Part shown: piece after piece, positions 1 to 64,000 of the stretch
Numbering within the stretch: position 1 is the stretch's first letter
Layout of the letters: each line of letters opens with the position of its first letter
NCBI GenBank assembly: GCA_017475235.1
Contig: JAFVGA010000020.1
Location: 1-64,000, forward strand
Reading direction: 5' to 3'
Source: Eubacterium sp.
Lineage (GTDB): Bacteria; Bacillota; Clostridia; Lachnospirales; Lachnospiraceae
Length of the DNA: 64,000 nucleotides
Position numbers and translations under genes: made by a program
Notes under the pieces: generated by a model
Told to the model about the DNA's origin: nothing
Database searches by the model: none
Seen by the model: only the letters and a program-made list of their open reading frames with translations

Positions 1-841
1 CTGATGCTGACTCAACTATAACAGCAACATTTCGTCCAGGTCTAACTGGAATGTCGTAACTTATAACTTGGTTTCCAAGAATGTCTATGTGGTGATCTAT
101 TAATCCAAGTCTGTCATAGTCTTTGCCGCGGTCCCACTCTTCAAGTTGGATGACCATATCAATGTTTGCTGTATCTAGAATACTTTCAACACCGAACAAT
201 GCCTTAACATCAATCACTCCGATACCGCGAAGTTCAATTAAGTGCTTTGTCATGTCAGGTGAAGTACCAATCAATGTTTCGTCACTTACTTTCTTAACAA
301 TAACGACATCGTCACTAACAAGTCTGTGACCGCGCTTGATAAGTTCAAGGGCAGCTTCAGATTTACCGATGCCACTCTCACCCATGATTAAAACACCTTC
401 GCCGTACACGTCTACTAAAACACCGTGAATTGTCTTCTCTGGTGCAAGTTGTACGTGAAGCCATCTAGAAAGCTCAGCATCGAAAGGTGAAGTGGCCATG
501 TCTGTAGTAGCGACTGGTACTCCGTGTTTCACTGCTGCTTCTAGCATATCTTTGTCTGGGTCAACACCTCGACAAATGATAAGGCATGGAATTCCACTGC
601 TCATCAACTTGTCATACACCCATTTTCTATTCTTTCTTTCCATATTGTCTAGGAAAGCACATTCCACATTTCCAATAACTTGAACACGCTCTTTATCGAA
701 GTGCTCAAAGAAACCTGCGAGTTGCAAAGCTGGTCTGTTAACTTCTCTAGTAGAAATCTCAACCTTTTCTGCATCTATCTCAGGTGTGCAATACTTTAAT
801 CCGTAATTGTCTATGATTTGGCTAAATTTAATACTATCCAT
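1..841 (-). CDS. hprK: HPr kinase/phosphorylase, 3'-truncated by window edge
   Basis: This enzyme phosphorylates and dephosphorylates Ser46 of HPr in the cytoplasm, the switch for carbon catabolite repression in Firmicutes. 280 codons are visible (the family is about 310 residues), so only the C-terminus is missing. A Walker A P-loop GESGIGKS lies at residues 154-161, after the His139 region. The HprK signature follows around RGIGVIDVKALFG (205-217). The ATG at 841 has a strong GGAGG ribosome site at 850-846. The gene lies 47 bp downstream of uvrC on the same strand, and an ftsH-uvrC-hprK operon is plausible. The frame is open to the window edge. Confidence 0.95.
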   Translation of the reverse strand, partial: MDSIKFSQIIDNYGLKYCTPEIDAEKVEISTREVNRPALQLAGFFEHFDKERVQVIGNVECAFLDNMERKNRKWVYDKLMSSGIPCLIICRGVDPDKDMLEAAVKHGVPVATTDMATSPFDAELSRWLHVQLAPEKTIHGVLVDVYGEGVLIMGESGIGKSEAALELIKRGHRLVSDDVVIVKKVSDETLIGTSPDMTKHLIELRGIGVIDVKALFGVESILDTANIDMVIQLEEWDRGKDYDRLGLIDHHIDILGNQVISYDIPVRPGRNVAVIVESAS

Positions 842-888
842 AATATCCTCCATAGATTAAAGATTTTAACTCCATCTTTATTATTTTA

Positions 889-2742
889 TCATTTATGAAA
901 ATACTCGTAAATGTTTTTGGCTACATTTTCTGTTATGCCATCCGCTTTTTGTAGATCATCTATGCTAGCTTCTCTAATTTTGTCGATATCTTTGAACGTC
1001 CTCATCAAAGACTTCCTCCTACTTGGTCCAACGCCTTCAATATCATCTAGAATTGAGCGGATTTCTTTTTTACCTCTGAGTCTTCTGTGATACTCAATCG
1101 CAAATCTATGAGTCTCATCTTGAATTCTCGTGATTAGTTTAAACGCTTCGCTTCGTTTGTCAATATCTATTTCTTCATTATTGAAATATAGTCCACGAGT
1201 GTTATGGTTATCATCTTTAACCATTCCACAAACTGGAATATCTAGTCCTACTTCATTTAAAACTTCTAAAGCGATATTCACCTGTCCTTTTCCGCCATCC
1301 ATCAAAAGTAGGTCTGGGAATCTAGCAAAAGAATCCATCTCATCTTTTGACTCTAGGCCGTGAGTGAAGCGTCGCAGCAACACTTCATGCATACTCGCAT
1401 AGTCATCAGGTCCTTGAACGGTCTTAATCTTAAACTTTCTGTAGTGATTTCTCTTTGGCTTTCCACCCTCGTATACGACCATCGATCCCACAGACTCATA
1501 ACCGCTAGTGTTTGAGATATCGTATGATTCAATTCTATTTATGTCAGTAACACCAATGAGATTTTCTATCTCTTTAACTGCTCCCACAGTTCTTTTTTCT
1601 TCTCTTCTGTATCTCTCTTTGTTTTGCTCAAGTAGATTCTTGGCATTCTTCTTTGCAAGCTCAACTAATTTTTCCTTCTTGCCCTTCTTTGGATTTGCAA
1701 TGTCCACCGTATAATTTAAGTTTCGACTAAGCATCTTTGCTATAAGTTCTGGCTCGTCAATCTCTTCTTGCACCAAAACTTGATGTGGAATAAACGGAGT
1801 TCCAATATAGTACTGTTTGATAAAGTTGGTTAGAATATCTTTTCCGTCATCCTCGTCGGTCTTCATATAGAAGTTTTCTCTGCCAATCAGCTTGCCGTTT
1901 CTCACAAAGAATACAACTACCACTGTTTCACCCTCGTTGGAGGCATAGGCAATAATATCTCTGTCCTCAAACTTGTGAGTGACAATCTTTTGATTGCCGG
2001 CCACATGATTGATACTTGCAATCAAATCTCTATATTCTTTGGCCTCTTCAAAGTCCTGGTTGCTTGAAGCTTCCATCATTTTCTCTTCTAGTTCATCGCG
2101 CACTTCAGTAAACTTTCCATCTAGAAAGCTCATGGCATCTTCTACATGTTTTGCGTAATCGTCTTTGCTAATCTTTCCCTGGCATGCACCGTCACACTGA
2201 CCAATATGATAGTAAAGACAAGGTCTACCGTTTTCTTTGGCGAAGCCGTCAGCATTAGCCTCCAAAGATTTATTACAGTTTCTGATTTTGTACATCTTCT
2301 GAAGTAGTTCAATAGTGTCGCGAACTGCAAGTCCGCTTGTGAAAGGACCATAGTATTTGTTCTTGTCCTTCTTCATCTTCCTTGAAAGACGAATCTTTGG
2401 AAAGTCCTCGCCCAAAGTCACTTGGATGTATGGATAAGTCTTGTCATCCATCAGCATCGTGTTGTATCTAGGGTGATACTCTTTTATTAAATTACATTCT
2501 AAAATGAGAGCCTCCAACTCAGAGTCAGTGATAATGTATTCGAAGGAATCTACATTCGATACCATCGATTTGATTTTCTGACTATGACGGGCTCCCGCTC
2601 TGAAGTATGAGCTGACTCGGCGCTTTAAGTTGATGGCTTTGCCCACGTAGATTACATCGGCGTGGGAGTTTTTCATCAAATAAACGCCTGGAGTCTGCGG
2701 TACTTTTTTTAGTTCTTCTTTTATATCAAAACTACTCATCAT
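889..2742 (-). CDS. uvrC: UvrABC excinuclease subunit C
   Basis: UvrC makes both incisions in nucleotide excision repair. The 617 residues carry the full family order: an N-terminal GIY-YIG nuclease (PGVYLM at 18-23, VIYVGKA near 30-36), a UVR UvrB-contact helix pair near 205-245, and an RNase H-like endonuclease core (ESYDISNTSG, then DGGKGQVN). It ends in a C-terminal helix-hairpin-helix pair (IEGVGPSRRK). The start overlaps the end of ftsH by 11 bp, so the two are probably translationally coupled. There are two adjacent ATG codons and the second (2739) is equally possible. Length is normal. Confidence 0.97.
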   Translation of the reverse strand: MMSSFDIKEELKKVPQTPGVYLMKNSHADVIYVGKAINLKRRVSSYFRAGARHSQKIKSMVSNVDSFEYIITDSELEALILECNLIKEYHPRYNTMLMDDKTYPYIQVTLGEDFPKIRLSRKMKKDKNKYYGPFTSGLAVRDTIELLQKMYKIRNCNKSLEANADGFAKENGRPCLYYHIGQCDGACQGKISKDDYAKHVEDAMSFLDGKFTEVRDELEEKMMEASSNQDFEEAKEYRDLIASINHVAGNQKIVTHKFEDRDIIAYASNEGETVVVVFFVRNGKLIGRENFYMKTDEDDGKDILTNFIKQYYIGTPFIPHQVLVQEEIDEPELIAKMLSRNLNYTVDIANPKKGKKEKLVELAKKNAKNLLEQNKERYRREEKRTVGAVKEIENLIGVTDINRIESYDISNTSGYESVGSMVVYEGGKPKRNHYRKFKIKTVQGPDDYASMHEVLLRRFTHGLESKDEMDSFARFPDLLLMDGGKGQVNIALEVLNEVGLDIPVCGMVKDDNHNTRGLYFNNEEIDIDKRSEAFKLITRIQDETHRFAIEYHRRLRGKKEIRSILDDIEGVGPSRRKSLMRTFKDIDKIREASIDDLQKADGITENVAKNIYEYFHK

Positions 2743-4588
2743 TCAAATGGAAAATGTCCATAAACTCTTTTCCAGTGATTGTTTCCTTCTCGTATAGATA
2801 CTCAGCAATCTTATCAAGCTTGTCTCTGTTCTCGTTTAGAAGTTTCTTCGCATCGTCGTATCTTGCTGCGAGAAGTTTCTTAACTTCATCTTCTATCTCT
2901 GTTGCAGTCTTATCACTGCAGTTAAGTCTCTTGTTTTGTCCAAGATAAGGATCTGTTATCTGCTCAAGACTCATTAGTCCAAACTTATCAGACATACCAT
3001 ACTGAGCAATCATTGAGCGAGCTGTGTCAGTTGCCTTTTCCATATCATTTGACGCGCCCGTTGTAATTGAATTAAACACAATCTCCTCTGCGGCACGACC
3101 AGCAAGAAGCATAACTAACTTAGCATCTAATTCATTCTTGCTCATCAAGAATTTCTCTTCCTCAGGAGCAGCTATAACATAGCCAAGCGATCCCATTGTA
3201 CGAGGAATAATTGTAATCTTTTGAACTGGCTCCGAATCCTTTTGGATAGCAGAAACAAGTGCGTGTCCAACTTCGTGGTAAGCCACAATCTTTTTCTCTT
3301 CCTTGCTGAGGATTCTATCCTTCTTCTCTTTACCAGCGATAACTACTTCCACAGCCTCCATCAAGTCTTCCTGTGAAATAGCTTTACGTCCCTGCTTAAC
3401 AGCATTGATTGCCGCCTCGTTCACCATATTTGCCAAATCAGATCCCACAGCACCTGAAGTGATATTTGCAATCGCTTCCAAATCAACTGTCTCATCCAAC
3501 TTCACATTTCCAGAGTGAACTTTCAAAGTTTCGATACGACCCTTTAGGTCAGGTGTATCAACAATAATTCTTCTATCAAAACGTCCTGGACGAAGAAGTG
3601 CTGGGTCCAAAACTTCTGGTCTGTTAGTTGCTGCCAAAATCAAGATTCCCTTTGTTGGATCAAATCCATCCATCTCGGCAAGTAACGCGTTAAGAGTTTG
3701 TTCTCTCTCGTCGTTTCCTCCGCCGTATCTGGAATCTCTGCTCTTACCGATGGCATCAATCTCATCGATAAATATAATACATGGCGCTTGCTGCTCTGCT
3801 TGCTTAAACAAGTCACGAACCCTTGATGCACCGACACCAACAAACATCTCAACAAAGTCTGAACCACTTAGTGAGAAGAATGGAACGTGTGCTTCGCCGG
3901 CCACGGCTCTTGCGAGCAAAGTTTTACCAGTACCTGGAGGTCCAACTAAAAGTCCGCCCTTAGGTAGCTTGGCACCAATCTCTGTATACTTTCTTGGATT
4001 GTGCAAGAAGTCCACAAGCTCAGCCACAGATTCTTTGGCTTCCTCTTGGCCAGCCACATCCTTGAATGAGACACCAGTGTCTTTTTGCACATAAACTTTG
4101 GCGTTCGATTTGCCCACGCCAAAGATTCCTCCACTGCCTCCGCCCTGACGGCGCATAAGCATAGAGAACAATAACCAGAAAATCAACAACGGCAAAATCC
4201 AAGTGAGCAAGAAGTCTAGAATTGCTCCAGAAGTGCTAGCCTGCGCACCTTTGAACTTCACGCCTTTGTATGTAGTCTTAAGTTCTGAAATAATATCTGG
4301 ATCTTTAATATCTGTTGTCCAGTATGTCATTTTAACCAAACCATTATTCTGCTTGTCTGATTTTGGAGTGATGATGATTTTGCTGTCGTCAAAGACCACT
4401 TCATCCACTACTCCTTGATCCAATAGTGAAATGAATTGATTATAAGTTATTTCTTTCTTTGTCATCGAATCATAGAAGAACGATGAAAGCAATGTAAATA
4501 GAATTGCTGCACCAAGAGCAACTACTATTAACAGTATACGCTTTTTTCTCTCTTCCGGATCCGGTTTTCTATTTTGATTGTTACTCAT
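2732..4588 (-). CDS. ftsH: ATP-dependent zinc metalloprotease FtsH
   Basis: This is a membrane-anchored AAA+ protease that degrades misfolded and regulatory membrane and cytosolic proteins. The 618-residue product has a first membrane helix near 18-38, an extracytoplasmic segment, and a second helix near 128-150. The AAA+ module follows, with Walker A GPPGTGKT and Walker B IIFIDEIDAIG, and then the zinc protease motif HEVGH. A ribosome site AAGGAG precedes the ATG closely. An extended -10 promoter lies upstream at 4623-4631. The gene heads the run ftsH-uvrC-hprK. Length and motifs are typical. Confidence 0.97.
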   Translation of the reverse strand: MSNNQNRKPDPEERKKRILLIVVALGAAILFTLLSSFFYDSMTKKEITYNQFISLLDQGVVDEVVFDDSKIIITPKSDKQNNGLVKMTYWTTDIKDPDIISELKTTYKGVKFKGAQASTSGAILDFLLTWILPLLIFWLLFSMLMRRQGGGSGGIFGVGKSNAKVYVQKDTGVSFKDVAGQEEAKESVAELVDFLHNPRKYTEIGAKLPKGGLLVGPPGTGKTLLARAVAGEAHVPFFSLSGSDFVEMFVGVGASRVRDLFKQAEQQAPCIIFIDEIDAIGKSRDSRYGGGNDEREQTLNALLAEMDGFDPTKGILILAATNRPEVLDPALLRPGRFDRRIIVDTPDLKGRIETLKVHSGNVKLDETVDLEAIANITSGAVGSDLANMVNEAAINAVKQGRKAISQEDLMEAVEVVIAGKEKKDRILSKEEKKIVAYHEVGHALVSAIQKDSEPVQKITIIPRTMGSLGYVIAAPEEEKFLMSKNELDAKLVMLLAGRAAEEIVFNSITTGASNDMEKATDTARSMIAQYGMSDKFGLMSLEQITDPYLGQNKRLNCSDKTATEIEDEVKKLLAARYDDAKKLLNENRDKLDKIAEYLYEKETITGKEFMDIFHLNDE

Positions 4589-4622
4589 TTTTTCTCCTTA
4601 TAAATAACCCTACTGAGTTACA

Positions 4623-4651
4623 ATTATACCATATTAGAATGTAAAAAACAC
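4623..4651 (-). promoter_or_regulatory. Promoter for ftsH
   Basis: The minus strand shows an extended -10 (TGG then TATAAT, 4631-4623). Any -35 is weak, the best being TGTTTT at 16 bp spacing. It leaves a leader of about 28 nt containing the ftsH ribosome site and sits just after the niaR terminator. Confidence 0.55.
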
Positions 4652-4666
4652 TTTAGGAATTGCAAT

Positions 4667-4694
4667 AAAAAAGGTTGCCTCTGCAACCTTTTTT
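4667..4694 (-). terminator. Intrinsic terminator after niaR
   Basis: A perfect 12-bp stem whose core is GGTTGC/GCAACC has a 4-nt loop and A/T tracts on both sides. The niaR stop codon lies at its edge. It ends the nadBC-niaR transcript. Confidence 0.85.
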
Positions 4695-5232
4695 AACTCC
4701 AAAAATCAACTGGCTCGTAGTCTCGTAAGGCTACTAGATAGCCGTTCTTTTGTAATTCTTCCTGAATGACATCAAGTATTTCTTCGCTGTCGGCTGTCAC
4801 TGTGTGATAATGAAAACCTGATGTTACCATCTCAAGTGGAAGTGAAATGTCACCATTAACTTCTTCCACGTACTTTTGTGCATCACGCCTTGATTTGACA
4901 CCCATATTCACTCGGATAACTCCGTACATCTTGTGATATACAAACTCATCTTCTATCTTTCCGCCCGCATCCACAATGATGTTTAATTCATCTAGCATTT
5001 TGTCGGGGTCGTGCTTAACTTTAAACACTCTAAGTGTCTTATCTTCGTTTTGAAGTAGGTATCCTCGGTTAGTGGCAATAATGTCATGGTTTGCAGCACG
5101 AAGAAGTGCGATGTCTTGCACCAAAACTTGTCTTGAGACATTAAAGTTTTTGGCGAACTTGCCACCGCTTACTGGCTCGTCACTCTCGCGAAGAATTTTT
5201 AATATTTTTTCTCTTCTAATATTGCCGTCCAT
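4693..5232 (-). CDS. niaR: Niacin-responsive NAD biosynthesis repressor NiaR
   Basis: The family senses nicotinate and represses de novo NAD genes. The 179 residues show an N-terminal HTH_11-type winged helix (about 1-60, with the stretch FAKNFNVSRQVLVQDIALLR). A C-terminal 3H domain follows, and its histidine cluster is visible as FHYHTVTA near residue 142. It starts 2 bp after the nadBC stop, so it is in the operon it probably regulates. A 17-bp palindrome upstream of the nadBC -35 is the candidate autoregulatory operator. The assignment rests on the 3H histidines plus context. Confidence 0.9.
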   Translation of the reverse strand: MDGNIRREKILKILRESDEPVSGGKFAKNFNVSRQVLVQDIALLRAANHDIIATNRGYLLQNEDKTLRVFKVKHDPDKMLDELNIIVDAGGKIEDEFVYHKMYGVIRVNMGVKSRRDAQKYVEEVNGDISLPLEMVTSGFHYHTVTADSEEILDVIQEELQKNGYLVALRDYEPVDFWS

Positions 5233-5234
5233 TT

Positions 5235-7379
5235 TTATACCCTATGTAAATTCTTCAATGAAATATCTAGACTAGGTGCTGAGTGTGTAAGTGCTCCACT
5301 TGAAACGTAGTCAACTCCCAAGTCCAATAGTTTTTCAATATTTTCTTTAGTGACATTTCCAGAAACTTCAATTTCTGCTCTTCCATCAATAACGCCGATG
5401 GCTTCTTTGATGGTGTCGTGATCCATATTGTCGAGCATAATGATATCTGCGCCTGCTTCCACAGCGTCTTTTACCATATCAATGCTTTCAACTTCCACTT
5501 CAATCTTGCGAACGAATGGCGCGTACTCTTTTGCTAGTCTGATAGCCTCTTCCACACCACCTGCAGCACTGATGTGATTGTCTTTCAAAAGTACACCATC
5601 ACTTAGGTTGTATCTATGGTTGTGACCACCGCCCACACGAACAGCATACTTTTCAAATATACGGTTATTTGGCGTAGTCTTTCTTGTATCTAGAAGTTTT
5701 GTCTTGCTTCCCTCTAGCATATCTGCAATCGTTCTTGTATATGTAGCAATTCCACTCATTCTCTGAAGATAATTAAGTGCTGTTCTCTCACCGACAAGCA
5801 AGATTCTAATATCACCACGAACTGAGCCAAGCTTCTGGCCAGCCTCTACCTTATCTCCATCCTTAACATGAAGATGAACGTTCACGTTTTCATCTAGCAT
5901 TTCGAATGCACGTTGGAATACTTGAAGTCCGCAAATAACACCATCCTCCTTACAGATAAGTTCAACCTTACCTGCTACAGCGTTTGGCATAACTGAGTTT
6001 GTTGTAACGTCCTCACTTGTCACATCTTCCTTCAACGCACTCTCAATAAGTGGGTTTACATTCATTTTTAGTGTAATTGGATCAAACATATTTGTCTCCT
6101 TTTCGTTTTCGTCTTCTATCTCTTGTAAGATTATTTTTTTATTTTCTTCTGACCATTTATCTAGGTCTTCGTATTCTGTCCAGTCGATTTTGTCGAACTT
6201 CTTCGTCTTTACTTCATCGTAGTGTTCCATCATGTCATTAGCCGCGCGCTTTGCAAAGACCATACTCTCTAGTAGCGAGTTACTTGCCAGACGATTGTGT
6301 CCGTGCACTCCGTTGCAGGCCGTTTCACCAACCGCATACAGCTGCTCCATCGAACTCTTACTATTTAGGTCAACCTTGATGCCTCCCATAAAGTAATGTT
6401 GCGCTGGGATAATTGGAATCATCTGTCTTGGAACATCGTAGCCTTGAGATTTGCAGTACTCAACTATATTTGGGAAGTGAGTTTTCAACTCCTCTGGATC
6501 AATTGGCTCAAACGATAGCCAAACGTTGTCGGCACCTTCCTTTTCCATCTCGGCAATAATGTTCTCGGTAACAATATCACGAGGCTTTAGTTCGTTTGTG
6601 AATCTCTCGCCTTTATTGTTATATAGAAGTGCTCCTTCGCCGCGGACGGATTCTGAAATCAAGAAACTTCTGTCAGGATTCTTCTCGATAAAGAATGTCG
6701 TTGGATGAGTCTGCACATAGTTTACGTTTTTAACTTTCACGCCATGGCGAATCGCGATTGCGACGCCGTCGCCGGTGATGTGTTTGAAGTTTGTGGAGTA
6801 TTTATAGATTCCACCGATACCACCGCAGGCCAAAACTGTGTAGTCGGCGTAGATCGTATCTAGTCCATCACCGTTTTTGTTTGCGATTATTCCAAAACAC
6901 CTATTGTCAGCACTTAGGATATCGACCATTGTCCAGTGTTCCTTAATGGTGATGTTCTTCTTTGCCTTGCACGCCTCATAGAGACGAGTCATTATCTCTT
7001 TTCCAGTGGCATCTTCGTGGTAGAGGATTCTCTCATTGTGATGTGCTCCCTCTTTTGTGAATTTAAGGTTTCCTTTTTCATCGCGTGTGAAATCTACACC
7101 AAGCTTGATTAAATCATCAATAAGTTCAGGCGATTCTTTAATCATCGTCTCCACTGCTTCTGGCTTGTTCATATATCCGCCAGCACGCATAGTGTCTTCG
7201 AAGTAGCTTTCGAAGTCCTCTTCGTCTCTGAGCATACAAATACCACCCTGGGCAAGGTATGAATCACTATGCTCCACAGTGTCTTTTGTAATAATCAATA
7301 TTTTTTTGTCTTCCGGAAGGTTGAGCGCACAATAAAGTCCTGCACAACCGCTTCCTACTATAAGTATGTCTGTTTTCAT
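5235..7379 (-). CDS. nadB-nadC: Fused L-aspartate oxidase / nicotinate-nucleotide pyrophosphorylase
   Basis: This is one 714-residue frame holding two de novo NAD enzymes. Residues 1 to about 430 are aspartate oxidase, with a Rossmann FAD site DILIVGSGCAGLY, the arginine motif ELKPRDIV and the FAD tail motif NGVHGHNRLASNSL. The long C-terminal helical domain of E. coli NadB is missing. Residues 431-714 are a complete quinolinate phosphoribosyltransferase (TRKTTPNNR, VGGGHNHR, LLKDNHI). The junction keeps a good internal ribosome site and ATG (6102-6087), so NadC could also be made alone. No nadA is present nearby. The start at 7379 is chosen because an upstream in-frame ATG (7400) lies inside the promoter; no Shine-Dalgarno is present. 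Confidence 0.93.
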   Translation of the reverse strand: MKTDILIVGSGCAGLYCALNLPEDKKILIITKDTVEHSDSYLAQGGICMLRDEEDFESYFEDTMRAGGYMNKPEAVETMIKESPELIDDLIKLGVDFTRDEKGNLKFTKEGAHHNERILYHEDATGKEIMTRLYEACKAKKNITIKEHWTMVDILSADNRCFGIIANKNGDGLDTIYADYTVLACGGIGGIYKYSTNFKHITGDGVAIAIRHGVKVKNVNYVQTHPTTFFIEKNPDRSFLISESVRGEGALLYNNKGERFTNELKPRDIVTENIIAEMEKEGADNVWLSFEPIDPEELKTHFPNIVEYCKSQGYDVPRQMIPIIPAQHYFMGGIKVDLNSKSSMEQLYAVGETACNGVHGHNRLASNSLLESMVFAKRAANDMMEHYDEVKTKKFDKIDWTEYEDLDKWSEENKKIILQEIEDENEKETNMFDPITLKMNVNPLIESALKEDVTSEDVTTNSVMPNAVAGKVELICKEDGVICGLQVFQRAFEMLDENVNVHLHVKDGDKVEAGQKLGSVRGDIRILLVGERTALNYLQRMSGIATYTRTIADMLEGSKTKLLDTRKTTPNNRIFEKYAVRVGGGHNHRYNLSDGVLLKDNHISAAGGVEEAIRLAKEYAPFVRKIEVEVESIDMVKDAVEAGADIIMLDNMDHDTIKEAIGVIDGRAEIEVSGNVTKENIEKLLDLGVDYVSSGALTHSAPSLDISLKNLHRV
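6087..6100 (-). promoter_or_regulatory. Internal ribosome binding site and start codon at the nadB/nadC junction
   Basis: The minus strand reads AGGAGACAAATATG exactly where the NadC domain begins (MFDPITLK). The same bases are read through in frame as Lys-Glu-Thr-Asn of the fusion. Dual production of NadBC and free NadC is possible. Confidence 0.6.
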
Positions 7380-7388
7380 GTGAGTGAA

Positions 7389-7417
7389 ATTATAGCACAT
7401 ATCTATTCATCTGACAA
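7389..7417 (-). promoter_or_regulatory. Promoter for nadBC-niaR
   Basis: TTGTCA (7417-7412), 17 bp, TATAAT (7394-7389), with TG one base before the -10. Transcription would start about 2-4 nt before the ATG at 7379, which gives an essentially leaderless mRNA. Confidence 0.75.
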
Positions 7418-7423
7418 GACAGG

Positions 7424-7440
7424 TGTAAAGACACTTTACA
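7424..7440. promoter_or_regulatory. Palindrome upstream of nadBC -35, candidate NiaR operator
   Basis: A perfect inverted repeat TGTAAAG-ACA-CTTTACA ends 6 bp upstream of the -35. Its place in a niaR-containing operon makes NiaR the natural candidate. I could not compare it with the known NiaR consensus. Confidence 0.5.
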
Positions 7441-7447
7441 GTCACAC

Positions 7448-7480
7448 AAAAAAAAGACTAGATGCTCAATCTAGTCTTTT
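7448..7480 (-). terminator. Intrinsic terminator after pepD
   Basis: The stem AAAAGACTAGAT/ATCTAGTCTTTT has a 5-nt loop and on the minus strand runs into eight T. It closes the carD-to-pepD transcript. Confidence 0.85.
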
Positions 7481-7486
7481 AAAATC

Positions 7487-8983
7487 TTATTTCAAATCTT
7501 CTAAAGTCTTTAGTATCAAGTCCCAGCACCTCTTCGCCGATAAGATACTAGCCTTCTCTGCTGTCGTGTGAATATCATCAACCTGTGGACCAAATGAAAT
7601 AGCATCTAACCCTTCAATCTTGTCCGCGAATATTCCACACTCAAGTCCTGCGTGAACTGTTCCAACTTTTGGCTCTTTTCCAAACAGCTCCTTGAAGTTG
7701 TCTGACATAATCTTTGTAATCTTCGAATCATCAATTGGCTCCCAGCCTTTGTAGCCGCCGTGTGTACTTACTTCTCCGCCGAAGATTTCAGTCAGAGCCT
7801 TAATCTGTTCAACAACATTCCACTTTGCTGTCTCCACTGTACTTCTAACTAAGAATGTAAACTTCACTCTATCGTCTAAAGTTCTAACCACTCCTAAATT
7901 GAGAGATGTCTCAACACTGTTGATATCAACATTAACTCTCTGAATTCCATTTGGCATATTTGAAAGAGCAATTATTGTTGCAAGAGTTGAACCATCACCT
8001 AATGCGCGAACATCTTGCTCGCCCACTTCATTAATGATTAGGTCTGCATTTGGATCAGTGTTCTTATACTCTGCCTTAATCTCTTCAAATGTTTCTTTAA
8101 TAATCTTTATAGTCTCATCTTTATTTTCTTCTAAAACTACAATAGCAGCTTCAGCTTCTGTTGGAATTGCATTGTCTGCCACTCCACCATCCACTGTGAT
8201 AATTCTCATTCCAACGTTTTGGAAAGTCTTGAGAAGAATGCGACCCATTGCAACGAGTCCATTCATTCTGTACTGATCGATAGCCGTTCCTGAATGTCCG
8301 CCAGTCAATCCCTCAATCTTAAACTCTATTACATATGGAGTAATAGGTTCTTTGTTGATTGGGATGTTTGCCTCGACAATAACTCCTCCTGCGCATCCAA
8401 CCACAAACTTACCTTCGTGTTGCGAATCTGCGTTTAGCAAAATTTTACCCTTTAGGTCTGATGTATCAAGTGCAGTTGCACCAATCATTCCGATTTCTTC
8501 ATCTATAGTGAATACACACTCCAATGCTGGGTGTTTTATCTCATCACTTTCTAAAATGGCAAGCATATATGCAACTGCCATTCCGTCGTCGCCGCCCAAA
8601 GTTGTTCCCTTTGCTGTGACCCATTCGTCGTGTTCGAATTCTCCCCTAAGGCCTTCCGAGTCTGATGTGTCATCCGCATGGATAATCTCTAAGTCAATGT
8701 GGTCTTTTTCCAAGTCCTTATCCACATCTTCATCTTTCACGGCAACCATATCAATATGGCCCTGCAAAATAACAGGATCAGAATTCTCGTATCCTTCTGT
8801 TGCGTCTTTAAAAATAACAACATTGTTCACATCGTCCTGACGATATTTCAAGCCGTGGTCTTCGGCGAACTTAACAACATAATCACTTATCTCTTTTGTG
8901 TTTCCTGAACCGTGTGGAATCTGGCTGAACTCCTCAAAATATTTCCACACTTCTTTTGGTTCGCAAGTTTCTAGTAATCCCAT
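7487..8983 (-). CDS. pepD: Aminoacyl-histidine dipeptidase, M20C zinc peptidase
   Basis: This cytosolic dipeptidase cleaves Xaa-His and other dipeptides. The 498 residues match the usual length of about 485. Di-zinc ligands of the M20 fold are visible as GHIDMVAVKD, GGDDGMAVAY and the catalytic DEEIGMIGA. A lid domain with GGHSGTAIDQ follows, and a late histidine lies in VHAGLECGIF. The ribosome site is GAGGT. The gene starts 7 bp after the upstream nucleotidyltransferase gene and is the last of the carD operon, with a terminator directly after it. Confidence 0.95.
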   Translation of the reverse strand: MGLLETCEPKEVWKYFEEFSQIPHGSGNTKEISDYVVKFAEDHGLKYRQDDVNNVVIFKDATEGYENSDPVILQGHIDMVAVKDEDVDKDLEKDHIDLEIIHADDTSDSEGLRGEFEHDEWVTAKGTTLGGDDGMAVAYMLAILESDEIKHPALECVFTIDEEIGMIGATALDTSDLKGKILLNADSQHEGKFVVGCAGGVIVEANIPINKEPITPYVIEFKIEGLTGGHSGTAIDQYRMNGLVAMGRILLKTFQNVGMRIITVDGGVADNAIPTEAEAAIVVLEENKDETIKIIKETFEEIKAEYKNTDPNADLIINEVGEQDVRALGDGSTLATIIALSNMPNGIQRVNVDINSVETSLNLGVVRTLDDRVKFTFLVRSTVETAKWNVVEQIKALTEIFGGEVSTHGGYKGWEPIDDSKITKIMSDNFKELFGKEPKVGTVHAGLECGIFADKIEGLDAISFGPQVDDIHTTAEKASILSAKRCWDLILKTLEDLK

Positions 8984-8990
8984 CTCTACC

Positions 8991-10109
8991 TCACTTCATT
9001 TTTTTAATGCCTTTTATTTCGCTTTTTACTTTTTTACTATTAGTAAAAACCGATTTAAACAATCTATGTATCCACAAGAAAGGAAGCAACCATCCATGTT
9101 TTTTTAAGGATGGATAAATATATTCCATTCTCTCTCTTTCCATAAACATTCTTCTGAAGAAATAACCTTTCTTCGTCTTTATGCCCTGTTCCTTTTTATA
9201 TTTCTCGAACTCAAATTTTTGGTACTCCTCCATTGTTCCATAAGAACCACTGCCCATAATAAATGTTAGAGCCTTTGAGAGTTCATCATTCATCTCGCCA
9301 TCTTCAAACAAAAATTCTGCCAAACCAGTAGCCATTCTCTCAAACTCGACATAGTTCATCTTTGGTAATATGTCTTCGACGAAGTCCCAGTCAATTTTAT
9401 CCTTAAGAACAGTTTTCGCATAGTATTGATCCACTATACCTTTAATTCCAGATCCACCCATCGAGTAGTGCTTCTCGAAATGCAATAAATGGAATAGGTA
9501 AAAGTCTGTCCAAGTCATCGACTTTATGAGAGGGTTGTCTGGATTACTCTCTAATCTATCCCAAATGTCATCGGTGAACCAATGGTTCTCCTCAGTAGGT
9601 GGAAGAAGTCTTCTGTGATTTTCCACAACAAGGTATGGATCCTTCTTGTACACATCATGACTAGCTTCTAGTCCCACGTCGTCTTCTCGATACGACATCT
9701 CCTTCATGATAGAGCGCATCTCGTCAATCTTTCCTGGCTCAATCAAGAAATCCAAATCTCCCATCTCTCTAAGAATGGTCTGTGGATATAAGTCTTTAAA
9801 AAAGTAGCCCTTTAGCGGAAGAATTCCAATACCTTTTTTAGAAGTTTCCTCCATAATAAGTTTGGCCTCTTCTCTTTGAAGAACATCAATAATGTCATTT
9901 CTTTCATGCGCGTCTTGCCAAAGTTTGCGTTCCTCGCCCATAGGCTTGTCTTTTAATTTTTGTATAGAAAAAAATGCCAATTCCTGCACCTGATGGAACT
10001 CGGCAAGATCAAATAAATCTTGCCAGCTAATGTCCTCCGGTTTTTCCATTGGCATTTCATTTCTTACTGTAGCCCTTATTAAGTTTAATAAATAATTACT
10101 AACAGTCAT
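8991..10109 (-). CDS. PF14907-type nucleotidyltransferase-like protein
   Basis: The 372-residue protein has the hallmark of the uncharacterised nucleotidyltransferase family NTP_transf_5: a lysine in LPLKGYFFKDLYP (K100) followed by REMGDLDFLI, with Asp118 and Asp120 as the expected metal-binding pair. The substrate is unknown. The C-terminal half is helical and rich in aromatic and charged residues. It lies between an acidic membrane protein gene (11 bp) and pepD (7 bp). A second member of the family lies at 45670-46881 with the same KG...DxD motif, but the neighbours there are different, so context does not identify the substrate. Confidence 0.75.
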   Translation of the reverse strand: MTVSNYLLNLIRATVRNEMPMEKPEDISWQDLFDLAEFHQVQELAFFSIQKLKDKPMGEERKLWQDAHERNDIIDVLQREEAKLIMEETSKKGIGILPLKGYFFKDLYPQTILREMGDLDFLIEPGKIDEMRSIMKEMSYREDDVGLEASHDVYKKDPYLVVENHRRLLPPTEENHWFTDDIWDRLESNPDNPLIKSMTWTDFYLFHLLHFEKHYSMGGSGIKGIVDQYYAKTVLKDKIDWDFVEDILPKMNYVEFERMATGLAEFLFEDGEMNDELSKALTFIMGSGSYGTMEEYQKFEFEKYKKEQGIKTKKGYFFRRMFMERERMEYIYPSLKKHGWLLPFLWIHRLFKSVFTNSKKVKSEIKGIKKMK

Positions 10110-10120
10110 ATCATTCTCAA

Positions 10121-10678
10121 TTAATTTGTTGGTGGCTCTGGTGTTTCAGGTTGAGTTGGTGCCGGTGTTGGTTTTTGAGTTGGCTTCTGTGTAGGCTTCT
10201 TCGTTGGCTTAGGTTTCTTAGTCTTTGGCTCAGCCTTAGTAGTCTTCTCCTCGTAAGTTGGTTTCTGTGTAACCGGTTTTTCTTTGGTCTCAGACTTCTT
10301 AGTTTCCGTCTCGTCTGTGGCAGTCTCTGTGACAGCTGTAGTCTCGTCTGTAGCTGTACCAGAGAATGTATTCGAAAGAACCACTGCTGTAATAACAATT
10401 GCCATCACAACAACACATGCTATCACGATAGCAATAATATTTGTCTTCTTATTCTTTTCAGACTCTTTTCTGGCTTCTGCTCTAGCTCTTCTAGTTGCAT
10501 CTTCGTAGCCAGCTTCATAGTCGTCTTCGTCCAACTCGATACGCTCATCGTCCATAGAATCATCTTCTATCTCGATTTCGTCGTCCATCTCTTCAGGAAA
10601 ATCGAAATCCTCAATCTGGTCGTCTTCTTCGAAGACTATTTCCTGGGTTGGTTCAAATTTTTCATCGTCGTAACTCAT
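10121..10678 (-). CDS. Acidic single-pass membrane protein with Thr/Pro-rich tail
   Basis: No family was recognised. The 185 residues split into a very acidic N-terminal part (1-60, mostly Asp/Glu), a basic Arg/Lys patch, and one membrane helix at about 80-102. The external tail is dominated by Thr, Lys and Pro (KPTQKPTQKPT style), as in wall-spanning linkers. The topology (acidic part in, Thr/Pro tail out) follows from the positive patch before the helix. It starts 3 bp after carD and precedes the nucleotidyltransferase gene, so it is co-transcribed. No catalytic motif is visible. The open frame on the other strand here is a low-complexity shadow. Confidence 0.7.
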   Translation of the reverse strand: MSYDDEKFEPTQEIVFEEDDQIEDFDFPEEMDDEIEIEDDSMDDERIELDEDDYEAGYEDATRRARAEARKESEKNKKTNIIAIVIACVVVMAIVITAVVLSNTFSGTATDETTAVTETATDETETKKSETKEKPVTQKPTYEEKTTKAEPKTKKPKPTKKPTQKPTQKPTPAPTQPETPEPPTN

Positions 10679-10681
10679 AAA

Positions 10682-11176
10682 TTACTTAATCCTCTCAATA
10701 ATATATTCTTCGATCTTATCAAGATCGATTTCTAACGCAATTGAAAACTCGTGATTTAAGAAGTCTTTAGCCTCTTTCAAGTATCTGTCATCGACAAAGG
10801 TGTTTCGCTTACCCTGTTTTTCGCGCTCTTTACTACGCACTTGCAAAGTCTTGATTATCTCAGCAAGTTTCATACAATCGCACGAAGCAATAGCCTCTTT
10901 GTATACGGCCTCGCGCTGCCTGTCATTTGCAATAAACACAGGTTCAACTTTCTTCATGTCACGCAAGACTTTTCTAGCCTGGTTCTTAGTCAAGATTGCT
11001 CTTAGAACAATTCTGTCATTATCAACTGGGAAGAAAATCTTGCTCTCAGGAGTTTTCACGGGTACCAAAACGTAATACTTCTGGTCTTTGTCTTCGGACA
11101 TGTCCGTGGTCGTGATATTTTCTACCACACAAACGCCACTTCTTCCGTGAACAACATATTCTCCTTTTTTAAACAA
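10682..11176 (-). CDS. CarD/CdnL-family RNA polymerase-binding regulator
   Basis: CarD proteins bind the RNA polymerase beta subunit and stabilise open complexes. The 164 residues begin with the Tudor-like interaction domain (FKKGEYVVHGRSGVCVVENI, then YYVLVPV and IFFPVDN). A helical DNA-contacting C-terminal domain follows. The start codon is TTG at 11176, because an in-frame stop directly precedes it; AGAAGG lies 9 nt upstream. It heads the run carD, membrane protein, nucleotidyltransferase, pepD. The N-terminal signature is clear; which promoters it acts on cannot be read from the sequence. Confidence 0.88.
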   Translation of the reverse strand: MFKKGEYVVHGRSGVCVVENITTTDMSEDKDQKYYVLVPVKTPESKIFFPVDNDRIVLRAILTKNQARKVLRDMKKVEPVFIANDRQREAVYKEAIASCDCMKLAEIIKTLQVRSKEREKQGKRNTFVDDRYLKEAKDFLNHEFSIALEIDLDKIEEYIIERIK

Positions 11177-11251
11177 CTAAAACACCTTCTTTTTAAATAC
11201 TGCTCTCCTTATACCACCATTTTTATTAAATAACTTTTCAGTTATATGTTT

Positions 11252-11467
11252 TTATCTAATACGATCTTTCGCGATAAAGAAAATCATCACTATTGCAATC
11301 GCCAAAGGAATCTCCATAATCAAAAACTTCGTTCCCTCGCTAGAGTTTGCACCCAAGCCTTCAATTGCCACAAATATCATACACACAACACAGAATATGA
11401 TTAGCAAAGTAGCAACTGTTATGATTATTCTATTCCTTCTTTTTCTTTTCTTTCTCTTACTAGCCAT
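11252..11467 (-). CDS. Small two-helix membrane protein
   Basis: The 71-residue protein begins with a run of Lys/Arg (RKKRKRRNR) followed by two hydrophobic helices near 13-35 and 47-66. No family was recognised. Its ATG overlaps the stop of the DegV gene by one base, so it is probably made by coupling with it. Base use is like its neighbours. Confidence 0.6.
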   Translation of the reverse strand: MASKRKKRKRRNRIIITVATLLIIFCVVCMIFVAIEGLGANSSEGTKFLIMEIPLAIAIVMIFFIAKDRIR

Positions 11468-12315
11468 TATTTCTCGATAAATAAAACTCCCAAAGTGTTA
11501 GGTCCACAGTGACATCCGATAGTAGTTCCCGCCTCAGTCTCTATGACTTCGTCAAAGTAATCTAAACTCTTCACGTAGTCAATCACCGACTCTACTATTC
11601 CGTCATCGCAAGGTGTGTGAGTGACAAACACTCTATCCTTCTTTGCATTTCGCATCTGTGGTTCCAATTCTTTTGCGTACTGCAAAATCACTTTTTTATA
11701 TGGGCCACGATATTTCTTATCAACACCCATCACTCCGTCTTTAACCGCAATCTTTGGCTTGATGTTTAGCATTCCGCCAACCAATGCAGCAACTGCTGAA
11801 CATCTTCCGCCACGAGCAAGGTAAGTCAAAGTATCAATTACAAAGCTCGCTCTAGATTTTGGTATATATTCATTAATTTGATTTACAATCTCTTGTGCAG
11901 TCTTGCCCTCTTCGACCATAACTGCTGCTTCTATAATCAAAAGTCCAATGCCTGTAGATAGATTTCTTGAATCGATTACAAACACGTGATCTTCGTATTC
12001 CAATTCCTCTGCAGCCATTTTCATAACCTGCAAAGTAGATGACATTTCACCAGAAATGGTAAAAACAATAACATCATCGCCAGATTCCTTATATGGCTCG
12101 ATTGCTTTTACTGCGTCGTCAATAGAACATGCTGCTGTCTTTGGCGTGGTCTTGTTTTCATCGGACCACTTGAACGCATCTTTGATTCCAATCTCTTCAC
12201 CATCTTTATATTCTTCTTCACCCAAGTGAATATAAAGAGGGATGACATCTATATTATATTTTTCTAATAATTCTTTTGACAGATCACTAGTGCTGTCAGT
12301 TATTATCTTGACCAA
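11467..12315 (-). CDS. DegV family fatty-acid-binding protein
   Basis: DegV (FakB-like) proteins bind one fatty acid, and many serve the FakA fatty acid kinase. The 282 residues have the family opening VKIITDSTSDLSKELLEKYNI, the SGEMSSTLQ region, a conserved central DTLTYLARGGR and the C-terminal IGCHCGPNTLG. The start is TTG (12315) with AAGGAG upstream. It follows metA by 37 bp. Two more DegV genes lie at 40497 and 41416. No fakA gene is in view, so the kinase partner is not shown. Confidence 0.9.
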   Translation of the reverse strand: MVKIITDSTSDLSKELLEKYNIDVIPLYIHLGEEEYKDGEEIGIKDAFKWSDENKTTPKTAACSIDDAVKAIEPYKESGDDVIVFTISGEMSSTLQVMKMAAEELEYEDHVFVIDSRNLSTGIGLLIIEAAVMVEEGKTAQEIVNQINEYIPKSRASFVIDTLTYLARGGRCSAVAALVGGMLNIKPKIAVKDGVMGVDKKYRGPYKKVILQYAKELEPQMRNAKKDRVFVTHTPCDDGIVESVIDYVKSLDYFDEVIETEAGTTIGCHCGPNTLGVLFIEK

Positions 12316-12352
12316 TATTATCTCCTTAGAACATTAAACTTTTATTAGAGTT

Positions 12353-13279
12353 TTAATCCTCATCTTGAACTTCAGTCACGTCATAAGGTGTTGTCTGGTA
12401 TACGTAGTAGTTAATCCAGTTTGTGTAGAACAACTGTCCTGCTGCTCTCCAAGTAACCACTGGGTCTTTTGTTGGATCGTCATCCGGGAAGTAGTTCTTT
12501 GGAATCTCTGGATCGATGCCTTTGGCGAGGTCGCGCTCGTACTCCTTCTTTAGAGTATCGCTGTCGTATTCCAAGTGGCAGAACACGTAAAACTGTCTGC
12601 TATCAACCGTCTTAACGATAGTCACGCCCGGTTCGTCACCTTCAGCCATCAACTCTAGTTTAGGCTGCGCCAAAACATCCTCTTTCTTAATTCCAATCTC
12701 CCTAGATTGAGGTGCTAGGAAAATATCATCAAAACCTCTGAACAACGGTGATTTCTTATTTAGAAGCGTGTGCTCAAAGATTCCTGATATCTTTTTATCG
12801 TAAAACTCTTTTTTAATTCCGTAGTGATAATATAATCCAGCAAACGCAGCCCAACATAGATAAAGCGTTGAGTGCACATGCTTCTTCGACCACTCCATAA
12901 TCTCGGCCAACTCATCCCAATATTCCACTTCCTCGTAATCAACAAAAGCAAGTGGCGCACCAGTAATGATGAGACCGTCAAAGTAATCATCTTTAATATT
13001 TTCATATGTTGTATACATTTCATCAAGATAACTTGAATCCGTGTGTGTAGCCTTATATGTGGCAGTCTGTAAGAACTCTACTTCTATCTGAAGTGGAGTG
13101 TTTGATAGTTTTCTTAGGATTTGTGTCTCAGTTGTCTGCTTATCAGGCATCAAATTAAGAACCAGAACCTTCAAAGGTCTGATATCCTGAGTTATGGCCC
13201 TCTTTTCAGTCATAACGAATATGTTTTCGTTTTCCAGAACTTGCGTTGCGGCCAAGTCCTGCTTGATTTTAATCGGCAT
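12353..13279 (-). CDS. metA: Homoserine O-acyltransferase MetA
   Basis: This enzyme acylates homoserine for methionine synthesis. The 308 residues align by eye without gaps to the MetA numbering: nucleophile Cys142 (LYLCWAAFAGLYYHYGI), His235 and Glu237 (FCHLEYD). Residue 111, reported to choose the acyl donor (Glu for acetyl-CoA, Gly for succinyl-CoA), is Ala here (TGAPLAFVDY), so the donor cannot be assigned safely. An AGGAG ribosome site is present. No SAM riboswitch or T-box fits in the 54 bp upstream. degV follows on the same strand. Confidence 0.94.
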   Translation of the reverse strand: MPIKIKQDLAATQVLENENIFVMTEKRAITQDIRPLKVLVLNLMPDKQTTETQILRKLSNTPLQIEVEFLQTATYKATHTDSSYLDEMYTTYENIKDDYFDGLIITGAPLAFVDYEEVEYWDELAEIMEWSKKHVHSTLYLCWAAFAGLYYHYGIKKEFYDKKISGIFEHTLLNKKSPLFRGFDDIFLAPQSREIGIKKEDVLAQPKLELMAEGDEPGVTIVKTVDSRQFYVFCHLEYDSDTLKKEYERDLAKGIDPEIPKNYFPDDDPTKDPVVTWRAAGQLFYTNWINYYVYQTTPYDVTEVQDED

Positions 13280-13333
13280 TTTCGTCTCCTATATTTTTCC
13301 GCACATTCCTCTTTGATTTTAACACAAAAAAGG

Positions 13334-13807
13334 CTATTTTAATAGGTCTATAAGCTGTTCAGCCATATAGTTTACGCTTGCCTCTCGAATTTCAACACGC
13401 GTCCACGCTTCGTTCAAATGCAATGTTTCGCAGTGGCGATCTCCGTCTATGAATATTCCAATACAGACAGTTCCAACTGGTTTTTCTGGTGTTCCACCAG
13501 TCGGGCCTGCTACTCCTGAGAAGCTGACACCAACATTTGCGTTTGTTTCCTTTGCTATGCCCTCCGCCATAGCCATTGCCACTTCTTCGCTCACAGCTCC
13601 GTACTTTTCAATTAACTCAGGGTTAACGTGAGCATATTTAGTCTTTGCTTCGTTTGAATATGTGACAACTGAAGCGTTCAATACCTTTGACGCATCCGGC
13701 ACATCAACAATTTTGGACGCAAATAAACCGCCTGTGCAACTTTCGGCGCTGGCGATTGTCATTTTGTTTTCGATTAATAACTGTACAAGCTCTTCAAAAT
13801 TTTCCAT
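13334..13807 (-). CDS. pncC: CinA C-terminal-type nicotinamide-nucleotide amidase
   Basis: PncC deamidates NMN to nicotinate mononucleotide in the pyridine nucleotide cycle. The 157 residues are the stand-alone form, without the N-terminal CinA domain. They show AESCTGGLFASKI (22-34), VVTYSNEAK, and GVSFSGVAGPTGGTPEKPVGTV. The start codon lies 6 nt after a TATAAT box with no Shine-Dalgarno, so the mRNA is probably leaderless. It is divergent from the EamA gene with only 21 bp between start codons. It adds a second NAD gene to the window besides nadBC. Confidence 0.9.
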   Translation of the reverse strand: MENFEELVQLLIENKMTIASAESCTGGLFASKIVDVPDASKVLNASVVTYSNEAKTKYAHVNPELIEKYGAVSEEVAMAMAEGIAKETNANVGVSFSGVAGPTGGTPEKPVGTVCIGIFIDGDRHCETLHLNEAWTRVEIREASVNYMAEQLIDLLK

Positions 13808-13842
13808 AGATATATTATACTTTATTCCATGGGAAATTTGAA
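13793..13842. promoter_or_regulatory. Overlapping divergent promoters for pncC and the EamA transporter
   Basis: Plus strand: TTCAAA (13793-13798), 17 bp, TATACT (13816-13821), ATG at 13829. Minus strand: TTCAAA (13842-13837), 17 bp, TATAAT (13819-13814), ATG at 13807. The two -10 boxes overlap, and each -35 lies inside the opposite coding region. Neither gene has a Shine-Dalgarno. Confidence 0.7.
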
Positions 13843-14776
13843 GAAGACTAAAATTAGGAATTCAGGGCTGCTGCTTATTACCGCATTTATTTGGGGTATT
13901 GCTTTTGTTGCGCAACTTTCTGGCGGCAATGCGGTTGGTCCTTTTACGTTTAACGCGATTAGATCATTGCTTGGTTGTGTCGCGCTTATTCCTGTGCTTT
14001 TAGTTTTAGATAAAATGGGAGTAACGAGAGGCACTCCGAAGAACAGTCAAGAAAAGAAGACATTGATTGTTGGCGGAATTCTTTGCGGACTAGCGCTTTG
14101 TCTTGCAAGTAACGTTCAACAGGTTGGTCTTCTACTTGGACAGTCCGCTGGTAAAGCAGGATTTTTAACAACGCTATATATCTTGCTAGTGCCAATTCTT
14201 GGAATATTCTTGAAAAGAAAATGTAGATGGAATGTTTGGGTAGGTGTTGTGATAGCAATTGTTGGAATGTATCTACTTTGCTTTAAGGGAAATCTATCAT
14301 CATTCAAACTTGGAGATGGACTTTTACTATTAACATCACTTCTATTCTCATTCCACATTTTGATAATCGATTATTACACTCCTAAAGTTGATGGGGTTAG
14401 GATGTCAATTATCCAACTACTAGTGTGTGGAACAGTTACGCTAATACCAATGTACTTCTACGATATAAATGTACACTTTGGAAGTTTCGCTAAGTGGGCC
14501 GAACCACTTACAAGATTTGAATCATGGATTCCTATTCTATATGCAGGAATCTTATCATCAGGCGTTGCATACACATTGCAGATTATAGGTCAAAACAAAA
14601 TCAATCCTACTGTTGCATCACTCATTATGAGTTTAGAGTCGGTGTTCAGTGTGATTGCCGGTTGGGTAATCTTGGGCGACAAACTATCGCCTCGTGAACT
14701 ACTCGGATGTGGATTGATATTCACCGCCGTATGCATAGCACAGTTAAGATTAAACATCAAAAAAAGAACCAGCTAA
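13829..14776 (+). CDS. EamA-family (drug/metabolite superfamily) transporter
   Basis: The 315-residue protein has about ten hydrophobic helices in two EamA repeats. The first opens with LLLITAFIWGIAFVAQ, and the second ends with the family-typical PTVASLIMSLESVFSVIAGWVILGDKL. The substrate is not deducible. The ATG is 7 nt after a TATACT box and lacks a Shine-Dalgarno, so leaderless translation is likely. The stop codon lies in the centre of the terminator palindrome that follows. It is one of the few plus-strand genes here. Confidence 0.88.
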   Translation: MGNLKKTKIRNSGLLLITAFIWGIAFVAQLSGGNAVGPFTFNAIRSLLGCVALIPVLLVLDKMGVTRGTPKNSQEKKTLIVGGILCGLALCLASNVQQVGLLLGQSAGKAGFLTTLYILLVPILGIFLKRKCRWNVWVGVVIAIVGMYLLCFKGNLSSFKLGDGLLLLTSLLFSFHILIIDYYTPKVDGVRMSIIQLLVCGTVTLIPMYFYDINVHFGSFAKWAEPLTRFESWIPILYAGILSSGVAYTLQIIGQNKINPTVASLIMSLESVFSVIAGWVILGDKLSPRELLGCGLIFTAVCIAQLRLNIKKRTS

Positions 14777-14790
14777 GCTGGTTCTTTTTT
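14761..14790. terminator. Bidirectional terminator containing the EamA stop codon
   Basis: AGAACCAGCT and AGCTGGTTCT form a perfect stem around a central A, with A-runs before and T-runs after, so it works on both strands. TAA (14774-14776) of the plus-strand gene is in its centre. On the minus strand it ends the amino-acid ABC operon. Confidence 0.88.
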
Positions 14791-14796
14791 TATATG

Positions 14797-15573
14797 TCAT
14801 TCTTTATTAACTGATTTCAAGAAACTTTGTGTTCTTGGGTTCTTCGGATGATTAAATATCTCCTCTGGAGTTCCCTCCTCAGCTATAATGCCATCTGCCA
14901 TAAACAAAACTCTGTCTGCCACTTCTCTGGCAAATCCCATCTCGTGAGTAACACAAAGCATTGTCATACCTTCCTTAGCAAGAGACTTCATAACTTCTAG
15001 AACGTCTCCTACCAACTCAGGATCAAGAGCCGATGTAGGCTCATCGAATAGCATAATCTCTGGTTCCATAGCAAGTGCTCTAGCTATAGCCACACGTTGC
15101 TGCTGTCCACCAGAAAGACGACTAGGATACTCATTAGCCTTATCTGAAAGTCCAACTTTTTCCAATAACTCAAGAGCTTTCTTCTCAGCTACATCCTTCT
15201 TTTCATTTTTCACTGTAATAGGAGCAATCATAAGATTTTCCAAAACAGTCTTATGTGGGAAGAGATTAAAACTCTGGAAGCACATACCCATCTCAAGTAA
15301 AAGTTGTTTATACTTGTCTTTGTGAATGCGCTCTACTGTTCTTCCATGCTCTCTGTGTAGGAAGACTTCACCATTAATAAAAATCTTTCCACTAGTAATA
15401 GTTTCAAGTTGGTTTAGAGAACGAAGATATGTAGATTTACCAGCACCTGATGGTCCGATAATACAAATCACTTCTCCTTTTTTAACTTGAAGATTAATAT
15501 CTTTTAAAACCTCTAAAGAACCAAATTTCTTTCTAACGTGTTCTGTCTCTAAAATAAATTCTGAATTACCCAT
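14797..15573 (-). CDS. Polar amino acid ABC transporter ATP-binding protein
   Basis: This is the ATPase of a GlnQ/HisP-type importer. The 258 residues have Walker [10 protein letters not shown], the Q-loop region, ABC signature LSGGQQQR, Walker [15 protein letters not shown] and the switch His in CVTHEMGFA. The ATG at 15573 is preferred over a GTG two codons upstream because AGGAGG sits 7 nt before it. It is the third gene of the binding protein, permease, ATPase operon and lies just before a bidirectional terminator. Which amino acid is moved cannot be read. Confidence 0.95.
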
Positions 15574-15584
15574 CTTCACACCTC

Positions 15585-16625
15585 CTATTCATAAACCGAG
15601 AATTTCAACTCGATCTTGTTAAATATATATGTGAAGAATGCTGTGATTATTAAGTAAATAACCAACGCTGGAATAAATACCAGATATGATCCTTCAGATG
15701 TCATAATGGTCTTTGAAATAGTAGTAATATCCATTAAGGAAATCGCGAATACCAAAGACGCATCTTTTAGTACCATAATAAACTCATTACAGATTGGTGG
15801 AACCATTCTTCGAATAGACTGTGGAATGATAATCTTTCTCATAGTCTGTCCGTAACTCATTCCCAGAGCCTTGGCTGCCTCTGCTTGTCCTTTGTCGATA
15901 GACTGGATAGCCGCACGAACAATCTCAGCACAATATGCACCGGAGTTTAGGGCGAATGCGATTAACGCAGCTACAAAAGCACCTTTGTAAACTCCTTCTA
16001 CATCTCCAGGGAATAAATCTTTCCACGCGAAGCCAAAAATACCAGGAATTGTAAAGTAAACTACAAACAACTGGATAAGTAATGGTGTACCTCGGAAGAA
16101 GAAAATATAACCACTACATGCATTTCTCAGTATTGGATTCTTTGCAATCTTTCCTAAGGCAAGCAATGTACCTAAAATAACACCGATAATAATTGATAGT
16201 ACTGTAAGTACAATTGTCAATTTAGCGCCGTGCATTAGGTTTTCACCCACACCTAACATTCTGTAAGTATAGTTCACCATTTGGCCTGTAACTTCCCAGG
16301 CTCCTTCATCTGCTTTATGTATACTGTTTGCAAATCCCACATATTTCTCTTCAACACCATCTGCACCTGAAGTAGAGAAAGATAGGTAATTGATACATAT
16401 TAACTTGTTATATGTAACAGTCACTTTCTTAATCTGAAGATTTTTATCCTCTTGGATATACTTCTTCATCTCAGGAGATGCTTTGGCCATCATCTGAGCT
16501 TTACTTGGAACTATGCAAGACAATACAATAATCACAGCGATAGCAACTGCTGCTATCGCTGTGACAATTTTAGTCTTTTTCTGCCATTGTTTTACATTAA
16601 TTAGTCGTTTAAAAAAATTTTTCAT
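15585..16625 (-). CDS. Polar amino acid ABC transporter permease with extra N-terminal domain
   Basis: The C-terminal 215 residues are an ordinary HisM/GlnP permease, with the EAA-like loop [25 protein letters not shown]. At 346 residues it is longer than the family's usual 215-230. The extra part is one membrane helix (about 20-40) and an extracytoplasmic stretch of about 90 residues before the first core helix. That stretch resembles no domain I know. It starts 2 bp after the binding-protein gene and ends 11 bp before the ATPase start. Confidence 0.9.
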
Positions 16626-16627
16626 TC

Positions 16628-17413
16628 TTATTTAACACCTGGGAACCAACGAGCATATAATTTCTGAATGAATCCGTCAGCTTCCATTTCCTTTAATGCT
16701 TTGTTAATCTTCTCCTGAAGTTTAGTATTGTCTTTACCCATAGAAATACCAATCTTTTCAGGTTGAGCTGTATCGTTCCAAGCAACCTTTAGACCCTTGT
16801 CTGCTTTAATCTGGTTAACTGCTACGATACTATCTACTAATACTGCATCCACTTCGCCGTTGTTCAACTGTTTGAAACAGTTTTCAACTTTCTCATTAGG
16901 GATGTATTTACATTTCTTAAGTGTTTTTGTTCCAATCAAGTCATCCATGATTTCTTTAGATGTTGTTCCATCTTGAAGACCTATTGTAAGTCCATCTAAA
17001 TCATTGAATGATTTAATCTTAGCTTTACTATCTTTCTTAACAACTACTGACTGGTAGTTATCCATATATGGATCTGAGAAAAGCATAGTTTTCTTTCTCT
17101 CTTTAGTAATTGTAATACATGAACATACTACATCATAGTTCTTGTCGATACCATTAAAGATACCGTCAAAAGCTGTGTTTACAAAATTGACTTTCAAACC
17201 AGTTCTCTTACCAATTTCTCTCATCAATTCAATGTCATATCCTTCGTATGTTTTTCCATCTGATGCTTCCATTTCCATTGGTGGATATCCAACCTCTACA
17301 CCAACGCTCAATTCGCCATCTTTAAGCAACATACCTTTCTTTTCTGATCCACATGCTGTGAAAAGTGTTACTGCCATAACTAATGTTAGGGCTAATGCTA
17401 ATAGTTTTTTCAT
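16628..17413 (-). CDS. Amino acid ABC transporter substrate-binding lipoprotein
   Basis: The 261-residue SBP_bac_3 protein has a lipobox (LFTAC, lipidated Cys21). It then has the family order GVEVGYPPMEM, YEGYDIELMREIGKRTGLK, FDGIFNGI, and the hinge portion ending in DGFIQKLYARWFPG. It is the first gene of the importer operon. An AGGAGG ribosome site is present. The leader between its promoter and the ribosome site is almost filled by an intrinsic-terminator hairpin, so expression is probably attenuated. The ligand is a polar amino acid by family; the exact one is unknown. Confidence 0.93.
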   Translation of the reverse strand: MKKLLALALTLVMAVTLFTACGSEKKGMLLKDGELSVGVEVGYPPMEMEASDGKTYEGYDIELMREIGKRTGLKVNFVNTAFDGIFNGIDKNYDVVCSCITITKERKKTMLFSDPYMDNYQSVVVKKDSKAKIKSFNDLDGLTIGLQDGTTSKEIMDDLIGTKTLKKCKYIPNEKVENCFKQLNNGEVDAVLVDSIVAVNQIKADKGLKVAWNDTAQPEKIGISMGKDNTKLQEKINKALKEMEADGFIQKLYARWFPGVK

Positions 17414-17433
17414 TATAATATTCCTCCTCTAAC

Positions 17434-17472
17434 GAAAAAAATGAGCCGTGAATAAAACGTTCCACCGCTCAT
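17434..17472 (-). terminator. Attenuator-like terminator in the leader of the amino-acid ABC operon
   Basis: The minus-strand stem ATGAGC-(G.G)-GTG pairs with CAC-(G)-GCTCAT, has a 12-nt loop, and is followed by seven T. It lies between the likely promoter and the ribosome site of the binding-protein gene, so unregulated transcription would stop before the gene. There is no room for a T-box or a large aptamer. Confidence 0.65.
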
Positions 17473-17486
17473 CACATAGTATAAAT

Positions 17487-17515
17487 AATATACATCAAAA
17501 TGCATAATAATTCAA
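17487..17515 (-). promoter_or_regulatory. Promoter for the amino-acid ABC operon
   Basis: TTGAAT (17515-17510), 17 bp, TATATT (17492-17487) on the minus strand. A second possible -10, TATACT, lies at 17483-17478. Confidence 0.6.
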
Positions 17516-17517
17516 TG

Positions 17518-17554
17518 CTTTATCGGGATAAAGTAATTATATTAAGTTTATCCC
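17518..17554. promoter_or_regulatory. Inverted repeats upstream of the ABC importer promoter, candidate operator
   Basis: CTTTATC-GG-GATAAAG (17518-17533) is a perfect palindrome. Its right half also pairs with TTTATCCC at 17547-17554 (GGGATAAA, 14-bp spacer). Three half-sites directly upstream of the -35 suggest a regulator site; the protein is unknown. Confidence 0.45.
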
Positions 17555-17613
17555 AAAAGAAAAACAATAAACAGCTCACTAACAATCGTTCGCATGTTTA
17601 TTGTTTTTCTTTT
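17555..17613 (-). terminator. Conserved-loop hairpin A, after psd
   Basis: A perfect 19-bp stem (17555-17573 with 17595-17613) has an A-rich left and T-rich right arm and a 21-nt loop. On the minus strand the loop contains GAACGATTGTTAGTGA, shared with hairpins at 25703 and 38050. It directly follows the psd stop and so probably ends the phospholipid operon. Confidence 0.75.
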
Positions 17614-17618
17614 TATAA

Positions 17619-18416
17619 CTAATTAATTCTTTCTCCGTATTTTACCTTGATTTCTTCATCATGTTCAGGGATATTTAGTATTCCTTTCTTTGTGAGAACT
17701 ACTATCGTTGATCCACCATAATGGAACATTCCCTTTTCGTGGCCTTTGTCCACTGGACCACCTGCTTTATGGTTCTCAATCTTACCAATCATTAACGCCC
17801 CCACTTCCACTTGAGCTATGGTATCAAAGTTCTTTGTCTGCATTAATGTGATATCTCTAGCATTTTGAATAAACACTGGATATTTCTCGAGTGCAATTGG
17901 ACGAACAGTGTGAAGTCTTCCCTTTACATTCAACAAATATAGAATTCTTCCATCACATGGATATCCATATCTGTGATAATCGTCCACACAAAGTCTAAAG
18001 ACTAAGGCTTTTCCGCCGCCAAACTCTTTTGCACACTTTTTATCTTGTAACAAACTCTCAACTGTATAGTGGCTGCCCTTAATCTCGAAAGTGGTATCGT
18101 CATTAATGTCGTAAACCGAGAGACGGCCGTCACATGGTGATACGAAAGCATCTTCGGCGGAGTCGATTGGGCGATACTTTGATCTAATTCTACGGGTGAA
18201 GAAATGGTCGAAGCTCTCCCAGTCTTCCGTGTGATATTCATCCATATTGATGTTGTTCTTTTTGATGAACTTTGCAATATGGCGAACACTTCCCTTAGAA
18301 TTCATATAAGCCCCACCAATTTTAGAAATGATGGGGCTTGTTACAACCTTTAGTAGTACCCTACCAGGTACCGTGTGATATAAAAATCTTAATATTTTTG
18401 ATTCTTTGTAATCCAT
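17619..18416 (-). CDS. psd: Phosphatidylserine decarboxylase proenzyme
   Basis: This enzyme makes phosphatidylethanolamine at the membrane. The 265 residues include the conserved FFTRRIR start region, DDYHRYGYPCDG, and the KIENHKAGGPVDKGHEKGMF region. The self-cleavage site that creates the pyruvoyl group is visible as GGST in YGGSTIVVL, about 30 residues before the end. It is the last gene of a five-gene operon and starts 6 bp after pssA, so phosphatidylserine made by PssA passes directly to it. Confidence 0.94.
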   Translation of the reverse strand: MDYKESKILRFLYHTVPGRVLLKVVTSPIISKIGGAYMNSKGSVRHIAKFIKKNNINMDEYHTEDWESFDHFFTRRIRSKYRPIDSAEDAFVSPCDGRLSVYDINDDTTFEIKGSHYTVESLLQDKKCAKEFGGGKALVFRLCVDDYHRYGYPCDGRILYLLNVKGRLHTVRPIALEKYPVFIQNARDITLMQTKNFDTIAQVEVGALMIGKIENHKAGGPVDKGHEKGMFHYGGSTIVVLTKKGILNIPEHDEEIKVKYGERIN

Positions 18417-18422
18417 AATCCT

Positions 18423-19178
18423 TTATTTACCTGCGAACGCTTCGAATATTCCACCTATGTAATCCCATATATCCTTGTGTAATCCATTGAAGAACAATAG
18501 GATAATAAATTCGACCGCTCCAAAAGCAACCATAACATAAATCCAGAAGTTGCTTGGCTTTGTAATCTTAAATCTAGCAACAAATAGAATTCCAACTATT
18601 ACGAGTAACACAAAATAAAAATGTGAAATATCATAGTGGAAAAGATCAGCTACTGAGTATCTCACAATCAAGAATGTTGGGAAAATAAGTGCTGTACTTG
18701 TCACTGGAAGTCCGAAGTAATATTTCTTTCTATCCAATCCCTCGTTTTGTGTCTCCTCGCAAGTAACATTGAAGTATGCAAGTCTAATCAATGCTGCAAG
18801 TACAAACAAAATGCAAATGATGTATATAACCGAGATTGGAATGTGAGCTAAGAATGCATCCTTCTTGAAAGAGAATAATTCAATCTCTTGAGGTGCTCTT
18901 CTGTAAAGCGCCATACCCAAGCACACTGGCAAAACACCAAATGCAACCAAGTCTGATAGTGAATCTATTTGAACTCCAAAATCTTTTTGAAGTTTTGTTC
19001 TATTTTTCTTTGTGCGGGCTACTTTGCCATCGAAGGTGTCACATAATCCGCATAACAACAAAAATACCATACCAATGTATGGATGTCCTGCCCCCGTAAG
19101 GGTTACAAAAATGCCCGTACTAGCTGATAGTACAGAGATATAAGTCAATATTACCGTATAATCATATACTCCAAGCAT
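18423..19178 (-). CDS. pssA: CDP-diacylglycerol-serine O-phosphatidyltransferase
   Basis: This is the membrane CDP-alcohol phosphatidyltransferase making phosphatidylserine. The 251-residue protein has the family's metal and CDP motif spread over CDTFDGKVARTKK...FGVQIDSLSD (DG-AR-G-D-D spacing as in PssA). About seven hydrophobic helices follow. The neighbouring psd gene makes serine the likely alcohol. Its ATG overlaps the stop of the flippase-like gene by one base. Confidence 0.9.
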   Translation of the reverse strand: MLGVYDYTVILTYISVLSASTGIFVTLTGAGHPYIGMVFLLLCGLCDTFDGKVARTKKNRTKLQKDFGVQIDSLSDLVAFGVLPVCLGMALYRRAPQEIELFSFKKDAFLAHIPISVIYIICILFVLAALIRLAYFNVTCEETQNEGLDRKKYYFGLPVTSTALIFPTFLIVRYSVADLFHYDISHFYFVLLVIVGILFVARFKITKPSNFWIYVMVAFGAVEFIILLFFNGLHKDIWDYIGGIFEAFAGK

Positions 19179-20215
19179 TATTTTTTCTTCTTCCTCTTAA
19201 AATTGTAAAAACTGTATGCTCCCAAGGTAAATATTCCACATACGATTACGCATACGTAGAATGAAATACCCCTACTTAATAATTCTACACTAACTGGGTC
19301 CGGTAGTAAACTAGTAAAGCCATCAATATATAAATAGTCTGCTGCACCTATCGCGCCTGGGATTGGAACGGCATTTGAGCCGAGCGCCACGAATCCCTGA
19401 ACAGAGAACGAATTAAGTGAATCTTTAAATCCATGCGTAACTCCGATAAATACAAATACTGAAACTAGAATCTGTGAAACACGCTGTAAGAAGTTACACA
19501 TAAACGCCCCAAACAACGTTTTTTTATTCTTAAGAATAAGATTAGCGCACTCCTTATACTCTCTTTCCATATCATCCAGCTTTTTAAGTTTCTTATCCAT
19601 ATTCTTAACCAAATGAATCTTCTGTCCAAACTTAAGAAGACCGTGTGCAATACTCTTTACAATAGCTGCTTTGTAAACTAATAAAATAAATATTAGCATC
19701 AAAACAAACTGGGTTATAAAACCTATTGTTATAAGAGTAATTGAAAGTGGATCAAATCTTCCCAATACTGTTGGGTCAATAATTAGACATACAAGACTTA
19801 TTAAAAGAATAGATGCTATATAGAATACTAGATTCAAAAGTAAAGCTACTGTGGCAACTGCTGCTGGCACTCTGTCTTTATGCATAAAGTACAAAGATGC
19901 AGGCTGTCCACCTGTAGCGGATGGTGTAATTGCTGAAAAATAAACATCAGGAGCCGCATATAACCATGACTTCCCGATTTTTCTTTTGTAGCCAAAAACA
20001 CGTAGGATGATAACAATGGCGTAGCCTTCGAAGAAGATGAAGCCTAACATACCCAAAAATGCCATTAGAATCCAAAACGGATTCATACCAGAAACTATTT
20101 CTCTCAAACTGTGTAGAGAGAATGTCTTTGACTGAGTGACCATAACATAGACTGTAAGTGCAGCCAACGCTACGAACACTAACATATATAAAATTGTTCT
20201 CTTAAAACTCTTCAT
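19178..20215 (-). CDS. LPG-synthase-type integral membrane flippase-like protein (PF03706)
   Basis: The 345 residues contain about eight membrane helices and the UPF0104/lysylphosphatidylglycerol-synthase transmembrane pattern (SAITPSATGGQPASLYFM; GAIGAADYLYIDGF). Members without the catalytic aminoacyl domain, as here, are thought to move or sense lipids. It sits between a PAP2 protein and pssA with one-base overlaps on both sides, so it belongs to the phospholipid operon. The exact lipid is unknown. Confidence 0.85.
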   Translation of the reverse strand: MKSFKRTILYMLVFVALAALTVYVMVTQSKTFSLHSLREIVSGMNPFWILMAFLGMLGFIFFEGYAIVIILRVFGYKRKIGKSWLYAAPDVYFSAITPSATGGQPASLYFMHKDRVPAAVATVALLLNLVFYIASILLISLVCLIIDPTVLGRFDPLSITLITIGFITQFVLMLIFILLVYKAAIVKSIAHGLLKFGQKIHLVKNMDKKLKKLDDMEREYKECANLILKNKKTLFGAFMCNFLQRVSQILVSVFVFIGVTHGFKDSLNSFSVQGFVALGSNAVPIPGAIGAADYLYIDGFTSLLPDPVSVELLSRGISFYVCVIVCGIFTLGAYSFYNFKRKKKK

Positions 20216-20928
20216 TATTCCTCTTGATTTTTGCCAGTTATTTTACGTTCCAAGGCAGAAAATACTCTACCTAGATTATATTTCTTTGCAAAGAATAATG
20301 CAATCTCAACTACAGCTACTCCGCCAATAACGTCTATTATTACATGTTGCTTTACAAGCAATACACTTGCGAAAACAAGCATTGCCGCAACAAACATAAA
20401 GGTCTTATATTTAACTCCACCGTGTTTCAAGCTGAATGCCGCTCTAAATACAAACCAGCTTTCCAAACAGTGAATAGATGGGAATAAGTTGTTTGGCTCA
20501 TCAAAACTATAAACAAAACGACAAAGCCATCCAATAAATCCATCTTGTATCTGACTTCTGAATGGTTCAGCGTGTTGTGGGTCTATCATAACTGTTGGAT
20601 AGACAAAGAAACAGAGCAAAACAAGTGCCTTTGCCAGAATCTCTGCTGTGAACATGTTATAGCAAATCTTTCGCTCTTCTCTTGCTATCATAATGTATCC
20701 AATTGCCCAAGTAGGAAACGCAAGTACATAAATAACCATCCACCATGGGCAGAAAGGAATCATCTGATCAAGTTTTGAATATATATCATGATGAGGTAAA
20801 TATTGAGTAAGAGGTCTAGTACCTGTAAACACTAAAACATTAAATGTTAAAGCGATTACAATTGGTATAAACCCATAAATTGGTATCAAATTAAATATTT
20901 TTTTGTTCCAGTCAATTTTCTTCAGCAT
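20215..20928 (-). CDS. PAP2-superfamily membrane phosphatase/phosphotransferase
   Basis: The 237 residues have about six membrane helices and the PAP2 phosphatase motifs: TRPL (motif 1, degenerate), PSIH (motif 2, with Ile for the usual Gly) and VKQHVIIDVIGG with the catalytic His and Asp (motif 3). The Ile in PSIH is common in the inositol-phosphotransferase-like subgroup. It probably dephosphorylates or transfers a lipid headgroup on the outer leaflet. It starts 10 bp after the GDPD gene and overlaps the next gene by one base. Confidence 0.85.
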   Translation of the reverse strand: MLKKIDWNKKIFNLIPIYGFIPIVIALTFNVLVFTGTRPLTQYLPHHDIYSKLDQMIPFCPWWMVIYVLAFPTWAIGYIMIAREERKICYNMFTAEILAKALVLLCFFVYPTVMIDPQHAEPFRSQIQDGFIGWLCRFVYSFDEPNNLFPSIHCLESWFVFRAAFSLKHGGVKYKTFMFVAAMLVFASVLLVKQHVIIDVIGGVAVVEIALFFAKKYNLGRVFSALERKITGKNQEE

Positions 20929-20938
20929 GTCTTAGTGT

Positions 20939-22750
20939 CTATTCCTTCTTTTTCTTCTTTGCTTTCTTCCCTTTTTTGCAAACTACTTTGCTGTATGCTC
21001 CGTAGTAATAAGTTTTTCCAACCTTTAAATAACCCCTTACTTTTGCATAGTAAGTTCTCTTCTTGTTTAATTTCTTAAACTTAACTAATCTAGTTTTACT
21101 ATTTGCAGTTCTGATTCTCACATCTCTTGTGAAGTTTTTGTCTGTCGCAATTCGCACAGTGTATCCAGTCACTCTAGGAAGCTTACCAAATCTAACTTTG
21201 ATAGTCTTTTTCTTCTTCGAGCGATTCATCTTAATACTATTCTCTTTGCCAGGTTTTGTGTAAGTAGTTTTTCCCTTACAAGGATCAGATTTGTATGTCT
21301 TTTTCTTATAAGTCAAATATGTCTTAACTCGATATCTAACCTTCGTAGCTGTCGTAAGCTTTGTAGCCTTGAACGTCTTTGTTTTATTCTTCTTAATTGT
21401 CTTAACTAGCTGATACTTCTTCGTCGAATAATTATATCTATATACTTTGTATCCAGTAATGTTTGTATTTGGTGTCCACTGATACTTAACGCTTGTTGCG
21501 TAATTCTTTGCCACCTTAAATTCTTTAACCTTTGGCATAGAAATAGTAAAAGTCTTGTCTTTCTCGCCACTAGCATTTCTTATCAATGTTGCTGTAACTG
21601 TACCTGTTCCAGGATACTTATTATTTGAATAACTAATTTCGTAGTTTAGTCCCTCTAACAAGTCTTCGCCTTCATAACTTACTGTGATAATAGGTTTCTT
21701 TCTTGTTCCTGTATAGGTGTAAGACCTCTTCGAAATCTTATATGTAAAATCACTCTTCGAATACTTATGTTTCATCAAACTCACAGACATACTGTTAGGC
21801 GAAACTTTATTTGTAGTGAATGATCTAACGCCCATACTATAATATGCACCCATCATCACACGGCTATCTAAAACATATACTCCCACTTTTAGGTCTTCAT
21901 TCAAAAGAGATTCCACGTCTGTCTCATCTGTAGTGTAAGTAGTTCCTTTTAGAATAACGCCCTCTAATCTTCCGTCATATTTTGCCTTTAGATTTTTCGC
22001 CCTCGACAAATGATCTTCATCCATTACTTTTGCAAGATACCAAGCTTTAACTCTTTCATCTTCCTTAAGTATTTTATTAAGAATGGACGCGTCAAATGAA
22101 ATAAAAGTAACACAGTCAATAACATCTGCGTCTATAAGTGGTTGAACGATTTCGTCGAAGACCTTTTGTTCCTGCTCCTCGTCGTTATTAAGTTCTTTTA
22201 TCTCAAATCGCCAGTCAATACCTTGTTCTTTATATTGTTTAACTAGTGAAATAATATCTGCAAGACTCATTATTTTAACGTTATTACCATAGCGAGCAAT
22301 GTTATTTCCAGATATGTAATGGTACTTTTGAATTTCACTAACAGTCATACTTGATACTGCTTTATCAACACCGCAAAGTCTCTTTAATGTCTCATCGTGA
22401 CAAACTACCCAATCTGCTGATCCATCAGCCTTTTCTTTACATCTTCTAAGATCAAGCTCTATATGTTTAAAATCTGCATTTGCAGCTGCCTGAAAAGCGT
22501 ATGTTGAATTCTCTGGAGCAACTGAAGAATAACCCCTGTGTGCTACCATCTCGAATTCATCCGGATTAACAGGTGTGGGCTCTGTAGTTTCTTGTTCTGT
22601 TGTAGTTTCCTGTGGTGTAGTTGTTTGCTGTTCTTCCGCCTTTGTATTTTTAGACATAACAAAAGCACTCATCAATCCAATAATGAGTGTCAATGCGATT
22701 AGTATTGATATTTGTTTTTTGATTCTATCTCTTAACATATATCTTTTCAC
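20939..22750 (-). CDS. Secreted glycerophosphodiester phosphodiesterase with two FN3-like, lysine-rich C-terminal domains
   Basis: Glycerophosphodiester phosphodiesterases cleave deacylated phospholipids (and sometimes teichoic acid) to glycerol phosphate. The 603 residues have an N-terminal signal/anchor helix, a Thr/Glu-Pro linker, and the GDPD barrel (VAHRGYSSVAPENS, ELDLRRC, VCHDETL). After it come two FN3-like domains rich in Lys and a poly-Lys end. The reading frame starts with GTG at 22750, 10 nt after an extended -10 TATAAT; an ATG at 22738 is an alternative start. It is the first gene of the phospholipid operon, so lipid turnover outside is tied to synthesis inside. Confidence 0.88.
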   Translation of the reverse strand: MKRYMLRDRIKKQISILIALTLIIGLMSAFVMSKNTKAEEQQTTTPQETTTEQETTEPTPVNPDEFEMVAHRGYSSVAPENSTYAFQAAANADFKHIELDLRRCKEKADGSADWVVCHDETLKRLCGVDKAVSSMTVSEIQKYHYISGNNIARYGNNVKIMSLADIISLVKQYKEQGIDWRFEIKELNNDEEQEQKVFDEIVQPLIDADVIDCVTFISFDASILNKILKEDERVKAWYLAKVMDEDHLSRAKNLKAKYDGRLEGVILKGTTYTTDETDVESLLNEDLKVGVYVLDSRVMMGAYYSMGVRSFTTNKVSPNSMSVSLMKHKYSKSDFTYKISKRSYTYTGTRKKPIITVSYEGEDLLEGLNYEISYSNNKYPGTGTVTATLIRNASGEKDKTFTISMPKVKEFKVAKNYATSVKYQWTPNTNITGYKVYRYNYSTKKYQLVKTIKKNKTKTFKATKLTTATKVRYRVKTYLTYKKKTYKSDPCKGKTTYTKPGKENSIKMNRSKKKKTIKVRFGKLPRVTGYTVRIATDKNFTRDVRIRTANSKTRLVKFKKLNKKRTYYAKVRGYLKVGKTYYYGAYSKVVCKKGKKAKKKKKE

Positions 22751-22760
22751 AACCTTTCAT

Positions 22761-22769
22761 ATTATAACA
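22761..22769 (-). promoter_or_regulatory. Extended -10 promoter for the GDPD-psd operon
   Basis: TGT-TATAAT on the minus strand; no good -35. The start site is expected about 3-5 nt before the GTG codon at 22750. Confidence 0.55.
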
Positions 22770-22810
22770 TACTCATACTTATTTACCATATTTTAGGGGG
22801 TAAATTTGAT

Positions 22811-22853
22811 AAAAATAAAACAGTGCTACATTTGACTGTAGCACTGCTTTTTT
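22811..22853 (-). terminator. Intrinsic terminator after the AICAR transformylase gene
   Basis: The stem CAGTGCTACA/TGTAGCACTG has a 6-nt loop and a minus-strand tail TTTTATTTTT. Confidence 0.85.
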
Positions 22854-22892
22854 ATGTAATCATTTAAGAAGTGTGTATTGAGTTTTTCCCCC

Positions 22893-24068
22893 TTAATGAT
22901 GGAATAATCTTAATCCTGTAAAGCTCATAACCATGTCGTATTTGTCGCAGGCATCTATAACATCCTGGTCTCTAATTGATCCGCCTGGTTGAGCAACATA
23001 TTTAACTCCACTCTTCTTAGCTCTCTCGATGTTGTCTGAGAATGGGAAGAACGCATCCGAACCAAGTGTGATTCCCTCAGCCTGCGATAGCCACTCTTCT
23101 TTCTCCTCTTTAGTAAATACTGGAGGCTTCTCAGTGAAGACTCTCTCCCACTCGCCATCTTTTAGCACGTCCATATATTCTTCGCCTATATATAGGTCAA
23201 TTGCATTATCTCTCTCAGCACGCTTGATGTCATCTCTAAATGGAAGGTTAAGTACCTGTGGAGACTGACGAAGCAGCCAGTTGTCTGCCTTCTGTCCCGC
23301 AAGACGTACACAGTGAATTCTAGACTGCTGTCCAGCGCCCACACCTATCGCCTGTCCATTCTTTACGAAGCAAACTGAATTTGACTGAGTGTATTTCAAA
23401 GTAATCATTGAAATTGCCATATCAATCTTAGCCTGCTCTGATAGGTCTTTATTCTTAGTAACGACATTTGCAAAGAACTCATCATCTATGTTTAATTCGT
23501 TTCTGCCCTGCTCAAAACTAATGCCGAAAACTTCTTTTGTCTCAAGTTCTTCTGGCTCATAGTTTGGATCAATCTCGATAATTGCATATGAACCTTTCTT
23601 TTTGCCCTTTAGCATCTCAAGTACTTCTGGCTCGTAGCCTGGAGCAATGATGCCATCAGAGAACTCTCTCTTGATAACTGCTGCTGTTGAAACGTCACAC
23701 ACATCTGAGAGCGCGATGAAGTCACCGTAAGATGACATTCTGTCAGCACCTCTTGCTCTAGCATAGGCACAAGCTAGTGGTGAAAGTTCACCCAAGTCAT
23801 CTACCCAGTAAATCTTTGACTCGATTTCTGAAAGTGGCTGACCAACTGCTGCTCCCGCTGGAGACACGTGCTTAAATGATGTAGCTGCAGGCATTCCTGT
23901 AGCCTTCTTTAGTTCTCTCACTAACTGCCATCCGTTAAACGCATCTAGGAAGTTGATATATCCTGGTTTACCATTCAAAACTTTGATTGGAAGTTCGCCT
24001 TCCTTCATATAGATACGTGATGGCTTCTGATTTGGATTACATCCATACTTTAATTCTAATTCTTTCAT
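22893..24068 (-). CDS. purH: Stand-alone AICAR transformylase (PurH formyltransferase half)
   Basis: This enzyme formylates AICAR (ZMP) with 10-formyl-tetrahydrofolate to FAICAR in purine synthesis. The 391 residues are only the transformylase part: CNPNQKPSRIYM, FLDAFNGWQLVRELK, the catalytic Lys-His in TSFKHVSPAGAA, and KYTQSNSVCFV. The IMP cyclohydrolase half of normal PurH is absent and is supplied by the PurO-type gene 34 bp upstream. Both follow a ZTP riboswitch, whose ligand is this enzyme's substrate or its triphosphate. Confidence 0.93.
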   Translation of the reverse strand: MKELELKYGCNPNQKPSRIYMKEGELPIKVLNGKPGYINFLDAFNGWQLVRELKKATGMPAATSFKHVSPAGAAVGQPLSEIESKIYWVDDLGELSPLACAYARARGADRMSSYGDFIALSDVCDVSTAAVIKREFSDGIIAPGYEPEVLEMLKGKKKGSYAIIEIDPNYEPEELETKEVFGISFEQGRNELNIDDEFFANVVTKNKDLSEQAKIDMAISMITLKYTQSNSVCFVKNGQAIGVGAGQQSRIHCVRLAGQKADNWLLRQSPQVLNLPFRDDIKRAERDNAIDLYIGEEYMDVLKDGEWERVFTEKPPVFTKEEKEEWLSQAEGITLGSDAFFPFSDNIERAKKSGVKYVAQPGGSIRDQDVIDACDKYDMVMSFTGLRLFHH

Positions 24069-24102
24069 TGATTTTCCCTCTCTATTAACATTTATTCAAA
24101 AA

Positions 24103-24810
24103 CTATTTGTTCTTATTAACAATCTTTGTCTCGTAATCGCCAGTTGCTATGTCGATGTATCTAACAAACAAACTTACCTTATTGTCTCCATTTAAGTTGT
24201 CCCAAAGTTTCTCTGTGAACTCATCAATACCGTCTAGCATCTCCACCAATGTTGGCTCTCCCTCAAAACTTGGAAGTGGATTTCCATCGTGCTTGTAAGT
24301 GTGGATAAATCTTCCCTCACCTGCTATTGGATTATCGTAACTAAATGTGTATCTATCGCAGCAATCTGGGTTTCCATTGTTGCTCTTTAAGATAGACATC
24401 TCATAAGAAAACTTTCCATTTTCCACATGCATAACACCTGAAATTCTTGGTGTGTAGTTTGGTGCATCTGGCTCAAACTCTCTTGTGCGTAGTGCTTCTT
24501 CAAATGTTTTTCCTTCTGCCATCAAGTCATAAACTGTATCAGTCTGATCACCGTTTGTCACGATTGTGTCGTTATCTCTAACTCTAACTGGTGCATAAAT
24601 GATTAGACTTGGATCTTCTAGTTTTGCTGGGTCATGTGCTTCAGTTCTTATTCCTTCGCCGTCTTCCACGAAGACTCTGTTTCTAGAGTTCTCACTACGT
24701 CCCATAATAAAATATCCAGTGATTGCTTTTGTTCCATCAGGTGATGTTCCAATAACAATTCCTCTTCCTGGATATGCGTTACTTGCGACTTCGTCGAATA
24801 ATGATTTCAT
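24103..24810 (-). CDS. purO: PurO-type IMP cyclohydrolase
   Basis: The protein closes FAICAR to IMP, the last purine step. The 235 residues resemble the archaeal-type PurO family (PF07826): ASNAYPGRGIVIG at the start, ITGYFIMGRSENSRNR, and the PRISGVMH region. The start at 24810 has GGAGG 9 nt upstream. The frame stays open further upstream, but there it overlaps the ZTP aptamer, so those codons are not coding. It works with the transformylase encoded next to replace bifunctional PurH. Confidence 0.88.
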   Translation of the reverse strand: MKSLFDEVASNAYPGRGIVIGTSPDGTKAITGYFIMGRSENSRNRVFVEDGEGIRTEAHDPAKLEDPSLIIYAPVRVRDNDTIVTNGDQTDTVYDLMAEGKTFEEALRTREFEPDAPNYTPRISGVMHVENGKFSYEMSILKSNNGNPDCCDRYTFSYDNPIAGEGRFIHTYKHDGNPLPSFEGEPTLVEMLDGIDEFTEKLWDNLNGDNKVSLFVRYIDIATGDYETKIVNKNK

Positions 24811-24834
24811 GTTTTTCCCTCCAAATTTGCGCAG

Positions 24835-24947
24835 AAAAAGACCGCCCGGGCTTTTTCTCCTTCTTTCTTCTTTGCCCAGGCGGTCGACTTCAATTTCTCC
24901 GTGCTCCCTCGTGGTTTTTCTCCACTTATCCGCCAGTCGCACGGAAC
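24835..24947 (-). ncRNA. ZTP (pfl) riboswitch with intrinsic terminator, upstream of purO
   Basis: On the minus strand, P1/P2 pairs CCGTGC with GCACGG around ACTGGCG, an inner hairpin GTGG...CCAC and GGGAGC. After a short linker comes CCGCCTGGGCA (to about 24873), the conserved ZTP pseudoknot segment. This segment is also the 5' arm of a 12-bp hairpin (24840-24851 with 24874-24885) followed by TTTTT. Ligand binding should therefore stop terminator formation and turn purO-purH on when ZMP/ZTP accumulates. Confidence 0.9.
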
Positions 24948-24959
24948 TTCTGTACCTTT

Positions 24960-24988
24960 ATAATACATAATTTTTTCAAATTTTTCAA
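24960..24988 (-). promoter_or_regulatory. Promoter for the ZTP riboswitch-purO-purH transcript
   Basis: TTGAAA (24988-24983), 17 bp, TATTAT (24965-24960). Transcription would begin just before the aptamer. Confidence 0.7.
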
Positions 24989-25039
24989 CGTTTTTATGGG
25001 TGTTTATTTTACGTTTCAGTCTCTTTTTTTGACGGCATT

Positions 25040-25657
25040 TTAGTCCTCATAAATAGGCTCAAAATCTTCCTTTGGATGCCCACACATTGGACATTTGTAG
25101 TCGTCTGGCATCTCTGCTTCTTTGTACACATATCCACAAATTTTACATCTCCAACCAACGATCTTTTTGTCAGTTTTTACTTCCTGTTTAGGCTTAACAT
25201 TTGCGTGATAATCTGCGTATGTTAGTGGCGCATTTTCGCTTAACACTTTCATATCATCAATCTCTGCAATAAACATTGTGTGGCTTCCGAGATCCATACT
25301 GTCTACTACTTTGCCGGAGATGACTGCGCACGCTTGATATCCAAGATAAGGATTTCCATTCACATCAAGCTGAGGTGTCAAACTCTCAAACTTATCCACG
25401 TCTCTTCCAGACTGGAATCCAAAATGACTGATAGTCTCAAATGTACAAGTCTGATCCAAAAGAGTTAGCGCAAAAGTTCCACTCTCCTTAATCAACTCAC
25501 AAGTATAGTTTGCATTAATACAGCAAATCGCAATTCGATCTGGGTTAGATGCTACCTGCATTGCTGTGTTTGTAATGCAAGCGTTCATCTTATCCCCAGC
25601 AGTTGTACCAAGTACAAAAACTCCATAACTTAATTTGTATAACGCTTTGTTATCCAT
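25040..25657 (-). CDS. Flavin reductase-like / rubredoxin fusion (high-molecular-weight rubredoxin)
   Basis: The 205-residue protein joins an FMN-binding split-barrel domain (1 to about 155; KLSYGVFVLGT, GFQSGRDVDKF) to a C-terminal rubredoxin (about 168-205). The rubredoxin has two knuckles, CKICG and CPMCG, binding one iron. Similar fusions in anaerobes carry electrons to flavodiiron oxygen or NO reductases. The start at 25657 has GGAGG 8 nt upstream; the ATG two codons earlier is too close to it. It stands alone, 93 bp downstream of the VWA gene and separated from it by hairpin B. Confidence 0.88.
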   Translation of the reverse strand: MDNKALYKLSYGVFVLGTTAGDKMNACITNTAMQVASNPDRIAICCINANYTCELIKESGTFALTLLDQTCTFETISHFGFQSGRDVDKFESLTPQLDVNGNPYLGYQACAVISGKVVDSMDLGSHTMFIAEIDDMKVLSENAPLTYADYHANVKPKQEVKTDKKIVGWRCKICGYVYKEAEMPDDYKCPMCGHPKEDFEPIYED

Positions 25658-25702
25658 ATTCATTTCCTCCGTTCGTTTACTGAATCCATTATAACATATT
25701 GT

Positions 25703-25764
25703 GGAGACAAAAAATAATAGGGGTGGAACGATTGTTAGTGACACCCCTATTATTTTTTGTCTCC
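25703..25764. terminator. Conserved-loop hairpin B, at the end of the VWA gene
   Basis: A perfect 23-bp inverted repeat (25703-25725 with 25742-25764) overlaps the last codons of the VWA gene. The plus-strand loop is exactly GAACGATTGTTAGTGA. GGGGTG/CACCCC at the loop end and a T-rich distal arm are terminator-like on either strand. The loop matches hairpins at 17555 and 38050 although the stems differ. Confidence 0.75.
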
Positions 25765-26955
25765 CATTAATTTTTTTATTCCTTGTTTCAATCCATCAAC
25801 TGTCAATGGATACATATCAATCTGTTCTCTAATTAATCTTTCTGATTCCATCCAATACGAAGTGCTCGACAAATCTCCGTGGAACGATGGGTTTAACCAT
25901 ATGGAATTTGGGTATCTCTGCTTAAACCACTTAATCCACTCATTACCTGATAGTCCATTATTAGGTCCTGAGTAGTTTCCGTTTTTATCTAGGAATTCTT
26001 CTGGAGCCATTCCAGCGTCTCCCACTATGATTACTTTATAATCCTTGCCATAATTTTTGAATGCCCACGTTGTATCAATCCAATCTCCACTTATGCACTC
26101 TGGACTCTTATAGAGTTTTGCGTAAATACAATTGTGGAAATAGTAAGTCTTAACATCCTTAAAATGATTTGCCTTATCCACCGCCTGGAATAGTTCATTA
26201 CAAAGCGATGAGTATGGATACATCGATCCACCACTATCGAACAACAACATAAGCTTAACTGAGTTCTTTCTAGGCTGTTCAAACTCCAATTTCAAATATC
26301 CACCTTGATTACATGTGGAGTCAACCGTCTTATCTATATCAAGTTCTGTCTTTGGCAAATCCATCTTCCTGGAATACTGCTTGAGTTGTCTGAACGCAAC
26401 TTGGAATTGTCTCATAGTGAGTTTTTTATCTTGTCTAAAGTCTTTGTATCTTCTCTCGCCGAGTACGGCAAAGGCAGTTTTCATTCCAGCCTTATCTCCT
26501 AGCTGAATACCTCCAGCCACGTGACCATTTTTACCAAACTCAGAGCCACCACCAGTTCCAATCCAATAGTTTCCTCCATTGTGCTCTGTGTGCTGCTCAC
26601 CAATACGCTCTCTAAACATGCGGTGCACTTCTTTGGCCTCGCGTTTAGTACGCATATCGCGATACATTTCTGGATTTGTCATCTTTGCGTCTTTTTCGTC
26701 GTTGTGAAGCCATTTGTTTATCTCATCTAGGTTTATCTTGTTTTCTTTTATGTTTTTAAAATACTCTAAAAATGCGCTGTCTAGTTTGTCGTAGTCGGCT
26801 TCAGATTTAATTAGAACTGCGCGACAAAGATAATAAAAGTCAGTAAAATTAGAATGCGCAAGATCTTGGTCTAGCGCATCCATAAGACTCAACCACTCAG
26901 TAGTTGAGACATTTATTCCATTATCTTTTAATGTGTAGAAAAAACCTGAAAACAT
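25750..26955 (-). CDS. CoxE-like VWA-domain protein
   Basis: The 401-residue cytosolic protein has a C-terminal von Willebrand A domain with a MIDAS-like start LLFDSGGSMYPY. The third motif position is Gly instead of Ser, as in several CoxE-type proteins. The N-terminal half is helical and charged. Its ATG follows the MoxR stop with no gap. MoxR AAA+ ATPases with VWA partners act as chaperone pairs that insert metals or remodel enzymes. The client here is not shown by the neighbourhood. Confidence 0.85.
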   Translation of the reverse strand: MFSGFFYTLKDNGINVSTTEWLSLMDALDQDLAHSNFTDFYYLCRAVLIKSEADYDKLDSAFLEYFKNIKENKINLDEINKWLHNDEKDAKMTNPEMYRDMRTKREAKEVHRMFRERIGEQHTEHNGGNYWIGTGGGSEFGKNGHVAGGIQLGDKAGMKTAFAVLGERRYKDFRQDKKLTMRQFQVAFRQLKQYSRKMDLPKTELDIDKTVDSTCNQGGYLKLEFEQPRKNSVKLMLLFDSGGSMYPYSSLCNELFQAVDKANHFKDVKTYYFHNCIYAKLYKSPECISGDWIDTTWAFKNYGKDYKVIIVGDAGMAPEEFLDKNGNYSGPNNGLSGNEWIKWFKQRYPNSIWLNPSFHGDLSSTSYWMESERLIREQIDMYPLTVDGLKQGIKKLMGDKK

Positions 26956-27771
26956 TTATTCATTCATTTCCTTAACAAGTTCTTGATCTTCGTCCTTTTT
27001 GATAAGCACGCCTAGAAATGGAAGTTCCTCCTGAATCTTGTCAGGGTCACATCCGCCCACCATAAGCGCTCTAAGCCAGTCGATAAGTTCAGATGTACTT
27101 GGTTTCTTTCGAACATCTCTAATTCCACGAATCCAGTAAAAAGTCTCCATTGCTTTTTCAAGCAAGTGTTCTTCTAAGTTCTCAAAGTGTGAGTGAACAA
27201 TCTGACTCATCATATCTTTGTCAGGAAATTCGATGTAGAAGAAAATACATCTTCTTAAGAATGCATCTGGAAGTTCCTTCTCTGCATTTGATGTAATGAT
27301 AACTATAGGTCTCTGCTTAGCCTTGACAGTTTCCTTTGTCTCGTGAATATAAAATTCCATCTGATCTAATTCCCAAAGCAAATCGTTTGGAAATTCAAGA
27401 TCAGCTTTATCAATCTCGTCAATCAAAAGTACAACCTGCTCGTCTTGTTTGAAAGCTTCGCCCAGTTTTCCAAGTTTAATGTAGTGACCAATATCATCTA
27501 CATTCTCGCCACCAAACTGACTGTCGTATAATCTTTGAACAGTATCGTAAACATACAAACCATCTTGAGCTTTGGTTGTCGATTTGATGTTCCAAATGTA
27601 TAAATCTTTGCCTAGTGCCTTTGCCACAGCATCAGCTAACATAGTTTTGCCAGTACCTGGCTCACCCTTGATTAGAAGTGGCTTTTCAAGATGCATTGCC
27701 ACGTCTACTGCTGCCATTAATTCGTCGCTCGCAATATATGTATCAGTTCCTGTAAACTTTGTTTTTCCCAT
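26956..27771 (-). CDS. MoxR-family AAA+ ATPase
   Basis: The 271 residues include Walker A GEPGTGKTMLA, Walker B LLIDEIDKAD, a sensor region ITSNAEKELPDAFLRRC and arginine-finger residues, typical for AAA_5/MoxR. The start at 27771 has GGAGG 8 nt upstream; an upstream in-frame ATG only translates the ribosome-site region. An extended -10 promoter is at 27800-27808. It is directly coupled to the VWA gene downstream. Confidence 0.92.
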   Translation of the reverse strand: MGKTKFTGTDTYIASDELMAAVDVAMHLEKPLLIKGEPGTGKTMLADAVAKALGKDLYIWNIKSTTKAQDGLYVYDTVQRLYDSQFGGENVDDIGHYIKLGKLGEAFKQDEQVVLLIDEIDKADLEFPNDLLWELDQMEFYIHETKETVKAKQRPIVIITSNAEKELPDAFLRRCIFFYIEFPDKDMMSQIVHSHFENLEEHLLEKAMETFYWIRGIRDVRKKPSTSELIDWLRALMVGGCDPDKIQEELPFLGVLIKKDEDQELVKEMNE

Positions 27772-27799
27772 ATTAATCCTCCGTACATTCACTGATAGT

Positions 27800-27808
27800 A
27801 TTATAACA
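27800..27808 (-). promoter_or_regulatory. Extended -10 promoter for moxR-VWA
   Basis: TGT-TATAAT on the minus strand, about 29 nt before the ATG, leaving room for the GGAGG site. Confidence 0.55.
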
Positions 27809-27811
27809 TAT

Positions 27812-27843
27812 AAAAACCCTCAGACATAACGTCTGAGGGTCTT
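27812..27843 (-). terminator. Intrinsic terminator after the first large surface protein
   Basis: ACCCTCAGAC/GTCTGAGGGT with a 5-nt loop, then TTTTTA on the minus strand. Confidence 0.8.
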
Positions 27844-27915
27844 TATTGTAAGAATTATTTCGAATTCGTAAAGCGTGATGCTTTACCAACAAATATAATC
27901 CTTATAATCATTTAA

Positions 27916-30900
27916 TTATTTCTTTTTAGACTTCTTAACGCCACTCCATGCGCCGTATCCAGCTACGTTCCAAGCTCTAGCTCTAACATATACAGTCTTC
28001 TTGCCCTTAAGCTTCTTAGACTTGATAGTTACTGTAAGCTTAGTTACTGTCTTCTTAACAAGCGCTTTCTTGTTCTTCTTAGCGTTCTTCTTAGTCTTGT
28101 AAACTGCTACCTGATACTTAGTAGCGCCAGCTACCTTCTTAAGTGTTACCTTAATCTTCTTAGCTGATTTTTTCTTCTTAACAGCTTTCTTAACTGTAGC
28201 TTTACCTGGCTTAGCAACTACAGGAGCCTTTGAAGTAACAGGAGTTACTGTTGGCTTCTGAGTAGGAGCCTGTGTTGGAGCCTCTGTTGGTTTATCGATA
28301 ACAAAATTTGTTACCTTTCCAGTTGAAACGAATGCGCCTAGTACAGCCTTAACAGCAACCTTGTGTGGTCCGCTTGATAAATTGCTAACAGTGTATTCTC
28401 TTACATTGTTTGCAACCTGAGCTACTTCTTTTTCATCTACATATACCTTGAAAGCACCAATCTGATCGATAGTACCATAATATGTGTTTGGAGTCTGCTC
28501 CCAAGTAACCTTTGCACTTGATCCAGATACAGCAACATTAAGTTCTGTTATTTCTACTGGGCTAACAATAGGTTCATCATTAAATTTAATATCTGAAATC
28601 TTGAACTTGCTTCCTGCCTTTACAGAGTCAAAATCAAATATAACATCTTCTGAAGCAGTCTTGTCATAATTTGCCTTTAATGATGGAATAACATATGTAT
28701 GAGTTCCTTTATAAATATCTAAATCATAGTTTTGATCATTGATATTTACTCTTGTTACAAATTTACCATCTGCACTGTCTGGGTTTTTACCATAGTTATC
28801 TTCTGAACTGTAGATTGTAATAGCAACTGAGTAATTCTTTCCAGCCTCACATTTTTTAGAACCATCAGTTAAAGTAGCTAACATACCTTGTGCTGGATTT
28901 AGCCAACCAGAAACACCAAAGCAGTAGATTTCTGTATCGCCCATGCTTCCATCGCCAGTTTCATTAGCATATAGCATTTCGCCATATGTTCTTGTACTGT
29001 GGTTATTCAAAGAGTAAAGAACCCATGGTCCTGTTGATACAGGTTCTCCACTATTCATGTGGATATACTCAGGTTCACCCTCTTTATGAGTAAACTCAAT
29101 ACTCTTAACTTTAAGTGTAGAGCCCTTTGTCATCATATCCATGATGATTCTTAAATCGTGTGAATTCTCTTTATATACAAATTCATCAAGATTTACAACA
29201 GTTTCCTGTTTATTACCATTTAGTTTAACTATCTTAGAATGATCTAAATCAGCACCATCCATACTAATAGCAATTTCATTCTTAGTGCCTTTAGATAGAG
29301 CTGTTGGATCTGTAACTTCATCTTCAAATACAATCTTACCAGTGTATGTCCATCCTTTGTGTAAACCATACTTTTGATCCACATCAATAAAATCAATAAC
29401 GTTAGCTGGATCGTTTTCTACATACCATCCTGATGTACTTCTGTTAAGAACTGTTACATCGCTAAAGTCAGATGTTTGATTAGTATCAAATTTGTAAGAT
29501 GCCTTACCCCATGAACCAGTTGTTCCCTTATCGTCAAATCTAGCGTACAACTGCATATTTGTTGATCCTAGTGTTTTGAACTTATCATTACGAACAGGTG
29601 TCCATTCAAAATCTGTAACAGGAATAAATTCGATATCCTTGATACGTAGAATAGTTCCTTTTTCTAGACAATCCATATTTAGAACAACTGCTGTAGGATC
29701 GTTTTCAGATTGCTCACCTTCAAATACAAAAGTATCTGTTTCAGCAGTCTTGTATGTATCAAATGTGTCTGAATCCTCACACTTCTCTAGTGGAATAGTA
29801 AGTGGTTGCGCATCAACACTTAGCATTAATTCTTTCATACGATTCTTAGAATCTCTGATTGTAGCCTTATTTGAATAATAAGTTACTTTTGCTTTATATG
29901 CCTGTCCTACTTCCAATTTATTAGGATCAGTATTTATATAATCGTGAATTGTAGCTAATGTAGCCCATGCGTTATACCATCCTGAAGCTGAACGAACTTT
30001 AATAAGTGTATCTTCTAGTTTCTCTGGTTCTCCAGCAACTCCAGGTGCTTTTGCGTATGAAAGTTTACCCCACTGACCATTATCATCGCCTATACCTGTA
30101 GCAAATCTAGCAAACAATTCATATCTGCCGAAATCCTGTGGAGTTTCATTTGGCAATGGTGTCCAGTCAATTGTTGAATTTCTAGTAAACTCAAAAGATT
30201 CTAAAACAATCTCTGTTCCTGCCTCTAATCCATCTAAATCAATATCGATGTCTGGATTTTCTCCTGAATACTCAAATTCAGTAATTGGTATTTCATTAAG
30301 TTCTGTAGTAGATGTTAGTGGAGCTTCATACATTGTTCCATCAACTACTACCATAAGTGTTTTTGGTCTTCCTTTTCTGTCTGTATCAGTTAACTGATTA
30401 GTTCTAACTTTTAAAACTCCAGTATATGGTTCACCTTCTACCAAACCATAGTCTGCACAGTAATTCTTTAATCTAATACTTGCTGACCAAGAACTTCTGC
30501 CTTCGCCAGTTTTTGAGTAATCTGTCCATCCTGGGTTTTTAACCTTAACGGCATAATCACTAATCTTACCTGTTTCAGTCTCAACAATTTTCTTAGTTTT
30601 TAGCTGTCCATAGTGACCCAAATCAGGATTACGCATAGCAAGAAGTGAAAGTGCTCCCACATTTGTATATTCTGTTGCTCCTGCTGGATCCTGGTTAGGT
30701 ACTGGAACCCAACCATTATTATCAACTACAAAATCAACACTTTTAATTGTGATATCTGTTCCAGTGTTTAGTCCTGCTAGATAAATGTAAACATCATCTG
30801 CATCCTTCATATTTGCACCTTCACCATATGTTTTCATAAGTGCATCATAATCAAAAGTCTCATCAGTTGTAATTTCTACATTCTGACCAGGGTTTTTAAC

Positions 30901-31368
30901 TTTCAATTTAAATTCTGTTCCCTGAATATTAACTATAAGTACATTTTTACCGTTTCTGTAGTTAGAACCTGCATCAGGATCTAGCCACTCGCCTTCACCA
31001 TTATAATTAATATCTGCAGTAATTTTAATTTTGTAAGTCTCATCAGGTGTCAATGCTTTACTTGATAGATATTTTGCAAGTCTAGCATACATACCATAAC
31101 TTACTGTGTTGTAATTACCGAATGGTGAATTATCAATGTACATTTTTGTCTGACCTAACTGGCTTCCACTTGACTCGTAAGACATTTTAGCATTACCAGC
31201 CCAAGCCTCGTTAGCTGCAAATAGTCCCCATGCTCCGACTTTTGTTTCTGTAGCACTAGGTACTGGTGTTCCAGAAGCACTTACTTTAGATGGTGTAAAT
31301 GCCAATCCTGTGAATACCATAGTGATAGCACACAAAATCGAAACAACTCTTCTTAAAAGTTTTTCCAT
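27916..31368 (-). CDS. Large secreted five-repeat surface protein with lysine-rich C-terminal domain (paralogue 1)
   Basis: 1150 residues. A signal peptide is followed by five repeats of about 160-175 residues (about 42-217, 236-397, 413-583, 600-762, 776-930). Each goes from a W/L-x-L-x-A start through an SGW centre and G-x-Y to a terminal L-x-x-GT-x-x-x-IK-x-I-x-F strand pair. This resembles carbohydrate-binding beta-sandwich modules of the CBM4/9 kind, which is my inference. An FN3-like domain (about 936-1024), a PTQAPTQKPT linker and a Lys-rich FN3-like domain (1053-1150) follow. There is no sortase motif or catalytic motif. The next gene upstream is its paralogue. Confidence 0.72.
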   Translation of the reverse strand: MEKLLRRVVSILCAITMVFTGLAFTPSKVSASGTPVPSATETKVGAWGLFAANEAWAGNAKMSYESSGSQLGQTKMYIDNSPFGNYNTVSYGMYARLAKYLSSKALTPDETYKIKITADINYNGEGEWLDPDAGSNYRNGKNVLIVNIQGTEFKLKVKNPGQNVEITTDETFDYDALMKTYGEGANMKDADDVYIYLAGLNTGTDITIKSVDFVVDNNGWVPVPNQDPAGATEYTNVGALSLLAMRNPDLGHYGQLKTKKIVETETGKISDYAVKVKNPGWTDYSKTGEGRSSWSASIRLKNYCADYGLVEGEPYTGVLKVRTNQLTDTDRKGRPKTLMVVVDGTMYEAPLTSTTELNEIPITEFEYSGENPDIDIDLDGLEAGTEIVLESFEFTRNSTIDWTPLPNETPQDFGRYELFARFATGIGDDNGQWGKLSYAKAPGVAGEPEKLEDTLIKVRSASGWYNAWATLATIHDYINTDPNKLEVGQAYKAKVTYYSNKATIRDSKNRMKELMLSVDAQPLTIPLEKCEDSDTFDTYKTAETDTFVFEGEQSENDPTAVVLNMDCLEKGTILRIKDIEFIPVTDFEWTPVRNDKFKTLGSTNMQLYARFDDKGTTGSWGKASYKFDTNQTSDFSDVTVLNRSTSGWYVENDPANVIDFIDVDQKYGLHKGWTYTGKIVFEDEVTDPTALSKGTKNEIAISMDGADLDHSKIVKLNGNKQETVVNLDEFVYKENSHDLRIIMDMMTKGSTLKVKSIEFTHKEGEPEYIHMNSGEPVSTGPWVLYSLNNHSTRTYGEMLYANETGDGSMGDTEIYCFGVSGWLNPAQGMLATLTDGSKKCEAGKNYSVAITIYSSEDNYGKNPDSADGKFVTRVNINDQNYDLDIYKGTHTYVIPSLKANYDKTASEDVIFDFDSVKAGSKFKISDIKFNDEPIVSPVEITELNVAVSGSSAKVTWEQTPNTYYGTIDQIGAFKVYVDEKEVAQVANNVREYTVSNLSSGPHKVAVKAVLGAFVSTGKVTNFVIDKPTEAPTQAPTQKPTVTPVTSKAPVVAKPGKATVKKAVKKKKSAKKIKVTLKKVAGATKYQVAVYKTKKNAKKNKKALVKKTVTKLTVTIKSKKLKGKKTVYVRARAWNVAGYGAWSGVKKSKKK

Positions 31369-31441
31369 TAGTTTTCTCCTCCTATTTCTTCGAAATAACT
31401 TTACATATTAGGCGCATTTTCGCCAATGCACCAGTATCATT

Positions 31442-31469
31442 ATTATAACAGTATTTCATTTTTTATCAA
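31442..31469 (-). promoter_or_regulatory. Promoter for surface protein paralogue 1
   Basis: TTGATA (31469-31464), 16 bp, TGT-TATAAT (-10 at 31447-31442). A leader of about 65 nt ends in AGGAGG. Confidence 0.7.
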
Positions 31470-31500
31470 GCAAAATGTGGTAAAAAATAAAGGAATTACT

Positions 31501-31536
31501 AAAAAAAAGGAACTAGTTTGATCTAGTTCCTTTTTT
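31501..31536 (-). terminator. Intrinsic terminator after surface protein paralogue 2
   Basis: AAAGGAACTAG/CTAGTTCCTTT with a 6-nt loop and a run of eight A/T at each side. Confidence 0.85.
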
Positions 31537-31543
31537 GATTATA

Positions 31544-34500
31544 TTATTTAATTTTTGCTTTTTTTATAGGGCTCCATTTGCCGAAGACTTTAACTTTGTC
31601 AGCATCTAAAACGTACGCTCTAGCTCTCACATATAGTTTCTTTTTCTTCTTAAGCTTCTTAGATTTTATTACTATTTTCTTCTTATACTTAACGAATTTT
31701 TTAACTAGAGCTTTTTTGTTCTTCTTTGCTTTCTTCTTCGATTTATAAACAGCAATCTGATATCCCTTGGCTCCTTTAACCTTCTTTAGTTTTAGTTTAA
31801 GTTTCTTGGCCGATTTCTTCTTTTTGTAAATCTTCTTAATCTTTGTCTTGCCAGGAATTACCACATTAGTAGTTGTATCATTTTTAGAAGATGTAACTGC
31901 TGTGGATGTATCAGTTCCTGTTGGACCTTCTGATGTTGGATCAACCGAAGAAGGATTCTCTGTCGTAGGATTAACTGTAGTTGGCCCCTGAGTAGGGTCT
32001 GTAGTTTCTTCTATAACAATACTCTTAACAGAGAATTTTGTTCCTTGAAGCAATTGATCTAACTGGAACGAAATATCTTTATCCTTTGACGAATCATATT
32101 CAAATACTCTCTGCAATGTTGTAGTTGCACCAGGAGTATCAGGGATATCAAAGTCCATGTTCTGCTCATTAACAATTACTCTTAATTGCTTATTGTATGG
32201 AACATCTCTTTTGACAACCGATGATTCATCTATTGCCACATTAATTGTAATTTTATAATTTTGTCCATTTTTTAGATTATTTAAGTAATCAGTCAAATGA
32301 GCAAATGTTGCATTTGCAATAAATGCTCCTGAAACGCTCTTTACATATAGTTTTAAGCTAGACAAATCTGATGGATTTCCATCGATAGAATACTTTAGAG
32401 CTCCATACTGTCCAGAAGATGGATTTGTAATAGCATACAATGTCCATGGTGTTCCCTCCGGTGAAACAGCCTCTCCATTTGGTATGTCTTCTCCCGGTTC
32501 AGTCAATGGGGCAAATACTATCTTTGATATATTAATAACTGATTTATCTTCCAATTCGTCAAAGTAGAATTCAACATCCTGGGCATTTTCATCACTATAA
32601 ACAAGTGCATTTCCAGTTAATTGTCTTAGATCATATGTGTTATTTCCCTTTTTAACATCAAATGAAAATCTTGTTCCGTTAATATTAACCCACATCTTTC
32701 CGTAATTTGAAACTGAATCTCCCAAACCACCTGCAGTCATTGTAATGGTTGGAGCATATGGGTCTCCATTATCCAAAGCATTTCCTTTTGTATCTTTTGC
32801 TGTAGCTAAATAATCATTCAACCATGCCATACTTGCTTCAAGAGTGTAGTCCTTAGAAGTTCTTCTTGTTTTAAAATCATAAGCTGACAATCCACTTCCA
32901 CTAGCATTAGGTCTATATGCTAATTTACTCCATCTTGTAGCACTCCACTCTGCCAATGTTGTCCACATACCCACCGATGTCTGTCTCTTGTTTGGAACAT
33001 TTGTCCATCCTTTATTGTCGTAATTATCAAACTGAATATCTTTTATAGTTAGTTCTGTTCCTTGTACTAAACCATCTAACTCGAACATAATTTGTTCGTG
33101 GCGATTTGTTCCTTCACCTAATACATATCCATCGCTGTGAATATTTAGAGTATTATCGCCCTGTGTTAAATCAAACTTGAATGTTTCATTTCCTACTAGA
33201 ACTACCAGTTTGTCTAATGCCTCTGGATCGTTCTTTGGTTCAGTGGCCTTCGACGAATTCAATGTAATTGTAAGATCATACGGATCTCCTTCATCCAAGA
33301 AGTCTGCACAATAGTTTTCTAGTCTAACAAAACTAGACCACGCTAGCCAACCTGAAACTGAAGCAGCCTTAATATCATAGTCTGCGTATGTCTCTGGATT
33401 TTCTTTATTTGCTTTATACTGTACTACACCCCAGTTACCTGAACCTGCAAAATTTCCAAACATATTCCAAGGACCTACTGTAAAGTCTGGATCTGCGTTT
33501 GGCACAGTAGTCCAGTCACCTGTAGGTGTGAATGTAACATCTGAAACGCTAACTATTGAACCTGCAGTTAACTCATCAAATAAGAATTTGATGCTACTTG
33601 CTCCCTCTTCACTGCCGCTATACATAAACTCAGGTATAGTTAGTGTGTTCGCTCCTGCCTGCAAAGTAAATGGATACTCTTTTCCATCTACATATACAAA
33701 TAGATGACAGTCCTGAGCAGTAGCTTTATCTGTATTAAATGTAATTGAGCCTGTGTAGTATGTGAATGGTACTAATCCTGCTGTCGTTGCATAATCTGGA
33801 AGTTGTGCAGAAATCCACCACCATCTATCTTTTGAATCCACAGGTTGGTTTCTCTTTTCCACATCAGGATAATCCGCAGGATATTTTTCCTGCTCGCCTA
33901 CTGTACTAACAAGTCTCATGCTAGTATCAGATATATCTGTTGGGTTATCCCCTACTTTATATTGGATGATACCGTATGAACCAGCATCTGGATCATCATT
34001 ATAGTTTGCTCTCACTGACCAAGGTGTATCTGGAATGCTTACATCTTGATTTGATGGAGCTGTAGTCCAAGAATTATCACCTGTCAAAGTGAATTCTGTA
34101 ATCTCAAGAATTCCCTTTCTCATTTCCCATTTATGTGTATCACTTAACCATCCATAGTTAATGCAGAACTTAAAGTCTGCTCCTGGTGCCATACAAATCA
34201 CACCATCTATTTCCTGTTCTAAAACATCTTCCTCAGGATGAAGTTTACTATGTTTAAAATCCCACTCAGTTAATTCAAGGTTCTTTATTCCACCACTTGT
34301 TTCAACCATCATCTTTGGATTATTAGTGGCCGTTGGTGGTGTGTATTCCAACTTAACATGAATATTGTAGTATGTTCCTGCTGTTGGTTTTTCTAATCCA
34401 GAACCATTGTCCACACATGCTACGTCTTTTAAATCTATTGTCTTAAAGAATGCGGCTTCACCTTGGGTTACAGTATTCCACTTAAATCCCTCTAGTTTAA

Positions 34501-34723
34501 ATGCATTCGCATACTTTATCTGTGTATCTCCACCTGTACAACCTGTCCATAGAGATGTCTCTCCCTCTGGCACCTCCAAAAGAGGATGTGGTTCAGGCCA
34601 AGTGTTGTCCATGTCGTACCAAACATCATCAGCACTAACTGTTTGTGGCACGAAAGCAAGGCCTGTAAATAATAAGGCCACTGCACAAACAATAGATATA
34701 GTTTTCTTCATTAATCGTTTCAT
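31544..34723 (-). CDS. Large secreted five-repeat surface protein with lysine-rich C-terminal domain (paralogue 2)
   Basis: 1059 residues from the ATG at 34723, which has GGGAG upstream; an earlier in-frame Met lies before a non-signal stretch. Signal peptide 1-31. Five repeats lie at about 50-215, 232-400, 415-568, 584-740 and 757-906, with the same order of signature strands as in paralogue 1, the first being the most diverged. A Thr/Pro/Ser linker (907-955) leads to the Lys-rich domain (957-1059) with about 45 lysines. Glycan binding is inferred from the beta-sandwich pattern and a GH16 glucanase gene 3.4 kb away. It is its own transcription unit. Confidence 0.72.
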   Translation of the reverse strand: MKRLMKKTISIVCAVALLFTGLAFVPQTVSADDVWYDMDNTWPEPHPLLEVPEGETSLWTGCTGGDTQIKYANAFKLEGFKWNTVTQGEAAFFKTIDLKDVACVDNGSGLEKPTAGTYYNIHVKLEYTPPTATNNPKMMVETSGGIKNLELTEWDFKHSKLHPEEDVLEQEIDGVICMAPGADFKFCINYGWLSDTHKWEMRKGILEITEFTLTGDNSWTTAPSNQDVSIPDTPWSVRANYNDDPDAGSYGIIQYKVGDNPTDISDTSMRLVSTVGEQEKYPADYPDVEKRNQPVDSKDRWWWISAQLPDYATTAGLVPFTYYTGSITFNTDKATAQDCHLFVYVDGKEYPFTLQAGANTLTIPEFMYSGSEEGASSIKFLFDELTAGSIVSVSDVTFTPTGDWTTVPNADPDFTVGPWNMFGNFAGSGNWGVVQYKANKENPETYADYDIKAASVSGWLAWSSFVRLENYCADFLDEGDPYDLTITLNSSKATEPKNDPEALDKLVVLVGNETFKFDLTQGDNTLNIHSDGYVLGEGTNRHEQIMFELDGLVQGTELTIKDIQFDNYDNKGWTNVPNKRQTSVGMWTTLAEWSATRWSKLAYRPNASGSGLSAYDFKTRRTSKDYTLEASMAWLNDYLATAKDTKGNALDNGDPYAPTITMTAGGLGDSVSNYGKMWVNINGTRFSFDVKKGNNTYDLRQLTGNALVYSDENAQDVEFYFDELEDKSVINISKIVFAPLTEPGEDIPNGEAVSPEGTPWTLYAITNPSSGQYGALKYSIDGNPSDLSSLKLYVKSVSGAFIANATFAHLTDYLNNLKNGQNYKITINVAIDESSVVKRDVPYNKQLRVIVNEQNMDFDIPDTPGATTTLQRVFEYDSSKDKDISFQLDQLLQGTKFSVKSIVIEETTDPTQGPTTVNPTTENPSSVDPTSEGPTGTDTSTAVTSSKNDTTTNVVIPGKTKIKKIYKKKKSAKKLKLKLKKVKGAKGYQIAVYKSKKKAKKNKKALVKKFVKYKKKIVIKSKKLKKKKKLYVRARAYVLDADKVKVFGKWSPIKKAKIK

Positions 34724-34782
34724 AGTATTCTCCCTCATTTTCCGTACTCTACTAATAGGCTTAAAAAAGCCTAGACACAATC

Positions 34783-34811
34783 ATTATAGGTGTTTTATTT
34801 GTAAATATCAA
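34783..34811 (-). promoter_or_regulatory. Promoter for surface protein paralogue 2
   Basis: TTGATA (34811-34806), 17 bp, TATAAT (34788-34783). A small hairpin TAGGCTT/AAGCCTA (34756-34773) lies in the leader. Confidence 0.75.
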
Positions 34812-34879
34812 TAGAAAACAAAACCCCTATTTAAAAATATACACCTTGTAGTTTTATACTAGCACAACATAAGTTTTTC

Positions 34880-34917
34880 GCAAAAAGAACGCACTACTTT
34901 ATCTCACAAAGTAGTGC
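34880..34917 (-). terminator. Likely terminator of the feo operon
   Basis: GCACTACTTT/AAAGTAGTGC with a 7-nt loop, then GTTCTTTTT on the minus strand. The gene-free stretch from the surface-protein start to 35013 also holds the hairpin at 34962 and otherwise nothing I recognise. Confidence 0.6.
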
Positions 34918-34961
34918 ATTGCTGATGCAATAGATGCGCATTGCTCATGTCCTTTCAGTGT

Positions 34962-34988
34962 AAGAGACAGGTGTAGCACCTGTCTCTT
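34962..34988. repeat. Perfect 12-bp inverted repeat between feo operon and its terminator
   Basis: AAGAGACAGGTG-TAG-CACCTGTCTCTT. It has no T tract, so it is not a classical terminator. It may protect the 3' end of the feo mRNA. Confidence 0.5.
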
Positions 34989-35013
34989 GATGTATTATTT
35001 AAGATGTAAGAGT

Positions 35014-35160
35014 CTAGTGGCATCCTTTGCATTTGGCGCAGTCGCAACCGCACTGCAAAGACTTGCCAGCTTTTTTACTTTTTATCATGCTCCTTATAAC
35101 TAGAGCAACGATACCTACCACTATCGCTAATACAATAGCTGTTCCAATAATTCCATTCAT
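35014..35160 (-). CDS. FeoB-associated Cys-rich membrane protein
   Basis: A 48-residue gene 41 bp downstream of feoB. It has one N-terminal membrane helix (about 3-22), a Lys-rich spacer, and the Cys cluster CGCDCAKCKGCH at the end. This is the pattern of the small FeoB_associated family (PF12669), found beside feoB in clostridia. The ribosome site AAAGGAG is 7 nt before the ATG. The cysteines could bind iron or take part in FeoB gating; the function is unproven. Confidence 0.85.
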   Translation of the reverse strand: MNGIIGTAIVLAIVVGIVALVIRSMIKSKKAGKSLQCGCDCAKCKGCH

Positions 35161-35201
35161 ATCTATGCTCCTTTCATATCGTGTTTCTTCTATATAAATA
35201 G

Positions 35202-37298
35202 TTATTGTTTAATATATTTATTCTTTCTAAATAGTAAGTATGCAAGTCCCACTGTACAAATGCTTGCTACCACTAATCCAATGACATTTGCTCTTCCTGC
35301 AAACAATATACCAAACTGGTAAACGATTAGCGCGATCACATATGCGAACAAGCATTGGTAACCTACTGCTATTCCGAACCACTTCCAGCTATTCATCTCA
35401 CGTTTGATAGCACCCATCGCTGCAAAACATGGCGCGCAAAGCAAGTTGAAGATTAGGAATGAGTATCCGGCTATAACACCAAATTCTTTGACGGACTCGT
35501 GTAGTGTACCAAACACGCCTACTACCTCCTCCTTAGCCACTAGTCCCATAACTGTAGCTACGGTAGCGCCTGTGCCGGCTTTTCCAGTTCCAAATCCAAG
35601 CGGTGCAAAGATAATCTTAACTCCACTACCTATGTGTCCAAGAATACTCTTTGCCAAATTTAATTCTTCGTCGAAGACAAAGTGTCCATTTACCCATCCA
35701 AACTTTGAAGCGAACCAAATGATGATGGACGAAAGTAGGATGATAGTTCCAGCCTTCTTGATGAATGACCAAGATCTTTCCCACATACTTCTGAGCACTG
35801 CTCCCACTGTTGGCATGTGATACTCAGGAAGTTCCATTACGAATGGTGAAGGGTCACCTTCAAATAATTTGGTTTTCTTCAAAATGATTCCTGAAACTAC
35901 TATTGCTGCAATTCCTAGGAAGTATGCACTAGGTGCAACCCACCAAGCTCCACCAAATAGTGAGCTTGAGATTAATGCGATGATTGGAATCTTCGCACTA
36001 CAAGGGATAAATGTTGTTGTCATTATGGTTATTTTTCTATCTCTATCGTTTTCGATTGTACGCGATGCCATAATTCCAGGAACGCCACAACCTGTTCCGA
36101 TTAGGATTGGGATAAATGATTTTCCAGATAAGCCAAACTTTCTGAAAATCTTATCCATAATGAATGCAACTCTGGCCATATATCCACAACCTTCTAAAAT
36201 CGCTAGCAAAATGAATAGAACCATGATTTGTGGCAAGAATCCTAGCACAGCTCCCACACCGCCAACGATACCATCTACTACTAATGAGTGTAGCCAAGGT
36301 GCACAGTGAATTGCATTAAGCCATTTGTCGAGTGCGTTTGGTATTATTTCTCCAAACAACACATCATTAACCCAGTCTGTTCCCATTGTTCCGACAGTAG
36401 AAATTGAAAGGTAGTAAACGACAAACATAATCGCTGCAAAAATAGGTAGTGCCAAAAATTTGTTTGTGACAACCTTATCTATCTTATCTGATGTAGAAAA
36501 GCGCTCTTTACGTTTCTTCTTATAACAATCACCAATCATTCCAGTGATGTATTCGTAGCGCTCGTTTGTGATGATACTTTCTGCATCATCGTCAAATTCC
36601 TTCTCCACCACCACTATATCTTTTTCAATGTGATCTAAAACATCTTTGTCTATTTTTAGTTTCTTTATGATGTCTTTGTCTCTCTCAAAAATCTTGATTG
36701 AGTACCATCTCTGAATCTCTTCTGGCATATCGTGGATAACTGCTTCCTCTATATGAGCTAGCGCGTGCTCCACAGGACCTGAGAAACTATGCTTTGGAAT
36801 AAATGAATCTTCATTTGCCGCAGCAATCATTGCTTCTTGAACTTCCTCAATGCCAGTTGTCTTAAGAGCAGAAATCTCAACCGCTCTGCAACCAAGTTTC
36901 TTTGAAAGAGCCTCAACACTTATTTTGTCTCCACGTTTTCTTACAACGTCCATCATGTTGACAGCAATAACTACTGGAATTCCAAGTTCTAGAAGTTGTG
37001 TAGTCAAATACAAGTTTCTCTCGATGTTAGTTCCATCCACAATATTAAGGATTGCGTCTGGTCTTTCATCAACCAAAAAGTTTCTAGCAACCACTTCCTC
37101 CTGTGTATAAGGTGAAAGCGAATAGATACCGGGCAAATCCACAAGACTAACATCTTTGTTGTTCTTTAGCTTTCCTTCTTTTTTCTCTACCGTAACTCCT
37201 GGCCAGTTTCCAACATACTGATTAGCACCAGTTAGCGCATTGAACAATGTTGTCTTACCACTGTTTGGATTTCCGGCCAATGCAATTTTAATCGACAT
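35202..37298 (-). CDS. feoB: Ferrous iron transporter FeoB
   Basis: The 698-residue GTP-driven Fe(II) importer has an N-terminal G domain (P-loop GNPNSGKTT at 9-17, switch with VGNWPGVTVEKKEG, DLPGIYSLSPY). A helical GDI-like region and eight or so membrane helices follow, with the two Gate repeats (LPQIMVLFILLAILEGCGYMARVAF). It follows feoA by 9 bp and precedes the FeoB-associated gene. Regulation is probably by the divergent DtxR-type protein acting at palindromes over the feoA promoter. Confidence 0.97.
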   Translation of the reverse strand: MSIKIALAGNPNSGKTTLFNALTGANQYVGNWPGVTVEKKEGKLKNNKDVSLVDLPGIYSLSPYTQEEVVARNFLVDERPDAILNIVDGTNIERNLYLTTQLLELGIPVVIAVNMMDVVRKRGDKISVEALSKKLGCRAVEISALKTTGIEEVQEAMIAAANEDSFIPKHSFSGPVEHALAHIEEAVIHDMPEEIQRWYSIKIFERDKDIIKKLKIDKDVLDHIEKDIVVVEKEFDDDAESIITNERYEYITGMIGDCYKKKRKERFSTSDKIDKVVTNKFLALPIFAAIMFVVYYLSISTVGTMGTDWVNDVLFGEIIPNALDKWLNAIHCAPWLHSLVVDGIVGGVGAVLGFLPQIMVLFILLAILEGCGYMARVAFIMDKIFRKFGLSGKSFIPILIGTGCGVPGIMASRTIENDRDRKITIMTTTFIPCSAKIPIIALISSSLFGGAWWVAPSAYFLGIAAIVVSGIILKKTKLFEGDPSPFVMELPEYHMPTVGAVLRSMWERSWSFIKKAGTIILLSSIIIWFASKFGWVNGHFVFDEELNLAKSILGHIGSGVKIIFAPLGFGTGKAGTGATVATVMGLVAKEEVVGVFGTLHESVKEFGVIAGYSFLIFNLLCAPCFAAMGAIKREMNSWKWFGIAVGYQCLFAYVIALIVYQFGILFAGRANVIGLVVASICTVGLAYLLFRKNKYIKQ

Positions 37299-37307
37299 AT
37301 CTTTCTC

Positions 37308-37529
37308 CTATTCCACTTCAATCTTTTCTGCATCTTCTTTGCGCAAGGATAACTCGTATCCTCGAACAGTTATTTCTATTGGGTCTCCAAGTGGAGCCGT
37401 CTTGATTACACGAATTTGAACACCCTTAGTAATACCCATGTCCATAATTCTTCTCTTGATAGGGCCTTCACCGTATAACTTAACTACTTTTGCTTTGCCC
37501 CCGATTGGGACATCTTTTAATGTTTTCAT
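37308..37529 (-). CDS. feoA: FeoA accessory protein
   Basis: The 73-residue SH3-like protein is required for FeoB iron uptake. The family pattern runs from LKDVPIGGKAKVVKLYG through RRIMDMGITKGVQIRVI to GDPIEITVRGYELSLRKEDA. AAGGAG precedes the ATG. It is the first gene of feoA-feoB-FeoB-associated, driven by a consensus promoter carrying two palindromic sites. Confidence 0.95.
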   Translation of the reverse strand: MKTLKDVPIGGKAKVVKLYGEGPIKRRIMDMGITKGVQIRVIKTAPLGDPIEITVRGYELSLRKEDAEKIEVE

Positions 37530-37564
37530 TGAAGTCTCCTTAATAATTTTGCTTTTCTGTTTCA

Positions 37565-37601
37565 GTTAGTCTTAACTAACCCACAGTTAGTATAGACTAG
37601 C
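37565..37601. promoter_or_regulatory. Two palindromic operators at the feoA promoter, candidate DtxR-family boxes
   Basis: GTTAGTCTTAACTAAC (37565-37580) and GTTAGTATAGACTAGC (37586-37601) lie 21 bp apart, two helical turns, so both face the same side. The second overlaps the feoA -10. The TTAG...CTAA halves recall the DtxR consensus, and a DtxR-type gene is divergent. Confidence 0.7.
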
Positions 37602-37617
37602 TTTTTTCAATTGTCAA
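37589..37617 (-). promoter_or_regulatory. Promoter for feoAB
   Basis: TTGACA (37617-37612), 17 bp, TATACT (37594-37589), fully consensus spacing. Confidence 0.8.
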
Positions 37618-37639
37618 CATTTTTTTCTCATGTTATAAT
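37611..37639 (+). promoter_or_regulatory. Promoter for the DtxR-family regulator
   Basis: TTGTCA (37611-37616), 17 bp, TGT-TATAAT (-10 at 37634-37639). Its -35 shares bases with the -35 of the opposite feoA promoter. Confidence 0.75.
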
Positions 37640-37668
37640 CATTAAAACAGTGAACGGAAGAGGTAATT

Positions 37669-38037
37669 ATGCAGAGCAACGAATCACAAGAAATGTATTT
37701 AGAGACTATATTAGTCCTCGGCAAAGAAAAAGAACACGTGCGCTCAGTGGATGTGGCAAACGATCTAGGCTTTAAAAAGTCTAGTGTCAGCGTTGGCATG
37801 AAACATTTGCGTGAGAAAAAATATATAGAGGTTGATGAGAAGGGTTATATCACTCTCACTCCTGCCGGCAAAGAGATTGCAGAAATGATTTATGAACGCC
37901 ATCAGTTCTTGTCAGAGTACTTGATGAAGATTGGAGTTCCGGAAGACATCGCTGTAGACGACGCATGTAAGATTGAACACGTAATCAGTCAAGAAAGTTT
38001 TGAAGCATTAAAGAAACGCGTTAAGAAACTCAAATAA
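37669..38037 (+). CDS. DtxR/IdeR-type iron-dependent repressor, short form
   Basis: The 122-residue metalloregulator has a winged helix (about 1-62) and a dimerisation domain, lacking the C-terminal SH3 domain of DtxR and so as short as MntR. The metal residues, however, look like DtxR rather than MntR: Met9 (MntR has Asp) and Cys100-x2-Glu103-His104 (MntR has Glu first), with His78. This favours iron sensing. It is divergent from feoA, with palindromes between them. The ribosome site GGAAGAGG precedes the ATG. Confidence 0.88.
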   Translation: MQSNESQEMYLETILVLGKEKEHVRSVDVANDLGFKKSSVSVGMKHLREKKYIEVDEKGYITLTPAGKEIAEMIYERHQFLSEYLMKIGVPEDIAVDDACKIEHVISQESFEALKKRVKKLK

Positions 38038-38049
38038 TAATATTGAAGA

Positions 38050-38116
38050 CAAAAAAAGAAAAGTATAAAGGTAACGAACGATTTTAAGTGAGTACCTTTA
38101 TACTTTTCTTTTTTTG
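38050..38116. terminator. Conserved-loop hairpin C, between convergent regulator and GH16 genes
   Basis: A 24-bp perfect stem (38050-38073 with 38093-38116) has a 19-nt plus-strand loop containing CGAACGATTTTAAGTGAG. A-run left and T-run right allow termination on both strands. The loop matches hairpins at 17555 and 25703. Confidence 0.8.
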
Positions 38117-38123
38117 AAAATAA

Positions 38124-39437
38124 TTATTTATTTAATTTGTTAATATCTATTTCTTTAACTGCTCCATACAAATACTGGCCATCGTCCATTATAGTGTAAG
38201 GTCTTACGTAGTACTTTGCTTTGGCGTGCTTCTTTAGGCCATCTTCAAAAATCATATCTGTATTGAAGTAAGTAGCCGAAGTATGTTTTTGAAGTTCAAG
38301 GTTTTCAATGTCCTCTTCTTCGTTTTGGAATACTTTAACATAGCCTTTGTCGTTGTCTACATTTAAGTCATCGGCAGTTATTCCAGTATCATCCGTTCCC
38401 TTAAAACTTTTGAGTCCAAGAATTATTCCGTTCGTTGAAATAGTATGTCCATTAATATTTGGCTCCACGTAAGATCTAATTCGAACTGCTGCGTCCTTCT
38501 TATTAAACTGAATAGCGAACGTGTCTAGCTTGTCACTCTCGACAATCTTTCTAAGGGCAGGCTTTGTGTAGGACTTGTCTTTGTTTTCATAGACGCGGAC
38601 ATAGTCAACATACATAGTTGCGTCTTTGAAATTTTTCTTCGGTCCAGTAAATCCAGTATAGCCAGTCTGATCACTTCCAATCGCAAGATTGAGCAAGAAA
38701 TAATGCTGCTTTCTGAAAGCGGCTGCGTTACTGTCCCTTATGTCTGCTGAGAAGTAAATGTGGTTATCCACATACCAATCTATATGATTTGCACCCCAAA
38801 CAATTCCGTAGGTGTGCCATGCGTTGATTCCTTTTTTAAGGCCGCCTGGATATTTGTAGACGTGGCCGTTGAACATTCCACTCCACATCATGTTAGAGTC
38901 GTGTGACATCCAGTGAATAGCACCTGAGGCATAGTCCCTGTCGTTTGCATGCTCCATAATGTCTAATTCGCCACATGTAGGCCAAGGCAAGCCATCATTT
39001 CCCATCATCCAAAACGCTGGCCAAACACCACTCTGATTTCCTTTCACAACTTTGAAGCGGGCTTCTATCTTTCCATACTTGAAAGCCTTTTTGTACATTG
39101 TCTTTAAACGACCAGATGTGTAATCTGACATTCCGTAGTGCTGCTTCATCGCGTGAATAATAAGTTTGCCGTTTTTTACACGGACGTTTTCTTTTCTATC
39201 TGTATAAGACTGGAGTTCATTGTTTCCCCAACCAGAATATCCTGTGCCAATATCGTAAGTCCAGTTATCCTCGTTCAACTCCTTGCCGTTAAACTCATCA
39301 CTCCATTTAAGTTTCCAACCTTTGTCGGTTGGGGATAGGTCTTTGGCGTGGACAATAAAAGTAGCGCTGCTTAAAAAGAGCGCTACTAAAATAGATGTAA
39401 TTAACAAATATTTAGTTTTTCTCAAAACTTCTAACAT
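38124..39437 (-). CDS. Secreted GH16 beta-glucanase
   Basis: The family 16 retaining glycoside hydrolase probably cuts beta-1,3 or mixed-linked glucan. The 437 residues have a signal peptide (to about residue 31). The catalytic strand GELDIMEH has nucleophile Glu157, Asp159 and acid/base Glu162, preceded by the conserved GVWPAFWMMG. The GH16 fold ends near 275, followed by about 160 residues of unknown fold. It directly follows a membrane protein gene with no gap. Confidence 0.92.
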   Translation of the reverse strand: MLEVLRKTKYLLITSILVALFLSSATFIVHAKDLSPTDKGWKLKWSDEFNGKELNEDNWTYDIGTGYSGWGNNELQSYTDRKENVRVKNGKLIIHAMKQHYGMSDYTSGRLKTMYKKAFKYGKIEARFKVVKGNQSGVWPAFWMMGNDGLPWPTCGELDIMEHANDRDYASGAIHWMSHDSNMMWSGMFNGHVYKYPGGLKKGINAWHTYGIVWGANHIDWYVDNHIYFSADIRDSNAAAFRKQHYFLLNLAIGSDQTGYTGFTGPKKNFKDATMYVDYVRVYENKDKSYTKPALRKIVESDKLDTFAIQFNKKDAAVRIRSYVEPNINGHTISTNGIILGLKSFKGTDDTGITADDLNVDNDKGYVKVFQNEEEDIENLELQKHTSATYFNTDMIFEDGLKKHAKAKYYVRPYTIMDDGQYLYGAVKEIDINKLNK

Positions 39438-40007
39438 TTACTCGTTCTCGTTGTTAACAACTTTCTTATTTTCTTTCATGCCTGTTAAGAATGTAATAAG
39501 TACGATAGCTGCGCAATAGCAGATGTTAGTAACGATTAGTCGAATGTTGCCCCATGCAAAGAAGTTCATGTGGTTTCCTACTATTCGCACGAAAAAGTCT
39601 AAAGCTAGGTCCACAAATGTAATCGCTATTACAACAATCGCCACCGGCAAAGGCTTAAGCGTTTTTGTTATTAAGAGTAACATCATAGTAAAGATTACTA
39701 ATGGTGGTACACTCTGCGCAAGCATCATAGCGTTTATAGTCATTCCTGTTCCAACCTGTGAATAGATTGAAATTAAATAGATAACAGAATACGACATAAT
39801 ACCAATAAGCGAGATTACGTACTTATTTATAATCACTCCAACTATCACTGCAATCAACGCCAAAATATCTAGGATGTAAAATGCTTGCATAGGTACATTA
39901 AAGTACGCAGGCTTATCCTTGAACATATTGATAGTGAAATAAATGTAATCCGCTATCAATGGTAGGGTTAAAATGATTGCTAATACTCTAAATACTGTTT
40001 TTTTCAT
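39438..40007 (-). CDS. Six-helix membrane protein upstream of the GH16 gene
   Basis: The 189-residue protein is nearly all hydrophobic, with about six helices and a short charged C-terminus. No family was recognised. GGAGG lies about 7 nt before the ATG, and the stop abuts the GH16 start codon, so the two are co-transcribed. A role in export or sensing of glucan is only guesswork. Confidence 0.65.
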   Translation of the reverse strand: MKKTVFRVLAIILTLPLIADYIYFTINMFKDKPAYFNVPMQAFYILDILALIAVIVGVIINKYVISLIGIMSYSVIYLISIYSQVGTGMTINAMMLAQSVPPLVIFTMMLLLITKTLKPLPVAIVVIAITFVDLALDFFVRIVGNHMNFFAWGNIRLIVTNICYCAAIVLITFLTGMKENKKVVNNENE

Positions 40008-40072
40008 TATTCTTCCTCCACAAATTTCTCTACATCAAGTTTAACAAAATGTTTGTAAAAAAGATATAGTAA

Positions 40073-40384
40073 TTAGCACGAAGCGAAAAGAACAGATGCA
40101 ATAATTACAAGCACAATAACAAAGCCAACAATATATGCGCAGCCATCTGCCGAGTCATTCGCCGAGCTAGAAGTCTTGTTTTCTTCCGCCTTAATATTAG
40201 CAGCTACCTTCTTAGCAATTCGATCTTCCGCTTCCTTCTGTTTGCGTGCTGCCTCTTTAGCCTTGCGCTTGTTGTACTTATTTATTTTCTTTTGCTTTCT
40301 TCTTGAGATTGGTTCTGATCCATAGATTTCGTGGTAATCATCCCAAAATTCCATTTCTTCAATCACATCCCAATCTTTACTCAT
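40073..40384 (-). CDS. Small C-tail-anchored membrane protein
   Basis: The 103 residues have an acidic aromatic start (DWDVIEEMEFWDDYHEIYG), a long Lys/Arg/Ala helix, probably a coiled coil (about 28-70), and one C-terminal helix (about 82-101) ending in Cys. No family was recognised. It lies 65 bp upstream of the six-helix membrane protein gene. An AGAGG ribosome site is present. Confidence 0.6.
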   Translation of the reverse strand: MSKDWDVIEEMEFWDDYHEIYGSEPISRRKQKKINKYNKRKAKEAARKQKEAEDRIAKKVAANIKAEENKTSSSANDSADGCAYIVGFVIVLVIIASVLFASC

Positions 40385-40465
40385 AACCGTACACCTCTTT
40401 TCTCTTATTATACTTCTTTTGATGGTTAAATTGTATAAAAAGAAGTGTCCAATAACTTGGGCACT

Positions 40466-40497
40466 AAAAAAGATGCGAGCGAACCCACATCTTTTTT
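40466..40497 (-). terminator. Intrinsic terminator after DegV gene, UUCG-type loop
   Basis: On the minus strand AAAGATGTGGG-TTCG-CTCGCATCTTT with two G-U pairs and six T after it. Confidence 0.8.
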
Positions 40498-41366
40498 TAT
40501 TTTTCTTCTACTACTGTCACCGCAATACCTGCTGTGTCCACACTTACGTGGCAAGCAATACTGCACGACAATGGTGCGTAATCTGTTTTGTAATCTGGAA
40601 AAGCTTCTTGCACCTTCTTAATCCACTCATCAGCGTCAGCCTCATTTGTGAAAGTTCCAGCTATACCAATTCTGATTTTCTCCTGAGGATAATCCTTAAA
40701 TCTCTCTGCAAGATCAGTCTTGGCTGCCTCTATCATTTTTGTTTCAGCTGCTTTCATTCCACGAACCTTAGCATAAGAGTCTAACTTCTCACCTTGAATA
40801 GTTAGCACTGGCTTTATGTTCATAGCTGTAGCAATCATAGCTGCTGTTGGAGTTACACGTCCACTCTTCTTCAATAGTTTCAAATCTTGAACTGTAATGT
40901 AAATGCTCGAGTTGAATGCGTTTGCCTCTAAAGCTTCCTTTATCTCTTTTGCATTCTTGCCTCTATTCACGAGTCGTTTTGCATCGTAAACTGCATTGGC
41001 AAGTGTAACTGAAATTCTGTGGTTATCTACTACTTGTACTTTACCGTCGTATTCCTCGGCAAACTGCGTAGCCGTATGACACGAACCCGACAAACCACTA
41101 GACATTGGAATATAAACTAACTCGTCATATCCGCTGTCCAAAATTTCATCCCAAAAATCCAAAAGGTCTTTGAGAGATGGTTGTGCAGTCATTACCTCTT
41201 TATCTACCACTAGTGCATCATAAAGTTCAGCATGTGTGATAGTCTCACCCTCTAGGTAATCCACCCCATCAACCATTACTGGCATCGGAAGCACAAATAT
41301 CCCGTTTTCTTTTCCTTCTTGGACGGAAATACCACTATTGGTATCCGTCATTATCGCTGTTTTCAT
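40497..41366 (-). CDS. DegV family fatty-acid-binding protein
   Basis: The 289 residues start at the ATG at 41366, with AGGAG 5 nt upstream; an earlier Met lies in the gap after the previous gene. The family start is KTAIMTDTNSGIS, with SSGLSGSCHTATQFA as the lipid-head pocket, and a later VQDLKLLKKSGRVTP. The C-terminal segment ends with SIACHVSVDTAGIAV. It lies 49 bp downstream of another DegV gene, so the pair probably shares a transcript. Confidence 0.9.
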   Translation of the reverse strand: MKTAIMTDTNSGISVQEGKENGIFVLPMPVMVDGVDYLEGETITHAELYDALVVDKEVMTAQPSLKDLLDFWDEILDSGYDELVYIPMSSGLSGSCHTATQFAEEYDGKVQVVDNHRISVTLANAVYDAKRLVNRGKNAKEIKEALEANAFNSSIYITVQDLKLLKKSGRVTPTAAMIATAMNIKPVLTIQGEKLDSYAKVRGMKAAETKMIEAAKTDLAERFKDYPQEKIRIGIAGTFTNEADADEWIKKVQEAFPDYKTDYAPLSCSIACHVSVDTAGIAVTVVEEK

Positions 41367-41415
41367 TCTATCTCCTAATTTCGAGTGAGCCAAAGAACAC
41401 ACCCAAACCTTTTTA

Positions 41416-42303
41416 TTAATTTACTCTCTCATCACCCCAGAAGAACAACGCAACTGTTCCTGGACCTGTGTGACAACCGATTGTCGCTCCGATTTCAGTA
41501 ATCTGAACTCCACCGTTTAAATTAGGCAAAGCTTCCTCAATTAAATCAGCTAAAGCTCTTGCGTCATCATAGCAATCAGCCTGTGAGATAAAGCATTTAC
41601 CAGAATAGTCTTTACCATCCTGTACATGCTCAAGCATTACCTCTAAAGTTCTCTTAATAACTTTCTTCTTTCCACGAATCTTTTCACGAGCAGCAAGTTT
41701 TCCTTCGTAATCCACATTCAAAAGTGGACAAATACCAAGCAAGTTTCCGACAAAACCAGATGTCTTAGAAACACGACCACCTTTGATTAAGAAAGTAAGA
41801 TCCGTTGTGAAGTACCAATGATGCATTTTCTTTTTGTTATCTTCAATCCATCCATACAACTCATCCATAGTAGCGCCGTCATCTCTCATGTCAGCCAATG
41901 TGTCTATAACTAAACCGTAACCAGCTGAAGCTGCTAAAGAATCCACTACATAAATCTTTCTATCTGGATATTCGTCTCTCAACTCTTCTGCTGCCACGCA
42001 TGCAGAATTGTAAGTTCCTGAAATTCCGCTAGACAATGCAATATGCAAAATGTCTTTGCCGTCGTCCAAAAATGGTTTGAAGAAGTCAATGTACTCTTGA
42101 ACAGTAACCTGTGAAGTCTTCGCATCTTCTCCATCAATCATTCTCTGGAATAATTCTTTCTGAGAAATGCTTTGACCCATATCATCAGCATATATATCTT
42201 CTCCTACCTGTGCATGGAAAGATACATATGGAATGTTTCTCTCTTTCATATATTCGTTTGTCAAATCTACTGTTGAACAACAAGTTAATACAAATTCACT
42301 CAT
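41416..42303 (-). CDS. DegV family fatty-acid-binding protein
   Basis: The 295 residues have the opening LTCCSTVDLTNEYMKERNIPYVSFH, the pocket ALSSGISGTYNSACVAA, TDLTFLIKGGRVSKTSG, and the ending IGCHTGPGTVALFF. It is distinct from the paralogue after it, so the two may bind different acyl chains. The ribosome site is AGGAGG. A quasi-palindrome covers its likely -10. Confidence 0.9.
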   Translation of the reverse strand: MSEFVLTCCSTVDLTNEYMKERNIPYVSFHAQVGEDIYADDMGQSISQKELFQRMIDGEDAKTSQVTVQEYIDFFKPFLDDGKDILHIALSSGISGTYNSACVAAEELRDEYPDRKIYVVDSLAASAGYGLVIDTLADMRDDGATMDELYGWIEDNKKKMHHWYFTTDLTFLIKGGRVSKTSGFVGNLLGICPLLNVDYEGKLAAREKIRGKKKVIKRTLEVMLEHVQDGKDYSGKCFISQADCYDDARALADLIEEALPNLNGGVQITEIGATIGCHTGPGTVALFFWGDERVN

Positions 42304-42326
42304 AATTATCCTCCTAGTCTGTTTAC

Positions 42327-42348
42327 ATACTCACGCGTAAGTATATCA
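42327..42348 (-). promoter_or_regulatory. Promoter -10 inside a quasi-palindrome upstream of degV
   Basis: The minus strand carries TGA-TATACT (extended -10, 42348-42340). The 18-bp ATACTTACGCGTGAGTAT (42344-42327) is symmetric except for one pair and overlaps the -10 and start site, which suits a repressor site. Confidence 0.45.
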
Positions 42349-42352
42349 TATA

Positions 42353-44974
42353 TTATTCACTTCTTAAAGCAATAACTGGGTCTTGATGTGCTGCCTTTTT
42401 AGCAGGAATCAATCCGCCAAGTAAAGTCAACACAATACTGATTCCAATAAGTATCAATGCCGAGCTAATTGGCAAAAATGCCGTCATATCTGTTCCTTCT
42501 CCTAAGTGCTTAATCAAAATGTTGGCCGGTATCAACAAAATGTATGTAATAACAATTCCAATAATACCTGCTAAAGCGCCCACAATAAAGGTCTCTGCAT
42601 TAAATACATTTGAGATATTTCTCTTTGAAGCACCAATAGCACGAAGCACACCAATCTCCTTCTTTCGCTCAAGCACACTTATATAAGTAATAACTCCTAT
42701 CATAATAGAAGAAACAACTAACGAGATGCCAACAAAAGCAATCAATATATAGCTGAGTGAGTTAACAATATCAGTAACTGAACTCATAAGCGTTCCAACT
42801 ATATCAGTGTAGGCAATAGTCTTGTTCTTCTGACCACTAGCCTTCATCTTCCTATTATAATCTTTAATCAATTTGCTCAATTTGTCTTTACTCTCAAAGC
42901 TCTTTGGATAAAGTTGAATCTCAAAAGGTTCGCTCTTGTCAGCGTAACCTAGAGTCTTCATATTTTGCTCATATGTCGTAATCTCCTTCGACATAAGCGA
43001 ACTCATCAAATCTTCTAGCTCTTTCTTTCCAGATTTCATCTTAAACGCGCTCGCCAAAGCACTTGGATCAAACTTGAACACATCTTTAAGACTATTTGAG
43101 AATCCAGCCATAGAGGCAGCCATCGAATTTTGGATAGCCTTTGTATCAACCATGCTACTTACAATCTTATTAATCTTCTTTGAAGCCTCATTAGATGATA
43201 GATACTTTCTAAAGCCTTTCATCACGCTGTTCATTGTGGCTAGTTTATGTTTCTTAGCATATTGGTTGTAGCCATTCATAAGTTTAGTTACCAACTTATT
43301 AAAGTCCATACTTGATGGGTCAATCTTCGGCATATACTCTTGCATAGCCTCAGCCAAAAGAGCCTGCGCTTCCTGAGAGCCTAGATACTCATTTAAATAC
43401 GTACTAATCTTTGTAACATCCTTGTATCCCTTCTTATTAATATAAGATTGGAAACCAGACATCACCTTCGTCAAAATCTTTATCATAGCCTGGCCATCTA
43501 TGCTGGCTCCAGACTTCTTAATGATGCTAGCCATCTCGCTTTGAATAATCTTTGCAGCTTCAGGTGAACTCATATATTTTTCAAAGCCACTTGATAGATC
43601 GTCAAAGGTATCCTTGTTATGCTTTTTCGCATAAGACTGATAACCCCTCATCAAATCAGCAAACAGCTTCTCAAGTTCCTTCTGACTAGTATTCTTTCCA
43701 GCATTTTTAAATATATCTCCTACAGAATTTGCATCGAATCCCATAGAGTCGAAATCGAGTGAATTCATGTCAAATGCGAAAATCTTTTTCATCGCATCCG
43801 AATTAACAGAAAATAGTTTTGTGAAATCAATGCCGCCCTTTTTGCCGACGTCGTCAAACTTCTTTCCAGTGAAAACATTTGTATTTTTGCGTTTTAACTG
43901 ATCTTTTACCACTCCACTTTTTGTTGCTCTATCAATTACTCCATCAACAAGATTTGATGTGTAGTAGATTCCTGGCATAAGCATTTTGGCGGAGGCATCT
44001 TTCCTGGCAGAAACCACTCCCACTATTCTGATAGGACGACTCTTTGCAACTAGTTTCTTCATATATTTATCGTTGTCCTTCTTAGATGCCCATACTTTAT
44101 ACTTTTTGTCATATTTATAACACTTGTAAGAATCGACCAACTTAAACTTCATTCCGATGAAGTCCTTAAAATTGAACTCATGCTTCTTTTTACTTATCTT
44201 TATCTTCTTGCCGCTAGAGTAAGCCTTAACAGCCCTCTCTAGTTCCTTAGAATCCTTAATTCCCATACTATAAAGAACGCGGTCCGAAATATTATTGTTC
44301 TCAGACAAAACTAAAACTAATTCGTTCTCATTTTTTGGCCAGTGGCCTGCTCTTATTGCGTATTGAGTTTTATAAAGATCCTCTTCGTCTGGAAGTTTGA
44401 AGAAGTTGTCAAACGTCATACCCATATTGGCAGCCATAGCAGAATAAGATTGTGTCACTCCCATAGATTCGTATGCTCTCTCAGGATTCACCTGTCTCAC
44501 TTTGCCATTATTAAACTCCTTAAAAATAAGAGGAACTACATTGTACGAATACTCAATAGCTTTTGCGTCCTGTTCAAAGACCTTTCTGTTCGACTCTATA
44601 TGACCCTTGAAAGATTTAAGGTCGTTTGTCTTAATGTTTGAAAAAGTATTTGTAATAGTTCTAAGTTCGCGCACTTCTTTGTCGCCCTTTTTGCGCTTGC
44701 CCATTGTGTCTTGAGTCTCTTTTAACATAGCAGTAAAGTCCATGTTTGTTTTCATTATCTGAATAGGATACTCCGACAAGGTATCCTCCTCTAGCTTATC
44801 AATATATTCATTAACACCATTCGATAACGACAAAATTAGAGCGATTCCAATAATACCAATGGAACCGGCAAAGGATACCAATATAGTTCTAGCCTTCTTC
44901 GTCAAAAGGTTAGAAAAACTTAATCCCAAAGCAGTCGCAAAACTCATGGACGCTTTTTTCTTTCTTCTACTCAT
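42353..44974 (-). CDS. MacB/FtsX-type ABC permease with tandem helical repeats
   Basis: The 873 residues have one N-terminal helix (about 31-50), a huge external domain, and a C-terminal three-helix FtsX core (about 738-860, containing LERKKEIGVLRAIGASKRNI). At least three repeats of about 62 residues lie in the external part (about 437-488, 500-548, 561-609). All carry the pattern L-x-x-x-M-x-G-[YF]-x-x-Y ... [YF]-[LM]-[GS]-S-x-E-A. With only four helices it works as a mechanotransmission dimer by family, moving or pulling external substrates. It overlaps the ATPase gene by 8 bp. Confidence 0.88.
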   Translation of the reverse strand: MSRRKKKASMSFATALGLSFSNLLTKKARTILVSFAGSIGIIGIALILSLSNGVNEYIDKLEEDTLSEYPIQIMKTNMDFTAMLKETQDTMGKRKKGDKEVRELRTITNTFSNIKTNDLKSFKGHIESNRKVFEQDAKAIEYSYNVVPLIFKEFNNGKVRQVNPERAYESMGVTQSYSAMAANMGMTFDNFFKLPDEEDLYKTQYAIRAGHWPKNENELVLVLSENNNISDRVLYSMGIKDSKELERAVKAYSSGKKIKISKKKHEFNFKDFIGMKFKLVDSYKCYKYDKKYKVWASKKDNDKYMKKLVAKSRPIRIVGVVSARKDASAKMLMPGIYYTSNLVDGVIDRATKSGVVKDQLKRKNTNVFTGKKFDDVGKKGGIDFTKLFSVNSDAMKKIFAFDMNSLDFDSMGFDANSVGDIFKNAGKNTSQKELEKLFADLMRGYQSYAKKHNKDTFDDLSSGFEKYMSSPEAAKIIQSEMASIIKKSGASIDGQAMIKILTKVMSGFQSYINKKGYKDVTKISTYLNEYLGSQEAQALLAEAMQEYMPKIDPSSMDFNKLVTKLMNGYNQYAKKHKLATMNSVMKGFRKYLSSNEASKKINKIVSSMVDTKAIQNSMAASMAGFSNSLKDVFKFDPSALASAFKMKSGKKELEDLMSSLMSKEITTYEQNMKTLGYADKSEPFEIQLYPKSFESKDKLSKLIKDYNRKMKASGQKNKTIAYTDIVGTLMSSVTDIVNSLSYILIAFVGISLVVSSIMIGVITYISVLERKKEIGVLRAIGASKRNISNVFNAETFIVGALAGIIGIVITYILLIPANILIKHLGEGTDMTAFLPISSALILIGISIVLTLLGGLIPAKKAAHQDPVIALRSE

Positions 44975-45677
44975 TGGTATACCCCCTCATCTCTTCTTCT
45001 GTGGGTGCATCTGAATCCGAAACAATTCGGCCATCTTCTATATTTACAATTCTAGTTGCGTAAGTATTTGCAAGATTTGGGTTGTGTGTAACCATTACAA
45101 CTAGACGATCTTTCGCCACTTCTTTAAGCAAGTCCATAACTTGAACACTAGTAGTAGAATCTAGCGCACCAGTTGGTTCATCAGCTAACAAAATATCAGG
45201 ATTGTTAACTAGGGCACGTGCAATAGCCACACGTTGCATCTGTCCACCAGATAGCTGATTAGGTTTTTTCTTTGCATGTTCTCTCAGCCCAACTTGCTTT
45301 AGCACCTTGAGCGCTCTCTTCTTTCTCTCCCACTTGCTGACACCAGAAATAGTCAGAGCAAGTTCTACGTTTGCTAGAACTGTCTGGTGAGAAATTAAGT
45401 TATAACTTTGGAAAACAAAACCGATAGTGTGATTTCTATAAGTATCCCAATCCCTATCTTTGTAGTTCTTTGTGGATGTACCGTTAATAATCAAATCGCC
45501 ACTATCATATCTGTCTAGTCCACCAATAATATTCAGCATAGTAGTTTTTCCAGATCCACTAGGTCCTAGAATAGCTACAAACTCGTTGTCGCGGAAATCC
45601 AAGTCCACTCCATCCAAAGCCTTCTGAACAAAATTGCCAGTCTTATATTCTTTTCTAATTCCTTTTAATTCAAGCAT
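44967..45677 (-). CDS. MacB/LolD-type ABC transporter ATPase
   Basis: The 236 residues have Walker [10 protein letters not shown], signature LSGGQMQR, Walker [14 protein letters not shown] and switch VMVTHNP. The ATG at 45677 is preferred; four codons upstream a TTG is also open but lies inside the GGGGG ribosome site. It overlaps the nucleotidyltransferase stop by 8 bp and the permease start by 8 bp. It is the partner of the FtsX-type permease. Confidence 0.94.
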
Positions 45678-46881
45678 CTTTTCCCCCAACTTGATCCATT
45701 TCCTTCTTAACGTTTTTCCTTCCCCTAAAAGCTAAAACTGTAAGTCTATAAATAGTAAAAAATGGTTTAACAATCTTGTGCTTGTACACAAATGGATGAT
45801 AGATGCGATACCACTTCTCATCCGGGAAGAGTCGGCTCTTTAAGTATTTCCCTTTGGACACTTCGCCCTCTGCATCTAGTTCATACACTTGGTTTTTCCA
45901 CCTAGTCTCAAGGTTGCCGAAATTATCAGCACCAATCATACTATCGAAAAGATTCCACTCCGACTTTTCTAAAGACTCCTCAGAAACTTCAGAGTCTAAA
46001 TCAAACATTTTCAATGCTACACTTCTAACATCTCTCTCAAAAGTTCCTATTCCATTTTCATCACATATCTTTTCTATATATTTTAAATTCAAATCTGGAT
46101 GTGAATTTAAATAAACACACACATCCATCAAGAAGCGGATTCCAATTCCATTTCGTGTAAAGTGCTTGTGCGCATGCACAAACAAATATATGTAGAATTC
46201 TTCGTCGGTGAAGTGATAACCGCAGTTATTATTTTCATCCTTAACCAACGAGTCTGGAACGTTCGCATAGTACTTTGCAAACTCCGGACTGTAAGATTCT
46301 TCAATCAAATATTTGTGGAGTTCAAAGTAGAGAAATGGGTCTTTCACATATTCGTCTGCATTGTCGCCCTTTGTCAAATCACCAGTTTCATCATCTCTGT
46401 CCTTAGAATAATGATGCATCCAAACACGGTACCCCCTGGATTTCATAAACGCATCCATCTCATCTCTCTTTGTGCGGTCATACAATATGTCGACATCATT
46501 CATCTCGCGGACATCAGGCGATGGATAAAAATGCTTAAGAATCGCACCCTTTAAAGGCATAAACCAAATCCCATTCTCATCCATATATTTTAAAATTGCA
46601 TTTGTCTCTTTATCAAAAAGAAGATTTCGTCTGTACGAATTCAGACGCAACTTCTTCCACTCAAAGTAAAACGAGTCCTCGTCAAAGAGCTTGTCCTCTT
46701 CCACAGCATTCTCAATCGCCATAAATGTAATGCTAGCTGTTTTTGTATTTTTAACATAATCAAAGACCGCTTTCATCTCTTCTTCAGGGTAAGGAATACT
46801 CTCTAACTTCTTCCCCGCCAAAGCAAGCGCAGCTAACTTTATAGCAATATTTGAAGTTTTGTTCGTTTTACTTATTATCAT
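45670..46881 (-). CDS. PF14907-type nucleotidyltransferase-like protein (second copy)
   Basis: The 403 residues carry the same signature as the protein at 8991: MPLKGAILKHFYP (K111) then REMNDVDILYD with Asp129 and Asp131. Otherwise similarity to that paralogue is low, and its N-terminal 90 residues are different. It overlaps the membrane protein gene upstream by one base and the ABC ATPase downstream by 8. The substrate is unknown. Its place in this operon suggests a role in modifying whatever the membrane proteins or ABC pair handle, which is inference only. Confidence 0.75.
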   Translation of the reverse strand: MIISKTNKTSNIAIKLAALALAGKKLESIPYPEEEMKAVFDYVKNTKTASITFMAIENAVEEDKLFDEDSFYFEWKKLRLNSYRRNLLFDKETNAILKYMDENGIWFMPLKGAILKHFYPSPDVREMNDVDILYDRTKRDEMDAFMKSRGYRVWMHHYSKDRDDETGDLTKGDNADEYVKDPFLYFELHKYLIEESYSPEFAKYYANVPDSLVKDENNNCGYHFTDEEFYIYLFVHAHKHFTRNGIGIRFLMDVCVYLNSHPDLNLKYIEKICDENGIGTFERDVRSVALKMFDLDSEVSEESLEKSEWNLFDSMIGADNFGNLETRWKNQVYELDAEGEVSKGKYLKSRLFPDEKWYRIYHPFVYKHKIVKPFFTIYRLTVLAFRGRKNVKKEMDQVGGKDA

Positions 46882-47702
46882 TAAAGTTTATATTTTCCTT
46901 CTATAATATCTGAAATATCATTTAGGTCATCTTCGTCGTCTATGTCATCTGGCAAGTCGACTTCTTCCGGTTCTTCATCGTCCTCTTCTTCTCTAATATA
47001 GCCTTCGTATTTTTCTGGGTGTTTGATTCGATCAGGCAAATAGATTATTTCAAAGAAGCATAGGAATATGAACGGCATCGCTTGTCCAATTCCAACACCC
47101 ACTGAAACTAGTCTGCCAAGCCACTGTTTATCTGATCCCACCAATGTATAGTAGGCATCATCTCTCATGATTCCTCCCGCCAAAAACGCTAGCACCATAC
47201 CTGCTACTAACAAAACATTCATTATCATATTCACAACGCTGTATGCGTCTTCTTTGGCGAAGAGGCATTTGTAGATTGCGTATATTATGAGCAATATAAA
47301 TGCAATCATCATGTAATATGACGAGTTCGCCTTCCTCGTGAAATAGTCTCTCGAGAAAACGAAAGTAGCAACATACATCCCAAGTAAGTAGATGAACGAT
47401 ACTATTCCCATAAACACATATCCACCTGAGATTAATCTCTGGTACTCGGAAGATCTGGCTGCGTCAAAGAAATATTTAATAGCCAGTACCGTTAGTGCCA
47501 CACATGTGATTTGGAAAGCGTGCGCCATCAAACTGGCAGCAGTCACATTTCTTATTCCGATAATGTACAAAAGTTTGTAAACGGCATTCCCTGTATATGC
47601 TGTGTAGATGCTGTAGTTCCAAAATAGAACGTAAAGCGCCGAACAAAGCATAGTCAAGAATCCGAGCGTCATTACTGTCATTTGTCTAACATTTCGTTTC
47701 AT
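46881..47702 (-). CDS. Polytopic membrane protein with acidic tail, paralogue of the next gene upstream
   Basis: The 273 residues have about seven helices, then a C-terminal tail made mostly of Asp and Glu (about 235-270). No family was recognised. It shares with the 237-residue protein encoded just upstream the segment order Y-x-IYK-x-x-FA, LA-x-L-x-GGI, a glycine-rich G-x-x-Q-x-MP-x-IFL and FE-x-x-Y-x-P, so the two are diverged duplicates. It overlaps both neighbours (1 and 4 bp). Confidence 0.68.
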   Translation of the reverse strand: MKRNVRQMTVMTLGFLTMLCSALYVLFWNYSIYTAYTGNAVYKLLYIIGIRNVTAASLMAHAFQITCVALTVLAIKYFFDAARSSEYQRLISGGYVFMGIVSFIYLLGMYVATFVFSRDYFTRKANSSYYMMIAFILLIIYAIYKCLFAKEDAYSVVNMIMNVLLVAGMVLAFLAGGIMRDDAYYTLVGSDKQWLGRLVSVGVGIGQAMPFIFLCFFEIIYLPDRIKHPEKYEGYIREEEDDEEPEEVDLPDDIDDEDDLNDISDIIEGKYKL

Positions 47703-48412
47703 TGTTTTCCCTCTTTTCGTTTTATCTTTCTTCTGTGTGTCTTTCTCGTGAGCAATACTGGTCTATATACAAATTCAAAGTATGCTAAAAATATTAGTGG
47801 CATAGTTTGGGCTGCGCCAAAGACCACGGTCTGCAAAGGTCTTGCACCTGGAATCAATATTCCACCGCCAAGATACGCAAGTATGATTGCCACTATGTAT
47901 GCAAAACTCATTGGGTCAAACTTTCTAGGAACTATTGCAAAGAAGTTTTTGTAAATAACATATACAAGTAAAACTATATATGATGCACAAAGGAAATACG
48001 CTGATAATGTTTCTCCTTTAATCGCAACTGGGTTCTTTTGATTTGTAGGGTAATAGTTTATTCCTACCAAAAGGTAAATAACAGCTGCTATATAAACACC
48101 CATCACCATTTTGTAACCCATCTTGATTCTCTTCTTCCACTTTCTACCTCTTGCTGTGTCTATAAAGAATACAATTCCAACTACATACACAACAACAAAA
48201 GCAAGCAAGAATGCTAGGATTATATAACCAAGGCCATAGCCGAGGCCGGGAATAATGTCTCTAAAAAATCTAGCATTAACCCTATTCATATAGTTTGACA
48301 ATATATAGTGTTTCCACAAAGGCATGTACGATGCTATCTGAAGAATAGATAGCACTCCAAGTACTCTCAAAATCACCTTTTTTGTTTTTCTAACTTTTTT
48401 ATTTTCAGACAT
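47699..48412 (-). CDS. Polytopic membrane protein, paralogue of 46881-47702
   Basis: The 237 residues have about six or seven helices and a basic N- and C-terminus (KTHRRKIKRKEGK at the end, opposite in charge to its paralogue's acidic tail). A complementary-charge heterodimer is thus conceivable. No family was recognised. It starts 3 bp after the NSS symporter gene and overlaps its paralogue by 4 bp. Confidence 0.66.
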   Translation of the reverse strand: MSENKKVRKTKKVILRVLGVLSILQIASYMPLWKHYILSNYMNRVNARFFRDIIPGLGYGLGYIILAFLLAFVVVYVVGIVFFIDTARGRKWKKRIKMGYKMVMGVYIAAVIYLLVGINYYPTNQKNPVAIKGETLSAYFLCASYIVLLVYVIYKNFFAIVPRKFDPMSFAYIVAIILAYLGGGILIPGARPLQTVVFGAAQTMPLIFLAYFEFVYRPVLLTRKTHRRKIKRKEGKQ

Positions 48413-48415
48413 TAA

Positions 48416-49837
48416 TTATGCTCCAAAGTTGAATCCAAATGCTGTTAGAAGAAGGATTGCTAAAAGTATAGGAGCGATGTATTTAACCATCACTCTATAC
48501 ATATGTCTTCTTCCAAACTTCTCGCCATTCTTTGTCGCTTCGCCTTCTATCACTTTGCTCTTTATAATCCAGCCGACAAAGATACATGTTCCAATGGCAA
48601 CTACTGGCATCAAGATGCTGTTTGATACGTAATCGAAGATATCAAGCATCTGCGCACCTTCTGATCCATTTGGAAGTGTAAGATTTTTGAAGTTGAAAGG
48701 TGAACCTTCCACAAATCCTAAACAAACAACTACTCCTAGTACTAGAGCTATGGCAGTCTCAATTACTACCGCTTTCTTTCTACTCCATTTGAATTTATCC
48801 ATCAAACTAGAAACAACCGCTTCCAAAATGGAAATGGAACTAGTTAGTGCCGCGAACAATACTGTTATAAAGAATATTGCTCCCACTATCAAACCAGGTG
48901 TTCCCATTTCACTAAACACCTCTGGAAGTGCGTTAAACATAAGACTTGGTCCAGCAGTTGCCTGCATTTTTTCTGGTCCCATAAAAGCAACCACTGCAGG
49001 GATAATCATTGCACCTGCTAGGAAAGCAACTAATGTATCAAAAATTTCAATTTTATTAACTGCACTTACCAAGTTTTCTTTATCTTTCAAATATGAACCA
49101 TAGGCAATCATAATACCCATAGCCACACTAATACTGTAGAACAATTGTCCCATAGCATCAGCTACCACACCCATAAACTTTGTGACTGTAAGTCCGTTAA
49201 AGTTAGGGATTAAGTATGTCTTAATTCCGTCTATACCAGTTCCCTCATCACCTTTGATAAATAGAGCAAAGATTGCAATGCCAATAATCAAAATTAAAAG
49301 GATTGGCATCAAAACTTTTGACAATCTCTCTATACCGGCATTAACTCCTTTGTATATGACAAAGGATGTTGCCAAAATGAAGATAACTGTAAATACGATG
49401 GGCCACCAAGGGTGTCCCACAAAACTACCAAAGAAGTTTTCAAATCCCTTGATGCCGGAAACCTTTGTGATTCCGCCTGATACGTATGATGTAGTGTACT
49501 TAAGTACCCATCCACCAATAGCACAGTAATATGGCATAATGATAAATGGAACTATACAAGCCAAAATACCAAGCGCTTTCCATACCTTGCCTGGCTTAGC
49601 TTTGTTGTACGCCGTCAAAGGACTCTGCTTTGTCATACGTCCTATTGAAACTTCCGAAATAAGAAGTGTATAACCAAATGTCACTGCTAATATCAAATAT
49701 ACGATTAGGAATAATCCACCACCGTCTTTGGCGGCGAGATATGGAAATCTCCAAATGTTACCTAATCCGACAGCTGAACCTGCAGCCGCCAAAATAAAAC
49801 CTACTGATCCTGAAAATGAATGTCTTTTTTGTGTCAT
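48416..49837 (-). CDS. Neurotransmitter:sodium symporter (NSS) family amino acid transporter
   Basis: The 473-residue LeuT-fold Na+ symporter begins with the strongly conserved SGSVGFILAAAGSAVGLGNIWRFPYLAAKDGGG. It has about 12 helices and the family's central AMGQLFYSISVAMGIMIAYGSYL. It takes up amino acids. It is the first of six coupled genes. The ribosome site is AGAGG. An extended -10 (TGT-TATAAT) lies at 49897-49905. Confidence 0.93.
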   Translation of the reverse strand: MTQKRHSFSGSVGFILAAAGSAVGLGNIWRFPYLAAKDGGGLFLIVYLILAVTFGYTLLISEVSIGRMTKQSPLTAYNKAKPGKVWKALGILACIVPFIIMPYYCAIGGWVLKYTTSYVSGGITKVSGIKGFENFFGSFVGHPWWPIVFTVIFILATSFVIYKGVNAGIERLSKVLMPILLILIIGIAIFALFIKGDEGTGIDGIKTYLIPNFNGLTVTKFMGVVADAMGQLFYSISVAMGIMIAYGSYLKDKENLVSAVNKIEIFDTLVAFLAGAMIIPAVVAFMGPEKMQATAGPSLMFNALPEVFSEMGTPGLIVGAIFFITVLFAALTSSISILEAVVSSLMDKFKWSRKKAVVIETAIALVLGVVVCLGFVEGSPFNFKNLTLPNGSEGAQMLDIFDYVSNSILMPVVAIGTCIFVGWIIKSKVIEGEATKNGEKFGRRHMYRVMVKYIAPILLAILLLTAFGFNFGA

Positions 49838-49896
49838 TTTTCTAGCCTCTTTTCTGTAAATCTATTTAATCCCTTTTCTACTCATAGTCGTTTTTT

Positions 49897-49905
49897 ATTA
49901 TAACA
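49897..49905 (-). promoter_or_regulatory. Extended -10 promoter for the NSS six-gene operon
   Basis: TGT-TATAAT on the minus strand without a good -35; leader about 50 nt. Confidence 0.5.
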
Positions 49906-49934
49906 CAAAACCCCTATTAAATGCCCTTTGCAGT

Positions 49935-49975
49935 AAAAAAAGTGGTTGTCACGAAATTACGTGGCAGCCACTTTT
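49935..49975 (-). terminator. Intrinsic terminator after the FMN-binding protein gene
   Basis: A 16-bp stem with two G-U or equivalent pairs (49938-49953 with 49960-49975) and a 6-nt loop, between A and T runs. Confidence 0.75.
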
Positions 49976-49995
49976 GTTTTGTGTTTTTATTTAGT

Positions 49996-50469
49996 TTATT
50001 TTATGATGTCTACTACTTCTCCAATATACATATAGTGCCAGTCTTCATCGCCGTAGAACATGTCTTTAACATCTTGTGGCATATTTTCTGGCTCTATTAA
50101 CTGCTTGCTTAATTTCTTACATACAAGAGTCATCTCTGCTTCTTTGAATGTCATAGAGTTAGCTACTGCTTCTGGAGTTAGGCCTGAATCATTCATCTTG
50201 TCCATATCTCTACCAGATTTTGATCCCATAACACCTAAAACATCTTTGTATTCTTCTGGATAGAAGCTTACTGTGAAGTAATCATTATTATCCATAAACT
50301 CACGAGTGTATCTAGACTCTCTCACATATGTGGTAGCGATAGGCTTACCCCATAGTGTTCCAAGACTACCCCAGCTGATTGTCATTGTGTTAAAGCTATT
50401 CTCATCTCCTGCTGTTAGCAAAGCCCACTGTTTATCAAATTTTGAAAAAATGTCTAATTCTAAATTCAT
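49996..50469 (-). CDS. Flavin reductase-like FMN-binding split-barrel protein
   Basis: The 157 residues have the family pattern: FNTMTISWGSLGTLWGKPIATTYVRESRYT and YFTVSFYPEEYKDVLGVMGSKSGRDMDKM. It binds FMN and probably acts as a small reductase. The start at 50469 has AAAGGAG 7 nt upstream; an earlier in-frame Met translates the leader. It is a single gene with its own terminator. Partner and substrate are unknown. Confidence 0.85.
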   Translation of the reverse strand: MNLELDIFSKFDKQWALLTAGDENSFNTMTISWGSLGTLWGKPIATTYVRESRYTREFMDNNDYFTVSFYPEEYKDVLGVMGSKSGRDMDKMNDSGLTPEAVANSMTFKEAEMTLVCKKLSKQLIEPENMPQDVKDMFYGDEDWHYMYIGEVVDIIK

Positions 50470-50523
50470 AATGTACTCCTTTTTTATTTTCATATATTAC
50501 TAGTATAATACATTAAACCTTTC

Positions 50524-51456
50524 CTACAAATCAAAAATACTCATCTGTCCATCTTTCCAAGACTTCTGGTTAGCCTCGTGCACCACATCATCCTCATTTA
50601 ACTCCCCTATCAAAAGCGGCGACATAGGATCATGATGCTTCATATTGTAAACCACAGTCTCCCTGTCATAATTAGCATAACAATATTTGCATCCGTGGCC
50701 ACAAGTGTTGTATGCGCCTATATCAGCACCCAGCAAACACTGGCACTGGGCCCTGGCATTCTGTGGCTTAGGTACCTTAAGATGCGTGCCAATAGCATCC
50801 TCCAAAACACCCTGCGATAAACATCCGCTAGCGTCTACATTATCTCTGACTAGTTCTTCCCTCTCGCAACAAAGGTGAATCTGCATGTTATTCTCACGAG
50901 CAATCTTGGAAAAAGCATCTATTAACATTTCCTGGTCGCTAAAACTAACACTCTTAACACCCGGGAAGTTTTTCTTCGTCTTCTCATATAAATCAATAAA
51001 ACTAACCACCACTTGATTAGTAGAGCCTTTCAGTTTCTCAGACATCTCCCTAAATGCATTTATATGAAAGTCCACATCGTACTTCTCATCTATAAAAATA
51101 GGATCATAGCGCCAACTCATCTTCGCCGGTCCCACCGTCCTCGACAAAGAAATAAAAGAATCCATCACTGCATCTTTGTCTGGGACGAATGGCTCAATGT
51201 CCTTTCCATATGGAGTGATTGTGACAAACCAAAACATATCAAAGTCTTTTAGTTCATCTAGTCTATCTAACATAGGCGCAGGATTCTTTGTACAGAAAAC
51301 TATGGCATCAATAACATCAGGTGACAAAATGTACTTTGTCACCTGTGTTGGGTTATAAGGATTTCTCACTATAACATATCCGTCTTTAATTCTTTGGTAA
51401 AACCAGTTACTGTAGTAAGCTGGTATGTCTGTACGACTTCCTGTGTTTAAAATCAT
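50524..51456 (-). CDS. DUF1848 family protein
   Basis: The 310 residues start with the family motif NTGSRTDIPAYYSNWFYQRI. They contain FCTKNPAPM and end with a Cys cluster (C-x-C, then C-x3-C-x2-C in NTCGHGCKYCYAN) that may hold an Fe-S centre, as in distant radical-SAM relatives. Function is unknown in the literature I know. It starts directly after the macrodomain gene, without a gap, so the two are translated from one mRNA. A link to ADP-ribose chemistry is inferred from that pairing. Confidence 0.85.
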   Translation of the reverse strand: MILNTGSRTDIPAYYSNWFYQRIKDGYVIVRNPYNPTQVTKYILSPDVIDAIVFCTKNPAPMLDRLDELKDFDMFWFVTITPYGKDIEPFVPDKDAVMDSFISLSRTVGPAKMSWRYDPIFIDEKYDVDFHINAFREMSEKLKGSTNQVVVSFIDLYEKTKKNFPGVKSVSFSDQEMLIDAFSKIARENNMQIHLCCEREELVRDNVDASGCLSQGVLEDAIGTHLKVPKPQNARAQCQCLLGADIGAYNTCGHGCKYCYANYDRETVVYNMKHHDPMSPLLIGELNEDDVVHEANQKSWKDGQMSIFDL

Positions 51457-51978
51457 CTATTTCTGTCCTGTCATTATCTTTACTTCATCTACATACACAT
51501 CATATGTATCCTTATCAAATAGCACCCAGCCAACTTCGTCAAAACACTCTTTGTTTTCCTGCCAAAACTTTCTAAAAGTATTTAGCGCTATCTTGGCGGC
51601 TTCTCTAACAGGATATCCATACGCGCCTGTAGATATAGAAGGAAATACAATAGTTCTGATTCCTTTTCTCTTGGCGAGCTCCAAGCACTCTGTATAGCAT
51701 GAAGCTAATGTCTCGGCTTCGCCAAAGTCGCCTCCGCTCCAAATAGGTCCAACTGTGTGGATCACATATTTGCATGGGAGGTTATAAGCGCTAGTAATTT
51801 TAGCCTGGCCAGGTTCACAACCACCTAGTCCCTCGCACTCTTCTAGAAGTGCTGGGCCAGCTGCGCGGTGAATGGCACCATCCACTCCACCGCCACCTAG
51901 CAGTGTAGTGTTAGCTGCGTTTACTATCGCTTCGAAATCTTTTAATTTAGTTATATCACCTAATAATATTTGTAACAT
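51457..51978 (-). CDS. Macrodomain ADP-ribose-binding protein
   Basis: The 173 residues have the MacroD-type signatures DITKL, IVNAANTTLLGGGGVDGAIHRAAG, and FPSISTGAYGYP. It is expected to hydrolyse O-acetyl-ADP-ribose or ADP-ribosyl esters. The ATG lies 6 nt after TATAAT (51990-51985) with no Shine-Dalgarno, so the transcript is probably leaderless. The DUF1848 gene follows without a gap. Confidence 0.93.
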   Translation of the reverse strand: MLQILLGDITKLKDFEAIVNAANTTLLGGGGVDGAIHRAAGPALLEECEGLGGCEPGQAKITSAYNLPCKYVIHTVGPIWSGGDFGEAETLASCYTECLELAKRKGIRTIVFPSISTGAYGYPVREAAKIALNTFRKFWQENKECFDEVGWVLFDKDTYDVYVDEVKIMTGQK

Positions 51979-51984
51979 ATGAAT

Positions 51985-51993
51985 ATTATAACA
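51985..51993 (-). promoter_or_regulatory. Extended -10 promoter giving a leaderless macrodomain mRNA
   Basis: TGT-TATAAT followed by ATTCAT and the ATG at 51978. No -35 of quality. Confidence 0.6.
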
Positions 51994-51994
51994 C

Positions 51995-52029
51995 TAAATA
52001 AAAAAATGAGGTCCCAAATCGGGGCCTCA
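51995..52029 (-). terminator. Intrinsic terminator after the restriction endonuclease gene
   Basis: TGAGG-CCCC against GGG-CCTCA (one mismatch on the minus strand) with a 5-nt loop, then seven T. Confidence 0.7.
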
Positions 52030-52056
52030 AATCTTATTTTTGATTACTCTGTTACA

Positions 52057-53172
52057 CTATTCCTTATTAAACTCAATTTCATCATTCTCATAGTTGTAGG
52101 AAACCAAAGTACAGTCGCTCCATTCGCATGACTCTGTTGGTCTGTTTCCTTTTGTGAAGTATCTTATACTATCTTTTTTATTTTTCTCAATTACTTCTTC
52201 TGGAAAATCTGATGCAACAATATATGCTTCCACCATGGAATAATCTCCAAAGGCATACTCTTGTGTGACCCAATCAACGTACTTCATTACTTGATCTATT
52301 ACTTCTACACTTGCTGCATCTTTCTTTATCTCAATAATAAGATATTTCGATATAGTATTGTACCCTTTAATATATCTATATCCAAAGATATCCATCTTAT
52401 CCATATAATCAATTGGTTTAAATGGTGATGCAATTACTTGATGTGAAATATAATCCCATTTACCAAAGACTTCATTGTCTGTCTTTAGCATTTCGCAAAG
52501 ATGAGCTTCAATGGCCATTTCGTGTTTGATTTTGTTTTCATCCTTTGCATTAAGTAATATATTATAGGTATTCAATCTATGATCTTGTTTGATTTTGTGT
52601 TCTATTTTTAAATGATGTGAATTACTAAACTCATAAATATCCTTTTGTTCGTATAATTCTTCTTCATTTCTTTTTAGAATAATATCCATTAATGCTGAAT
52701 CTTCTTCGTCATCAATCTTAATAAACGACACTTTCCACATAGCTCTAAGCATCTTGAATTTTTGTGGATTACTCGCCAATACATCATCCATATCAATCCC
52801 CTTTTTAAAGAAATATGGTGAAGGTTTAAACAAACATAGACATCTATTGGCAGTATTCCCTTCTTCTAACAATGGAGATAATTTTGAATAATCATCATCT
52901 GAATAATTTTTAGGAATATCAGCTTTAAAATAATTTAAATATTTACAATCGTCACCTATATTAACTAACTCACCTATTCCATAAATTTTTCTCTTAAAGA
53001 AAAAATAAATATGGTTTCCTTCCTCCATGCTTAAATAGTCAGCAAAAGTACCCTCATGATGAACTCCCCAGTTTCCATTTCTAGGTTTCCCTAAAACTGT
53101 GCTGTATGTTCCTGATTTTATACACTTATCTAATGATTCTAGGCTATCAATAGTCATTATATATCCTGCCAT
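52057..53172 (-). CDS. Putative type II restriction endonuclease, PD-(D/E)XK type with EVE/PUA-like N-terminus
   Basis: The 371-residue protein is encoded 14 bp after an m5C methyltransferase. Its C-terminal half has a nuclease pattern: Glu222, Asp261 (MDIFGYRYI), Glu281-x-Lys283 (IIEIKKD), then Gln294-x3-Tyr298 (DQVMKYVDW), as in NucS/RecB-like PD-(D/E)XK enzymes. The N-terminal part (about 30-75, GNHIYFFFKRKIYGIGEL) resembles EVE/PUA-like modified-base readers. Both points are by eye. The recognition site is unknown. The gene is clearly more AT-rich than its neighbours. Confidence 0.72.
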   Translation of the reverse strand: MAGYIMTIDSLESLDKCIKSGTYSTVLGKPRNGNWGVHHEGTFADYLSMEEGNHIYFFFKRKIYGIGELVNIGDDCKYLNYFKADIPKNYSDDDYSKLSPLLEEGNTANRCLCLFKPSPYFFKKGIDMDDVLASNPQKFKMLRAMWKVSFIKIDDEEDSALMDIILKRNEEELYEQKDIYEFSNSHHLKIEHKIKQDHRLNTYNILLNAKDENKIKHEMAIEAHLCEMLKTDNEVFGKWDYISHQVIASPFKPIDYMDKMDIFGYRYIKGYNTISKYLIIEIKKDAASVEVIDQVMKYVDWVTQEYAFGDYSMVEAYIVASDFPEEVIEKNKKDSIRYFTKGNRPTESCEWSDCTLVSYNYENDEIEFNKE

Positions 53173-53186
53173 AAATACCTCCCAAC

Positions 53187-54536
53187 CTATTCTTCTTTTG
53201 AAAAGATTTCGTCAAGTTCACTTTCCATCTGCTTAATCAAATCGACAACTAATGCGTTTCCCATACAGAAATATCTAGTTCTCTCTGGCATTGGAACTAC
53301 CTCTCCATCTATAAAACAATCTTTTGTCCAATCATCCGGAAATCCTTGAATTCTTTCTGTTTCAATTGGAGTAAGCAATCTAATTTGTTTTGTCATCTTG
53401 TCTCTTACGATGTGGGTGCTTCTATTGAAGCTTCCTTCCGATGTTAGCATTGTTCTTGCAGGAACATCCCATTCGTCTATCATCGAGATTGGGCCCTCAG
53501 AAAAAACATATTTATGTCCATTAGCTGCAGTTCTAAGTTTTTTCTTTGCGCCTTTTAAGTATTGCCAAGTCTGTCTACTCTCTTTTGGAAGCTCCTCTTT
53601 TGTTTCGTCACTGTGTGTAATATCTTCATATGTATAATATAGTTTTTCTTTATCGATATAATACTTCGAATCTACAAGTGATGTTCTATTGTCTTGGAGT
53701 ATATCTCCTAGTGTAATTGGATCTTTGTAGACTGGTGTTGTTTTAACACTGTATATCTTTCCTTCTACCATATATCCCGAATTTTCAAAATCAAAGCTGA
53801 AGTTATCAGACACATCTACTATATCTAATGATAAATCTGCTTCCTTTATCTTCTTTTCTTCGAATGTTTCTAGAGGGAAACTCTTTGCGAAGAATCCTTC
53901 TGATTGAATCACGTTATACGGTTCAACTTTTTTCATCTTTTTAAAATAGTTAGTATTCTCTCTGTAAGCAAAAATATAAGTTCTACGTCTTCTTTGCTGA
54001 TATCCATATTCTGCTGCATTAAGAACTCTCCACTCTACTGAATATCCATTGAAATTTAGGCAAGCTAGCATTACACCAAAGTCTCTTCCTCTTTGTTTGG
54101 AAGGAGATTTTAATAATCTGTCTACGTTTTCTAATAAGATGAAGGGTGGCTTTTTTTCTTCAATAACATCTTTAATAGACCACCATAGAACTCCTTTTTT
54201 ACCATGAATTCCTTTCTCACCTTTTAATGCTCTAGCTACAGAATAGTCTTGGCAAGGAAATCCACCTACAAGTAAGTTGTGGTCCGGAATAGTCGATTTA
54301 TCTACGTGTGCAATATCTATGTTAGTTGTATCATTACCATTTGTATCTAATGACTGGCCAAATTTATCTACGTAACAACCATGAGCCCACTGACTTTTTT
54401 TGCCTGGTTCCCACTGACTAAACCAGACAGTTTCCCACTTCTCTGGTTTTTTTGTATCTTCAATTTTACTAATGGAATTTAAACCGCATCTAAAGCCGCC
54501 AACTCCTGCAAATAATTCACAAACTGTCTTCTTCAT
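53187..54536 (-). CDS. DNA (cytosine-5) methyltransferase
   Basis: The 449 residues show the C5-methyltransferase motifs in normal order: I (ELFAGVGGFRCGL, binds SAM), IV with catalytic Cys95 (GGFPCQDYSVA), VI (LLENVDR, Glu136), VIII (YQQRRRRTYIFA), IX/X (RIQGFPDDWT and MGNALVVDLI). It protects DNA against the partner nuclease encoded next. An AGAGGTG ribosome site is present. Base composition is low in GC, which with the two-gene unit suggests horizontal gain. Confidence 0.95.
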   Translation of the reverse strand: MKKTVCELFAGVGGFRCGLNSISKIEDTKKPEKWETVWFSQWEPGKKSQWAHGCYVDKFGQSLDTNGNDTTNIDIAHVDKSTIPDHNLLVGGFPCQDYSVARALKGEKGIHGKKGVLWWSIKDVIEEKKPPFILLENVDRLLKSPSKQRGRDFGVMLACLNFNGYSVEWRVLNAAEYGYQQRRRRTYIFAYRENTNYFKKMKKVEPYNVIQSEGFFAKSFPLETFEEKKIKEADLSLDIVDVSDNFSFDFENSGYMVEGKIYSVKTTPVYKDPITLGDILQDNRTSLVDSKYYIDKEKLYYTYEDITHSDETKEELPKESRQTWQYLKGAKKKLRTAANGHKYVFSEGPISMIDEWDVPARTMLTSEGSFNRSTHIVRDKMTKQIRLLTPIETERIQGFPDDWTKDCFIDGEVVPMPERTRYFCMGNALVVDLIKQMESELDEIFSKEE

Positions 54537-54655
54537 ATTTCACCTCTACTAAATCAAAACTAGTATATCACACATACTCTTTAGGATCAAGCATAACCCT
54601 TAATCGTTTATAGTTTATATTTTGACTTGTACAATTATTGGGACACTTGCAAAAT

Positions 54656-54679
54656 AAAAAAGCTCTTTCGAGCTTTTTT
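54656..54679. terminator. Bidirectional intrinsic terminator after the TM2 gene
   Basis: AAAAAAGCTC/GAGCTTTTTT with a TTTC loop. Confidence 0.85.
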
Positions 54680-54680
54680 A

Positions 54681-54908
54681 TTATTCCCTCAATGGCACTC
54701 CATCGCCATCTTTAAATGATCCTAGTAGTAATCTAATTAAATCTATCACCCAGCCTATTCCGAAAAATCCTAAGGTGAATAGATAGATTAATCCCCAGAA
54801 GATTTTTCCTACATAAAAATTGTGAATACCTAAATAGCCGAAAAGTAAGCATAGGAAAAATGCTACCCATCTACTTTTGTCGCTGGTAACTGTATAATAT
54901 GCACCCAT
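54681..54908 (-). CDS. TM2 domain protein
   Basis: The 75 residues contain two helices with the TM2 signature (LFGYLGIHNFYVGK, FGIGWVIDLIRLL). The molecular role is unknown; such proteins are common in Firmicutes. It lies 15 bp after the BspA-like gene, with AAGG upstream, and right before a terminator. Confidence 0.88.
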   Translation of the reverse strand: MGAYYTVTSDKSRWVAFFLCLLFGYLGIHNFYVGKIFWGLIYLFTLGFFGIGWVIDLIRLLLGSFKDGDGVPLRE

Positions 54909-54923
54909 ATTATTTACCTTCCT

Positions 54924-55490
54924 TTACTTTATTTTTAATTTATAGTTTCCGTAAGGTTGATTCTTTGTCTTTTTAAAATACTTGTGCGCTTTACTGTTTT
55001 TGTAAACGTATATCTTTGTGCCCTGGAGCCCTTCTTCTGTCTCCATAATACTTCTACCTATTTTCTTTACAGATTTTGGGAAGTACACTTTCTTAAGGTA
55101 TGTATCTGCGAAGCACCTCTTCTTTAGCGTTTTTACTCCTTCTTTCATAACGACTTTTTTAATGCCACTAAAGATTAGGGCTTCTTTCTTAATAGTCTTA
55201 CAAGTCTTTGGGATGATTAGTGTTTTGACATATCCTTTGTAGCAGTCGGTTATTTCAAAAGCTGCTTCACCTATAGCTTTTACTTTCTTTGGAAGGGTAA
55301 GTTTCTTTTTATTACCGAGGTATCTTATTAGCACGCCCTTCTTTATATAGAAGCCTTTTTTGTCTACTTTTGTGCTGTAGCAGTCTTGGCCGCCGGCGCA
55401 GTCTATCGCCTTTACTGGTTGTGCGCTCCACGCTATAGATAGAACTAATGTTAGTGTTAGCAATATTGCTGTAATTCTCTTAATTATCAT
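54924..55490 (-). CDS. Secreted BspA-like leucine-rich-repeat protein
   Basis: The 188 residues have a signal peptide (about 1-28), a short Cys-containing stretch (DCAGGQDCYS), then LRR_5-type repeats of the BspA kind (KKLTLPKKVKAIGEAAFE, KTLIIPKTCKTIKKEAL, KKVYFPKSVKKIGRSI). It is Lys-rich like the other secreted proteins here. It is probably a small surface adhesin or matrix piece. The TM2 gene follows in the same transcript. Confidence 0.82.
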   Translation of the reverse strand: MIIKRITAILLTLTLVLSIAWSAQPVKAIDCAGGQDCYSTKVDKKGFYIKKGVLIRYLGNKKKLTLPKKVKAIGEAAFEITDCYKGYVKTLIIPKTCKTIKKEALIFSGIKKVVMKEGVKTLKKRCFADTYLKKVYFPKSVKKIGRSIMETEEGLQGTKIYVYKNSKAHKYFKKTKNQPYGNYKLKIK

Positions 55491-55606
55491 AATGATCCGC
55501 TCCTTTTCAACAGTTATATTCTACCACATAATCCGGCTATTTACTTCTAGTAGATTTAGTTTTTATAAGTTATAATATTGGTATATTGAATGTACGGAGG
55601 TTTATT

Positions 55607-57409
55607 ATGAAAAAAATATCTAAGATTTTAAGTTTAGTTCTTAGTATTGCGTTGGTAGTGACTTCTATCACTTTTACACCAGCCAAGGCTGAGACTATTC
55701 AGAAGAAACAATTTCAGTTTTCGAAGATGATGGTAACTAAGGATGAGTATACGAGTGACTACTACTATTCCGACAGTTACTTTGCCGATAGCTCATATAA
55801 TTATAATCCGCATCTTGCGACTATGAGTATGTGTGCGGCATGTGCATCTTCGGGTAATACTATGTCGGATCCTGTTTGGTCTGGTTTATCTAAGGATATT
55901 GAGGCTTTGCTTTCGGCAAATGGATTTGACACTATCTATGTGAATGAAGACTTTAATAAGGAACCTACTAAAGATACTATGGGTTTTGTGTTTGCCAAGA
56001 AGGCTATAAAGGTAAATGGCAAAGACTACACTCTTATTGCTGTTAACTTTAGAAATGCCAACTACGGCAAAGAATGGTTCGGCAATGTAGACGTGGGCGG
56101 AGGCACTATGCATGAAGGTTTTACTAATGCAGCCGACAAAGCGCATGAAGCTTTAACTTCTTACGTGAGAGAAAACGGAATTAAAGAAGATGTAAAGATT
56201 TGGATTACTGGTTATTCTAGAGGCGCTGCTGTTTCTAATATATTAGCTAAACAGTTGGATGATGACGGATTTATCAGTAGCGCTTCTGTAGAGGCTGAAG
56301 ATATTTATGCCTATGCTTTTGCTACTCCTGCTGTTACATCTGAGAACAATTATAAGAAGCCTTTGTTTAAGAATATCTTTAACACTATTTCTAAATATGA
56401 TGTTGTGCCTCAGGTACCACCTGAGCAGTGGGGATGGCACAGATATGGTGTAGATATTTATCTACCAGCTTTAGATGATAACAACTATGCTGCTAAGAAG
56501 GCTAGAGCGCAAAAGTTCTTAGATTTATTTGCGAAGGGCGAAACAGTTTGCTATGAAAAATTGCCTGGATATAAGTTAAGTATTGATATGAGCGGAGTGC
56601 AGATTCTTCCTACTGATGAACAGAATGTTCAAAATACAATAGACGCTCTAGTTAGTGCTCTAACAGGTTCTATTAAAACATCTCAGGATTTTAACGATTT
56701 AAAACCTGCCACAGAAGCTGTGTTTGATGTTATATACGATGGTACAGATGAGCAGAAGGCTGCATTTGTTAATGCACTAAAAGCTAAGATTCCTGAGGGA
56801 GAAGAGACTACATTCCTCTTGGGTCTTTTGCAAGATTTGATGGCAGGTGGAGATAAGGCAGTTGATTTGATTGCTGATTGCTTAGAGGAGGCTGGTATTC
56901 CTTTGGCGGACCCGGATGTACAAAAGCCTGCTATCAAGAAGTTATTAACTGCTATAGTACTTGCTGCAATGAGCGATTTGGTTGGAACTACTACTGCCGG
57001 ACTAACTATTGCAAACAACGTAATGCCATTTATTGGTAACCACTTTAATTATAAGTATTTGGCTTGGATGCAATCACTTGATTCTAACTACAAGCTAGAT
57101 TCTGATAACCCACCTTCGCCGAAGGTTACTAAACCTGGCAAGGGTAAGGTTGTTAGTGCTAAGAGAAAGAGCGCTAAGAAGATTAAGGTTAAGGTTAAGA
57201 AGATTAAAGGCGCTAAGGGATATCAGATTAAGGCATACAAAGGCAAGAAGACTTACGTTAAGAAATATACAAAGAAGACTAAGATTACTCTTAAGTCTAA
57301 GAAGTTTAAGAAAAAGAAGAAATTGTACGTTAAGGTTCGTGCTTACAAGCTTAATGGTAAGAAGAAAGTATACGGTAAATGGTCTAAGGCTAAGAAGGTT
57401 AAAAAATAA
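55607..57409 (+). CDS. Secreted lipase-like alpha/beta hydrolase with lysine-rich FN3-like tail
   Basis: The 600 residues start at the ATG with GGAGG upstream. A signal peptide runs to about residue 28. A class-3-lipase-like fold follows with the nucleophile elbow GYSRG (Ser204; WITGYSRGAAVSN) and a possible catalytic Asp/His later (ISKYDVVPQVPPEQWGWHRYG). The last 95 residues are the Lys-rich FN3-like domain also found at the end of the two giant surface proteins (KSAKKIKVKVKKIKGAKGYQI). The substrate is unknown. It is a single plus-strand gene. Confidence 0.82.
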   Translation: MKKISKILSLVLSIALVVTSITFTPAKAETIQKKQFQFSKMMVTKDEYTSDYYYSDSYFADSSYNYNPHLATMSMCAACASSGNTMSDPVWSGLSKDIEALLSANGFDTIYVNEDFNKEPTKDTMGFVFAKKAIKVNGKDYTLIAVNFRNANYGKEWFGNVDVGGGTMHEGFTNAADKAHEALTSYVRENGIKEDVKIWITGYSRGAAVSNILAKQLDDDGFISSASVEAEDIYAYAFATPAVTSENNYKKPLFKNIFNTISKYDVVPQVPPEQWGWHRYGVDIYLPALDDNNYAAKKARAQKFLDLFAKGETVCYEKLPGYKLSIDMSGVQILPTDEQNVQNTIDALVSALTGSIKTSQDFNDLKPATEAVFDVIYDGTDEQKAAFVNALKAKIPEGEETTFLLGLLQDLMAGGDKAVDLIADCLEEAGIPLADPDVQKPAIKKLLTAIVLAAMSDLVGTTTAGLTIANNVMPFIGNHFNYKYLAWMQSLDSNYKLDSDNPPSPKVTKPGKGKVVSAKRKSAKKIKVKVKKIKGAKGYQIKAYKGKKTYVKKYTKKTKITLKSKKFKKKKKLYVKVRAYKLNGKKKVYGKWSKAKKVKK

Positions 57410-57420
57410 ATGATTATAAT

Positions 57421-57454
57421 AAAAAGGCTATTGGAAATATCCAATAGCCTTTTT
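57421..57454. terminator. Bidirectional terminator between lipase-like and APC genes
   Basis: A perfect 15-bp stem around core GGCTATTGGA/TCCAATAGCC with a 4-nt loop. Confidence 0.9.
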
Positions 57455-57466
57455 CTTTTGTCTTTT

Positions 57467-58936
57467 TTATTTTTTGTTTTGCTTTCTGGCTATCGCCATC
57501 ATCACAAATCCTAAGCATACTAAAACGATAGGTACTATTACATTTGATACTGTCTGGAAGATGTTTACTGTTCCGTCTTTGTTTGTTGTGTACATTCCCA
57601 TGATACACGATATCAATGTTAGCAAGAAACACCATATAGCCACTGACATTCCTAGGTATTTGTTCTTTAGGAATTTGTAGTCGGCGTCTTTGTCGAAGAA
57701 GCGTTTCTTTAAGAAGTAGTACGCTACAAATACCCAACAATACCTTAATGGCATACAGACTGAGTTCATCTTCGTCAAGAAGTTGTTTAGCGCATCGTTA
57801 TTGCCTGCGCCTAGTGCCGGAACTATCATTAATATTGTTACGATCACTACTACCAATATTAGACCGTTTCTGTATGCGCCCCTCTTGGTCTTTTTGAGTA
57901 GTCCTTTTGGAATATATTTTGTATCTGCATTATCAAGCAATACTCTTAGCGGTGCATCTATCGAGATGATTAGAGCTGCTAGGAAACATGTTCCTTGCGT
58001 GATTGCATATATTATTCTAAATAGAGAACCTACTCCGTAGTACAATCCCAATTTTTCAAATGATTCATACGCTCCGCTTGTTACGAAGTGATCTTTATCT
58101 TTCAGTGCGCTTGGATCTGTTACCATTCCAAGTGCTATTGTGCCAAGCACCGCGCAGATAGCAACCATTACTGCCACTGCTATCATTCCTCTAGGGAAGT
58201 TCTTGCCCGGCTTTTTCATCTGGTTAACGTACGGAGCAATTTTTTCTGCACCACCTACTGCCAATATTAGAATTGAGAAACTCGTAAAGAATCCAATTCC
58301 CATCTCTGGTGTAAATGTATCTAGGCTCCATTTGATTTGCTGAACCTTACCATCTGTGATATGAGGTGCTGCCCAAATCATTAGTATAAACAATAGTGAT
58401 AAGACGAATGAACAAATGCCTGCCACTGATGCTATCTTTTTAATAATGCTTATTCCACGTGTAGTTAGAAATATACAGAATAAGAATATTCCCCAGCACG
58501 CTAAAGCTACCAATAGGGTTGGAAGTTGTTCAATTTTGTTTGCTCCCTTTTCGCCAAAGATTGCCCAGCTAGCCGCCACCAACACTTGGTTTGGCTTTTG
58601 TGATAGATATGGCATATGCACTACCCAGTACATCCATCCTGCAAAGAACGCAAACACTGGAGCTGTAGTTTTTAGCGTCCAAGAACTAACTCCGCCTCCT
58701 GATTCTTTGAAGGTGGCTCCCATCTCACCTACTATCAATGCGTATGGCACAAAGTACAATGCCATGATAAGTATCCATGGTACTACCGCTGGCAATCCAC
58801 CATAGTAAGCATAGCCGTTGATGATGTTACCGAAGCCCCACACTGTGGTGAATCCCATAAATGCTAGGGTATACCACATCATTTTTTTGTTTTTCTTCTG
58901 CTGCTCGGCTGGTGCCGATGTTGGTTGTTTACTCAT
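57467..58936 (-). CDS. APC-superfamily amino acid permease
   Basis: The 489 residues have about 12 helices. The opening TLAFMGFTTVWGFGNIINGYAYYGGLPAVVPW and an ESGGGVSSW motif fit a GadC/YjeM-like amino acid antiporter. The helix-6 region ILAVGGAEKIAPYVN also fits. The substrate is unknown. AGAGG precedes the ATG. It is a single gene. Confidence 0.88.
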   Translation of the reverse strand: MSKQPTSAPAEQQKKNKKMMWYTLAFMGFTTVWGFGNIINGYAYYGGLPAVVPWILIMALYFVPYALIVGEMGATFKESGGGVSSWTLKTTAPVFAFFAGWMYWVVHMPYLSQKPNQVLVAASWAIFGEKGANKIEQLPTLLVALACWGIFLFCIFLTTRGISIIKKIASVAGICSFVLSLLFILMIWAAPHITDGKVQQIKWSLDTFTPEMGIGFFTSFSILILAVGGAEKIAPYVNQMKKPGKNFPRGMIAVAVMVAICAVLGTIALGMVTDPSALKDKDHFVTSGAYESFEKLGLYYGVGSLFRIIYAITQGTCFLAALIISIDAPLRVLLDNADTKYIPKGLLKKTKRGAYRNGLILVVVIVTILMIVPALGAGNNDALNNFLTKMNSVCMPLRYCWVFVAYYFLKKRFFDKDADYKFLKNKYLGMSVAIWCFLLTLISCIMGMYTTNKDGTVNIFQTVSNVIVPIVLVCLGFVMMAIARKQNKK

Positions 58937-59043
58937 AATTATTCCTCTTATTATTTTTTATCCGACCTAGTTCGATATTTTTATTTTATCACATATTATA
59001 TTCAAAACGAATAATTCTAATATATATTTATGAACCCTTTTGT

Positions 59044-59051
59044 TATATAAT
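59044..59051 (+). promoter_or_regulatory. -10 region giving a short or absent leader for the DUF2752 gene
   Basis: TATAAT (59046-59051), or the extended form TGT-TATATA ending at 59049, then 7-9 nt to the ATG at 59059. There is no Shine-Dalgarno and no good -35. Confidence 0.45.
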
Positions 59052-59058
59052 TTTTTAT

Positions 59059-59469
59059 ATGAGGTTATTGTCTAAGTTGGACTACGTGCAAAAAAGAATA
59101 ATTGCACTCTATGTGTTTTTGATTTGTGCTGCGATTGGGATTTATATTTTTATAATAATCACGGGGCAATCTTTTGCTTGCCCTATTTACAAAATAACTG
59201 GCCTCTACTGCCCAGCTTGTGGAATCACCAGGTCTACCGTAAATCTACTTCACTTTAGATTCTACGAAGCATTTAGAAATCATCCAGCATTTATCATTGG
59301 TGCAATTGTATGGTTTTTGATTAGTATCTTTGCATTTATCGGAAAACCTAAGTGTTTTAGAAACTCCAAGGTTATTTTAAAAATTTTATACGTAACTTTG
59401 GCACTATTTGTTTTGTTTGCAATCTTCAGAAATATTCCAGGTTTTGAGTTTTTGCACCCGATAAGTTAA
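59059..59469 (+). CDS. DUF2752 membrane protein
   Basis: The 136 residues have three or four helices and the family motif CPIYKITGLYCPACGITRSTVNLL, with FRNHPAFI after it. Function is unknown. The ATG has no Shine-Dalgarno and follows a -10 box by 7 nt. It lies between the APC gene and the partner-switching operon, convergent with the latter across a bidirectional terminator. Confidence 0.83.
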   Translation: MRLLSKLDYVQKRIIALYVFLICAAIGIYIFIIITGQSFACPIYKITGLYCPACGITRSTVNLLHFRFYEAFRNHPAFIIGAIVWFLISIFAFIGKPKCFRNSKVILKILYVTLALFVLFAIFRNIPGFEFLHPIS

Positions 59470-59480
59470 ATGATACGCAA

Positions 59481-59514
59481 TAAAAATAGGGGACTTGCTC
59501 GTCCCCTATTTTTT
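59481..59514. terminator. Bidirectional terminator between DUF2752 and STAS genes
   Basis: AAAAATAGGGGAC/GTCCCCTATTTTT with a TTGCTC loop. Confidence 0.9.
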
Positions 59515-59539
59515 ATTGTTATTTAATTTTCCTCCCGTA

Positions 59540-59839
59540 TTACTCTACTTCAAACACTGCATCTAGGCATGTGTCTTTCAGTACTTTATTAAAAAATTCA
59601 CCCACGTTAGTAAGTTTCATTGTGCCATCTTCTTCCTTCAGTTGCTTGTATGTAGCAAGAAGCACACGTATACCTGCAGAGGATACGTAGTCGCACTCAG
59701 CAAAATCTAGTTTTAAGTTTTTCACTCCACTCAAATTTTCGTCTAAAAGTTCTTTCAGTTCAGGCGCAGTCACTGTGTTAAGTTCTCCTGACAAGTGAAC
59801 AATTAATTCTTCCCCATTTTTTTCTGTTGTTAAATTCAT
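59540..59839 (-). CDS. STAS-domain anti-sigma factor antagonist-like protein
   Basis: The 99 residues are a single STAS domain: LSGELNTVTAPELKELL, then CDYVSSAGIRVLL. Ser54 sits at the position phosphorylated in SpoIIAA/RsbV. In partner switching a HATPase kinase phosphorylates it and a SpoIIE-type phosphatase removes the phosphate. That phosphatase is encoded 9 bp upstream, and a HATPase-like domain is in the gene before that. No sigma factor gene is in view. Confidence 0.92.
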   Translation of the reverse strand: MNLTTEKNGEELIVHLSGELNTVTAPELKELLDENLSGVKNLKLDFAECDYVSSAGIRVLLATYKQLKEEDGTMKLTNVGEFFNKVLKDTCLDAVFEVE

Positions 59840-59848
59840 TTTTTTCTC

Positions 59849-61303
59849 CTATTCTTTAATGGATATAATTACCATTGTAATATCGTCAAACTGTGAGACA
59901 CCCTTTGCAAAACTATTGATGTCATCAACCATTTTGTTTAGAGTTTCTTCTCCTGAACAATCTCTTGTATCTTCTAGCATCTTTTCTACTTTTTCTACAC
60001 CATACAATTCATTATTCTTATTATGAGCTTCTGTGGCACCGTCAGTGTAGAGCAACAATCTATCTCCCTTTTCTAGATGAATCTCACTTTGATCATATTG
60101 GGTGTTTTCAAAAGCTGCAAGCATTAAGCCGTGAACTGTCTCTAATTCTTCACAACCCTTACCCTTTCGTTGAAGTATAGGATAATTATGTCCAGCATTA
60201 GTATATTGTAATGTCATAGTTCGGATATCCAATATTCCTATCCAAACAGTAGCAAACATGCTCTCTTTATTATTCTCGCAAAGTCTAACGTTAGCTTCAT
60301 TTAGTATTTCTGATGTGCTCTCTTTAAAAAGTGCATAATCCTTGATAATAGTTTTGGCTGTCATCATAAATAGCGCAGCTGGGGTTCCTTTGCCGGAGAC
60401 ATCTGCTATTAAAAAGCACATACGATTTTCATCAATAAAAAAGTAATCGTAAAAATCGCCACCTACTTCTTTGGCAGTGTTCAAACTACATTTCATATCT
60501 ATATTTAAATACTTGTCAAACTCTGGTGTGGTTGGTGGCAAGGCATCAGTTTGAATCTTCGCCGCAATACGAAGATCGGTTTCTATTGCTTCTACCTTTG
60601 CCCTACTTTTTAAAACAGTTTTGGTACTGACATTAGTAACCAAATATACAAGCGCTATTGACACTGGCAAAGATAAGTTCTCATAATTGCTTAATTTTTC
60701 CCCTAGAATAAGTTGCTGTAACCAATATAATATAGGAATCATTATGCAGAAAATAAACAAACTTCCTAGTATCTCTGCATTTTCAGGTTTTTTCTTTCTG
60801 CCGATGGTAAGGAAATATATTGTCAAAATAATTGGTGAGAATACATAGAAATACAACAAGCCAATGTAGAGCGTTCCAAACAATACCATCTCTTGTACCC
60901 TACCTGTCTCTGTCATCTTAAACACTAGATGTGTCCAAGGCGTACTTATACATAGCAGCGCAAATGCTGTTACAGGAATTATGTATGCTATGATAAGTCC
61001 TATTTTGTTGATTTCGATTCCTAATTTGCCAACTAAATATCTGTTCAAAAGTGCGGCAAAAACCACAAATGAAATACAGTATCCACATCCTGCTATATAT
61101 GCCAATGTGTTGATCTCAGGATGTTTTTCTACCATAGTCCAGGCAATCTCAAATGCACACATAACTATTCCGGCAATAGTCATGCGTGAGATATAATCTG
61201 TAATTTTTTGTTTGTAAAGCAAAATGTTATTAACTAACAAAATTAATAACAAACATGCTCCCACAAACAATAGTTCTAAGTATAAGCGATCTTGTGCCAT
61301 CAT
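59849..61303 (-). CDS. Membrane SpoIIE/PP2C-type serine phosphatase with seven-helix sensor
   Basis: The 484 residues have about seven N-terminal membrane helices (1-225) and a short linker helix. A full PP2C-like SpoIIE domain follows: GGDFYDYFFID, IADVSGKGTPAALFM, YTNAGHNYP, LLLYTDGATEA, FDDITMVII, with the metal-binding Asp residues kept. It is expected to dephosphorylate the STAS protein encoded just after it, in response to a membrane signal. The gene starts 16 bp after the MATE-HATPase gene. Confidence 0.93.
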   Translation of the reverse strand: MMAQDRLYLELLFVGACLLLILLVNNILLYKQKITDYISRMTIAGIVMCAFEIAWTMVEKHPEINTLAYIAGCGYCISFVVFAALLNRYLVGKLGIEINKIGLIIAYIIPVTAFALLCISTPWTHLVFKMTETGRVQEMVLFGTLYIGLLYFYVFSPIILTIYFLTIGRKKKPENAEILGSLFIFCIMIPILYWLQQLILGEKLSNYENLSLPVSIALVYLVTNVSTKTVLKSRAKVEAIETDLRIAAKIQTDALPPTTPEFDKYLNIDMKCSLNTAKEVGGDFYDYFFIDENRMCFLIADVSGKGTPAALFMMTAKTIIKDYALFKESTSEILNEANVRLCENNKESMFATVWIGILDIRTMTLQYTNAGHNYPILQRKGKGCEELETVHGLMLAAFENTQYDQSEIHLEKGDRLLLYTDGATEAHNKNNELYGVEKVEKMLEDTRDCSGEETLNKMVDDINSFAKGVSQFDDITMVIISIKE

Positions 61304-61319
61304 AGCTCATACACCTTCC

Positions 61320-63059
61320 TTAAGATTGTGTCTTTATTACATATGTACTTCTATTAAAACTCATTGTGGTCAAATATTGTCGGTTCTCACCTAATTTCTC
61401 CATATAAGCAGAAACCAAATATGAAGTGATTGAAGTTACGTCTACATCTTCCTCAGATATATCAAATAAAACTCCATTATCTTTACTAATAATTCTTATT
61501 TGATCAGGGTCTATATAAATAGTTATTTCACCCAGTATAGCTTTTTCATTATTCTTTTCCCAAATAAGCATGTACAACTCTTCTATAAGTAACTTAACCC
61601 TGTTAATAGTTAGAGTGTCCACTTTATTATCCTCTAGCAGACTTCCGACCTCCTGCTGAAGTCTAATAATCTTTTTAGGATCTACTGATATCTCAAAATT
61701 TGTTATATTCTTATGCCCTGGTACTTTAGATAAAAGTAACGGACAATCATCTTTGCCATAACGTAATCTAATTACTAGCATGAATATTCCACATGCTACT
61801 GCCGGCGCCACTCCAAGTCCTGCGAACATTCCTGCCACTCCAAAGATTTTTCCTAAAGTCACACCTAAGAGTACGCTAAAAACAACATCTCTCATAGCGC
61901 ATACTATTACTCCGATTTTAATTTGATCGATTGTCAAATAATAGGAAGTTATCAAGTACAAAAGACTAGTAAATGTTGAGCCAATGGCTGTTAGTCGCAC
62001 TCCAATCACTATCCAGCGAGCCATCTCAGGATTTGTCACATTTAAGAATCCTGGAACATATGGAGCTATTATTAATAGGGCAACAGTAACTATAAGTCCT
62101 TCTACTATAGCTGTGCGTCTAGCCAATGCATAGCTTGTACGAAGTCCCTTGTGGTTTTTCTCTCCCACATATACGCCAAATATAGGGCATACTGCCTCAC
62201 CTATTCCATCGAACATAAACTGTCCCTCACGACACAACGTAATGACAGATGCCAATATCAAATACTTGGAACCAAACTGATTGCTTATAAAACCGTTAAA
62301 TGTGGCTGTCAATATAGATATATATAAAAACGAGCTAGCGTCTATCATACCATATCTAAGGACCTTCTTAAGAAGCCCGAAGGAGAAGTATAAATTCCAA
62401 CGTAGCGAATTTCTTTTACGTCCAAAGTGGATTAACAGAATAAGCAAAGATATTATATAAAAAATAAATGATGCAAAACCTATTCCCCTCATTCCGATGA
62501 AACGGCTTAAAACGATAGAAAGCGTTATATTCCCCAAGCCCTGTATCACATTGGCAATGGTTGATATAAATTCGTCACCATCTCCATTTACTATCTCACT
62601 CAATAGCATTTGAAACGGCATAACAAGAAAAGTAAGGCGCATCCAGAAGAGATACTCTTTAGCATATGCCAAAACTTCTTTGTGGGGCGAACTACTTTGT
62701 AGAAATATATCTCCTAAGAAAGATATCGCTATAAACATAATAATGCCTACAGTGATTGTCATAAGTACGCCAAATCCGAATATTCGATCGGCCTCCTTCT
62801 TGCGGAAGCGCCCCATCTCTTTGGAATACAAAATAGGAATTCCAAGAGAAAAAAGTGTTCCTATAAATACTACAAAAGAATATAGAGGTGTCACCAGTGT
62901 AACACCAGCCACAGCATCAGCGCCTATAACGGCACCCGCTATCAACGAATCAGACATCACCATAAGTGATGACATCATCATAGTTAGTGTTCCACCTAAC
63001 AACATAGAATAATATTTTTTTGACATTAGTGTAGATTGACGCCTCTTTAACATGCTCAT
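61320..63059 (-). CDS. MATE transporter fused to a C-terminal HATPase-like (RsbW-type) domain
   Basis: The 579 residues have a 12-helix MATE transporter at about 1-440, with a cytosolic domain at about 450-579 that follows the RsbW/HATPase_c_2 layout. Its N-box-like helix is LLIEELYMLIWEKN (490-503), with Glu kept, the usual Asn missing and an Asn offset in EKN. A G1-like box KDNGVLFD follows (526-533), but no clear G2 GxGL; the end YLTTMSFNRSTYVI matches the family's last strands. Whether ATP is bound is therefore open. It lies with STAS and SpoIIE genes, as an anti-sigma kinase would. Confidence 0.82.
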   Translation of the reverse strand: MSMLKRRQSTLMSKKYYSMLLGGTLTMMMSSLMVMSDSLIAGAVIGADAVAGVTLVTPLYSFVVFIGTLFSLGIPILYSKEMGRFRKKEADRIFGFGVLMTITVGIIMFIAISFLGDIFLQSSSPHKEVLAYAKEYLFWMRLTFLVMPFQMLLSEIVNGDGDEFISTIANVIQGLGNITLSIVLSRFIGMRGIGFASFIFYIISLLILLIHFGRKRNSLRWNLYFSFGLLKKVLRYGMIDASSFLYISILTATFNGFISNQFGSKYLILASVITLCREGQFMFDGIGEAVCPIFGVYVGEKNHKGLRTSYALARRTAIVEGLIVTVALLIIAPYVPGFLNVTNPEMARWIVIGVRLTAIGSTFTSLLYLITSYYLTIDQIKIGVIVCAMRDVVFSVLLGVTLGKIFGVAGMFAGLGVAPAVACGIFMLVIRLRYGKDDCPLLLSKVPGHKNITNFEISVDPKKIIRLQQEVGSLLEDNKVDTLTINRVKLLIEELYMLIWEKNNEKAILGEITIYIDPDQIRIISKDNGVLFDISEEDVDVTSITSYLVSAYMEKLGENRQYLTTMSFNRSTYVIKTQS

Positions 63060-63083
63060 TAAATATATGCTCCTCTGCTAATA

Positions 63084-64000
63084 TCATCCAATTTTCAGTA
63101 TTGAATAATCAAATAACTTTTCTTTTCTAATGAATCGTACATATATGTACATTAAAGCGATTGCCACTGCAGGTCCCAAACCTACGCCTAGCGCTATTCC
63201 CTCTAAGGAAATTTTTCCCAATAGTATTCCTAATAATGAAGGACATACTGCTACGGACATACTGAATAAAATCAGTGTTCTTCTCTTTCTTAATGTATAT
63301 TGATAGAAAATCGCTGTAACTCTTGAAAGGCAAATGAATAATGCTCCCGGTGCAAAAATCATTAGCATAATGGTTGCCTGCTCTGCTGTCTTAGGATCGT
63401 CTATATCCATCGCTCCTGGCAATAAACTAGCCGTCAACAATATAATAGCAGTTAGTGCTATACCCTCTATCAAGACCGCTTTCTTAGTTGTCTTGATACT
63501 GTGGTCCATACTATCTTTACTATTCTTACCTATACTATCGTTTATCGCTACCGTTTCGTATTCGCTTATACCCTCGCCCAGATACAGAACGAACTCGAAT
63601 ATATCAATTACTATTGCTATAGCCGCAACTCCCAACTTTCCATATTTTGTTAAAGTAAATCTATTAATAGACACTTCCAAAATTACGATAAAGGCAGTAA
63701 GCGCGCTTTCTGCAAAACCAAGTTGGGCGATTTCGAAGGCATCGCGGAAGTTGAGGTATCGTGTCATCTTTAGTCCATGCTTTTTAGTAAATAGGAATGT
63801 CAATTTGATTAGCAATGCAACGCCAATTGATATAACTGACGCCAAAGCAATACCAGTAACTCCCATTTCCATACCTAGATACCATGAAAGTCCTGCATTA
63901 ATTACAACACGGGCCACCATTGAAGTATAGAACTGTACATAGCCGCCTCGATACAAGACATATGTAAATATAAATGTATCAAACATATCCAATAGAGGAT
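63084..64000 (-). CDS. MATE-family transporter, 5'-truncated by window edge
   Basis: The visible 305 residues are the C-terminal two thirds of a MATE transporter: about eight helices, including GVTGIALASVISIGVAL and the second-half start FEIAQLGFAESALTAF. The frame stays open to the edge. Unlike the neighbour downstream it has no HATPase domain, ending at YSILKIG. It starts the visible operon and lies 24 bp before the MATE-HATPase gene; the two are only distantly alike. Confidence 0.85.
   Translation of the reverse strand, partial: PLLDMFDTFIFTYVLYRGGYVQFYTSMVARVVINAGLSWYLGMEMGVTGIALASVISIGVALLIKLTFLFTKKHGLKMTRYLNFRDAFEIAQLGFAESALTAFIVILEVSINRFTLTKYGKLGVAAIAIVIDIFEFVLYLGEGISEYETVAINDSIGKNSKDSMDHSIKTTKKAVLIEGIALTAIILLTASLLPGAMDIDDPKTAEQATIMLMIFAPGALFICLSRVTAIFYQYTLRKRRTLILFSMSVAVCPSLLGILLGKISLEGIALGVGLGPAVAIALMYIYVRFIRKEKLFDYSILKIG

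Follow-up and report, generated by a model that had tools for sequence, protein, structure and literature searches.

Rho-independent terminators that act in both directions consist of an A-tract followed by a hairpin and a T-tract, and they lie at gene ends, often between convergent genes. The hairpins described here have this arrangement and differ in that a conserved, internally paired tip of 16–18 nt is carried on otherwise differing stems. ERIC, RUP and BOX-type repeats and MITEs, for their part, are intergenic palindromic repeats. The version of our hairpin found in Eubacterium ramulus resembles them as a longer intergenic palindrome with inverted ends, whereas conservation among the Lachnospira copies was seen in the tip and the A-tract only, and not in the flanks.

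The REP/REPIN elements with RAYT (TnpAREP) are likewise dispersed intergenic palindromes, some of them with bulged stems, and, according to the available part of the source (PMC3733652), a REP family is assigned from its stem, its loop and a GTAG or CGTC tag. The stems of the tip hairpins, in contrast, vary freely between sites and covary. Moreover, the Y1 transposase family PF01797 had no match in the eight genomes of the clade (G000, to which the analysed DNA belongs, G001, G003, G011, G016, G018, G020 and G021; 59–96% complete), and the assignment to REP/RAYT was rejected on these grounds. The DNA uptake signals of Neisseria and Pasteurellaceae are similar to our family in that a conserved word recurs in terminators; in the portion of the source available, complementary copies of the uptake word form the hairpin, and there are generally 1,000 or more copies (PMC1852404). 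An uptake word was also rejected, as G000 holds 26 hairpins and the word is located in the loop rather than in the stem.

The accessible text of PMC8794818 attributes three patterns to template switching, namely inverted loops, several compensatory changes at once and the lengthening of stems. The tip hairpins share with those cases the inversion of loops, multi-base compensatory change and stem extension; the cases in that text lie in rRNA and other RNA genes, whereas here a genome-wide family with a preserved tip is concerned. The literature searched, mostly at abstract level, contained no publication on the tip-hairpin family and none on a factor that reads the folded tips of terminators or cruciforms.

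Hairpins of the window and their copies in Lachnospira

The window is the whole stretch of 64,000 nucleotides that was analysed. It forms the beginning (64 kb) of contig C17 in the genome G000 (1.45 Mb, 26 contigs, 76% complete). The scan for inverted repeats with a perfect stem of at least 10 bp and a loop of 3–30 nt revealed 19 of them, and only three have a loop with GAACGATT[GT]T[TA]AGTGA. These are the hairpins indicated by the earlier note, and both their coordinates and their perfect outer stems of 19, 23 and 24 bp were confirmed (Table 1). The loops of the other 16 are 3–14 nt long and lack the GAACGATT..AGTGA word, and the matches to the loop word with two mismatches elsewhere in the window lie outside the 19 inverted repeats. 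The statement of the earlier note that the loops of the other terminators are short and unrelated is correct. The remarks made there on strand also agree with the gene calls: the loop at 17555 is on the minus strand like both neighbours, the loop at 38050 is on the plus strand like the MntR-like gene, and the loop at 25703 is opposite to both of its neighbours.

Table 1. Tip hairpins of the window with their arms, tips and adjoining genes (positions in the window).
Feature	Position	Strand	Description
Hairpin 1	17555..17613	-	perfect 19-bp outer arms, 17555-17573 and 17595-17613
Hairpin 1, interior			one bulged base (17594), two inner pairs, then the tip
Hairpin 1, tip	17576..17591	-	GAACGATTGTTAGTGA; sense relative to both neighbouring genes
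Hairpin 2	25703..25764	+	perfect 23-bp arms, 25703-25725 and 25742-25764; without bulge
Hairpin 2, tip	25726..25741	+	GAACGATTGTTAGTGA; antisense to both neighbouring genes
VWA/CoxE-like gene	25750-26955	-	3' end forms part of an arm of Hairpin 2
Hairpin 3	38050..38116	+	perfect 24-bp arms, 38050-38073 and 38093-38116
Hairpin 3, interior			bulged A 38074, inner pair C38075-G38092, then the tip
Hairpin 3, tip	38076..38091	+	GAACGATTTTAAGTGA
Hairpin 3, setting			flanked by two convergent genes, MntR-like (37669-38037, plus) and GH16-like (38124-39437, minus)

On the minus strand, the final 15 bases of the VWA/CoxE-like gene, with its stop codon, form the beginning of the upstream arm of Hairpin 2, and the arm away from this gene is the reverse complement of those 15 coding bases. 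The flavin-reductase/rubredoxin-like ORF 25040-25744 (minus strand) has a mechanical GTG start that passes through the same hairpin; a likelier start is an ATG near 25660 with GGAGG ahead of it. A ZMP/ZTP riboswitch (59.9 bits) is present at 24867-24950 on the minus strand, at the start of an IMP-cyclohydrolase-like gene, and overlaps the mechanical start of ORF 24103-24942, the true start of which is probably further in. This riboswitch, located away from the hairpins, was the only Rfam match in the window at gathering score, and L235 and six further loci (seven loci) gave none. The permissive Rfam scan of 25680-25790 returned 43 sub-gathering matches, many of them to miRNA precursors, the best reaching 30.8 bits against the 76 required.

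The exact word ACGATTNTNAGTGA occurs 20 times in the 1.45 Mb of G000 and not at all when read backwards, and its abundance is far beyond chance. With up to two mismatches allowed (variants AAACG..GTGC and others), 26 hairpins were found in G000, and 116 family sites were counted across G000 and its seven sister genomes (118 collected, two with at least three mismatches removed), a number that under-counts decayed and differing tips because sites were located by the tip. The tip patterns cover the named forms only, and G021 and G016 show that further forms exist. The sister genomes are titled as MAGs or uncultured isolates, and several of them are incomplete. The earlier note had named a genome-wide search for further copies as a check on the family; the search gave many more copies, and since all 20 exact copies in G000 lie within long stems, the family stands.

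Within the genus, the exact word is present in 22 copies in each of G020, G003 and G011, nine in G001, six in G018 and two in each of G016 and G021; single copies, neither of them with a hairpin, occur in G017 and G014, and the other 13 of 22 genomes have none. At two places in G000 (L044 and L049; C7:39663 and C19:257), GAAAGATTGTTGGTGA occurs without a hairpin and with alike flanks, perhaps in a duplicated gene segment.

Folding of the tip and position at gene ends

The tip consensus is 5' GARCGA, a short apical loop and (T)AGYGA 3', with the pairs G·A, A·G, R-Y and C-G. Energy folding of the three window hairpins as RNA yielded, on both strands, the outer stem, a two-by-two mismatch, two inner pairs and an eight-base apex, with fold z-scores between -7.8 and -12.9, while folding as DNA retained the inner pairs in one of the two hairpins tried. 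The loop is conserved, as had been claimed, but it is not unstructured, since it contains two internal pairs and a tandem G·A and is usually accompanied by a single bulged base in the 5' arm.

Across the 116 sites, 10 of the 16 tip positions are without any variation, and the inner C-G pair is invariant. Of the 116 standard tips of Lachnospira, 115 have A-U at the inner pair 3-14 and the remaining one has A·C; this pair is G-C in 23 of 24 copies from E. ramulus and G206, another Lachnospiraceae genome, and in two copies from G021. The change from A-U to G-C at this pair favours pairing, and a NusA-type word GAAC..UAG is not claimed. The bulge in the 5' arm was found in 90 of 102 G..A tips, in none of nine A..C tips and in one of four A..A tips, and the single G..G tip has its bulge in the opposite arm. 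A bulge on the 5' side is also present in 21 of 23 variant-tip copies and, as read from the alignments, in all 24 copies from E. ramulus and G206, directly at the tip in two of them. A kink-turn is not claimed either, the single-base bulge being set apart from the G·A pairs.

Covariation was analysed in 23 diverse copies, namely 20 from Lachnospira and three added by hand (two from E. ramulus and one outlying copy from G020). Changes on both sides occurred at 14 of the 16 model pairs, and the covariation score was 0.624, compared with 0.179 ± 0.023 in shuffles and at most 0.275 with partners slid. A covariance model, also suggested in the earlier note, was built and then used for searching genomes. 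The combination described there from three hairpins, i.e., a conserved loop on covarying stems of terminator-like form, is found throughout a dispersed family.

The left-arm positions 14 and 15, counted outward from the tip, are each A in 114 of the 116 sites, and in 106 of them the right arm has its first TTTT starting 10–13 nt past the tip. Based on crude mechanical ORF calls, the setting of the 118 collected sites is convergent in 48, tandem sense in 34, tandem antisense in 22 and divergent in 12, with one neighbour missing in two; by the same crude calls, about 104 of the 118 sites adjoin a gene 3' end, and at about 22 of the 56 tandem sites the strand that carries the G·A lies antisense to its neighbours. 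The flanking proteins are ordinary and mixed (20 proteins scanned). Owing to their covarying stems, the near-fixed distance to the A-tract and their placement at gene ends, the Lachnospira tip hairpins look like two-way intrinsic terminators. This reading is confined mainly to Lachnospira, as the stems of the E. ramulus copies are without the A/T-tract arrangement. The antisense position of the G·A strand at tandem sites would be odd for a role purely at the mRNA level.

The tip could in principle serve in cis as a stability module, that is, a compact fold that is good for a terminator and suits RNA polymerase or NusA without a dedicated partner, having been spread by descent and duplication. 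The near-fixed geometry relative to the A/T-tract, the ability to fold well on either strand, the ordinary neighbours and stems that change no faster than those of ordinary terminators would all agree with this explanation. We nevertheless consider it improbable, because the general transcription machinery is common to all Lachnospiraceae genomes, and yet, of 397 family genomes searched with the pattern of the two tip forms (39 with places), none but G000 (21) and G206 (3) has over two places. Moreover, ordinary terminators of the same window have short unrelated loops, and a second tip type occurs at many sites in G021 and G016, for which a need for stability is not obvious.

Inversion of the tip and inheritance of stems

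Grouping by flanking DNA placed 103 of the 116 sites into 33 clusters. The tip is present in both orientations in 16 of the 33 clusters, with 83 pairs alike and 50 inverted (n = 133), which bears out the earlier suggestion that the element is strand-neutral. The inversion is often found on a nearly unchanged stem. Relative to G000, the tip of Hairpin 2 is inverted in G020, G003 and G011, with nearly the same stem in G020, and the G020 copy is the only one with a bulge at this site. Likewise, G011 and G020 have the tip of Hairpin 3 in the opposite orientation on a stem that is nearly unchanged, and the bulge moves along with the tip.

Perfect inverted repeats can give false loop flips in metagenome assemblies, and the origin of the sister genomes from MAGs or uncultured isolates calls for this to be considered. 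It is a very unlikely source of the inversions. Common reads are longer than the approximately 65 bp of a hairpin, and common assembly k-mers are longer than stems of 20–24 bp. Furthermore, the bulge flips together with the tip, tip types and compensatory changes vary between genomes in order, and the existence of the family is independent of the flips.

Between orthologous sites, the mean identity was 98.8% in the tip (14 positions), a value inflated by the location of sites through their tip, 85% in the 28-nt arms and 80% in the outside flanks, and the 28-nt arms of unrelated sites were 66% identical. Most stems have thus been inherited. Strongly changed stems, with a pair below 75% identity in the inner 20-nt arm (non-orthologous arms: 69%), were found in about nine of the 33 clusters; the ungapped stem count is inflated by indels, e.g., in the 25726 cluster, and was not relied on for stem change. 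One intergenic place compared in six genomes has four differing intact tips and two decayed ones, and only the stems of G021 and G016 are alike. At the aroE 3' site, which was read by eye, the palindrome reaches into an inverted copy of the coding end of the convergent gene, and this copy differs by lineage in step with that gene; G001 and G011 have an ordinary terminator there instead. The 17555 hairpin is without a counterpart at the orthologous place in G020, and the G020 hairpin at C3:213201 is without one in the window. The G003 orthologue (L461) of the G000 site C4:4146 is a decayed tip lacking its left arm, beside a long palindrome with an unrelated loop.

As a control, 11 ordinary terminator-like hairpins of the window were used, eight of which were comparable with G020. 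Their identities between G000 and G020, loops included, were 28/31, 21/34, 26/33, 25/25, 33/36, 23/35, 27/32 and 17/21, in sum 200 of 247 bases (81%), and the inner 20-nt arm of the tip hairpins averages 84% identity over 13 G000–G020 pairs. A faster turnover of stems than in ordinary terminators was rejected on this matched comparison (84% vs 81%), and for this reason the explanation preferred below was weighed lower, and an origin from mobile repeats higher. The tip hairpins stand out by the tip itself, by its flipping and by stems that are now and then replaced in full, the flips having been scored in tip hairpins alone.

We infer that template switching is the probable cause of both the inversion of tips and the replacement of stems. 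The compensatory changes in the fold, the survival of the tip through flips and stem replacement, and the alternative form in one branch suggest, in turn, that the tip is under selection.

Other tip forms, relatives and a possible reader

Tips of the type GAACGACT..TAGTGA were found at 14 places in G021 and seven in G016, against two standard tips in each, and in both genomes this alternative type is the prevailing one at many sites. Among 24 distinct copies from G021, G016 and G011, the stem score was passed by 23, one being weaker; the two matches to the pattern in G000 and G007 have no hairpin.

The same tip architecture is present in the 24 copies from E. ramulus and G206. The palindromic repeat of these genomes, of approximately 165 bp (L340-L359, L235), bears the same tip, and 14 of the 24 copies, chosen as alike, align as a longer intergenic repeat with the inverted ends GGGTGGC..GCCACCC. 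For 12 of the 24 tips, the 3' end of a gene in antisense orientation is 59–73 nt away. L344 and L358, from E. ramulus and G206, lie beside a 97%-identical protein in the same orientation and have one compensatory stem difference. Several neighbour genes are common to E. ramulus and Lachnospira sites, roughly at chance level, and they were not used.

These longer copies suggest that the hairpins might be remnants of mobile palindromic repeats of the MITE, ERIC or REP kind, in which a transposase or nuclease would recognise the tip in single-stranded DNA, termination being a by-product that aids survival at gene ends. HUH transposases read hairpins resembling the bulged tip. The absence of PF01797 matches in the eight incomplete genomes of the Lachnospira clade speaks against such remnants; this family has one match in the E. 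ramulus genome G060 and three partial, stop-codon-containing matches in G206. The mobile cassette envisaged in the earlier note finds partial support in the larger repeat with inverted ends, the patchy distribution (Lachnospira clade, E. ramulus and G206 only) and the presence of certain sites in some sister genomes and their emptiness in another. It does not fit the direct repeats of at least 5 nt, which occur at 5 of 105 Lachnospira sites against 7.1 expected from shuffles, i.e., without an excess that would point to target-site duplication. Nor does it fit the common position of 103 of the 116 sites in several genomes, or the stems, which differ between copies. In the copies from Lachnospira, the base composition up to 26 nt away from the tip showed no terminal inverted repeats. 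Mobile remnants are accordingly a rather unlikely account of the family, and an older mobile origin, suggested by the E. ramulus form, is possible.

Wider searches did not confirm any copy outside the Lachnospira clade, E. ramulus and G206 in the Lachnospiraceae, order and viral samples searched. The scan of named genomes for the 18-nt form gave 68 loci, 60 of them in Lachnospira-type MAGs; of the remaining eight, seven are without a stem, and the stemmed one belongs to Eubacterium ramulus strain 21. The covariance model, with 21 candidates scored per genome, so that weak relatives may escape, had matches in two of 299 family genomes, G000 (21) and G206 (1). The stem check of 29 new loci (L311-L339) among the 53 places listed, which left out nine one-place genomes, found a strong stem in one, from G206. 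One of the 392 genomes searched in the order has the E. ramulus tip form, which is not on a strong stem there. A viral origin was rejected, as none of the 41 and 21 IMG/VR stretches with the word has it in a stem like those of the family (the highest pairing score was 15.0, against a family cut-off of 20). Phage records matched none of the 25 kb compared from the window, and the E. ramulus repeat had no plasmid match and one phage match, located outside the repeat. Near-equal spacing on two contigs, which might have indicated an 8.4-kb element, was a coincidence, blastn having found no shared stretch between the regions.

The explanation we prefer, with a probability of about 0.5, combines two-way termination, a selected folded tip, template-switched flips and stems and, perhaps, a trans-acting reader. 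According to it, hairpins at gene ends in one Lachnospira lineage would act as two-way intrinsic terminators, each bearing a common folded tip. Template switching during replication would flip the tips and extend or replace the stems and, by copying one arm over the other, would keep the stems perfect, while selection would hold the tip. In the least certain step, a trans-acting factor might read the tip as an RNA or as a DNA hairpin or cruciform. As both tip orientations are tolerated, a strand-indifferent reader is favoured; both orientations would be natural for a reader of cruciforms and for terminators between convergent genes, and awkward for a role in mRNA only.

In its strongest form, which is offered tentatively, a genome-wide hairpin-tip code would exist in which a single trans-acting factor, present in two or more lineages of Lachnospiraceae, recognises the folded tip with its tandem G·A and bulge, whichever way it points, at dozens of terminators or cruciforms. 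The specificity of the factor would drift by lineage and the sites would follow, leaving the stems below the tip free to be flipped, extended or replaced through template switching. No candidate for such a factor was identified in this analysis.

Dispersed palindromes are usually known by a conserved stem, while here the tip is kept on stems that vary. This points to the possible existence of a factor that recognises terminators or cruciforms by their folded tips. With its inverted loops, extended stems and arms containing coding ends, compared across sister genomes, the family would also constitute a natural record of template-switch mutation, through which the birth and upkeep of bacterial hairpins become directly testable.
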